Source: Polyangium sp. 15x6 (GTDB lineage: Bacteria > Myxococcota_A > Polyangia > Polyangiales > Polyangiaceae). Taken from it: a stretch of 41,250 nt of DNA. Below, piece by piece: positions 1 through 41,250 of this stretch. The stretch spans positions 1 to 41,250 of the forward strand of contig NZ_JASBQE010000104.1 of NCBI RefSeq assembly GCF_029960785.1, given 5' to 3'. Every line of letters begins with the position of its first letter. Position 1 is the first letter of the stretch. The notes beneath the pieces were generated by a model, which was not told where the DNA came from, searched no databases, and saw only the letters and a list, made by a program, of their open reading frames with translations. The position numbers and the translations under genes are program-made.

Positions 1-61
1 GCAGCGAAGGAGCCGCCACCCAGAGCGACGCCTGCTTCTCACGTGTTCGCCCCATCGACAT
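1..61 (-). CDS. Transposase, N-terminal fragment (runs off left edge)
   Basis: The minus strand reads MSMGRTREKQASLWVAAPSL from an ATG at 61 (or 55) and stays open to the window edge. The pattern Met-x-RE-(R/K)-Q-x-x-(L/M)-W-V-A is what I recall at the start of a widespread DDE transposase group (IS1182/IS5-like) in myxobacteria and other proteobacteria. Only 20 codons are visible, so no catalytic residue can be checked. A GGAGG lies about 45 nt upstream, too far to act as the ribosome site for this start. The neighbouring Cys-rich gene is broken on exactly this side, as an insertion would leave it. The call rests on a short N-terminal resemblance; a chance reading frame is possible. Confidence 0.4.
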   Translation of the reverse strand, partial: MSMGRTREKQASLWVAAPSL

Positions 62-115
62 GACGCGGACAAACTACCATCGTCGCCAGTTCTTGTCGAT
101 CCTCCTTCGGGATAA
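62..115. other. Probable end of the insertion element (non-coding)
   Basis: This stretch lies between the putative transposase start and the first stop in the frame of the Cys-rich fragment. If the transposase call is right, it holds the terminal inverted repeat and promoter of the element, with the junction to chromosomal DNA somewhere between about 100 and 155. I could not define the repeat because the other end is outside the window. Confidence 0.25.
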
Positions 116-364
116 GTCCACGGGCTGTTAGGGAAGCTTTGCCGGCTCGGCCAGGACGCGGCGTGTACCGCGCACACAGACTGTGCGGATGCAAACTGCG
201 TGAATGGTAAATGTACGGACTGTGCTCCCGGCATCGACTGTGCCGCGGGTACCACGTGCAACCCGGCAAATTCGGCATGCCTACTGCCCGCCGGAGCCTA
301 CTGTGTCAGTTCCAGCCAATGCAACAGCAGCAACTGCACCGGCTTCCCCCGCCGCTGCCAATGA
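116..364 (+). pseudogene. 3' remnant of a Cys-rich secreted protein gene
   Basis: From 116 to the TGA at 362-364 the plus strand is open. From about 158 it encodes a Cys-rich tail: cysteines come in short spacings such as DC-x4-C-x4-C-x2-C, CAPGIDC, C-x6-C-x6-C and QC-x4-C, ending CTGFPRRCQ. This is typical of the disulfide-rich repeats in large secreted or surface proteins of myxobacteria. There is an in-frame stop at 113-115 and no start codon or signal peptide, so the N-terminal part is missing. The first 14 codons (116-157) have no Cys-rich character except one Cys and may be foreign sequence. The likely cause is the insertion element at 1-115. The fragment ends 6 nt from the convergent gene at 371. 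Confidence 0.55.
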
Positions 365-370
365 CCCTCC

Positions 371-1924
371 CTACGGCAACTTCAACGGCTTCTTGAACGG
401 ATCCTTCTTCGTCGTCCCCGTCTTCCCCGCCGGTTTCCCCGTCCCCACCGCCGTCCCCGTCGACTTCGGCGCTGTCGCCCCCGCCGGCGGCCCATCCACA
501 ATCACCGGCGCATCCTGCACCTTCACGCTCGGCGCCACTGCCGGCACCACCGTCTCCACCGGCTTCCCCGTCGCCACCACCGGCGCTGCACTCCCCGCGC
601 CGGCTCCCTCCTCCTGCGGCACCGCCGGCGCCGATCCAATCCACACCGCCGCAATCACCCCCATCACCGCAATCAACACCCCCACCCCAATCAACGTCGT
701 AAACTGACTCCTCCGCTGCTTCCTCTTCAACTCCGCCGCCAGATCCACCTGCGGCAACCCCAACCCCGGCGTCGCCTCCGCCTTCTCCACCACCTGAACC
801 AGCCCGCCGAGCCCCGCCGTCTTCGCCGCCGGATCCTCCCCCGCCGCCGGCACCTCCGCCGGCTGCGCCCACGGCCGCGCCCCTGCCTCCAGGGCCCCCG
901 GTCTTACCGAACCGACCCCATTGCTCGTCGTCGCCGTCCCCGTCGCCGGGCCATGCCCTGTCGTCGCCCCATTCCCCCTCCCCTGCTGCGACTGAACGTA
1001 ACGCCAATTCATCCGCAGGTCCGGCATCTGCGAGATCCGCACCTCGTGCGCATTGAACAATTGCGCCGCGATCTCCGCCGGATCCTCCGGCACCTGCTCC
1101 AGGTACATCAGCACGACGTCCGCGGGCTCCTGCGTCGCTTCCCGGCGCGGAACGAACCGTACCGTCAAACCTCCCACCACGTCCTGCTCGCGCCCATTGG
1201 AAATCGCCGTCCACTTGATGTCCGATTCCACGAGCACATTCGCGATCCGCGCCATGCAATACGCCAGCGTCGCGAAATCCACCCGGTCCGGATACACGAT
1301 CACCACCCGCCGCGGCGGCGTCGAGTTCTCCACCGTCCACCGGAACGAAAGCCCGCTCGGACCCGGCTTGTGCAGGTCCTCGAAATCTTCGAGGTACATC
1401 TTCAGCACCGGCAAAAGCGCGTCCGCGTTCTGCGCGTGCTGCACGTACGTGTGGTACCAGCCGCTCCCCTCCGCCTGCGACTCCTCGTCCGGCAAGAGCT
1501 TCTGGTAAAACTGCACCGCCGTCCCGTAGATCGCCTCGCCGTCCAGGTGCCGATCGACGATCGCCGCGGAATGGCAGAACGGCGGATCTTGCCGCCCGGC
1601 GTGATCCTTCGCCCCCTTGATGCGCAGACCAAAAATCAGCGCGAGCCCCCCGTGCCCCGGCTCGTATTGCGTGTCGTCGCGCGACAGGTTCCCGATCGCG
1701 AACGCGTACGCGCTCCCGTGCCGCGGCTCGATGTATTTCACGAGCCGCGAGAGGTGGCTGAAATGCTGCCGCGTCAGCGGCGCCTGCGGCACCTCGGGCC
1801 GGTAGATGAAGTCGATCTGATGACCCGGCACGTTCCCGTGGAGGAAATGGAACCAGGTCGCCCCGAAGGGCACCTTGTACGTCGGGACCTCGTATCCCGC
1901 AGAAACGACGTGCGTCTCGTCCAT
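371..1924 (-). CDS. Membrane-anchored partner of the adjacent GTPase, unknown family
   Basis: A 517-aa protein. Residues 1 to about 305 form a globular region with no transmembrane segment. It includes a striking stretch rich in Gly, His and Arg around residues 88-125 (GHGGLALIFGLRI, then AKDHAGRQDPPFCHSAAIVDR), which looks like a conserved core. Residues 310-400 are a Gly/Ala/Pro-rich linker. RKQRRS leads into a single membrane helix at 408-430, and a Pro/Ala/Lys-rich 87-residue tail follows. By the positive-inside rule the globular part should be cytoplasmic and the tail periplasmic. The gene starts 12 nt after the stop of the GTPase gene, with a strong GGAGGGGG upstream of the ATG, so the two form an operon. 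I do not recognise the family. Pairing with a GTPase suggests an effector, GAP-like or scaffold role, but no sequence feature proves this. Confidence 0.8.
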   Translation of the reverse strand: MDETHVVSAGYEVPTYKVPFGATWFHFLHGNVPGHQIDFIYRPEVPQAPLTRQHFSHLSRLVKYIEPRHGSAYAFAIGNLSRDDTQYEPGHGGLALIFGLRIKGAKDHAGRQDPPFCHSAAIVDRHLDGEAIYGTAVQFYQKLLPDEESQAEGSGWYHTYVQHAQNADALLPVLKMYLEDFEDLHKPGPSGLSFRWTVENSTPPRRVVIVYPDRVDFATLAYCMARIANVLVESDIKWTAISNGREQDVVGGLTVRFVPRREATQEPADVVLMYLEQVPEDPAEIAAQLFNAHEVRISQMPDLRMNWRYVQSQQGRGNGATTGHGPATGTATTSNGVGSVRPGALEAGARPWAQPAEVPAAGEDPAAKTAGLGGLVQVVEKAEATPGLGLPQVDLAAELKRKQRRSQFTTLIGVGVLIAVMGVIAAVWIGSAPAVPQEEGAGAGSAAPVVATGKPVETVVPAVAPSVKVQDAPVIVDGPPAGATAPKSTGTAVGTGKPAGKTGTTKKDPFKKPLKLP

Positions 1925-1936
1925 GTCCCCCTCCGC

Positions 1937-3157
1937 TCAACCCCTTCGAGGCGGTGGCTGGCGATTCAAGAGTGGCGCCGTGGCTTCCATCGGGTTGAGG
2001 TCCTCGATGGGCATCGTCGCCTTGATGTTCAGTTTGCCCCCGGGTCCCGGCCGCGGCCCGAAGGGTGGCGCGAGCGGCACCTGCGGGGCGGGCGCGTGCT
2101 GCGGGGCATGCCCGTAATGCTGGGGCGTCGGCATCTGCGGGTGTCCGTTCGACGGCGGCATCGCGTGCGGGATCTGCGGCGGGGGGAACCCCGGCTGTGA
2201 TTGCGACGCGGGCGCGTTCATCCCGGGCGTGATCGTCGAAGCTCGCGACCGGAACTCACTCTTCATGCGCTGGAGGAGCTGCAGGTCGTAGGCCGACTTC
2301 GGGAGGATCTGCTCGACGAAGTGCGAGAACAAAACGTGCGTCGAGTGCCCGTAGCTCGCGGAGCCGACGAGCACCTTCACGTCGATCTGCGTCGCGTATT
2401 GCCGCAGGCTGTCGATGAGCGGCGCGTAGAGCGCTTTCGCCTGCGCCTCCGCCTGCGCGGGTGAGCCGGGGATGAGGTCGCTCTTGTTGATGAAGAGCAC
2501 CACGCTCTTGCACGACGCCACCGTCTTCGGGCTGAAGAAGTACTTCAACGCCTGCGGGTTGAACTCGTTCAACTGCTCGCCGATGCGGTGCGTATCGACT
2601 TGCTGCGCGTCCTTGCCGCCGAGATCGACGACCATCAAGAGCCCGTGGATCTCCTCGATGATGAGCTCCTGCTGCGCGTCCACGATGTGCTCGCCGCCCC
2701 AGTCGTGCACCTCGAACACGTGCTCGACGAGCGTGTCCTTGCTCCGCACGTGGCTCACGGTGCGCTCGTACCGCTCGATCTTCGTCCCCTCGATCGTCCC
2801 GAGATCCACGAGCGGATTCGACCACTTCAGCGTGAGCGAGCTCTTGCCCGTCGCCTTCATCCCGAGCGTCAGGATCCGATAGATCTTCCGCTCGAGCTTC
2901 GGCCGCTTCTCGAGCTCACCCTTGTGCCAGTTGAGCTCCTCCTCCATGTGATCGAGCCAGCCGATCTTCTTCTTGTTGTCGGCGTCGAGCGACGTGACCT
3001 GCGCCTGCAGCTCGCGGTTCGCCCCGGCGAGCGACTGGTGCTTCATCTCGGCGGCCTCGAGCTCCTCGGTGAGCTTCGACGCGCGCATGCCGAGGACGAT
3101 CAGGACGACGACCAGCGCCGTGATGATGATGCCGATGATGATGAAGACCGTCGTCAT
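1937..3157 (-). CDS. Membrane-anchored coiled-coil small GTPase (SRPRB/Arf/MglA-like)
   Basis: A 406-aa protein. An N-terminal membrane helix (residues 3-23, with an IIIGIII run encoded by near-perfect ATC triplets) is followed by a coiled coil (27-90) and a P-loop GTPase domain (95-290). G1 is GMKATGKS (99-106), G3 is DWGG (152-155), G4 is NKSD (224-227) and a G5-like GSAS follows at 265-268. Residues 300-406 are a Pro/Gln/His-rich tail. The start at 3157 is preferred over an in-frame ATG at 3235 because GAGGGG sits just upstream and the protein then begins directly with the anchor. It is the first gene of a two-gene operon with 371-1924 and is divergent from the kinase at 3314. SRPRB-type GTPases share the anchor-plus-G-domain plan, but the coiled coil and Pro-rich tail are unlike SRPRB, and a signalling role is more likely. 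Confidence 0.85.
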   Translation of the reverse strand: MTTVFIIIGIIITALVVVLIVLGMRASKLTEELEAAEMKHQSLAGANRELQAQVTSLDADNKKKIGWLDHMEEELNWHKGELEKRPKLERKIYRILTLGMKATGKSSLTLKWSNPLVDLGTIEGTKIERYERTVSHVRSKDTLVEHVFEVHDWGGEHIVDAQQELIIEEIHGLLMVVDLGGKDAQQVDTHRIGEQLNEFNPQALKYFFSPKTVASCKSVVLFINKSDLIPGSPAQAEAQAKALYAPLIDSLRQYATQIDVKVLVGSASYGHSTHVLFSHFVEQILPKSAYDLQLLQRMKSEFRSRASTITPGMNAPASQSQPGFPPPQIPHAMPPSNGHPQMPTPQHYGHAPQHAPAPQVPLAPPFGPRPGPGGKLNIKATMPIEDLNPMEATAPLLNRQPPPRRG

Positions 3158-3238
3158 TCGCCCCTCGCGTCCGACATGGTTTGGCTCGTCGCATAAGATC
3201 ATGCAGACCTGGTAGCGGGCAAGAATTCTTACCACGTA

Positions 3239-3269
3239 TTGTTACATGGCTCGACTGGTACGCTACGAT
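3239..3269 (+). promoter_or_regulatory. Candidate promoter of the first kinase gene
   Basis: TTGTTA (3239-3244), 19 nt, then TACGAT (3264-3269) resembles a sigma-70 promoter. It lies 45 nt before the ATG at 3314, in the divergent gap shared with the GTPase operon. No Shine-Dalgarno is visible before the ATG. Confidence 0.3.
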
Positions 3270-3313
3270 GCCCGCCATCGGCAGTATTGTCGGCACGTCC
3301 GTCCTGACCAACG

Positions 3314-4897
3314 ATGAAAGCTGGAAGCACGATCGGGAAGAAGTATCGCCTCGTCCGGTCCATCGGCGCGGGCACGATGGGCACGGTCTGGGCAGCGGAG
3401 GAGATCGGCACGCGCCGCGAGGTCGCGCTGAAGCTGCTCTCGAAGTCGACGCCGGAGCTCCGGCAGCGCTTTCTGCGCGAGGTGCGGCTCTCGTCGCGCT
3501 TGTCGCACCCGAACATCGTGCGCCTGCTCGACGCGGGCGAGACGGACGACGGCGAGCCGTTCCTCGTGCTCGAGCTGCTCTCCGGCGAGTCGCTCGCCGA
3601 CATGCTGAAGAACAAGCGGCGCATCGAGCCGCCCGTCGCCGCGCGTATCGCCCGCGACATCGCGAACGCGCTCGAAGCGGCGCATCAAGCCAAGATCATG
3701 CACCGCGACCTCAAGCCCGCGAACGTCTTCTTGCACCGCGAGCCCGGCGCGGCCGAGGGCGTGTTCGTCGTGAAGGTCCTCGATTTCGGCATCGCGAAGA
3801 ACCTCGGACCCGGCGAGGAGACGCAGGCGACCATGACGGGCATGGTGGTCGGTTCACCCGGGTACATGAGCCCCGAGCAGGTCGCGCTGCGCGCGGACAT
3901 CGATCATCGAACGGACCTCTGGTCGCTCGGAATCCTGCTCTACGAGCTGCTCGCGGGCGTTCGGCCCTTCACGGGCTCGGTGCAGGACGTGGTGCGTCAG
4001 GTCCTCGTCGCGCCCATTGCCCCGATCTCCGCACGGGTGCGCGACGTGCCGCAGGAGCTCGAGGACGTCGTGATGCGGTGCCTCGAACGAGACCGTGACA
4101 AACGTATCGCGAACGCCGCCGAGCTCGTCGCGCTCCTCACGCCGCTCCTGGAGTCGAGCCGGATCTGGCGGGCGCCGTCGAGCGCCGCGATCCCCGTCGC
4201 GCGGGCTTCGCAGTCGTCCTCGCCCCTGCTCGGCGCGTCCGACGCGACGCCCGAGGGAACGGCATTCTTGGCGCCGAACACGCCTGCGCCCGATCCGCTG
4301 CCGCCGTGGCGACGCGAGATGCAGGAGTCGCTCTCGGCGCATCGGCGAAGCTCGACGTTGACGGCGGGGATCCCCTTGCCTGCGGCCGAGGCCACGGCGC
4401 CGCCGACGGCGCGCGACGAGACGGCGACGAGCAGCACGACGATCCATCGTCGCAGGCAGGGACGCGCGATCCTCTTTCTCTCGTTCGGGCTCGGCGCGGC
4501 GGCGATGCTGGCGCTGGTCGCGCTCGTCGCCGTGATTGGGTTGCCCGAAAACGAGCCCGCCGCGCCCGCGGCACAGTCCTCCGTCGCGTCCGCGCCCGAA
4601 ACGGCAAGCGCGGCGCAAGCGCAGCCGCGCGCGCCCACGCCACCAGCGACACCTTCGCCGCCGCCGCCTTCAGCCGCCACGGCGACGCAGGAGCCTGCGG
4701 CGATGACGATGCCTGCGGTCACGGTCGCGCCGACGCCGTCCGCGAAGGCGCCCGCGGTCGCGTCCGCGAATCCCACGCCGACGCCGACCTACACGGCGCT
4801 CCCGCCGTGCACGCTGACGCTCCGGGTGGGGTGCAGGAACGTGTCGAAGCCCGGGTCAACGTCGAACCCGCGCAAGTTCTCGCCGTCGGGCCTCTGA
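3314..4897 (+). CDS. Hanks-type Ser/Thr protein kinase, membrane-anchored
   Basis: A 527-aa protein. The kinase domain (about 10-280) is complete: Gly-rich loop IGAGTMGTV, ATP lysine K40 (VALK), catalytic HRDLKPAN (H130, D132), DFG (157-159) and SPEQ in place of APE (186-189). A Ser/Thr/Pro linker (285-380) precedes an RRRQGR basic cluster and one membrane helix (about 385-410), then a Pro/Ala-rich extracytoplasmic tail without a recognisable sensor domain. GC3 stays high to the stop, so the odd C-terminus (ending SNPRKFSPSGL) is genuine coding and not a frameshift. The next gene, 100 nt on, is a closely related kinase with the same layout. Together with the DUF2169 gene they probably form a functional group next to the T6SS island. 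The substrate is unknown. Confidence 0.9.
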   Translation: MKAGSTIGKKYRLVRSIGAGTMGTVWAAEEIGTRREVALKLLSKSTPELRQRFLREVRLSSRLSHPNIVRLLDAGETDDGEPFLVLELLSGESLADMLKNKRRIEPPVAARIARDIANALEAAHQAKIMHRDLKPANVFLHREPGAAEGVFVVKVLDFGIAKNLGPGEETQATMTGMVVGSPGYMSPEQVALRADIDHRTDLWSLGILLYELLAGVRPFTGSVQDVVRQVLVAPIAPISARVRDVPQELEDVVMRCLERDRDKRIANAAELVALLTPLLESSRIWRAPSSAAIPVARASQSSSPLLGASDATPEGTAFLAPNTPAPDPLPPWRREMQESLSAHRRSSTLTAGIPLPAAEATAPPTARDETATSSTTIHRRRQGRAILFLSFGLGAAAMLALVALVAVIGLPENEPAAPAAQSSVASAPETASAAQAQPRAPTPPATPSPPPPSAATATQEPAAMTMPAVTVAPTPSAKAPAVASANPTPTPTYTALPPCTLTLRVGCRNVSKPGSTSNPRKFSPSGL

Positions 4898-4960
4898 GCG
4901 AGCGCGCCGATCGCCGGCGCAGAGATGCGATCGCTCTCCGTGTCCGACCTTGCTACGAAC

Positions 4961-4990
4961 TTGTCCTTTTCGAGGAAACACTGCTAGCGC
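4961..4990 (+). promoter_or_regulatory. Candidate leaderless promoter of the second kinase gene
   Basis: TTGTCC (4961-4966), 18 nt, then TAGCGC (4985-4990) preceded by TGC, an extended -10 pattern. The ATG at 4998 lies 7 nt after the hexamer, where transcription would start, and no Shine-Dalgarno is present. Confidence 0.35.
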
Positions 4991-4997
4991 CCTGGGT

Positions 4998-6278
4998 ATG
5001 ATCGCCGGGAGCCGACTCGGGGGCCGATATCGCTTGTTACGCCCGCTCGGAGAGGGCGCCATGGGCATCGTGTGGGAGGCCGAGCACATCGCGACCTCGC
5101 GTCGCGTGGCGGTGAAGGTCCTTCGCGTGCCCTCCGAGAGCCATCGGCATCGACTTCGCCGGGAGGCGCGCTTTTGTGGTGCCATCGCGCATCGCAACGT
5201 CGTCGAGGTGTACGACGCGGGTGATACGGAGTCGGGCGAGCCGTACCTCGTGATGCAGCTCCTCCACGGCGAGACGCTCGCCGATCTGCTGCGCCGGAGG
5301 AGGCGCCTCGAACAACCGGAGGCCGCGCGGATCGGCCGTGACATCGCCCGCGCGCTCGCGGCGGCGCACGCGAGGAACGTCATTCACCGCGACCTCAAGC
5401 CGTCGAACGTCTTCTTGCATCAGGAGCCCGGGACCGACGGCGTCGTCGTCAAGGTCCTCGATTTCGGGGTGGCCAAGCAGCTCGACGCGGACGACACCCT
5501 GGTGACGGAGCGCAACGGCGTCGTCGGCACGCCGGCGTACATGAGCCCCGAGCAGCTCGCGTCGCCGCACGACGTCGATACGCGCACGGACGTGTGGTCG
5601 CTCGGCGTCGTGCTCTTCGAGATGCTGACGGGCGTGCGTCCGGTCTATCCCCTCGAGCTGAAGGACGGCCATGGCCTGCGCCCGCGTCCCACGCCGCGCG
5701 TCTCGGACTACGTGATGAACGTCGACCGGGAGCTCGACGACCTCGTCGCGTATTGCCTCGAGCGTGATCGACAGCAACGCATCGCGAAGACGAACGGAGT
5801 GGCCGAGCGGCTCGACGTCTACCTCGCGCTGCAGGCGTGCACGGCGCCCCGCGTGCGTGACGCGTGGCCGCGAGCGGAGCCGGCGTTCCTGACGCGCGAA
5901 TGGCCGACGCAGGAGCCACGCATCACGGAGCCGTGGTATGGGAGCGCCGGCGCCGCGCCGATCCCGGAGACGCTGCAAATGCGGCCGGACGGCTCGACGG
6001 CGGCGGCGATGGTGCGATCGCAGGCCGCGTCGACACGAGAGGCGGCGGTGCGCACGGGCTCGCAAACGCTGAACCTGCTGGGCGGGCTGGCGTCGCTGAT
6101 GCTGGTGGCGGTGATGGTGGGAGATCGCATGGAACGACCGGCGCCCGTGCCTGCAAAGGCGGAGCGAGGTATCGCGGAGGTGACGGCGGAGATCACCTCG
6201 GCGCAGAAGCGGAAGTGCCTCGAGGACCTCGCGCCCGGAGACGAACCCCAGAAGGCGCGTGAGGCGAAGAAGAGGTAG
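4998..6278 (+). CDS. Hanks-type Ser/Thr protein kinase, membrane-anchored
   Basis: A 426-aa protein from the ATG at 4998, which gives MIAGSRLGGRYRLL with the kinase beginning at once; an upstream in-frame ATG (4950) would only add residues overlapping the promoter. Motifs: LGEGAMGIV loop, K40 (VAVK), HRDLKPSN (H130, D132), DFG (155-157), SPEQ (183-186), and the DVWSLGVVLFEMLTG subdomain IX signature. A linker without recognised domains leads to a weak membrane helix (about 358-376) and a charged 48-residue tail ending in Lys/Arg. It is a paralogue of the kinase at 3314 with a shorter linker. The DUF2169 gene follows after 15 nt, so the two are probably co-transcribed. That makes T6SS-related regulation the most economical guess for its role. 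Confidence 0.9.
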   Translation: MIAGSRLGGRYRLLRPLGEGAMGIVWEAEHIATSRRVAVKVLRVPSESHRHRLRREARFCGAIAHRNVVEVYDAGDTESGEPYLVMQLLHGETLADLLRRRRRLEQPEAARIGRDIARALAAAHARNVIHRDLKPSNVFLHQEPGTDGVVVKVLDFGVAKQLDADDTLVTERNGVVGTPAYMSPEQLASPHDVDTRTDVWSLGVVLFEMLTGVRPVYPLELKDGHGLRPRPTPRVSDYVMNVDRELDDLVAYCLERDRQQRIAKTNGVAERLDVYLALQACTAPRVRDAWPRAEPAFLTREWPTQEPRITEPWYGSAGAAPIPETLQMRPDGSTAAAMVRSQAASTREAAVRTGSQTLNLLGGLASLMLVAVMVGDRMERPAPVPAKAERGIAEVTAEITSAQKRKCLEDLAPGDEPQKAREAKKR

Positions 6279-6293
6279 GATCGGAGAAGAACC

Positions 6294-8726
6294 ATGGACC
6301 TCGTTTGTCTCTGTCCCCTTCGCGCGTCGACGTTCGCCTGGCAGGCACATACCGGAGCGCATGCGCTGACGGTGATTGTCAAGGCTACTTTCGTGGTAGA
6401 GCCGGGCGAATGCACGCTCGCGCCGAAGCAGGAGCCGGTGCACGAGGAGGATGGATACTGGAACGACGATCCCGCGCGGAGCGTGGTCACGCCGAGCGAC
6501 AACGTGCCGTACAAGCCGCGGGCGGACGTGACGCTCGTCGGGCACGCGTATGCGCCGGGGAAACAGCCGGTGCGCTCGATGATGACGCGGCTCGTCGTGG
6601 GGGAGCTCGATAAATCGATCGAGGTCTGGTGCGATCGAGGGTTCCGGGTGCAGGACGGGCAACTGCTGGAGGGGCCGCGGTTTTCGAAGATGCCGCTCCG
6701 GTGGGAGCGCGCGGCGGGCGGGCCGGAGACGAACAATCCGGCGGGGATGCGGTTCGACGCGGCGCCGGATGCGTATGGCATGGTGCCGATTCCGAATTTG
6801 CAACCGCCGGGAACGTTTGTATCCAAACGATCGGATACATTTTCCTCGGTAGGATACGGGCCGGTCGGGGCGGAATGGCCGGCGCGGAGGCAGCGGCTCG
6901 GGCGTTTGGCGGGGACGTTCTCGCCGACGGGGTGGTCGGAGCGGCCGCTGCCGGAGGGGATGGATCCGGCGTATTTCCAGGCGGCGCCGCCGGATCAGCA
7001 GGTGATGGAGCTCCGGCCGAACGAGCGGATCGTGCTGGAAGGGTTGCACCCGGAGCATGCGCGGGTGGTGACGAATTTGCCGGGGGTGCGGCCGAGCGTG
7101 GTGGTGGATCGGGCGACGGGGGAGCGGGAGGAAGTGCGGCTCGTCGCGGATACGTTGTCGATTGACACGGACCGCGGGGTGTGCTGCGTGGTTTGGCGGG
7201 GCATGATCGGGCTGCGCAGCGCGGACGAGGCGGGGCGGATTGCGGTGCGGATGGAGGGAGCAGGGGCCCAGGGAGCAGCGGACGCGGCGGAGGAGATCGA
7301 GGAGGATTTGCTGGAGACGATTCCGCCGACGGCGCTGGCGGCGGGGAATGGGGACGAGGAGGAGGATCTCGCGGCAATGACCCTGGTGCCTGCGTTCGGG
7401 GCGAAGGCCTCGGGGCCGGTGATGCCGTTTTTGGGAGGCGAACGGCCGCGCGTGACGGCGGCGCCTGCTTCGAAGCCGGGAGATGCGGCATTGCCGTTCG
7501 GGCAGCCGGCGAGTTTGGCGGCGCTCCGGGCGGTGGAGGTCGCGGCGGTGCCGGTGGCGGGGGACCAAACGATGTTTCCGCCCATGGCGAAGAAGGCAGC
7601 ACCGCCGGCCCCGAGCGCGGCGCCGATTGCGCCTCCCGCGTACGTTCCGCCGCCTCCACCGGTGGCGGCTCCGCGCGCGACGGCGGAGAGCGTGTGGTCC
7701 TCGGGCGCGCCGGGGACGACGGCGGCGCCGTCGCGGGAAACGATTGGTTCGGCCGCGGCGGCTGCTGCGGCGGCTGCTGCGGCGATTGCGACGCCGAGTG
7801 TGGATCGGGCGAGCCAGGAGGGCGCGCTGGCCGCGTCGAATGCTGCGGCGGGCGCGGTGCCGTGGAGTGTGCCGAAGCGGGATTTGCGGCCGGCGATCGC
7901 GGAGAGCGAGGCGCTTGGCGTCGAGCCGGCGCGGGAGATGTTGCAGCTCCTCTGGTACGACCCGGAGAGCATCGCGCGGATGCGGCGGGTGCCGGCGTGG
8001 AAGAAGGTATTCGAAGAGCTCGAGCGGAGTCCGCGATCACGCGAGATCGAGATCGTGGATGGAGCACGCGAGCCGTGGGAAATCGAGGATCGGCAAGAGG
8101 TGTTTCAGGTCCTCGCCAAGGCGCCGCGGGTCGACGGCAAGGGTGTGGAGGAGGCGCTGGAGGGGGCGATCGGCGAGGACGGGAAGTTCGTCCCGCCGAT
8201 GGTGTTGCTCGCGGGGGAGATTGAGATGCCGTTCGACGAGCTGGAGGCGCTCAAGGCGGCGATGTCGACGGCGGCGCCGCTCGTGACGGCGGCGGACGAG
8301 GGGCTGAAGGCGGCGGTGGGGGTGGCGAAGGATTTCGTGCAGATGCCGGGGTTGTCGGCGGCGCCGGCGGTGTGCGAGGGGTTGACGACGCGGATAAGGG
8401 ACGCGTTTTCGAGGGAGAAGAAGGGGCTGCCGGCGGATTATCTGGAGCAGCAGATGGAGAGGGTGCTGCTCGGGGGGAGGCATTACCAGAAGAAAGAGGT
8501 GTTCGGGGGGAGGTTCTTGCGGTGTTTGATTTGGTTGCCGGGAGAGAAGGGGGCGATCGTGGGGTATTTGCCGGAGGAGGTGGGGAAGAAGGTGCCGATG
8601 TGGAGGCGGTGGCGGGGGAGGGTGATCGGGGAGGTTTGGCCGGCGCAGGATCAGTATGAGGCGGGGGCGCGGGCGGTGAAGGTGGGGGGGGTGGGGAGGG
8701 CCGCGCCTGGCATCAAGAGGGCTTGA
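6294..8726 (+). CDS. DUF2169-family protein, probable T6SS cargo adaptor, with C-terminal extension
   Basis: An 810-aa protein. Residues 1 to about 310 match my recollection of DUF2169: an opening with FAWQ, then ALTVIVKATF, GYWNDDPARSV and DVTLVGHAYAPG, and later the Pro/Asn/Leu-rich NLQPPG region. DUF2169 proteins are found beside T6SS effectors, and some act as adaptors that load effectors onto VgrG. Residues 320-525 are low-complexity, with a poly-Ala run near 486-498. Residues 530-790 form a second folded, Trp- and Glu-rich domain I cannot name. A good ribosome site (GGAGAAGA) precedes the ATG. Codon use shifts along the gene: the second half prefers G-ending codons (GGG, GTG, AGG) and the 3' end carries an 8-G run at 8684-8691. 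It faces the last gene of the vgrG island, supporting an adaptor role there. Confidence 0.8.
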   Translation: MDLVCLCPLRASTFAWQAHTGAHALTVIVKATFVVEPGECTLAPKQEPVHEEDGYWNDDPARSVVTPSDNVPYKPRADVTLVGHAYAPGKQPVRSMMTRLVVGELDKSIEVWCDRGFRVQDGQLLEGPRFSKMPLRWERAAGGPETNNPAGMRFDAAPDAYGMVPIPNLQPPGTFVSKRSDTFSSVGYGPVGAEWPARRQRLGRLAGTFSPTGWSERPLPEGMDPAYFQAAPPDQQVMELRPNERIVLEGLHPEHARVVTNLPGVRPSVVVDRATGEREEVRLVADTLSIDTDRGVCCVVWRGMIGLRSADEAGRIAVRMEGAGAQGAADAAEEIEEDLLETIPPTALAAGNGDEEEDLAAMTLVPAFGAKASGPVMPFLGGERPRVTAAPASKPGDAALPFGQPASLAALRAVEVAAVPVAGDQTMFPPMAKKAAPPAPSAAPIAPPAYVPPPPPVAAPRATAESVWSSGAPGTTAAPSRETIGSAAAAAAAAAAAIATPSVDRASQEGALAASNAAAGAVPWSVPKRDLRPAIAESEALGVEPAREMLQLLWYDPESIARMRRVPAWKKVFEELERSPRSREIEIVDGAREPWEIEDRQEVFQVLAKAPRVDGKGVEEALEGAIGEDGKFVPPMVLLAGEIEMPFDELEALKAAMSTAAPLVTAADEGLKAAVGVAKDFVQMPGLSAAPAVCEGLTTRIRDAFSREKKGLPADYLEQQMERVLLGGRHYQKKEVFGGRFLRCLIWLPGEKGAIVGYLPEEVGKKVPMWRRWRGRVIGEVWPAQDQYEAGARAVKVGGVGRAAPGIKRA

Positions 8727-8757
8727 GACAGGACCGGTGCACTCTGGCGCCCTTGGA

Positions 8758-9711
8758 CTACTTGACCTTCACGAGGACGTAATGGAATTGCCTCTGGCTG
8801 CCCAGTGCTGTCCAAAACGCTTGGAACGTCGTAGGTGGCATGGTCTGGCAGCCCGCAGAGCCCGTGATGTTCTTGCCGCCCTTGTGAAATAACATCGACG
8901 TGCCAGCATTAAGCGCAGCGGCGTTGGTCGCGACATCGGTTGCGTCGAACGAGCCATCATGGTTGATGTCCCTTTCGGCGATGATCGCCGACATCGGGCG
9001 CAATACATTGCCGTATGTCGAAGACTGGTCCTTTTTGAACTTGTAACTGCCTGCAGGGATCCTGCCGAGATCCTTTCTGCCGTCGTTGTTGGCATCCTCA
9101 CCATAAGCCTTGCGCGCGTGCTCGTACCGATGCTCGTAACGCGATGAGGGGTCTGTATTACCCTGAAACTCCTTGGCGGTCTTGACACCACCATTGTTAT
9201 GGAGCACGACGAAACGGTCATCATAAACGCCACCACCAGCATTCGTTCGCGTATTCGTGGTCACGCGCAGACCGAGGATCACGCGCTCGCCTGTATCCAG
9301 AGCGGCCTCGACGCTGGTGCACTGCCCGGCTTTCTGGATGTAACCGAGGTAGACGTTGAACTTGTGCTCCTCCGAGAGTCCGGCGGTATCCGGCAATCCT
9401 CCAGCGGCCTCTCCCACAGGGTCGCTCGCACCGACCGTCGGAGCCGAGGCAGCAACTGCGCTCAAGCTCGCGAGGAGGATCCCGTCCGGCGACCTGTTCA
9501 GCAGTTTCTTCCACGTCTGGGAGCCTACGACGCCATCCTCGGCGAGGTGGTTCTCCTGCTGGAACCGGCGTACGGCGCGGTCTGTGTCCGCATCGAAGAC
9601 CGTATCGGTCGGTAGATTCGGGCTCGGCGACAGCGCCTCGTTCAGGGCCATCTTGAGTGGCCCAACCAGCAAGTCCGTGGCCCCCTTTTTCAGGGTCTTG
9701 TATTGAGCCAT
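8758..9711 (-). CDS. Peptidoglycan-binding protein with L,D-transpeptidase-like motif; candidate T6SS effector
   Basis: A 317-aa protein. Residues 13-72 form a PG_binding_1 domain (ADTDRAVRRFQ, then EDGVVGSQTW). Residues 115-317 are a second domain ending with H276-x2-G279 and G-S285-A-G-C288, the order and spacing style of the YkuD catalytic HxxG/SxGC signature. Two Asp/Asn-rich loops (DANNDGRKD at 207-215 and DINHDGSFDATD at 248-259) look like calcium-binding or dockerin-type loops. There is no signal peptide, which fits delivery by a spike rather than by Sec. GGAG lies 9 nt before the ATG. It is the last gene of the minus-strand vgrG train. No immunity gene follows: the next gene is the convergent DUF2169 gene 31 nt away. 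A phage-like endolysin fold sharing the same motif is the main alternative. Confidence 0.7.
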   Translation of the reverse strand: MAQYKTLKKGATDLLVGPLKMALNEALSPSPNLPTDTVFDADTDRAVRRFQQENHLAEDGVVGSQTWKKLLNRSPDGILLASLSAVAASAPTVGASDPVGEAAGGLPDTAGLSEEHKFNVYLGYIQKAGQCTSVEAALDTGERVILGLRVTTNTRTNAGGGVYDDRFVVLHNNGGVKTAKEFQGNTDPSSRYEHRYEHARKAYGEDANNDGRKDLGRIPAGSYKFKKDQSSTYGNVLRPMSAIIAERDINHDGSFDATDVATNAAALNAGTSMLFHKGGKNITGSAGCQTMPPTTFQAFWTALGSQRQFHYVLVKVK

Positions 9712-9786
9712 CGTGATCGCTCCGTGTGATATCTCCCCGCGACCAGCGGCAACAACTCAATCAGCCAATGCCATGCAAGCAACGAC

Positions 9787-10008
9787 TTATTGGAGGTAAA
9801 CAATCTTTGTAACCGTCATGGGGTTTTTCTGGACATGGACGCGAGCTCCGCCACCGCGAACGCGCCCTTGGGGCAGGATCAATACCTCCCAACCGTCTTC
9901 CTTTGCGGTCGCGTTCAGCGTGTAAGCATAGTCTTGATTCAAGCCGGCTCTCACTGCATCGAACGCCAGTGCTTTCGCCTTCTCGACCAATTCATCGTTA
10001 CTCGGCAT
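9787..10008 (-). CDS. Small protein, candidate immunity protein for the VgrG toxin tip
   Basis: A 73-aa protein starting 8 nt after the stop of the upstream vgrG, with AGAGG 6 nt before the ATG. An N-terminal helix (ELVEKAKALAFDAVRAG) is followed by strand-like sequence (DGWEVLIL, RVRGGGARVHVQK, VTKIVYLQ). This alpha-beta order with W-x-V and GG-x-x-V resembles small NTF2-fold or PepSY-like immunity proteins. No signal peptide or membrane helix is present, so it should act in the cytoplasm. Position directly behind a gene for a toxin-tipped VgrG is the strongest argument for an immunity role; the family call is weak. Confidence 0.65.
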   Translation of the reverse strand: MPSNDELVEKAKALAFDAVRAGLNQDYAYTLNATAKEDGWEVLILPQGRVRGGGARVHVQKNPMTVTKIVYLQ

Positions 10009-10016
10009 GATAACCT

Positions 10017-12731
10017 CTACGGCCCCAGAATGTCCTTGTGAGCGCCCAGGGAAACTTCGTTGCCACTGGCGTCCAGGGTCGGCTTTCCGTCAGAGCTGAC
10101 AACCCAGATGTCGTCGCGACTGATAATGTAACTCTCACCGGGGTAATTCTCAGCCGCAATCGCATTCCAGTCCCCTTCGTGTCCGCCCTGATGCCATACC
10201 TTACCGGCTTCGTCCAACGGAGGGTTCGGGTGGGTGTGAAATTCTCCGACGACTTCCTTCCCATTGTAGGTACCATCCGCAGCGCGCGGCGGCGGCAAGA
10301 TGGATGCGCCAGAACCCTTCGTCCAGCGTTCGACGCCATACGAACCGTCTGAATTCTTGACGATGTATCCGCCTTCCTCATGCCGTTGTGCCGGGTCGGC
10401 CGCCATCGAGTCTTCCCACGCTTTCTTCATCTCCTTGCGTACGTTCGGGTCATCAATGGGTCGGCTCGATGATGGCTGAGTCGTCCCACTCCCCACGGTG
10501 GGATTGGACCCTGATCCCGACTGATGGCGACCCTCCTCGCCTTCTTCGTCGTCCCCTCGGGCTCCTTCGCCCTCTTCGCCTTCCATCCCCGGCAACTCCG
10601 GCTCCTCCGGCGTCGCCCCCTTCCCCTTGCCGGCCTTCTTCCCTCCCTCATTGATGTAGACCATCATCCCCTTGATGGTCACGCCCGTCGAATCGATACG
10701 GATGAATCCGCCGGGCCCCTTGATCGTGATGTCCTGTGCCGCCTCCCCCACCAGGACCTCGGCCGAACGCAGGTGAATCTCTTTCCCCGTTTCGAGGGCG
10801 TATCGACCCTCCACCTTCTCGTGGCGACTCTGGATGACCATCATCGATTGGTCCTGCTCGATGAGCTCCCGCCGATCACCCTTGACCAGGAGGTGAACAT
10901 CCTCGTCAACGAGCTCCCGTTTTCGTTTCGCGAGCCGGATGTCCTGATCCTTGCCGACGCGCAGGCGCCTCTCGCCTTGCGTCTGCTCGGCTTCGTTTTT
11001 CTTGATGAGCTTGCGGCGCGTGCCGCCGATCACGGTCATCCGGTTCGCGCCGGTCGTCTCCGACCGATTGATGCCGGTCACCTCGAATCGGTTCACGCCG
11101 GTCGTATCGGTCTCGTTGACGCCGACCTGCTTCTGCCGGTGGCGCAGCACGGTGATCGTCTCGTTGTTCTTGACGAGCATCCGCCGGTTCTTCTGAGCCT
11201 GCTCGTAGAAAAGCTCGTTCCCCTTCTTGTCCTCAAACTTGAGCTCGTTGAACCCGTCCGAGCCCAGCGAGGAGTCACTCTTCCACGTGCTGATCGTCTT
11301 GTTCTCCGGCAGCACGTAAGGGACTGGCTCGATGCGGTTGTAGACGCGGCCCACCACAAGGGGCTGCTCCGGATCGCCGTCGAGGAAGCTGACGAGGACC
11401 TCCTGGCCAATCCGTGGGATCGCCAGAGAGCCGAAGCCTGTCCCTGCCCACCCCTGGTTGACCCGGATCCAGCAAGACGAGTTGTCGTCATCCTTGCCCT
11501 CGCGATCCCAGGGGAACTGTACGCGCACGCGACCGAACTCGTCGGTATGGATCTCCTGCCCCTTGGGCCCGACGACCTTCGCGCTTTGCACGCCAAAAGC
11601 TCTCGGCTTGGGCGTTCGGGCAGGGGAACGGAATGGCATCTCGGTGAAGACGGCACGACCGCTCATGGTCCATTCACCGCCGTGAGAGCCCTCGATGGAG
11701 AAATCCGTCACGAGGAGCGACTTGCCGGCAACTGCGGAATGGGGGTGCCCGAGGATGGAGAATACAGCGCCGGCCTGGGTATCCATCACGTTCGTATCGA
11801 AGGACACGACCTTTCGTCCCATCCGCTCGGCGTGGAGCATCTGCTCGGCGCGCGTTTGACCGTACGCCTGCTCGTACCGCGCAACGCCCTTGTCGTCGGC
11901 GACTGGTGTATCACCGCCCTTGCCGTCGTCGACGAGGAACGTGCCTGGATCGTAGACGTACTGCTCGTACCGGTCCTCGGGGGCATCGGCGTTCGGGGCC
12001 TTGCCGAAGAGCTCGAATGCAGGGCGACGGAAGTCGTGATCGCGCATCGTGAGCGCGCCGGGGCGCACTTCGCGTGCGAGGCGGACGTTCTTGACGTACT
12101 CCTTTTCTGATTGCTGATTCGGGTTGTTCGTGAAGACGACCCCTTGCCGGGGCGTGCCCGACTCGAACGTGTCGCCGAAGGTCAGCTTGGCGCCTTCACC
12201 TTTCGGATCGAGGAAGGCGAACGCGATACCAGCCTCCTCGAGGAGGCGGGAGACGAAGGCATAGTCAGTCTCCCCGTACTGAACCTTGTATTCGAGCTTG
12301 TGGTATTTCCCGGCGTCGATCTTCCAGTCGGCTTCGACCTTCCATTCACCGAGGATCTTCTTGACGATGTCGGGGATGGTGACGTGCTGGAAGATGCGAT
12401 GGTTGCGGCGGTGCGTGAGCAGCCAGAGGGTGGGGACGATGCGGGCGTGATACATGTGCAGCGGCTTCTGGCCAGCCTGCGTAGTGACGGCCTTGAGCTG
12501 CTGGAAGTGGGAGCAAACGCCGGACCACAGGCGTATGCCGCCGCTCGTGACGTGCGCGTAGCCGGTCTCCAGGCGGAAGCTCGCGGGCTTGCCGACCACG
12601 GACTCCATCGAGATGCTGTCGTCCTCCGAGCGAACCCAGACGGAGATCGTGAATGGGGAGGAGATGGATTCGTGGATGGAGAAGCGGCGAGGAGACAACT
12701 GTTGTCCGGCTACGATTAGATGAGGCGGCAT
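10017..12731 (-). CDS. vgrG: VgrG spike protein with C-terminal JAB/MPN-like metallopeptidase domain
   Basis: A 904-aa evolved VgrG. The gp27-like base (1 to about 370) includes YGETDYAFVSRLLEEAGIAF. The OB-fold (about 389-465) has the family hallmarks GPKGQEIHTDEFGRVRVQFPWD and GWAGTGFG. A beta-helical spike (480-700) carries short repeats of the type NExDTTGxNRxEVTG. After an acidic Glu/Gly linker (711-758) comes an extra domain (759-904) containing EEGG (785-788), EFHTHP (E830, H832, H834) and GHEGDW (D854). An E...HxH...D set is the metal-binding signature of JAB/MPN peptidases, and DUF4329-type toxin domains share it; the gap between H834 and D854 is longer than canonical. The domain is probably a toxin carried on the spike. 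The extension has less biased codon use than the core, suggesting tip replacement. The candidate immunity gene follows. Confidence 0.9.
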   Translation of the reverse strand: MPPHLIVAGQQLSPRRFSIHESISSPFTISVWVRSEDDSISMESVVGKPASFRLETGYAHVTSGGIRLWSGVCSHFQQLKAVTTQAGQKPLHMYHARIVPTLWLLTHRRNHRIFQHVTIPDIVKKILGEWKVEADWKIDAGKYHKLEYKVQYGETDYAFVSRLLEEAGIAFAFLDPKGEGAKLTFGDTFESGTPRQGVVFTNNPNQQSEKEYVKNVRLAREVRPGALTMRDHDFRRPAFELFGKAPNADAPEDRYEQYVYDPGTFLVDDGKGGDTPVADDKGVARYEQAYGQTRAEQMLHAERMGRKVVSFDTNVMDTQAGAVFSILGHPHSAVAGKSLLVTDFSIEGSHGGEWTMSGRAVFTEMPFRSPARTPKPRAFGVQSAKVVGPKGQEIHTDEFGRVRVQFPWDREGKDDDNSSCWIRVNQGWAGTGFGSLAIPRIGQEVLVSFLDGDPEQPLVVGRVYNRIEPVPYVLPENKTISTWKSDSSLGSDGFNELKFEDKKGNELFYEQAQKNRRMLVKNNETITVLRHRQKQVGVNETDTTGVNRFEVTGINRSETTGANRMTVIGGTRRKLIKKNEAEQTQGERRLRVGKDQDIRLAKRKRELVDEDVHLLVKGDRRELIEQDQSMMVIQSRHEKVEGRYALETGKEIHLRSAEVLVGEAAQDITIKGPGGFIRIDSTGVTIKGMMVYINEGGKKAGKGKGATPEEPELPGMEGEEGEGARGDDEEGEEGRHQSGSGSNPTVGSGTTQPSSSRPIDDPNVRKEMKKAWEDSMAADPAQRHEEGGYIVKNSDGSYGVERWTKGSGASILPPPRAADGTYNGKEVVGEFHTHPNPPLDEAGKVWHQGGHEGDWNAIAAENYPGESYIISRDDIWVVSSDGKPTLDASGNEVSLGAHKDILGP

Positions 12732-12747
12732 GACGGCTCGCTAGGAC

Positions 12748-13290
12748 CTAGGGATTCGTTTTGACGGGCGAGATGTTGAACCAGCCCTCCACGTCCTCAT
12801 GAAAGGAGTCATAAAGGTCGACACGCAACTGTTCACCTTCCAGTGGCCAGGCACGGAGGCTGCTCCAGTTCAAGAACGACCCCGACGGCTCATGAAAAGC
12901 CCAAAAGGTGAGCTCCGCAGTCTCCCCGGCGACGCGTACCAGTTTCACGTGGATACTTTCCTTGAATGGACCATAATAGACCGTGGAGTTCTTGCCTGCT
13001 CGAGACAGTGTGACGACAAATGTACTATCCTTCAATCTATGGTCGTCACGGCGCACGGCAAACACAAACTCCAACGTTTTCCACGGCATTCCATTGAGAT
13101 CACTGGTGACCACCGGGGCGAGTTGATTCAAGGTCGCTACGTCATACGGCTGCCATGGCAGGCCCTGGTCGATTGTTTCTACTTTCATGTTGAGCACACT
13201 GGTGGTGACAAATAGCAAGAGGGCAACTGCAACTGCAGCGATCCATGACGCCTTGCGACGCCTAACTGATCCAGTAAGACTTGTACCCAC
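12748..13290 (-). CDS. N-terminally membrane-anchored protein, candidate immunity protein
   Basis: About 180 aa from a GTG at 13290; an in-frame ATG at 13347 would overlap the upstream gene by 86 nt instead of 29, and the choice is uncertain. A basic RRRK cluster is followed by one membrane helix (WIAAVAVALLLFVTTSVL). The rest should be periplasmic: a domain of about 140 residues rich in beta structure (EFVFAVRR, TFVVTLSR, ELTFWAFHEPSGSF). There is no family I recognise. Its place directly after a candidate effector and before a vgrG is that of an immunity gene. A membrane-tethered periplasmic location would fit an effector delivered to the periplasm. Codon use is much less GC-biased than in the VgrG cores, as is usual for exchanged cargo/immunity pairs. 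Confidence 0.65.
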   Translation of the reverse strand: MGTSLTGSVRRRKASWIAAVAVALLLFVTTSVLNMKVETIDQGLPWQPYDVATLNQLAPVVTSDLNGMPWKTLEFVFAVRRDDHRLKDSTFVVTLSRAGKNSTVYYGPFKESIHVKLVRVAGETAELTFWAFHEPSGSFLNWSSLRAWPLEGEQLRVDLYDSFHEDVEGWFNISPVKTNP

Positions 13291-14116
13291 TCGTCTGTCC
13301 GGGTTGGAACATGAAGAAGCCCGAGGGCATTGCCCCCATTTTAGCATCCGTTTGTGCGCCTTTTTGCGATGAGGTCACGCTCCCATCCGCGCCGTCATCC
13401 TCCCAGACAGCGCCGTCGATCTCTCGCCGGCCTGATAGCCATCCGCCAACTCGATTGCCCCAAGTATTTGTATAGAGCGTCCGGTTTGCCGAGGCGTAGA
13501 AATCGATGTCCCATGCGTTTGAGGTTGCCTGGGCGAGGCTGCCGGACATATTTTGTTCCACTGTCCAGGGTGGAATGGGTTGGCCGGCGTTGCCGGTTTG
13601 GCACGCCAGGGATGTCGCGTGTCGGCTTCTCCAGCGCCAGCCCTTCTTATTGTTCTTGTCGACGAAGGCGCTGGCATTTACTTGCGCTGCCTCTACGGCG
13701 GTAAAATAGATACCTTCTTGATTTGAGAGCCAGATCCCCTTCCCTGGTGTTCCGTGGGCGATGAAGATCACCACCTGCACTTTTTTCTGGCAAGTCATCC
13801 CTGCCTTCGTCGCGGTGCCGGAGTTGATATGGGTCGCAACATCGCTCCAGGTCTTTGCAGGTTTAGGGTCGCCGCCGTAGGTCTTCACCGAGTTGGTAAA
13901 AGCAGTGACTTGACCGACCGTGTGGCCCTTGCCCTGAAAGTAGAATACCGTCGTAAGATCGAAATAGCCCCCGTAGACGCGCACGTACCGTACGGCTTGG
14001 GCCATGAACATCATCCAATTCCCAGGCGAACTCTTCATATATAGATCTTCCGAGCCCACCACGATCACGTACTCGAGGACTACACAGGACTCAACCGTGC
14101 TTCCGTAGTCAGACAT
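13262..14116 (-). CDS. Candidate T6SS effector with caspase-like His/Cys dyad
   Basis: A 284-aa protein without signal peptide. The core reads VQVVIFIAHGTPGKGIWL (H121-G122), followed about 50 residues later by TSLACQTGN (C172), then SLAQATSNAWDIDFYASANRTLYTNTWG. A beta-strand ending in HG, a later strand ending in a Cys with small residues, and a following LAxxT...Y segment is the layout of clan CD (caspase-fold) peptidases and DUF4347-like domains. The N-terminal third (MMFMAQAVRYVRVYGGYFD, VFYFQGKGHTVGQV) fits the preceding strands. The start overlaps the upstream small gene by 8 nt, so translation is coupled. It sits behind the DUF4123 chaperone gene, the usual place for a loaded effector. 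GC3 is visibly lower than in the flanking vgrG genes. The fold call is by eye from two short motifs; this could be another alpha/beta enzyme. Confidence 0.7.
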   Translation of the reverse strand: MSDYGSTVESCVVLEYVIVVGSEDLYMKSSPGNWMMFMAQAVRYVRVYGGYFDLTTVFYFQGKGHTVGQVTAFTNSVKTYGGDPKPAKTWSDVATHINSGTATKAGMTCQKKVQVVIFIAHGTPGKGIWLSNQEGIYFTAVEAAQVNASAFVDKNNKKGWRWRSRHATSLACQTGNAGQPIPPWTVEQNMSGSLAQATSNAWDIDFYASANRTLYTNTWGNRVGGWLSGRREIDGAVWEDDGADGSVTSSQKGAQTDAKMGAMPSGFFMFQPGQTSGYKSYWIS

Positions 14117-14462
14117 GGTGCCTCCCAGCGAGCTCTTGCGCTAGTCGCAATGACTCCATGGCCCGGTAAAACGGGGCGAGCTGGCGATTGGAAAGGATAT
14201 GAAAGATCACCTCGTCGTAGTCATCGGCATAGGTACCGAGTATCCACGAGGCGGTAACGTATCGTTCGAGGCCGGCTTCGGAAACGATGTCGTATCCGAG
14301 GGCTCGTTCGATACAGCACCGTACGAACGTCACCGCGTCATTGAATTCTGAAATCATGACGCTTGGACGGGAGCGAAGCAGGTGAAGCGCCAGGTTCCTG
14401 TCGAACTGCCGCTTTACCGCATTCGACATCGCCAACATCTGTGCCCTTGAAATCGTCATCAT
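14109..14462 (-). CDS. Small T6SS accessory protein of VgrG/DUF4123 loci
   Basis: A 117-aa soluble, mostly helical protein (MTISRAQMLAMSNAVKRQF, then FVRCCIERALGYDIVSE, YVTASWILGTYADDYDEVIF, and a final ILSNRQLAPFYRAME). Short proteins of this shape, with a central C-I-E-R-A-x-x-Y segment and a G-x-x-x-D-x-D-Y/F box, recur between DUF4123 genes and effectors in proteobacterial T6SS loci; their function is not established to my knowledge. It overlaps the upstream gene by 4 nt (ATGA at 14459-14462) and the downstream gene by 8 nt. That implies fixed stoichiometry with the chaperone and the effector. A co-chaperone role is the simplest inference. Confidence 0.7.
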   Translation of the reverse strand: MMTISRAQMLAMSNAVKRQFDRNLALHLLRSRPSVMISEFNDAVTFVRCCIERALGYDIVSEAGLERYVTASWILGTYADDYDEVIFHILSNRQLAPFYRAMESLRLAQELAGRHHV

Positions 14463-15424
14463 GGCATGGTACTGCCCTTCGCGATCTCTGCCCCGTGCAG
14501 GCTGAGCGCAATCAGTGCGTGCATCCGGCGCCCATCTAGAATGTGCTCGTTCTCCAAAAAGAAACCCGTGCTGGGTCCTTGAAAGCTACTTTTTTGTCGT
14601 TCGCTACTGATTGACCAGAACGCGCCGAGCACCCAAGGATCGTAGAACCGGAAGTAAAGTGGTTCTACCATCTCCTCGACCTTTACCAATAAAAACCTAC
14701 GAAAGTGCCGCCTGACCTCTCTGAAGGACTCACTGCTGGATATGTAGATTCCCCAGCGCCTGCCCCACCCCTCCGTCACCAGCCGGTCCAGAAGCACCGA
14801 GTCTTCGCGAAATGGTCCGGCCAAGTACGGGGCAACGCTTGCGAGCGGCTCCCCCTGGATTCCTTCGTACAACGATTGATGCGGTTCGACCGATTGATAC
14901 AAAAGCTCCAGAATCCGATCGTGGCGCGCCGCGTCCAGAATCGCAAAAAGCGCCTGATGGGCTGCCTGCTCACGGAGCTGCGCCAACGCCATCCGAGCCG
15001 TGTCGCGGCGCGCCGTTTCATCTGCTTGCTTTGCGGTCAGGAGTTTTTCTTCGTCGCTAGATGGCTCAAAGTCTCCTACCTCCTCTTCGTCATCGCATGG
15101 TGGCGGCATCTTGTCTTCAACGTAGGCGGAAAAGTCCGTTTCTCCAGCGCGAATCCAGCTGCCGTGGCGAACCTCACCCGTCTTGACTCGCGCCCCGTCG
15201 AGAAATGTACCCTTGAGGCTATCCAGGTCGCGTAGGGTCCCCACCAGGCCGTCCCATGCGAGTGAGAAATGGAGACCGGAGAGGTGCTTGTCGTTAGGAA
15301 CTACCAGATCCGCCTGCTCGGTGCGGCCTACGACTAGCGTCGTACCAGGGGCGAGCACCGCCTTCCGCCCGTTGGTCGGTACCCACCGCTCCTGAAGGAT
15401 CAGTCGACATGTCATCTCGATCAT
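14459..15424 (-). CDS. FHA-DUF4123 fusion: phosphothreonine-reading T6SS effector chaperone
   Basis: A 321-aa protein. Residues 20-100 form an FHA domain: VVGRT (G33-R34), LSGLHF (S49, H52), and DLDSLKGTFLDG, where the usual Asn before Gly is Lys. An acidic linker (109-130) leads to a DUF4123 domain (about 155-275: ALFAILDAARHD, LAGPFREDSVLLDRLVTEGWG, LYFRFYDPWVL). DUF4123 proteins (Tap/TEC) are chaperones that load effectors onto VgrG. The FHA domain normally binds phosphothreonine, and FHA proteins in other T6SSs are switched by PpkA-type kinases. The gene overlaps PAAR (4 nt) and the small accessory gene (4 nt). The fusion implies that effector loading is controlled by threonine phosphorylation, plausibly by kinases encoded on either side. 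Confidence 0.85.
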   Translation of the reverse strand: MIEMTCRLILQERWVPTNGRKAVLAPGTTLVVGRTEQADLVVPNDKHLSGLHFSLAWDGLVGTLRDLDSLKGTFLDGARVKTGEVRHGSWIRAGETDFSAYVEDKMPPPCDDEEEVGDFEPSSDEEKLLTAKQADETARRDTARMALAQLREQAAHQALFAILDAARHDRILELLYQSVEPHQSLYEGIQGEPLASVAPYLAGPFREDSVLLDRLVTEGWGRRWGIYISSSESFREVRRHFRRFLLVKVEEMVEPLYFRFYDPWVLGAFWSISSERQKSSFQGPSTGFFLENEHILDGRRMHALIALSLHGAEIAKGSTMP

Positions 15425-15810
15425 CCACGCCGTTGCTTTCGGCTTGCCTCGAGGAACTTGTTCTTGCGGTCGCAGCTCTCACAAAACGGCTTGTCCGTCC
15501 TCAAAGTATCCGCCTGCGCCGACGACCCGATCAATACCGTCGGGCACCCCTTCACGATAATCCCTCCATGCGACGTCGGATCACCGATCCGCGCCGCGTG
15601 CTTTCCGCCAATCCGCACCGTCGGCTCCCCCCGCGACACAGAGTCCGGCGGCCCCACACATACGAGCTTGTCGCCCACCCGCGCCGCTGGCTGAAAGCCA
15701 ATGAACACCGTCGGTTCGCCGACGACGACAGGCCCCCCGACGTGAGGAACCGGCCCAGGTTCCACCTTGGGACACACGTGCATATCCGTGATTCGCGCCG
15801 CCGGAGGCAT
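15421..15810 (-). CDS. PAAR-domain spike-tip protein
   Basis: A 129-aa protein opening MPPAARITDMHVCP, the classical PAAR start, with VGGPVVVGEPTVFIG, PAARVGDKLVCVGPPDSVSRG, HAARIGDPTSHGGIIVKGCPTVLIG and a short Cys-containing tail (CESCDRKNK). PAAR proteins form the metal-binding cone capping the VgrG trimer. The ATG at 15810 is chosen over a GTG at 15819 because GGAGG lies 10 nt upstream of the ATG but is almost adjacent to the GTG. It is 22 nt after the vgrG stop and overlaps the FHA-DUF4123 gene by 4 nt. There is no C-terminal toxin extension, so it should act as a general tip for the cargo encoded downstream. Confidence 0.92.
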   Translation of the reverse strand: MPPAARITDMHVCPKVEPGPVPHVGGPVVVGEPTVFIGFQPAARVGDKLVCVGPPDSVSRGEPTVRIGGKHAARIGDPTSHGGIIVKGCPTVLIGSSAQADTLRTDKPFCESCDRKNKFLEASRKQRRG

Positions 15811-15832
15811 TGCCCTCACTCCTCCCCAAACC

Positions 15833-18052
15833 TCATTGAGCCAAACCCGTCACGGCTACATTGTCCGGCACCGGCTTCTCCGGCGCCTCGATGACCGCTT
15901 CGACCGCCTCTGCCGGCTTCTCCGGCTTCGCGCCGCTCCCGGACCCGGGTGACCCACCGCTGTTGATGTTGACGATGTTCCCCTTGATCGTTATGCCACC
16001 CGCGTCGATCCGGATGAACCCCCCCGGCCCCTTGAGGGTCAAGTCCTTCGCCGCCTCGATCACCAGCGCTGTGCCCGCTTTGAGGTGAATCTCCTCGCCC
16101 ACCTCCATCGCGTGATTCTTGCCGACCTTCTCCTGCCGGTTCTTCTTTACCGTCAGCGATTGGTTACCATCGATCCGCTGGTTGCGCTTGCCCTTGACCC
16201 GGAGGTGACTGTCCCCCTCGATCTGCTCGCGCTTCGTCTGCTTGATGATGATGTCCTGGTTCTTCCCGATGTAGATGACGAGGTTGCCATCGGTGCGCTC
16301 GATCTCGTCGCCGGCGATCTGCTTGCTGCGATTGCCGCCAATGACCGTGGTGCGATTCGCTCCAGTGATCTCCGTACGATTCGCGCCCGTCACCTCCGTG
16401 CGGTTGGCCCCCGTCGTCTCGGTCTCGTTGACGACCACGAGCTTCTGGCGATTGTTACCGACGGTGATGGTCTCGTCGTTCTTCACGAGCTTGCGCAGGT
16501 TCTTCTGCGCTTGCACGTAGACGAGCTCCTTGCCCTTGAGATCCTCGAACATGATCTCGTTGAAGCCACCGCCGCCGAGCGAGGAGTCGCTTTTCCAGGT
16601 GCTCCGCGTCTTGTGTTGCGGGAGCTTGTAAGGCACCTGGTTCGTCGCGTTGTACACGCGCCCCACGATGATGGGTTGGTCCGGGTCACCGGCCAGGAAG
16701 CCGACGAGTACCTCCTGGTTGATGCGTGGGCTCATGATCATGCCGAATCCTGCGCCCGCCCATCCCTGGCTGACGCGGATCCAGCACGAGGACCGGTCGT
16801 CCTGCTTGCCCTCGCGATCCCAGGGGAACTGCACACGAACCCGACCAAACTCGTCCGTGTGGATTTCCTGGCCCTTGGGGCCCACGACCGTCGCGCTCTG
16901 AACGCCAAACACCGTCGGCTTCGGCGTCTTGATCGGGGGACGATAGGGCACCTTCGGATCCACGAACAACGCGCGCGCGGACATGCTCCATTCTTCGTCC
17001 GGCGTGCCCTGTGCAGAGAACTCCGCTACCAGGAGCTTCTGCTCGGCGCCGAGTTCTGCGTGCGGATGGTTCTCGATCGAGAAAATCTGCCCAGGCCAGA
17101 GGTCGATCGTGTTCGTGTCGAAGGAGATGCTGCGTTTGTCCGCGCGCGTCGACAAGAGCACGCGCTCGGCGAGGTCCTTCCCATACTTCTGCTCGTAACG
17201 CGCGACCCCCTTGTCATCGGCGACGGGCGTATCGCCTCCCTTCCCGCCCTCGACCAGGAACGAGCCGGGATCGTAGTGATATTGCTCGTACATGTCCTCC
17301 GGGGAAGGCGCCTTCGTCGCCTCCCCGAAGAGCTGGAACGCGGGGTTGCGGAAGTCGTAATCGCGAACCGTGTGAGCGCCGGGGCGAACCTCGGAAGCGA
17401 TGCGGACCTCGGTGACGAACTCCTTCTCTGCGGACTGACTCGGGTTGTCGACAAAGTGGATCGGCGGCGCAGCCCGGGGCTTGCCAGCGTGGAGCCGATC
17501 GCTGAACGTCAGGAGCGAGCCCTTGGTGTCGTTGTCGGGGAAGACGAAGCCAATACCTGCCTCCTCGAGCAACCTGCTCACGAAGGCGTAGTCGCTCTCG
17601 CCGTACTGCACCTTGTACTCGAGCTTCGGGTACTGGCCCCGGTCGATTTGCCATTCCTTCTCGAGGCCCCACTCGCCTAGCAGCGCGTCGACAATATCGG
17701 GGATCGACATGTGCTGGTAGACGCGGTGCCCCCGACGCTGCGTCATGAGCCAGGCCCTTGGCACGAACCGTAAGTAGTAGGTCGAAAGCCCTGTCGGCTC
17801 CGCCTGAACCTGCTCCATGTAGCTGCAGATGCCCGTCCAGTACCGCGCGCCGCCCATCAGCGCCCACTTGTAGCCAGCGACGATGCGTAACGTGGCTCCC
17901 TTCCCCACGATCGCATCGAGATCGAGGCTGTCGTTCTTCGACCGTGCCCAGACGGAGACGGTGAAGAGGCTCGAGATCCCCTCTTGAACCGAGAAGCGAC
18001 GAACGGAAAGTGAACCGTCCCCCCCTTCCAGCGACAACTCCAGCACTGCCAT
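15833..18052 (-). CDS. vgrG: VgrG spike protein, first gene of the vgrG island
   Basis: A 739-aa canonical VgrG. It has a gp27-like base (YGESDYAFVSRLLEEAGIGF), an OB-fold at about 390-470 with GPKGQEIHTDEFGRVRVQFPWD and GWAGAGFG, and a beta-helix spike (480-690) with the repeat NETETTGANRTEVTGANR. It ends with a 40-residue Pro/Glu/Ala tail and no toxin domain. The start has GAGGAAGAGG just upstream. It heads the minus-strand train, followed by PAAR and the chaperone, so its cargo probably binds non-covalently through PAAR and DUF4123. It is a close paralogue of the VgrG at 10017-12731, with long near-identical protein blocks in base and OB-fold, so the two genes could recombine. Confidence 0.95.
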   Translation of the reverse strand: MAVLELSLEGGDGSLSVRRFSVQEGISSLFTVSVWARSKNDSLDLDAIVGKGATLRIVAGYKWALMGGARYWTGICSYMEQVQAEPTGLSTYYLRFVPRAWLMTQRRGHRVYQHMSIPDIVDALLGEWGLEKEWQIDRGQYPKLEYKVQYGESDYAFVSRLLEEAGIGFVFPDNDTKGSLLTFSDRLHAGKPRAAPPIHFVDNPSQSAEKEFVTEVRIASEVRPGAHTVRDYDFRNPAFQLFGEATKAPSPEDMYEQYHYDPGSFLVEGGKGGDTPVADDKGVARYEQKYGKDLAERVLLSTRADKRSISFDTNTIDLWPGQIFSIENHPHAELGAEQKLLVAEFSAQGTPDEEWSMSARALFVDPKVPYRPPIKTPKPTVFGVQSATVVGPKGQEIHTDEFGRVRVQFPWDREGKQDDRSSCWIRVSQGWAGAGFGMIMSPRINQEVLVGFLAGDPDQPIIVGRVYNATNQVPYKLPQHKTRSTWKSDSSLGGGGFNEIMFEDLKGKELVYVQAQKNLRKLVKNDETITVGNNRQKLVVVNETETTGANRTEVTGANRTEITGANRTTVIGGNRSKQIAGDEIERTDGNLVIYIGKNQDIIIKQTKREQIEGDSHLRVKGKRNQRIDGNQSLTVKKNRQEKVGKNHAMEVGEEIHLKAGTALVIEAAKDLTLKGPGGFIRIDAGGITIKGNIVNINSGGSPGSGSGAKPEKPAEAVEAVIEAPEKPVPDNVAVTGLAQ

Positions 18053-18397
18053 ACAGCCTCTTCCTCACTCACGCGGCGAACCAGATCTGCGTCGGTATAC
18101 CGCGCTCAGGCTCCGCCACATCTCACCCTACCAAGCTCAGGGTTTGCCCGTAAACATCCTCGTATCTCTCGCCACAATCCCAAACAAGTACCAATAGTTA
18201 GTACGCGACGACCCTGTCCTGAACATGGATCACCAACATCCCACCCATCAACACAAACAAAAGTCAACATGGAAACACGCTCCACACAAACCACCCCAAC
18301 CAAGCCCCCCCACCAACTCCGTTCCCATGTCGATACCACCAACGTAGTACGTGTACATGTTTCCCCTACCAAACCCACTGCGCTACACTCCCACCTC
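18053..18397. other. Divergent intergenic region, G-poor on the plus strand
   Basis: A 345-nt gap between the vgrG train and a kinase gene; it must hold promoters for both. From about 18215 to 18395 the plus strand is rich in C and A and poor in G, unlike the rest of the window. Several GTAC words occur, including GTACGTGTAC at 18349-18358, an imperfect palindrome. An in-frame ATG at 18269 would extend the kinase by 43 residues through this composition, but those residues look non-coding. Confidence 0.4.
18384..18389 (+). promoter_or_regulatory. Candidate -10 element of a leaderless kinase transcript
   Basis: TACACT lies 8 nt before the ATG at 18398, so transcription would begin at or next to the start codon. 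No Shine-Dalgarno is visible. The matching -35 (TTCCCC at 17-nt spacing) is poor. Confidence 0.3.
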
Positions 18398-20509
18398 ATG
18401 GCATCCGCAGGAGGACCCGCGGCCCCTGGCGACGTCGTCGCCCAGCGGTACCGCGTCGAGTCGTGGCTCGGGCAGGGCAACATGGCCGCGGTGTATCGCG
18501 CGACGCACCTCGGCACGGGACACGCGTGCGCGCTCAAGCTCGTGCTCCCACAGCTCGTCGACCGTGACGAGATTCGCAACCTGTTCGTCCAGGAGGCCCG
18601 CGTCGGCGCGCGGATCGGGAAAAACCCGCACATCGTCGACGTGTTCGACGCCGGGATCGATCCGCAGCGCGGCGTGCCGTACCTCGCCATGGAGCTGCTC
18701 GAAGGCGATACCCTCGACAAATACGTCAAACAGCGGGGCCCCGTGCCGCCAGGCCTCATGCGGATCCTCTTCCTCCAGCTCGCCGATGCGCTCGGGCAAG
18801 CGCATGCGGCGGGCGTCGTTCACCGCGATCTCAAGCCGGGAAACCTGTTTCTCACGTACGACCGCAGAAAGAGCCCGCTGCTCAAGGTCGTCGATTTCGG
18901 CATTGCGAAGGTCCTCGAAGAAGGCATCCAGGGAACGGCCACGCAGGTCGGGTCGCCGGCGTACGCCGCGCCCGAGCAGCTCGGCGCGTCCATGCGACCC
19001 ATGGCCGCGAAAATGGGGGTCGTCATTTCGCACGGAATCACGCCCCAGACCGATGTCTGGGCCCTCGGCGTCATCGCGTACGAGCTCTTGCTCGGCGCGC
19101 CGCCCGGACATCTATGGACAGGCGCGGAGCGCGGGACCGTCGCAGACATGGTCATGGGCGTGGCGATTCACCCGACTCCGTCTGCGGTGGCCCGCGCGGG
19201 CTTCAAAGCACACGTCTTTCCGCGTGGCTTCGACGAATGGCTCGAACGGTGCCTCCGGAAAAACGCCGCCGAGCGATGGCCGAACGTGGAGGAGGCCGTC
19301 CGGGCGCTGGCCGAGCTACTCGATAGCGGGTACGACGACGGAGAGACGCAGCAGATTCGTCCGCAGGCATTGCTCGGCATCAGGAAGCCGCAATCGATGG
19401 AGGCGACGATGCCGCTTCCTCCCAAGCCGCGTTCCGTACCGCCTCCGCCCGTGCAAACCGCCGTGCTTCCTCCGGGCTTCTACCCCGCGCTCGAACCGAC
19501 CGCCCCGCCGCCACCCGAGCCCCAGAAAGCCCGCCCCGCCGGTTTGCAGACGCTGCCGCTGCACACGCCTCCGCCCGAGCTCCGCGCGGCGCCGCCTCCT
19601 CCCCTCGAGGCACCTTTGCCGCCGTCGGCCCGCGCACCGCTGCCCTCCGCCCCGGCGCACGTCGGACCCGCGTACGCCCCCACCTCCTCGATGCAAGCGC
19701 CGATTGTATCTGCATCGCAGCCATTTCTGCCATCCATCCCTCAATTGGCCGCGACGACGCACGGCCTTGCCGCGACGACCCCGCCGACCACGGGAAGCAC
19801 ATCAAAGAAGCTCGGCATCGTACTCGGCGTCTCGGCGCTGCTCGCTGCATTGGGCCTCGTGGCATTCGTGCTGATTCCGAAAACAGGAGGGCTCCGGATC
19901 GAGGTCACCGGCCGCGAACTCGGCAAGGTCGCGATTTACGTGGATGGACAGGAGCGTTGCGGGACGACGCCGTGTGTCGTCGGTGATCTCGCGCCCGGAG
20001 ACCGTATCGTCAAAGTGGTCGCGCCCGGGAAGGGCGAGAAGATCGTGTCCGCGAGCGTGGAGCGAGGGGAAGAAAGCCCTGTCCTGATTCCCCTCGAGGG
20101 GGTCGAGCCGCAGCGTGCGAATCCTCCCGATACCGAGCCTCCGAGGCTCGTGGAGGCACCGTCGACGCCGCCCGCCGAGTCACCTTCCGTGCCGGAAGTG
20201 GTCGGGACGATCCCGGCGCAAACGCCGGGCGACGCCGCACGAGCGCCGGGCCCCTCGCCGACGACGCCCGCGGTTGGCACGACAACCACCCAGGCAGCGC
20301 AGAACAATGGGACGCTCAACATCAATTCGATCCCGGTATCGAAGGTCGTGCTGGATGGGCGGCCGCTCGGCAGCACACCCAAGGTCGGCCTTTCGGTGCC
20401 GGCAGGGACACACACGGTGACCTTCATCCACCCCGAAAAAGGGAAGCAGACCGTAACCGTCACCGTAAAAGCGGGAGAGTCGAAAACGGCCGCGGTCAAG
20501 TTCAAGTGA
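18398..20509 (+). CDS. Hanks-type Ser/Thr kinase with extracytoplasmic PEGA domains
   Basis: A 703-aa protein. The kinase domain (15-310) has LGQGNMAAV, K47 (CALK), HRDLKPGN (H142, D144), DFG (166-168) and APEQ (191-194). An insert of about 20 residues follows APEQ (AAKMGVVISHG). A Pro-rich linker (345-465) leads to one membrane helix (about 472-494). Outside lie a first PEGA-like domain with a Cys pair (496-560: VYVDGxxxCGTTPC pattern) and, after a Pro/Thr spacer, a typical PEGA domain (638-703: LNINSIPVSKVVLDGRPLGSTP). PEGA domains are thought to bind surface components. The start at 18398 is chosen because the kinase begins 15 residues later and a -10-like box lies just before it. Divergent from the vgrG train; the cytoplasmic kinase could phosphorylate the partner of the FHA chaperone, but this is inference. 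Confidence 0.92.
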   Translation: MASAGGPAAPGDVVAQRYRVESWLGQGNMAAVYRATHLGTGHACALKLVLPQLVDRDEIRNLFVQEARVGARIGKNPHIVDVFDAGIDPQRGVPYLAMELLEGDTLDKYVKQRGPVPPGLMRILFLQLADALGQAHAAGVVHRDLKPGNLFLTYDRRKSPLLKVVDFGIAKVLEEGIQGTATQVGSPAYAAPEQLGASMRPMAAKMGVVISHGITPQTDVWALGVIAYELLLGAPPGHLWTGAERGTVADMVMGVAIHPTPSAVARAGFKAHVFPRGFDEWLERCLRKNAAERWPNVEEAVRALAELLDSGYDDGETQQIRPQALLGIRKPQSMEATMPLPPKPRSVPPPPVQTAVLPPGFYPALEPTAPPPPEPQKARPAGLQTLPLHTPPPELRAAPPPPLEAPLPPSARAPLPSAPAHVGPAYAPTSSMQAPIVSASQPFLPSIPQLAATTHGLAATTPPTTGSTSKKLGIVLGVSALLAALGLVAFVLIPKTGGLRIEVTGRELGKVAIYVDGQERCGTTPCVVGDLAPGDRIVKVVAPGKGEKIVSASVERGEESPVLIPLEGVEPQRANPPDTEPPRLVEAPSTPPAESPSVPEVVGTIPAQTPGDAARAPGPSPTTPAVGTTTTQAAQNNGTLNINSIPVSKVVLDGRPLGSTPKVGLSVPAGTHTVTFIHPEKGKQTVTVTVKAGESKTAAVKFK

Positions 20510-20514
20510 GGGGC

Positions 20515-20570
20515 GCGTACGTGAACGACCGGGCTGCGTGGGAGCGAATGTAAGCCGGCCGCACGTACGC
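20515..20570. repeat. 9-bp perfect inverted repeat after the PEGA kinase gene
   Basis: GCGTACGTG (20515-20523) and CACGTACGC (20562-20570) are exact reverse complements separated by 38 nt, starting 5 nt after the kinase stop. It could be the stem of a transcript 3' end or an operator pair for the gene at 20697. No U-tract follows. Confidence 0.4.
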
Positions 20571-20642
20571 CGCCGACCGAGCACATCAAGCCGAGAGTGC
20601 CCGAGATCACCGAGGAGAATCCGAGAAATCGCGCGCGCTCGA

Positions 20643-20651
20643 TGCTAGCAT
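20643..20651 (+). promoter_or_regulatory. Candidate extended -10 element of the kinase-STAND-WD40 gene
   Basis: TGCTAGCAT matches the extended -10 form TGnTAnnnT. It is 45 nt before the ATG at 20697. No convincing -35 is present, as is usual for extended -10 promoters. Confidence 0.3.
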
Positions 20652-20696
20652 CGCCCCCGCCAAGCGAGGTTGCGGGTCGAGAAGGCGCGAGCAGCG

Positions 20697-25352
<4,656 letters not shown>

Positions 25353-25360
25353 AATGAGCC

Positions 25361-25378
25361 TGTCCGCTTCCGCGGACA
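25361..25378 (+). terminator. 7-bp stem, 4-nt loop hairpin after the WD40 gene
   Basis: TGTCCGC-TTCC-GCGGACA is a perfect hairpin beginning 9 nt after the stop codon. It is well placed for a terminator or mRNA 3' end stabiliser, but no U-tract follows, so intrinsic termination is uncertain. Confidence 0.4.
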
Positions 25379-25472
25379 AACCGACGGTACCGCGAACGCG
25401 GCCATGCGTGCTCAGCGCAGCTCGATGCTTGAACCCATCGAGATCATTTCTGGCTCAGGCCGACCGCCGAGC

Positions 25473-25478
25473 TACCCT
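25473..25478 (+). promoter_or_regulatory. Candidate -10 element of the AraC gene
   Basis: TACCCT ends 6 nt before the ATG at 25485, the leaderless spacing seen at other genes in this window. No clear -35 is visible. Confidence 0.25.
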
Positions 25479-25484
25479 GGCCGC

Positions 25485-26345
25485 ATGGTGATCAGGCGCG
25501 AGCCACGCGGACCGCTGCGGCTGTTCGTCCAGATGTTGTGGTACTCGGACGACACCGCGGATCGCGACGGGCGGTTCGAGCGCGAGCGCGTGTTGCCGAC
25601 CGGTTCGATGCACGTCGTGGTTCGACTCACCGACCCTCCGCTGCGCGTGTTCGACGGAGCCGGCATCGCAACCGATGTCGGCCGAGCGGTGATCGGCGGC
25701 GCGCGCTCGACGTTCTACGAGCGCGACATCTCGCGACCGTCGCGGTCGGTCGGGGCGTTGCTCTGCCCGGGCGGGGCATTGCCGCTGCTCGGGATCCCCG
25801 CGGAGGCCTTCGCGGAGCGGCACACCGCGCTCGAGGACGTGTGGGGTTCGGCCGCGCTCGAGCTGCGCGATCGCCTGCTCGAGGTCGGATCGCCCCATGC
25901 CGCGCTCGATCTGTTCGAATCCGCGCTCGCGGCACGGTTTCCGCGCGTCCGCGGCGTGAATCCCGTCGTCGCGCACGCGCTCGCGCGGTTCGAGACGACG
26001 TTCGACGTCGGCGCCGTGGTCGACGAAACTGGCTACAGCCATCGGCACTTCATCACCATGTTCCACGAGGCGGTCGGGCTGACTCCGAAGCGCTACTGCC
26101 GCGTTCGCCGCTTCCAGCGCGTGCTTTCGCGGGCCGCGTCGACACGGCCGTGGAGCGAGATCGCCCTCGACGCGGGGTACAGCGACCAAGCGCACTTCAC
26201 GCGCGAGTTTCGCGAGCTTGCCGGAGTTTCGCCGAGCCGGTTCCGCCTCCTGTCACCGGCCCACGCGCACCACGTGCCGATCGACACGCCGAGTTCAAAT
26301 TCGTTCAAGACCGTGCCGGCACGCCGGGGCAAGATCGGGCCATGA
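25485..26345 (+). CDS. AraC-family transcriptional regulator
   Basis: A 286-aa protein from the ATG at 25485; earlier in-frame ATGs at 25404 and 25425 add residues with no conserved character. The N-terminal sensor region (1-150) opens REPRGPLRLFVQMLWYSDD and has LPTGSMHVVVRL, typical of the DUF6597-type sensor of AraC regulators. The C-terminal HTH_18 domain (about 173-254) contains both helix-turn-helices: VVDETGYSHRHFITMFHEAVGLTPKRY and IALDAGYSDQAHFTREFRELAGVSPSRFR. Its stop overlaps the start of the VOC gene by ATGA (26342-26345), so the two are translationally coupled and the VOC gene is the most likely target or partner. Confidence 0.9.
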   Translation: MVIRREPRGPLRLFVQMLWYSDDTADRDGRFERERVLPTGSMHVVVRLTDPPLRVFDGAGIATDVGRAVIGGARSTFYERDISRPSRSVGALLCPGGALPLLGIPAEAFAERHTALEDVWGSAALELRDRLLEVGSPHAALDLFESALAARFPRVRGVNPVVAHALARFETTFDVGAVVDETGYSHRHFITMFHEAVGLTPKRYCRVRRFQRVLSRAASTRPWSEIALDAGYSDQAHFTREFRELAGVSPSRFRLLSPAHAHHVPIDTPSSNSFKTVPARRGKIGP

Positions 26346-26782
26346 AGATCCACGAAGCGTTCGCGTATCTCCGCGTGAAGCAGGCCGACCGAGCGATCGA
26401 GTACTACAAGCACGTCTTCGGTGCGACCGAGAAGCTCCGGTTGACCGAGCCGAGCGGCCGGATCGGACACGCCGAGCTCGACTTCGGCGCCACCATCGTG
26501 ATGCTGTCCGAGGAGTATCCGGAGCTCGACATCCTCGGGCCGCAATCGATCGGCAGGACGTCTGTATCGATCCACCTCCATGTCGACGACGCCGACGCGC
26601 TCATCGACCGTGCGGTGGCGGCGGGCGGCACGCTCGTGCGCCCGCCGGCGGATCACTTTTATGGCGAGCGGTCCGGCACCGTGCGCGATCCGTTCGGGCA
26701 CGAGTGGCTGATCGGTCACAGCATCGAAGCGGTGACACCCGACGAGATGCAGCGACGCTACACCGCGTTGATGAAGGGCTGA
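26342..26782 (+). CDS. VOC-superfamily (glyoxalase/bleomycin-resistance fold) protein, PhnB-like
   Basis: A 146-aa protein starting inside the stop codon of the AraC gene. It opens MKIHEAFAYLRVKQADRAIEYYKHVFGA, has GRIGHAELDFGATIVMLSEE, IHLHVDDADALIDRAVAAGG and ends with RSGTVRDPFGHEWLIGH. The two beta-alpha-beta-beta-beta halves of the VOC fold, and the metal-site style residues H and E of the PhnB-like subgroup, are present. Members include lyases, dioxygenases and drug-binding proteins; the substrate cannot be told here. A second VOC gene beside an AraC gene occurs at 33168-33602 with a different sequence. Confidence 0.9.
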   Translation: MKIHEAFAYLRVKQADRAIEYYKHVFGATEKLRLTEPSGRIGHAELDFGATIVMLSEEYPELDILGPQSIGRTSVSIHLHVDDADALIDRAVAAGGTLVRPPADHFYGERSGTVRDPFGHEWLIGHSIEAVTPDEMQRRYTALMKG

Positions 26783-26827
26783 CCGACACACGTTCGTCCC
26801 TCATCGGTCGGCAACCGGCGTCACGGC

Positions 26828-27457
26828 TCAAAACGTGCCGACTTCGCCGAGCAGCGTGCCCGTCTCGATCAAATACACGTGGCCCCGCGGGGTCGACGCG
26901 CCCGCCTCCCAGCGCGATTCGACGACGAGCTCGTAGGGGAAGCCGCACGTCGAGCAGCTGTCCCCCGACATACCGCCGGCGTACACGTCCGGGAACGGGT
27001 TTTCCTCGAAGGAGAAGGCCAAGCGAAGGTCCGCGGCCCCGTCGTCGCCCCGATAGAGCTCCCCGCGCTGCTCGTGGTGGAGAATGCCGTCGGCGCTCGA
27101 GACCTGCCCGAGCACGAGGACCTGCAAGTATTCGTCGGCGCACTCGCTCTTGCGGTCGATGTGCTGCACCACCGGCGAGCTCTCGATATCGGCGGCGAGC
27201 GACCAGCTCACGGCGCTCTTCGTCCCGTTGGCCCACGCCACCTCGAAGCTCCCGGACCCGCCCGTCGCGTCGATGGCCTCCTGGCCGCTCACACCGAGGG
27301 GCGTCGGCTCGGTGAGGCCATGGTCCACGCGCAGCTCTCCCGCCATCGCCGGGAGGGAATCACAGGGATCGGCGCCGATCTCCCCCGTCTGTCCCCCCGT
27401 GCTCGTGCACCCCATGAGCAGCCCCACCAAAGCCCAGCAAGCAAGTCGTGCGTTCAT
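26828..27457 (-). CDS. Predicted lipoprotein, unknown function
   Basis: A 209-aa protein with signal MNARLACWALVGLLMGC and a lipobox LMGC (Cys17), so it should be lipid-anchored. The mature part has several cysteines (DPCDSL, SECADEY, SCSTCGFPYEL), suggesting disulfides, and a segment FPYELVVESRWEAG near the C-terminus. I recognise no family. The start at 27457 is set by GGAGG 5 nt upstream; an upstream in-frame ATG (27529) lies inside the shared regulatory region. It diverges from the DUF4423-type regulator at 27566, with a palindrome in between, so it is a candidate target of that regulator. Confidence 0.8.
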   Translation of the reverse strand: MNARLACWALVGLLMGCTSTGGQTGEIGADPCDSLPAMAGELRVDHGLTEPTPLGVSGQEAIDATGGSGSFEVAWANGTKSAVSWSLAADIESSPVVQHIDRKSECADEYLQVLVLGQVSSADGILHHEQRGELYRGDDGAADLRLAFSFEENPFPDVYAGGMSGDSCSTCGFPYELVVESRWEAGASTPRGHVYLIETGTLLGEVGTF

Positions 27458-27517
27458 CGAAGCCTCCTTCGCCCTCCACTTGCCGCACCCCACGGGCCAA
27501 CGCAAGCGCCGCGTAGC

Positions 27518-27569
27518 GCACATACGCATTATCTATCGTGCCGATCTGCTATCCTATGTGCACATATGC
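27518..27569. promoter_or_regulatory. Operator-like sites between the lipoprotein and the DUF4423 regulator
   Basis: TATGTGCACATA (27555-27566) is a perfect 12-bp palindrome that overlaps the regulator start codon. The word GCACATAYGC occurs at 27518-27527 and again at 27560-27569, 42 bp apart or four helical turns. TATCCT (27550-27555) is a -10-like box 10 nt before the ATG. The layout suggests autoregulation together with control of the divergent lipoprotein gene. Confidence 0.45.
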
Positions 27570-28543
27570 GATACAGGAAGGCGCACTACGATGAAATCGC
27601 AAAGGATTTCTGCCGAGCGCTCCGCGGCCGGCGCTCGCAGCGGCAGCTGAGCGTCCGGCTCGGGTACGGCACGAACGTCGCGTTCGGCTGGGAGTCCGGG
27701 CGGCGCTTTCCCACGCTCCCCACCCTGCTGCGCGTCGCGGCGTACAACGGTGTCGACGTCCATCGCGCGCTCGCGGAGTTCGTGCGCCAGGAGCCGGGCC
27801 TCGGCGCGGACGTCGCCGTCTCCGACCCGGCCCTCACGGCCACCCTGTTTCAGGTCCTCAAAGGGGGCCTGAGCAACGCCGAGATCGGCTCCCGCATCGG
27901 GCGCAGCGCGTCCCAGGTGTCGCGCTTCATGGCGGGCACGTCCCAGCCGCGGCTCCCCGACGTGCTGGCCATCGTCGACGCGACCACCGACCGACTGCTC
28001 GACTTCCTGGCCCTCTTCGTCCACCCGAGCCAATTGCCCTCGGTCGCGCGCGACTTCCGTGTGCTCGAGGAGCGCCGCCGGATCGCGACCGAGCTGCCCT
28101 GGTCGCACGCCGTCCTGCGCGTCCTCGAGCTCGCCAGCTACGCCGCCCTCCCCTGCCATGACGACGCCTGGGTCGCCGCTCGCCTCGGGCTGCCGGACGA
28201 CGAGGTGCGCGCGTGCCTCGAGGCCCTCTCGCGAGCGGGCCTGATCCGATGGCACGAAGGGCGGTATGCCGCGACGGCCGAGACGGTCGACATGACCCGA
28301 GGGCCCGCCGAGCCACGACAACGATTGAAAGCGCACTGGCTCGACGTCGCCGCGCGCCGGCAGCTTCGTGGCGATCCGGGCCTGTATTCCTACAACCTGG
28401 TCAGCGTCGCGCGCTCGGACCTCGAGCGGCTGCGGGCTTTGCACGTGCGGTATTTCCACGAGCTTCGCCAGATCGTGTCGGACTCGCGCGAGCCCGACTG
28501 CGTCGCGCTGGTGGCGATGCAGCTCCTCGAGCTCGGCGCGTGA
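27566..28543 (+). CDS. XRE/DUF4423-type transcriptional regulator
   Basis: A 325-aa protein. An XRE-like HTH (about 8-62: FCRALRGRRSQRQLSVRLGY and WESGRRFPTLPTLLRVAA) is followed by a second HTH-like segment (95-145: LSNAEIGSRIGRSASQVSRFMAG). A C-terminal DUF4423 region (180-325) includes a winged-helix AARLGLPDDEVRACLEALSRAGLIRW and the end RALHVRYFHELRQIVSDS. This is the TIGR02147-like group I associate with Fibrobacteres, Bdellovibrionota and myxobacteria. The start at 27566 follows a -10-like box by 10 nt. The reading frame is open for 687 nt upstream, but there it is antisense to the lipoprotein gene. Targets are unknown. Confidence 0.85.
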   Translation: MRYRKAHYDEIAKDFCRALRGRRSQRQLSVRLGYGTNVAFGWESGRRFPTLPTLLRVAAYNGVDVHRALAEFVRQEPGLGADVAVSDPALTATLFQVLKGGLSNAEIGSRIGRSASQVSRFMAGTSQPRLPDVLAIVDATTDRLLDFLALFVHPSQLPSVARDFRVLEERRRIATELPWSHAVLRVLELASYAALPCHDDAWVAARLGLPDDEVRACLEALSRAGLIRWHEGRYAATAETVDMTRGPAEPRQRLKAHWLDVAARRQLRGDPGLYSYNLVSVARSDLERLRALHVRYFHELRQIVSDSREPDCVALVAMQLLELGA

Positions 28544-28611
28544 CCGAACGCTGCGTCGCGTACGCGGCGCGCCTGTCACACTCCGCGCCCCCGATCCGAT
28601 AACGAGCCGCC

Positions 28612-29223
28612 ATGCAGCCCATCGTAGCCTTTCTCCTGACCTCGTTCGCCCTCGCCGCGCCCACGCTCTGCGCCTGCAAGCCGGCGCCCCCGCCGGAGCC
28701 AAGCCCGTCCGTGGGGGAGCTCCCGAGGGCGCTCACGGCCCGGCTAAGCGCCGCGCTGCCGGATCACCGCGCCAAATGTGACGGCGCGATGTCGGGCCCG
28801 TGCAACTTGCGCGGGGATCTCGATGGCGACGGCATCCTCGACGACGTGGTGTTCGTGCAGAGCCGCGCGGGCGCCGGGGGGATTGCGATCCTCTGGGGGA
28901 AGGGCGCCGTGGAGCTGCTCGGCGGAGGGCGCCGGGGGCAATCCTGGACGACGACCGAGGTGGCCGACGTCGACGGCAGCCAAGGGGCGACGCCATCCGC
29001 GACGGAGGTCGACGCCGACCTCGGCTGGCTCGCGCGCTGGGAGCTGCGACCTCGAAAGCTCCGCAACGACGTCCCCGTCCTCGTCGGGCGGATCGGCGGG
29101 AGGACCGTCGAATCGCCTGCGCCGGGCGCCCTCGGCGACGGGTTGCTGCTCGATGGCGGCGACGCCGCGGCCGTCCTCTACCGCACCGCGGACGGCTGGA
29201 CGCTGATGCACCTCGGCTTTTAG
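28612..29223 (+). CDS. Predicted lipoprotein with an EF-hand/FG-GAP-like Asp loop
   Basis: A 203-aa protein with an N-terminal signal (MQPIVAFLLTSFALAAPTLCAC; lipobox-like LCAC with Cys22) and a Pro-rich spacer. It has the loop DLDGDGILDD (about 69-78), as in FG-GAP/VCBS or EF-hand calcium-binding segments, followed by VVFVQSRAGAGGIAILWG. Two mature cysteines (KCDG, PCNL) flank a short loop. The signal for lipidation is moderate; Sec export with signal peptidase I is the alternative. It lies 68 nt after the regulator gene on the same strand and may be read through from it. Confidence 0.75.
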   Translation: MQPIVAFLLTSFALAAPTLCACKPAPPPEPSPSVGELPRALTARLSAALPDHRAKCDGAMSGPCNLRGDLDGDGILDDVVFVQSRAGAGGIAILWGKGAVELLGGGRRGQSWTTTEVADVDGSQGATPSATEVDADLGWLARWELRPRKLRNDVPVLVGRIGGRTVESPAPGALGDGLLLDGGDAAAVLYRTADGWTLMHLGF

Positions 29224-29660
29224 GTGCCGCTTGGACGCCAAAGCTGCATGATCCCGTCGCGCATCACGCCGCCCCCCCACCGCAGGCTCCGCCCACCTCG
29301 ACGTCCCTCCCACGACCGAGCCGGTCCGGTTCGTTCTCTGGAGCTGCGACGATGTTGTACTTTTCTACATCTGCTGTTCGATATCGCTCACAGGTAAGCC
29401 GTGTCCGTCGAGTTCCTTCCTCATTATTCATCAACACTAGATTTTTTTATTGGCATGGATCCATGCGTGTGACTGCCATGGACGACAGCACGCTTTTTCA
29501 TCCTTGACGTCCGCAACGAAATCTAGTTCAACTCCGCGTGCTCGCGCAGTAAGCGGCATCCGTGCGCAAGTTGCCAACCGTCCGCGGTGGGTGACGCGGC
29601 GTGAACGCAACATTGCGACATTCCCGGGATCGAATGCATATCCCGAAGGGAGCTAGAAAA
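29224..29660. other. 437-nt non-coding stretch, lower GC
   Basis: No supported gene on either strand. The segment from about 29340 is AT-richer than the surroundings, with a T7 run at 29442-29448, and contains GCATGGATCCATGC (29453-29466), a perfect 14-bp palindrome. It should hold the promoter of the secreted-protein gene at 29661. Confidence 0.4.
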
Positions 29661-30155
29661 ATGCGAATGAAGACCGTTTGGCTTTTCGCCGTCGGAGCGA
29701 TGTTTGCCTCCGTGGCAGTTGGTGCTTCCAACGCCGAAGCACTGCATAAGCGTGAATCTGCGATGGCGTGCTTCGCGCGCGGAACCACCGATTCCTGGAC
29801 ATCTTCGGCTGGCCTGTCCAATTACTCCACCACGGACAACTTGACCATCAACTGCGCCGTGAATGATGACGACCGCTTCAAGAAGGAGGACGTGGCGACG
29901 TTGAACATGCACGGGTACAACGGCAACTCCAGTACGCCTATTTATGCGGTTGCTTGCGTTTCGTACTATGCTTCCAATGGCGGAGCTTGCGGAGCCTCGT
30001 CATCAGCGGCAGGCGTCGGCAATTACACACTCTCCCCTGCACGCACATACTGGACGAGCACCTATGCCTCCGATTTCGGGTTCGTGCAGTTGACGCTCGG
30101 GACAATCTCGGGCTCATCTGCTAGTAGCTTCAGGGGCTTCTACATCTCGAACTGA
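29661..30155 (+). CDS. Small secreted protein, unknown function
   Basis: A 164-aa protein from the ATG at 29661, with AAGGGAG about 9 nt upstream; the more upstream ATG at 29601 would put a charged leader before the signal peptide. The signal MRMKTVWLFAVGAMFASVAVGASNAEA predicts cleavage near residue 25-27. The mature part (about 138 aa) is rich in Ser, Thr, Tyr and Asn. It has Cys pairs spaced as in extracellular beta-sandwich proteins (MACF, INCAVN, VACVSYY, GACG) and ends FRGFYISN. No family recognised. The gene lies in a lower-GC patch with less biased codon use, so it may be a recent arrival. Confidence 0.75.
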   Translation: MRMKTVWLFAVGAMFASVAVGASNAEALHKRESAMACFARGTTDSWTSSAGLSNYSTTDNLTINCAVNDDDRFKKEDVATLNMHGYNGNSSTPIYAVACVSYYASNGGACGASSSAAGVGNYTLSPARTYWTSTYASDFGFVQLTLGTISGSSASSFRGFYISN

Positions 30156-30305
30156 CGAGGGAGCGTATCCTGGGAGGGGGCATGGTTGTCATGGTGCACC
30201 CCTGTGACCTCGTGCCCCTCCCGCTCGCTCCTCTCATTGTCCCGGCAGCTTTCCTACGCGGCTTTGGGAAATGCTGCCAACCTGGCGCTGGCTCAGGAGA
30301 GTTGC

Positions 30306-30962
30306 ATGGCGGCTGCACGTAGTATCTTCTCGAGCATTCTTCCGCTCATCGCGGGGGCGCTCGCCGGAGCGATGGCGACGGTGCTCATCTCCCGCGATAA
30401 AACCACGAACATGAACACGCCGTCGAGCACGGCTCCTCATGTTTCGCACGAACCGGGCACGATACGGATTCCAACCGGCGCGAACCAGGGAACCGGGACT
30501 TCGGAGCTCGACGACCTCAAGAAACGCCTCGCAGCGCTCGAGAAGCGCGAAGCTCCGTCCGATACGGACCAAGAGAGTCCTTACCAGCCGGCTGCGCTGC
30601 CCGATCCCGAGGAATGGAAGGCCCATCGCGAGAAGCATCATCGAGAAATCGTGGAGGCGCACGAGCGCGCCCCCGTGGATTCCCAATGGGCGCCTCGAGC
30701 GCGGACGCTGCTCTTGGACGAGCTGCGCACCATGGAGACATCGGATGGGTTTTCGGTGCGTAATGTTGATTGCAGAACCAATACCTGCACGGCCCTCCTC
30801 GAGTGGGCGGATTACGGTCAGGCCGTAAAAGGCTGGGGCAGTGCCATCGAACACGTGTACAAGTTGAATTGCGGGCGAGAGATTTTACTGCCTGAGCCTC
30901 CAGATCCAGGCGTACGATATCAGGCCACCATGGTCTTCACATGCGATGCCCCCGCGGAATAG
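30306..30962 (+). CDS. Membrane-anchored protein with coiled coil and Cys-pair domain
   Basis: A 218-aa protein from the ATG at 30306, with AGGAGAG 6 nt upstream; an ATG at 30186 gives an implausible Cys/Ser-rich leader. One membrane helix (7-28: FSSILPLIAGALAGAMATVLI) is followed by a Ser/Thr spacer and a short coiled coil (about 64-81: SELDDLKKRLAALEKRE). The C-terminal domain carries NVDCRTNTCTALLEW, a VxCRxxxCxxxxEW-style disulfide motif frequent in small envelope proteins, plus two more cysteines (KLNCGRE, FTCDAP). It is likely periplasmic and disulfide-bonded. Function unknown. Confidence 0.75.
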   Translation: MAAARSIFSSILPLIAGALAGAMATVLISRDKTTNMNTPSSTAPHVSHEPGTIRIPTGANQGTGTSELDDLKKRLAALEKREAPSDTDQESPYQPAALPDPEEWKAHREKHHREIVEAHERAPVDSQWAPRARTLLLDELRTMETSDGFSVRNVDCRTNTCTALLEWADYGQAVKGWGSAIEHVYKLNCGREILLPEPPDPGVRYQATMVFTCDAPAE

Positions 30963-31019
30963 ACATCGGCTCGCACCACAAAACCACGGTGACGCTGAGC
31001 GCGCCCTGAAAGGCCTCTG

Positions 31020-31041
31020 GCCGAAAAGGCGGCTTGTTTTT
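31020..31041 (+). terminator. Weak intrinsic terminator between convergent genes
   Basis: GCCG (31020-31023), 6-nt loop, CGGC (31030-31033), then TTGTTTTT (31034-31041). The stem is only 4 bp, but the T-rich tract and the position 58 nt after the plus-strand stop, ahead of the convergent PadR gene, fit a terminator. Confidence 0.4.
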
Positions 31042-31051
31042 CTCGAGCGCT

Positions 31052-31594
31052 TCACTCACACGCTCGCAGCACCCGCTCACTCTCCTCCGCCCAGCGTAGC
31101 CACGCGCGCTCGCGCGTGATGCCGAGGCGCAGCGTCAGATAGATCAACTTCTTCCACCGCGGCATCTCGTCTACCGGTTCCGCATAGTACTTCGCCTCGA
31201 TCGCCTCGAACGTGGCGAGCAGCGCCGCATGACGTTCGCGCGCAAGCGCGAGCTGTGCACGCAGATCCTCGATGCCGACGAGTTCGGCCGCAAAAAACTT
31301 GATCATCAGCGGGTCGGCGTGACGGGGCGCCTCTGGCGGCTCGCGGAACCAATCGGCGAACGCACGCCGGCCCTTCGCCGTGATCGTGTACACCTTCTTG
31401 TCCGGCTTGCCCTGCTGCTCGACCTCCTTGAACCGCACGAGCCCCGCCTCGGCGAGCGCCGCGAGCTCGCGGTACACCTGCTGGTGCGTCGCGCGCCAGT
31501 AGAACCCGGCGACCTCGTCGAACTCCTTCGTGATCTCGTAGCCCGTGGCCGGGCGCGTGCCGACGACGGCCAGGATCAAGTGCTTCAGGGACAT
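31052..31594 (-). CDS. PadR-family transcriptional regulator
   Basis: A 180-aa protein. The N-terminal winged-helix PadR domain (1-80) opens MSLKHLILAVVGTRPATGYEITKEFDEVAGFYWRATHQQVYRELAALAEAGLV and has KVYTITAKGRRAFADWF. The C-terminal dimerisation region (90-178, Vir_act_alpha_C type) includes PLMIKFFAAELVG and a helical WAEESERVLRACE end. PadR proteins act as dimers on inverted repeats and usually repress a neighbouring gene. Two matching 18-bp inverted repeats lie in the 95-bp divergent gap to the gene at 31690, which is therefore the obvious target along with padR itself. The ligand is unknown. Confidence 0.92.
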   Translation of the reverse strand: MSLKHLILAVVGTRPATGYEITKEFDEVAGFYWRATHQQVYRELAALAEAGLVRFKEVEQQGKPDKKVYTITAKGRRAFADWFREPPEAPRHADPLMIKFFAAELVGIEDLRAQLALARERHAALLATFEAIEAKYYAEPVDEMPRWKKLIYLTLRLGITRERAWLRWAEESERVLRACE

Positions 31595-31620
31595 GGCGAG
31601 GCTCCTCCGATCGATCTACG

Positions 31621-31638
31621 TATGCACATGGTTGCATA
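31621..31638. promoter_or_regulatory. PadR operator 1
   Basis: TATGCA-N6-TGCATA, a perfect inverted repeat 26 nt upstream of the padR start. It covers the TTGCAT -35 box of the divergent gene. Confidence 0.6.
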
Positions 31639-31660
31639 TCCCGGCGCCGGATGCTAGGAC
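31632..31660 (+). promoter_or_regulatory. Candidate promoter of the Lnt-like gene
   Basis: TTGCAT (31632-31637), 17 nt, TAGGAC (31655-31660) preceded by TGC as an extended -10. Transcription would start near 31667, inside operator 2. The -35 lies in operator 1, so a bound PadR would block this promoter. Confidence 0.45.
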
Positions 31661-31661
31661 C

Positions 31662-31679
31662 TATGCTACAAGGTGCATA
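31662..31679. promoter_or_regulatory. PadR operator 2
   Basis: TATGCT-N6-TGCATA has the same 18-bp layout as operator 1 with one half-site mismatch. With flanking bases, CCTATGC (31660-31666) and GCATAGG (31675-31681) are also exact complements. It starts 41 bp from operator 1, about four helical turns. Confidence 0.6.
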
Positions 31680-31689
31680 GGTGGTCACG

Positions 31690-33198
31690 ATGCCTTCGCT
31701 GAAGACGCTGTCCTCCGAGCGCGTGCGCTGGGCGATCCTCGCCCTCGGCGCGGTAGCGCTCTGCTTCTCGAACGGCGTTCACGCCAACGTCTTCGCGGCT
31801 TGGGTCGCGCCGGCTCTGATGTTGCGCTTCGTGATGATGTCGCCGCCGCGCTCCGGCTTCGCCGCGACGGCGGTCGTGTGCGGCATCGCCTCTTTCGTCA
31901 CGTTTCGAGGCGCCATTCCCATGCCGGACGCGGAGTACGCCGTCACGAGCGTGATCTCCGGCGTGCTCGGCGCGGTCCCTTATTTGCTGCACCGCCTTGC
32001 AGCCCAGCGCCTCGGAGGTGTGCCGGGCTCGCTCGTGTTTCCTGCGGCGAACGTCACCCTTCTCTACGTGGTTTCTCTCGGCGGCCCGTTCGGAACGTGG
32101 GCGAACGACGCGTACGTCCAGCTCGACTTCCTGCTGCTCTCGGAGCTCGCCTCGGTGACGGGGCTGTGGGGCGTCGTGTTCTTCGTCGCGTGGTTCGCCA
32201 GCGCGGTGCAGGGGCTGTTCGAATCTCGCGCGCTCCGCACCAATCCAGCGCTCGTGGCGTTCGGAGCATGCTTCATCCTCGCGCTCGGCTACGGCGCCTG
32301 GGCTCGCTACACACCTCGGACCGCGCGCCAAACCGTGCGCGTCGCAGCACTCAGCAATCCTGCTTCCCTGAGCGATCTCTTCTTCGAAGGCTGCCCCGCG
32401 CGCGAGGACACCACCTGCCGCGCCGGAAACAGCCGCGCACGTCTCGACAATCTTTTCGCGAAGTCCGAAACCGCCGTCCAGAATGGCGCGCGGGTGATCG
32501 TCTGGTACGAGGGCGCGGCGCAATACGACGAAGGCTCCGAGGCCGAGTTCGTCGGGCGCGCGCAGGACTTCACCCGCCGTCACGGCGTCCATCTCGTCGC
32601 CGGCGCCCTCCAGGTCCCCCGGGATCCCGGCGCGCGGATGACCAACAAGGCGATGGTCTTCACGCCCGAGGGCCGGCTCGCGTTCGAATACGTGAAGTCG
32701 ATCCCCGTGCCTGGCGAGCCCATCGTCGCGGGCAATGGGCAGGTGCAAACGCTCGACACGCCGTACGGACGCCTCGGCGTGATCATCTGCTTCGACGCCG
32801 ACTTCCCCGCGCTCGGCCGGAAGGCTGCGCTGCAGGGCGTCGATCTGCTGCTCGTGCCGGCCAACGATTGGCGCGCGATCACGCCCCTGCACGGAGAGAT
32901 GACGGTGTTCCGCGCGATCGAGGGCGGCTTCAGTCTCGTGCGAGCGGCGAGCAACGGCCTGTCGATCGCGACCGACGCGCGCGGCGTGCGCCTCGGGTCG
33001 AACGATTCTTTCGCCTCGCCCGGCGCCATCTTGTATGCCGACGCGCCAATCGCGGGCCACCTGACCCTTTATGCCAGATTCGGCGACTGGTTCGCTTATC
33101 TCTGCGCACTTTGTCTCGCAGCCCTCACGGCCGGCGCGATCTGGTCGGCTCGGCGGCGGGTCGAGCTTCAGTCCACCGGCAAGAACTCCGCATTGTAG
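31690..33198 (+). CDS. Membrane-bound carbon-nitrogen hydrolase, apolipoprotein N-acyltransferase-like
   Basis: A 502-aa protein from the ATG at 31690 (a GTG at 31681 is possible). Residues 12-205 contain about six membrane helices. Residues 215-475 form a nitrilase-fold domain with the triad E274 (VWYEGA), K336 (FEYVKSIPVPGEP) and C368 (VIICFDADFP), followed by the PANDWRAI and VRAASNG segments; a final helix lies near 460-485. This is the plan of Lnt, which acylates the N-terminus of lipoproteins, but the spacing around Lys and the ICFD motif differ from the classical CYE form. It could therefore be a paralogue with another acyl acceptor. Control by PadR also argues against a housekeeping enzyme. 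The 3' end overlaps the convergent VOC gene by 31 nt. Confidence 0.8.
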   Translation: MPSLKTLSSERVRWAILALGAVALCFSNGVHANVFAAWVAPALMLRFVMMSPPRSGFAATAVVCGIASFVTFRGAIPMPDAEYAVTSVISGVLGAVPYLLHRLAAQRLGGVPGSLVFPAANVTLLYVVSLGGPFGTWANDAYVQLDFLLLSELASVTGLWGVVFFVAWFASAVQGLFESRALRTNPALVAFGACFILALGYGAWARYTPRTARQTVRVAALSNPASLSDLFFEGCPAREDTTCRAGNSRARLDNLFAKSETAVQNGARVIVWYEGAAQYDEGSEAEFVGRAQDFTRRHGVHLVAGALQVPRDPGARMTNKAMVFTPEGRLAFEYVKSIPVPGEPIVAGNGQVQTLDTPYGRLGVIICFDADFPALGRKAALQGVDLLLVPANDWRAITPLHGEMTVFRAIEGGFSLVRAASNGLSIATDARGVRLGSNDSFASPGAILYADAPIAGHLTLYARFGDWFAYLCALCLAALTAGAIWSARRRVELQSTGKNSAL

Positions 33199-33602
33199 AC
33201 CACCTCCCACAAGTGCCCGTCCGGGTCTTCGAAGTAGCCGGCATAGCCGCCCCAGAAGGTCTTCTGCGCCGGCTTCACGATGCGGGCGCCGGCTCGGGCC
33301 GCCTGGGCCATCACGTCGTCCACCTCCTGCTCGCTGCGCACGTTGTGGCCGAGCGTGAAGTCGGCCGCGGGACGGCCCTGCGGTCGAGCCATGCCGGTAT
33401 CGTGGGCGAGGTCCTCGCGTGACCAGAGCGCGAGCCTGAGGCCTGGCTGCAGGTCGAAAAAGGCGACTGCGCCGTGCTCGAACTCGCGGCCGATGATGCC
33501 TTGCGTGGGCAGACCGAGGCCGTCACGATAGAAGGCGAGGGACTTCTCCAGGTCATCCACGCACACGGTGAGGACCGAAATTCTGGGCTTCATGCTGCCC
33601 AT
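33168..33602 (-). CDS. VOC-superfamily protein
   Basis: A 144-aa protein (MGSMKPRISVLTVCVDDLEKSLAFYRDGLGL). GGAGG precedes the ATG at 33602; Met at 33593 is an alternative start. It shows two beta-alpha-beta-beta-beta modules: HGAVAFFDLQPGLRLALW, then GHNVRSEQEVDDVMAQAARAGARIVKPAQKTFWGGYAGYFEDPDGHLWEVVYN. The terminal FxDPDGHLWE is the classic VOC metal-site end. It is divergent from an AraC-type gene only about 55 nt away, which probably regulates it, and overlaps the 3' end of the Lnt-like gene. The substrate is unknown; detoxification or drug binding is typical. Confidence 0.9.
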   Translation of the reverse strand: MGSMKPRISVLTVCVDDLEKSLAFYRDGLGLPTQGIIGREFEHGAVAFFDLQPGLRLALWSREDLAHDTGMARPQGRPAADFTLGHNVRSEQEVDDVMAQAARAGARIVKPAQKTFWGGYAGYFEDPDGHLWEVVYNAEFLPVD

Positions 33603-33657
33603 CTTTCCTCCGATCACGAGCCCCGTCTTGAACAAAACGGACACGCACGCGGACTCT

Positions 33658-34452
33658 GTGGATCTGGCCCAGGCCACTGGCCGTTATGACGAGGCGCCGG
33701 TGCCGCCGGCGCTGCGCGAGGTGTTCGCCTGTCGATGGATCCACCGCATGCCGGCGCATGACGCGGCACCGGTGCTGGTGGTGCCCGACGGCTGCATGGA
33801 TCTGCAATTCATCGATGGCGGGCGGCTGCGCGTGGCCGGGCCCGACCGCGAGCCGCAGACCGAGGTCCTGCGGGCCGGTTCGGTGGTGGTGGGCTACCGT
33901 TTTCGCCCGGGCGCCGCGGCGGCGTGGCTCGGCGTGCCGGCGCATGTGCTGCTGAACCGGCGCGTGGCGCTGGACGATCTGTGGGGCAACGCCAGGGCGT
34001 CGCGATTTGCGGTGAATGACCTCGCTGCCCTGGAGCAGCGGCTCGCCGCCCATCGGCCGCATACCTTTCGGATCGACGCGTCGATGAACGAGGCGTTTCA
34101 CCTGCTCCGTGGAGCAGACGCGCCGCCGGGCGTGCCGCTGGTTCGGTGGCTCTCCAATCGACTCTCGCTTTGCGAACGCACGTTGCGCCGGCGCTTCAGC
34201 GATCACTTCGGTTATGGGCCCAAGACGCTGGACAGGATTCTGCGATACCAGCACTTCCTCCGGCTCGTACGTGGGAGACCGTCCGCATCGATGGCCGCGT
34301 GGGCCGCCGAGGCCGGTTATGCCGACCAGCCACACCTGGTGCGCGAAAGCCGGCGCCTTGCCCGCCGCACGCCGGGCGACGTGATGGCGGCGATGCGTGC
34401 GCGGCTCGGCATCCATCACGAGGAGCTCCCGCCCGGGCGACGCACGTGGTGA
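33658..34452 (+). CDS. AraC-family transcriptional regulator
   Basis: A 264-aa protein from a GTG at 33658. A TTG at 33628 and ATGs at 33568 and 33592 are in frame, but the last two overlap the start of the divergent VOC gene, and none has a clear ribosome site, so the start is uncertain. The sensor part (about 10-150) has PPALREVFACRWIHRMP, VLVVPDGCMDLQFIDGGRLRVAGPD and VVGYRFRPGAAAAWLGVPA, the DUF6597-like pattern. The HTH_18 domain (about 165-245) has SLCERTLRRRFSDHFGYGPKTLDRILRYQHFLRL and AWAAEAGYADQPHLVRESRRLARRTPGDVM. It probably controls the divergent VOC gene. Confidence 0.85.
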   Translation: MDLAQATGRYDEAPVPPALREVFACRWIHRMPAHDAAPVLVVPDGCMDLQFIDGGRLRVAGPDREPQTEVLRAGSVVVGYRFRPGAAAAWLGVPAHVLLNRRVALDDLWGNARASRFAVNDLAALEQRLAAHRPHTFRIDASMNEAFHLLRGADAPPGVPLVRWLSNRLSLCERTLRRRFSDHFGYGPKTLDRILRYQHFLRLVRGRPSASMAAWAAEAGYADQPHLVRESRRLARRTPGDVMAAMRARLGIHHEELPPGRRTW

Positions 34453-34542
34453 GGGCGCTCGTCGGATCGGTGGGCTCCCAGCGCATGGCGCCGCCGCCCT
34501 CCCGCGGGTTCGCTGGCGAGGACCATGGGCGTCACGCCCCAC

Positions 34543-34974
34543 TCAGTCGGGTGATGCTTCGATCAGATACCGGCACCTATCGGCGAATTTCGGAAAGCGT
34601 TTTGCGATCCTGGTCAGAATCGGGACCCTCTGGGCGCGCGAGCGAAATGGGAAGGTGTCCTGCGAAAAAAGGGCGAGCGCCACGCGAATTTCATCGACAC
34701 CTACCTCCAGCCAGTGCACCAGCACCCGCCGGATGCAGGCCCCCTCGTCGTCGGTCGAGTAGGAGGCTACACCGAGAAGCAACGCCCCCTCGTCAAAGGA
34801 AAACACTGCCTTCTCGACTGCGTTCGCAATGCAATCCGGAAGCTTGTCGACGCCGACCTGGTCGATGACCTCTGTCAATGTGTCGGAGAGCGCGCTGACA
34901 TCATAGTCGCGCGCTGACGGATCGAGGCACGAATTGCGTACTTCTTTCCAATACGGTAAATTCATGTCGCTCAT
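34543..34974 (-). CDS. Hypothetical small soluble protein
   Basis: A 143-aa protein without signal peptide or membrane helix. It is largely helical and acidic: LSDTLTEVIDQVGVDKLPDCIANAVEKAVFSFDEGALLLGVASY, then CIRRVLVHWLEVGVDEIRVALALFSQDTF and a C-terminal LTRIAKRFPKFADRCRYLIEAS. An AAGGA sits just before the ATG at 34974, with a GGAGG a few bases further up. I do not recognise the family. Size, charge and isolated position are compatible with an orphan immunity-type or accessory protein, but nothing in the sequence proves that. Confidence 0.65.
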   Translation of the reverse strand: MSDMNLPYWKEVRNSCLDPSARDYDVSALSDTLTEVIDQVGVDKLPDCIANAVEKAVFSFDEGALLLGVASYSTDDEGACIRRVLVHWLEVGVDEIRVALALFSQDTFPFRSRAQRVPILTRIAKRFPKFADRCRYLIEASPD

Positions 34975-35053
34975 CGGTTCCTTGGACCTCCACGCACCTC
35001 GGTTTCAGCCGTCCCAACAGGGAAGACCGCCCAGCACCCGTTACGCCCGGTGC

Positions 35054-35743
35054 TCACCGGGCAATCGTCACCTCGATCGGCCCCGCCACGAGCGTGTACG
35101 GCGGCATTTCGCAGAGCCTACGGAGCCGTTCGGCGGCTTCGGGCGTCTCGGGTTCTTCCTCGCAACGCCCGCTGTATTGATAGAGCATGAACATCCGAAG
35201 GCGCCCCTCTCTGCTCGGCTCCACGATGGAGCTCGGGGTCCACGCGCGTCGCAAGGGCAGCTCTTGCCCCGGCGAAAGCTCGACGATGCGAGGCTCCGTC
35301 GGATCGGCACTGTCGTTCCCGCAGCGCATGGACGCGGGCGAGGTCTTCGGGACGCAGAAGGTCCCATCGCCTCGGTCCCACTCGACGAACAGGGTCATCT
35401 GGGGATCGCCCCCATGGGAATCGTCGCTCTCGCCTCGGGTGAGGGTGAGAACCGGGTAGGAAATCGTGGTCGAATCGTTCCGAAGCGACAGGTCCAGACG
35501 GATCGGCTGGCCAGGACGCACCGTCGACGCGCCGAGCAGCGTCGCCCGTAACGTGAGATCACGCTCGACCCTTCCGCCCGGGCTCCTCTTCAAGTGGGGA
35601 TGGAGATCCGCGAACTGCGCACAGAGAGGCTCTTGCTGCTCGCGCACGGGGCTCTGCGCGCCTCCGCAACCGAGGAGGCCGAGGGAGAGGAGCGAAGCGA
35701 TGCAAGGTCCTCGCGCCGGACGGAAAAAAGCCTGCATGCGCAT
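35054..35743 (-). CDS. Predicted lipoprotein with beta-sandwich-like domain
   Basis: A 229-aa protein with signal MRMQAFFRPARGPCIASLLSLGLLGC and a clear lipobox LLGC (Cys26). In-frame ATGs at 35770, 35758 and 35737 are alternative starts. The mature part reads like an Ig-like or BsuPI-type beta-sandwich: LRATLLGASTVRPGQPIRLDLSLRNDSTTISYPV, then MTLFVEWDRGDGTFCV, IVELSPGQELPLRRAW and GRLRMFMLYQYSG. Such domains often act in protein binding. Cys pairs (FCV/RCG, GRCEEE/LCEMP) may form disulfides. The 5' end faces the nucleotidyltransferase gene across a 246-nt gap. Confidence 0.75.
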   Translation of the reverse strand: MRMQAFFRPARGPCIASLLSLGLLGCGGAQSPVREQQEPLCAQFADLHPHLKRSPGGRVERDLTLRATLLGASTVRPGQPIRLDLSLRNDSTTISYPVLTLTRGESDDSHGGDPQMTLFVEWDRGDGTFCVPKTSPASMRCGNDSADPTEPRIVELSPGQELPLRRAWTPSSIVEPSREGRLRMFMLYQYSGRCEEEPETPEAAERLRRLCEMPPYTLVAGPIEVTIAR

Positions 35744-35954
35744 GAGCTCCGCAGCCATGGGCGCGAGCATAACCCATGCGCCGCACTTCGCTCTACTTCA
35801 ACGACGGGTCTCGCCAGGTGCCCTCGTCCGGGAGGGCTCGACGCGAGCCGGCTACCCAGGGAAGTTGCATCACGGGCCGTAATCACCTATAAAAGCGCGA
35901 ATGCACCGCTCCGGCGCGTTGAGCCCGTTCGTCGAGAATCGAACGCGCGAGGGA

Positions 35955-35983
35955 TTGAACGACCGCCCGCTTGGTGCCATCCT
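35955..35983 (+). promoter_or_regulatory. Candidate leaderless promoter of the nucleotidyltransferase gene
   Basis: TTGAAC (35955-35960), 17 nt, CATCCT (35978-35983), with the ATG at 35990 only 6 nt downstream. No Shine-Dalgarno is present, so a leaderless transcript is likely. Confidence 0.35.
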
Positions 35984-35989
35984 CCGCGG

Positions 35990-36832
35990 ATGATGGACGC
36001 TCCGGTTCTTGCTCGTGTCGTCGAGGCGCTCCGGCCCGTCGAAAACCTGGTCGCACTCGTACTCGGCGGCTCTCGCGCGCGGGGAACGGCGGGTCCCAAG
36101 TCCGACTACGACATCGGCCTCTACTACGAGCCGAATGCGCCACTCCAGGTAGAGGCGCTGCGCTCGGCGGTCGCCCCGCTGGTGGACGACCCTTCATCGA
36201 CCGTGACCCAGATCGGCGAATGGGGCCCTTGGATCAACGGCGGCGGCTGGCTCAGCATCGGCGGCGTCGAGGTCGATCTCATCTACCGCGATCTCGGCGG
36301 CGTGCGCGCCGCCATCGCCGACGCGCGGCAGGGCCGCTTCTCGATGAACTACCAAACCGGGCACCCCCACGGCTTCTGCTCGACCATCTGGATGGGCGAA
36401 GTCGCAACTTGCCAGCCGCTCCTCGATCCGTTCGGCCTCATCGCCGAGTTGAAGAGCCAAACGTGGCCGTATCCGGAGACGCTGCGGGACGCGCTGGTCG
36501 CCCGCTTCGGATGGGAGGTGGGCTTCGCCATCGAAAATGCCGAAATAGCGGCCAGGCGCGCCGAACGCACGCACATTGCGGGCTGCGCCTACCGGGCGCT
36601 GTGCTGCGCGGCGCAGGTGCTGTTTGCCCTGAACGGCCGCTATCTGATCAACGAAAAGGGCGCCGTCCCCGAAGCTGCGACCTACCCGATCACGATCGAG
36701 GGCCTGGCCGAGACGGAAGCCGCGATCTGGAGAGACATCGGCGGCGGGGAGCACGAGCGCGCGCTTCAGCGCTTGCGCAGCTTGTCCGGAAGCCTGCATG
36801 CCATCCTCCAGCGAGCGGGAATGAAGGGGTAA
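35990..36832 (+). CDS. Nucleotidyltransferase-fold protein (NTP_transf_2/DUF4037-like)
   Basis: A 280-aa protein. The N-terminal polymerase-beta-like motif is VLGGSRARGTAGPKSDYDIGLYY (about 24-46), with the paired carboxylates D-Y-D of an active site. A likely third Asp lies in VEVDLIYRD (about 92-100). The C-terminal half is helical (EVGFAIENAEIAARR, YRALCCAAQVLFALNGRYLINEKGA), resembling the nucleotide- or substrate-binding helical domain of aminoglycoside/lincosamide nucleotidyltransferases and DUF4037 proteins. The start at 35990 (ATGATG) is 6 nt from a -10-like box. The substrate could be a drug, a protein side chain or a nucleotide. It is not clearly a MNT-type antitoxin, because no HEPN partner gene is adjacent. 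Confidence 0.85.
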   Translation: MMDAPVLARVVEALRPVENLVALVLGGSRARGTAGPKSDYDIGLYYEPNAPLQVEALRSAVAPLVDDPSSTVTQIGEWGPWINGGGWLSIGGVEVDLIYRDLGGVRAAIADARQGRFSMNYQTGHPHGFCSTIWMGEVATCQPLLDPFGLIAELKSQTWPYPETLRDALVARFGWEVGFAIENAEIAARRAERTHIAGCAYRALCCAAQVLFALNGRYLINEKGAVPEAATYPITIEGLAETEAAIWRDIGGGEHERALQRLRSLSGSLHAILQRAGMKG

Positions 36833-36901
36833 TCCGCACGGGCGGTGGACTTGTTCGAATGGCGCTCGCCGCCTTAGATTCCCTCGCGTTGGGGGGAGCG
36901 C

Positions 36902-39900
36902 ATGCAGGCGGGGGACGTCATCGACGATCGATTCGCCATCGAGCGGGTCGCCGGTTCGGGGGGAATGGGCTCGGTCTTCCGGGCGCACGACCGCCTTTCC
37001 GGCGGGCCCGTGGCCATCAAGGTGCTCCATGACCGGGAGCCCGGCGATATCGCGCGTTTCGATATGGAGGCGCGTGTGCTCGCAGGGCTCGATCATCCGG
37101 GCATCGTCCGGTATGTCACGCACGGCGTTACCAGCGCGGGTGAGCCCTTCCTCGCCATGGAATGGCTCGCGGGAGAGGATCTCGGCGCGCGGCTCGCGCG
37201 CGGGAGGCTCACGGTCGAGGAGAGTGTGGCCGTCGTCAGCGCAGCGGCCTCGGCTCTCGCGACAGCGCACGCGCGCGACGTGGTGCACCGTGATATCAAG
37301 CCGAGCAACGTCTTTCTCGTGGATGGCGCGCTGGATCGGGTGAAATTGCTCGATTTTGGTCTCGCGCGTATGCCGTTTTCGCCAAGGTTCACGCGGACGG
37401 GCGTGGTGCTGGGGACGCCGAGCTACATGGCGCCCGAGCAGGCGCGTGGCGCGCCTTCGCTCGATGCGCGCGTCGATGTATTCGCGCTCGGCGCCGTGTT
37501 GTTCGAGTGCTTGACCGGGCAGCCCGCATTCCAGGGCGAGCATGTGATGGCCATCCTGGCGAAGGTACTGCTCGAAGATCCGCCGCCCTTGCGAAAGCTC
37601 CGGCCCGAGGTGTCGGTGCAGCTCGAAGCGCTGGTGGCGTGTATGCTCGCGAAGGACCCGGCCGATCGGCTTGCCGACGCGGGAGAGGTCACGGAGGCGC
37701 TTGCTTGCCTCGATGCGCGTGATGCTTGGTCGTGGCTCTCCGATATGCCCCCTGCGGAAGCGCTGACGGGGAGCGAGCAGCGATTGCTGAGTATCGTCGC
37801 CGTGGGCGCGCCGGCCGAAGACGTCGACGCCGAGCATACGAGTGCGCGTCGGGAGGTTCTGGAATCGGCCGCGGAGCGGTTTGGCGCACGAATCGAATGG
37901 CTGGCGGACGGCTCGACGCTGGCGGTCTTCATGAATGCAACGAGCGCCCCGGATGCTGCGGCGCGCGCCGCGCGGTGTGCCCTCTGGCTGCGCCCGCGCA
38001 TTCCGGAGACGCCCATTGCGATTGCCACCGGCCTCGGCGAGGTCGACGAGCGAGTCCCGGTCGGACAGGTCCTCGAACGGGCCGCCGCGCTCCTGCGCAC
38101 CGCGGGGCGCTGGGTGCTCGTGGACGAGGTGACCGCGGGGCTACTCGAAGCCCGCCTCGTGGTGGCGCGTGGGCCGGGCGGGCTCGAGCTTCACCGCGAG
38201 GAGGAGATCAGCGCGACCGCGCGCACGCTGCTCGGCAAACCAAGCCCGTTCGTGGGGCGCGGACGCGAGGTACGCATTCTGCTCGACCTGCTCGACGAAT
38301 CCGTCGGCGAAGGCATTGCGCGCGCCGTGCTCGTGACCGGGCCGCCCGGAATCGGAAAGTCCCGTCTTCGCCAGGAGTTCGTCCGCGCGGCCTTCCAGCG
38401 TCATCCCGCGGTCGACGTGTGGATCGGCCGCGGCGATGCGATGAGCAAAGGGTCGGCGTTTTCCATCGTGGGCTCGGCGCTGCGGCACGCATTCGCGGTC
38501 GCGGGCCACGAGACGATCGAGGAACGGAGACGCAAGCTCACCGAGCGGGTTGCGCACCACGTGGCCGAACCCGAGGTCCGCCACGTGGCCGGGTTTCTCG
38601 GCGAAATGACGGGCACGCCCTTCCCCGACGACGAGAGCGCCAAGCTCCGCGCCGCGCGCCTCGACGCGCGCCTCATGGCCGATCAGATTCAAACTTCCTT
38701 TCGGCAATTCATGGCCGCCGAGTGTGGTGCGCACCCGGTATTACTCGTCCTCGATGACTTGCATTGGGGCGATCTTCCCTCCGTGAAGCTCATCGACGCA
38801 GCGTTGCGGGATCTCTCAGGCAAGCCGCTCCTCGTGGCAGCCTTCGGTCGGCCCGAGGTGCACGACGTGTTTCCCAAGGTATGGGCGGAGCGTGGTTTGT
38901 CCGAGATTCGCCTGGGCGAGCTGACATCACGGGCGGCGGAGGAGCTCGCTCGAAGTGCGCTCGGGGGCGCGGCCGCTCCTCGGACGATTGCGCAGATCGT
39001 CAAGCGCGCCGCGGGGCATCCGTTTTTCTTGGAAGAACTCATCCGGGCGGTGGCCGAAGGGCGTGGGGAGCAATTGCCGGAGACCGTCCTGGCCATGGTC
39101 GAGGCGCGCCTCGCCGCCCTCCCCGCAGGCGCGCGGCGCGTGCTGCGCGCGGCCAGCGTATTCGGGGACGTCTTCTGGTGCGGCGGCGTGGAGCACCTCC
39201 TCGGCGGTGGGGACGAGGCGCTGCGCGCGCACGATTGGCTCGACATGCTGGCCACGCGTGAGGTCGTGCAACGCAGCGAGACGAGCAGGTTTCCGGGGGA
39301 GGAGCAGTATTCGTTCCGGCATTCGCTTCTGCGGGAGGGCGCTCATGCGACGCTGACGGAGCCCGACCGCACGCTTGGACATCGGCTCGCCGGGGAGTGG
39401 CTCCTGCAATGGGGTGAGGGCGACGCATTGCGCCTGGCCGAGCATTTCGAGCGTGGAAAGAGCCCGGAGCGCGCGGCGGAGTGGTATCTCGCGGCGGCGA
39501 GGCAGATGCTCCAGGGGGCGGATCTGCGTGCGGCCATTGGCTCCGCGGAGCGAGGCCTCCGCTGCGGAGCCTCGGGCGAGCTTCGCACGTCACTCTTGTT
39601 CGTCCGCAGCGAGGCGTACGGGTGGACAGGGGACTGGGCCTCGCTCGCGAAGGGCATGGCGGAGCTCGTGCGCCTGGCCGCGCCGCGCACGCCGTTCTGG
39701 ATCAAGGCAATGGCATGGAAGCTCGCGAGCGCACCGATGCTCCCCACGTCCACCCGGCTCAGCGACGACGTGCAGGCCCTCGTCGACCTGGAGCCGTGCC
39801 CGGAGAGCGTGCGGGAGCTCGTGTATGCCCTTGGGCTCGTCTGGGAGACGCTGATTCAGCAAGGCAGGCGTGACCTCGCGCAGCTCTGCGCGGCGCGGAT

Positions 39901-40738
39901 GGAGCAGCTCGGCAGCCCCCTTGCGGCGCACGATCCCGAGGTTCGGGGCAGGCTGCACGAGTCTCGGAGCGCGACGCTTCAATTGGAGGGCGATTACTGG
40001 GGGAGCCTGGAGGCTGCAAGAACCGCCGTGGCGAGTTACGAGGAGGCCGGCGAGCGCCGGCATACGGGGAAGGCGCGCCTGAGCGTCGCGGTGATTTATC
40101 TGTGCCTCGGGGCGTATGCACGCGTGGAGGAGGAGCTGCGCGACATGGTTCAGGGGGGCGACGAGTCAGCCATTTATGCGTCATGGGGGAGGTGGATCTG
40201 GGCCTGGTCGCTCGTGGAGCGTGGGGTGCTGGAAGATGCGCGGGCGCTGGTGACGAGCATCCTGGACTCCGAGGCCGCGCGTAACGACCCCAATTTGCTG
40301 AGCCTCGTCCGAATGACGCTGGCAGTCATCCTGCGGCGCTCCGGGGATCTCGGCGCGGCGGAGCGCGAGGCGCGCACGGCGACCGAGGTCCTCGTGGGCA
40401 CCACGCTATGGCGCTCGTCGGCGCTGGCGACGCTCGGAAAGATCCTCCTCCAGCAAGGGCGCACGGACGAGGCCCTGCGCCTCATCGAGGATGCGGTCGC
40501 GCAGCACGATGCGAGCGCCGGACCTTTTGGAATGTACCTGCGCCTCACCCACGCCGAGGCCCTGCACGCGACGGGCGATCACGCCCGCGCGCGAGTCATG
40601 CTGCTCGAGGCCCGAGACCTCTTGCTGTCACGCGCGGCAAAGCTCCAGGACCCGGAGCTACGCCGGAGCTTCCTCGAAAACGTCACCCAGAATGCGCGCA
40701 TCCTCGACCTCGTCAGGGCCTGGGAGCAAGCGGCCTAG
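36902..40738 (+). CDS. PknK-like Ser/Thr kinase - degenerate cyclase - AAA ATPase - TPR protein
   Basis: A 1278-aa soluble protein with GGGGGGAG before the ATG. The kinase domain (10-270) has GSGGMGSV, K40 (VAIK), HRDIKPSN (H129, D131), DFG (151-153) and APEQ (177-180). A nucleotide-cyclase-like region (290-430: QRLLSIVAVGA, RFGARIEWLADGSTLAVFM, RAARCALWLR, ILVDE-like WVLVDEV) lacks the metal-binding aspartates of active cyclases. The AAA module has PFVGRGREVRILLDLL, Walker A GPPGIGKS (480-487) and Walker B VLLVLDDLHWGD. A helical LuxR/MalT-like arm and TPR-type repeats fill about 830-1278 (ALATLGKILLQQGRTDEALRLIEDAV). The plan matches PknK-type kinases common in myxobacteria. There is no membrane helix, so it senses cytoplasmic signals. 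Confidence 0.92.
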   Translation: MQAGDVIDDRFAIERVAGSGGMGSVFRAHDRLSGGPVAIKVLHDREPGDIARFDMEARVLAGLDHPGIVRYVTHGVTSAGEPFLAMEWLAGEDLGARLARGRLTVEESVAVVSAAASALATAHARDVVHRDIKPSNVFLVDGALDRVKLLDFGLARMPFSPRFTRTGVVLGTPSYMAPEQARGAPSLDARVDVFALGAVLFECLTGQPAFQGEHVMAILAKVLLEDPPPLRKLRPEVSVQLEALVACMLAKDPADRLADAGEVTEALACLDARDAWSWLSDMPPAEALTGSEQRLLSIVAVGAPAEDVDAEHTSARREVLESAAERFGARIEWLADGSTLAVFMNATSAPDAAARAARCALWLRPRIPETPIAIATGLGEVDERVPVGQVLERAAALLRTAGRWVLVDEVTAGLLEARLVVARGPGGLELHREEEISATARTLLGKPSPFVGRGREVRILLDLLDESVGEGIARAVLVTGPPGIGKSRLRQEFVRAAFQRHPAVDVWIGRGDAMSKGSAFSIVGSALRHAFAVAGHETIEERRRKLTERVAHHVAEPEVRHVAGFLGEMTGTPFPDDESAKLRAARLDARLMADQIQTSFRQFMAAECGAHPVLLVLDDLHWGDLPSVKLIDAALRDLSGKPLLVAAFGRPEVHDVFPKVWAERGLSEIRLGELTSRAAEELARSALGGAAAPRTIAQIVKRAAGHPFFLEELIRAVAEGRGEQLPETVLAMVEARLAALPAGARRVLRAASVFGDVFWCGGVEHLLGGGDEALRAHDWLDMLATREVVQRSETSRFPGEEQYSFRHSLLREGAHATLTEPDRTLGHRLAGEWLLQWGEGDALRLAEHFERGKSPERAAEWYLAAARQMLQGADLRAAIGSAERGLRCGASGELRTSLLFVRSEAYGWTGDWASLAKGMAELVRLAAPRTPFWIKAMAWKLASAPMLPTSTRLSDDVQALVDLEPCPESVRELVYALGLVWETLIQQGRRDLAQLCAARMEQLGSPLAAHDPEVRGRLHESRSATLQLEGDYWGSLEAARTAVASYEEAGERRHTGKARLSVAVIYLCLGAYARVEEELRDMVQGGDESAIYASWGRWIWAWSLVERGVLEDARALVTSILDSEAARNDPNLLSLVRMTLAVILRRSGDLGAAEREARTATEVLVGTTLWRSSALATLGKILLQQGRTDEALRLIEDAVAQHDASAGPFGMYLRLTHAEALHATGDHARARVMLLEARDLLLSRAAKLQDPELRRSFLENVTQNARILDLVRAWEQAA

Positions 40739-41052
40739 GGTCTACTCGTCGAATCGCGGTGTCGGAGCGCAGGCGTTTGAAGCGCGCTCCGAGCGGCCCA
40801 TCAGGGCTTGCATCCCTCGACGCGGATCCCTCCGTCGCCGATGTGACGCATCCACAGCCCGCGACGCCCTCGGCATCGAGGCAATCGCAGCTCGCTGCGC
40901 CCATGCAGCGATCCGCGTGCCTTGCACGAAGCATTGCGTCAAATAGCAGCTCGCCCCCATCATGCATAAGCCGAAACCGATGCCTCGAAGCATATGCCCA
41001 TAGAAGCCTCCACGAAGCGTTGCACTTTTCTCGCCCAACCTTCGCTTTGAAC
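40739..41052. other. 314-nt stretch without a supported gene
   Basis: Follows the large kinase gene. A 112-codon frame on the minus strand (40742-41080) contains a hydrophobic patch (GFYGHMLRGIGFGLCMMGASCY) but has mixed codon use and an Arg-rich remainder, so I do not call it. No terminator hairpin with a U-tract is evident. Confidence 0.35.
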
Positions 41053-41250
41053 TCAGCAATAGATGTGCCGGACCGGGCACGAGACGGGGATGGGGCAGCC
41101 ATGGGCCGTCCGTCGATCACGTGCTAGGTGGCTGGTGTCGATCGCGAGCCCGTCGAAGAGGTCGTGGCCGCTCGTGTTCCCATGGCCGCCAGGGTGCATA
41201 TCGGACAGGTCGCCTGACGGCTGATAATGGTTTGGATCGTCTTCTGGTCT
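41053..41250 (-). CDS. Unidentified C-terminal reading frame at the right edge (partial)
   Basis: A frame on the minus strand is open from the window edge for 65 codons to a TGA at 41053-41055. Its edge part (41130-41250) has almost only G or C at third positions (DLSDMHPGGHGN, SGHDLFDGLAIDTSHLAR), as real genes here do. The last part (HGCPIPVSCPVRHIYC) is less convincing. There is no start codon because the gene would begin outside the window. His/Gly/Asp-rich; no family recognised. Two other frames are also open over part of this stretch, so this is tentative. Confidence 0.3.
   Translation of the reverse strand, partial: RPEDDPNHYQPSGDLSDMHPGGHGNTSGHDLFDGLAIDTSHLARDRRTAHGCPIPVSCPVRHIYC

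Follow-up and report, generated by a model that had tools for sequence, protein, structure and literature searches.

Within the PadR family of regulators, AphA of Vibrio is a global quorum-sensing regulator, for which the published binding box is ATATGCA-N6-TGCATAT (PMC3440409). The motif obtained by ChIP-seq in V. cholerae is ATGCAA-N4-TTGCAT, with sites that occur singly or in pairs with cooperative binding (PMC6855506). Other PadR operators are described as ATGT/ACAT inverted repeats with a spacing of about 8-10 bp, such as the ATGT-N8-ACAT operators of Bacillus subtilis PadR (PMC3506622), and two tyrosines of the Bacillus protein contact the DNA (PMC6457526). In a further PadR-repressor system the target is likewise a non-canonical relative of an enzyme of the envelope, but the target families differ from those described here and the accessible part of its description holds no AphA box. 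Among the matches listed, mostly from outside subscription journals, there was no printed report of AphA homologues outside Vibrio, and the literature covered, again mostly that outside subscription journals, held nothing relevant on PadR together with apolipoprotein N-acyltransferase (Lnt), on PadR in myxobacteria, or on Lnt paralogues with nitrilase.

The DNA analyzed (the window) is a stretch of 41,250 nt from the soil bacterium Polyangium sp. 15x6. It carries a padR gene (31052-31594, minus strand) for a 180-aa regulator of subfamily 1, with PadR and Vir_act_alpha_C domains and the sequence THQQVYREL in its recognition helix, and a divergent Lnt-like gene (31681-33198, plus strand) for a 505-aa predicted membrane enzyme with a nitrilase-type domain (E277, K339 and C370). 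The latter has a GTG start, and its counterpart in a second Polyangium record (L022) has ATG at this position. The gap between the two genes contains two palindromes of 18 bp, designated as predicted operators O1 (TATGCACATGGTTGCATA, 31621-31638, no strand) and O2 (TATGCTACAAGGTGCATA, 31662-31679, no strand), with a start-to-start distance of 41 bp. Paired inverted repeats of this length and spacing had been described in a previous, sequence-only reading of the window, and both are present as it reported. The edge of O1 lies 27 bp from the padR start codon, on its upstream side.

The PadR protein matches PF03551 (59.5 bits, cut-off 27) and PF10400 (63.3 bits, cut-off 22.4). Its nearest solved chain is AphA (1YG2; 150.4 bits, 4e-43, phmmer), ahead of a runner-up with 88.7 bits, and the AphA chain contains the same HQQVYREL sequence. 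A structural model of the protein (pLDDT 91.2) had AphA as its first Foldseek match (TM 0.86, rmsd 2.0, 40% identity, 1.4e-12). O1 and O2 match the AphA box in register, and both published AphA motifs share the center of these sites. Because AphA is nearest in structure and the palindromes match its box, the padR system is, by these comparisons, an AphA-type PadR switch; this typing of the regulator and of its motif goes beyond the sequence-only reading. The likeness to AphA of Vibrio extends to the length of 180 aa, the closest sequence and fold, the HQQ residues, the same 20-bp box and, as reported for some AphA promoters, paired sites. It differs in being a local regulator that adjoins a single target and has only two clear genomic sites, a number that argues against a broad regulon here. 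Bacillus subtilis PadR shares the fold and the 8-bp half-site spacing (PMC3506622), and its two DNA-contact tyrosines (PMC6457526) correspond by alignment to Y19 and Y41, but its half-site is ATGT rather than ATGC (one base off in each arm) and it has HSQ in place of HQQ.

The inferred promoter of the Lnt-like gene (31632-31660, plus strand) consists of a -35 element TTGCAT (31632-31637) that falls within O1, a 17-bp spacer and a -10 element TAGGAC (31655-31660), a placement that puts the expected start point at about 31667, inside O2. The earlier proposal that one repeat covers the -35 TTGCAT and the other the predicted start agrees with the overlap seen here, the start point itself being an expected one. 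A scan of 31500-31800 with the E. coli-type promoter consensus found no promoter, and the assignment is based on position and on the conservation of G-n-T-A (31653-31656), which is kept at the -10 place in all five divergent loci described below. O2 also includes AAGG (31670-31673), a possible Shine-Dalgarno sequence.

The product of the divergent gene has a CN_hydrolase domain, and its best NCBIfam model is Lnt (TIGR00546), with a score (115.6 bits) below the cut-off of 132.9; three other genes in the same genome score above it. E277, K339 and C370 are invariant in an alignment of 29 rows, and align with the triads encoded by the genome's three Lnt genes. The AlphaFold2 model (pLDDT 92.9) has seven N-terminal helices of membrane length, then the nitrilase domain and a C-terminal helix; this is the eight-helix layout of Lnt, in which the nitrilase domain separates helix seven from helix eight, and the helices have a predicted membrane location. 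The 24 best Foldseek matches of this model are solved Lnt structures (TM 0.70-0.74). Whole-chain fold (in the model), helix order and the Glu-Lys-Cys triad are thus common to Lnt, but C-F-D replaces C-Y-E/D at the nucleophile, NDWRA replaces NDxWF, and the loop after the lysine is unlike its counterpart in the genome's three Lnt genes. The description of the target as Lnt/nitrilase-like in the sequence-only reading is upheld by fold and triad, but the score lies under the family cut-off, which three Lnt genes of this genome exceed; the protein is accordingly called Lnt-like, for its modelled Lnt fold and its triad.

Genome contigs were scanned with the Lnt-like protein, which gave 106 relatives; the best 80 of these were taken on. 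Four of these 80 have a padR homologue nearby: two are Polyangium records (L022 and L023, with 89% and 84% identity to the Lnt-like protein of the window), one is a metagenome-assembled genome labelled Caulobacter (L027) and one an uncultured Erythrobacter (L024). PadR was also searched for in the orders to which L027 and L024 belong. Of 249 genomes in the former order and 396 in the latter, 15 and 11, respectively, had matches (both starting genomes counted), and three padR/Lnt-like pairs (L130, L144 and L145) were added. With the window included, eight such loci were found, and at least one exact site is present at every one. Two exact sites at exactly 41-bp spacing occur in seven (the window, L022, L023, L027, L130, L144 and L145), and the eighth (L024/L146, one and the same Erythrobacter genome) has a single exact site within a longer palindrome. 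Across a 90-bp stretch of the five divergent loci (the window, L027, L130, L144 and L145), all 20 bases of the palindrome core are invariant, compared with 8 of the other 70. Among those eight are the TT with which the palindrome arm makes up the -35 TTGCAT, and G-n-T-A at the -10 place; the 23-bp spacer between the sites is mostly variable among the divergent two-site loci. The Lnt-like gene of L027 has a frame change near residue 98 (near position 3285), which may be an assembly error.

The presence of sites was compared between Lnt-like loci with and without a PadR gene in 93 loci (L011-L101, L158 and L159), using flanks of about 1.5-3 kb and gene starts estimated from the protein match; some of these loci are perhaps one contig reached twice. 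An exact site was found in all four loci with a nearby PadR and in none of the 89 without one in the available flanks, where a one-mismatch site occurred once (L101). When 376 genomes from the order of L024 were searched for the Lnt-like protein, five matches came up, with sites in the three that have PadR and in neither of the two that lack it (L158 and L159). Among 42 PadR loci (L102 and L129 having been dropped as copies), the recognition helix contains HQQ in 17, and in 15 of these an exact site lies near the padR start, scored from 30 bp inside to 250 bp upstream; of the other two, L136 has a one-mismatch site and L143, which is altered in the wing as well, has none. The 25 non-HQQ loci have no exact site, and three (L142, L150 and L152) have one with a mismatch. 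The HQQ criterion was picked post hoc from the alignment and the loci are related, so that the Fisher value for this comparison, which ignores relatedness, is to be read with that in mind. Eight PadR loci (L131-L137 and L139) face a gene read as a short-chain dehydrogenase, an assignment made by family search for L131 and by eye for the others. A single exact site is present in seven of them, and the site of L136 carries a mismatch, indicating that the motif tracks the regulator rather than the Lnt-like gene. Where HSQ takes the place of HQQ, in the PadR relatives L147-L154, other palindrome-like sequences lie upstream, several with ATATGACAC, and these differing palindromes suggest a recognition code in the PadR family.

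From the arrangement of the sites and the comparisons above, it is very probable that dimers of the AphA-type PadR bind the two AphA boxes and repress the divergent Lnt-like gene until released by a signal. One dimer would bind to each palindrome. The putative dimer at O1 would cover the -35 element of the Lnt-like gene and, O1 being directly upstream of padR, would probably also limit padR itself, making PadR most likely a repressor with self-control. The one at O2 would cover the start point and the ribosome-binding region, giving steric repression. The centers of the sites are 41 bp apart, or about four helical turns, so both dimers would sit on the same face of the DNA and may act together. 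An inducing signal, probably a small molecule at the C-terminal part, would free PadR and switch on the Lnt-like enzyme.

The sign of this control is not fixed by the family, since AphA acts as both activator and repressor. PadR might bind but activate the Lnt-like gene, for example by contacting polymerase from O1, as AphA does at tcpPH (PMC6855506), but a dimer bound at O1, over the -35 element, or at O2, over the expected start, would be expected to keep polymerase off the promoter, and the AphA target table, in the portion of PMC3440409 at hand, lists mostly Negative sites, with vpsT Positive; activation is thus judged improbable. A more serious competitor, though still rather unlikely, is that the Lnt-like gene depends on one site alone and that the other serves padR autoregulation, without cooperation. 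The Erythrobacter locus indicates that two sites are not always needed, and just one site is present there and at each of the eight PadR loci linked to a dehydrogenase-type gene, but the 41-bp spacing is exact in all seven two-site loci even though the 23-bp spacer has mostly diverged. That the palindromes serve another regulator and lie near padR by chance is very improbable indeed. A like TATGC-N8-GCATA site does stand before an ArsR-like ORF in the same genome and in another record (L125), but the sites accompany HQQ-type PadR into a different gene setting, and exact sites are present at all eight PadR-linked loci and missing from the 89 Lnt-like ones with no PadR in the available flanks. 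The adjacent PadR, named as the binder in the sequence-only reading, is now backed by this comparison across loci, beyond its position alone, and repression by PadR from the two AphA boxes is the preferred reading.

Within the window, TATGCW-N6-TGCATA with up to two mismatches has four matches (O1 and O2, each on both strands), compared with a mean of 0.90 in shuffled sequences; 4 of 100 shuffles reached four, so the excess is modest in the window alone. The genome scanned comprises 13,383,143 bp in 275 contigs, and has three exact TATGC-N8-GCATA sites, equal to the count of a reversed-pattern control (three). In this genome-wide motif scan, of the kind proposed earlier, two of the three exact sites are O1 and O2, but the total is no higher than the control. 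TATGCA-N6-TGCATA with one mismatch occurs at five places (control, four), two being O1 and O2. A wider regulon in this genome was considered and rejected, as the three one-mismatch extras do not exceed the control level and the sole other exact site (G000:C267:5949-5966, L003) lies directly 5' of the ORF read, by eye from the ORF list and not by family search, as an ArsR-type regulator. The L125 site stands before a similar ArsR-like ORF, and L124 looks alike in raw sequence only; palindromes 5' of such an ORF are thus seen in this genome (L003) and in two other Polyangium records (L125, L128 and L124), and probably serve as the operator of the ArsR-like gene itself. In 16 relatives' genomes, the count of the exact pattern ranges from 3 to 17. 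The reversed control is as high in G282 (four sites, control four) and G448 (five sites, control six), but in G438, G483 and G463 it falls to 0, 1 and 1, far below the 14, 17 and 9 sites counted. Most of these sites have the form TATGCA-N6-TGCATA, and they may, from these counts, represent real regulons of AphA-type regulators.

In a midpoint-rooted tree of the Lnt-like proteins (29 rows, L027 left out), the seven PadR-linked proteins form one group (support 100/99), and the three Polyangium-type rows fall inside it, beside L130 (100/98). Lnt-like matches at 1e-20 were found in 12 of 282 genomes of the phylum, its own included, and in none of the 20 same-family genomes listed. Six other proteins of the window had no match at 1e-5 in L022, L023, L027, L024, L178, L179 and L180, loci that cover just a few kb around the pair, and on these few-kb flanks the neighboring genes were rejected as part of a cassette. 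A search of plasmids for the two proteins gave matches in 167 and 146 records, each below 60% identity. The occurrence in the phylum, the tree and the lack of matches to the neighboring genes fit a putative horizontal transfer of a two-gene cassette.

A more inclusive reading can be offered as a tentative possibility: that a padR-O1-O2-Lnt-like cassette moved between Alphaproteobacteria and Polyangium, that its AphA-type switch, known from Vibrio quorum sensing, acts through a rigid 41-bp two-dimer promoter clamp to control a second-line, inducible acyltransferase or amidase of the envelope, and that the ATGC half-site is determined by PadR position 38, the first Gln of HQQ. If true, the Vibrio regulator arose from a widespread family of local switches. 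The locus would extend AphA-box recognition beyond Vibrio to a simple setting with a single target, and offers a hypothesis for a recognition code that pairs HQQ with ATGC half-sites. Regulator, two operators, likely promoter and target can all be named from sequence and are conserved across phyla, which makes the switch directly testable and provides an entry point to an Lnt-like enzyme that is probably conditional. L178 (about 7624-7679; G882:C1:2943623-2943678) has a second such pair of AphA-type boxes, at a distance of 38 bp, between a LuxR-type response regulator, behind which lies a short PadR, and an ORF read as an ABC permease; the genome that contains it also carries a padR/Lnt-like pair.
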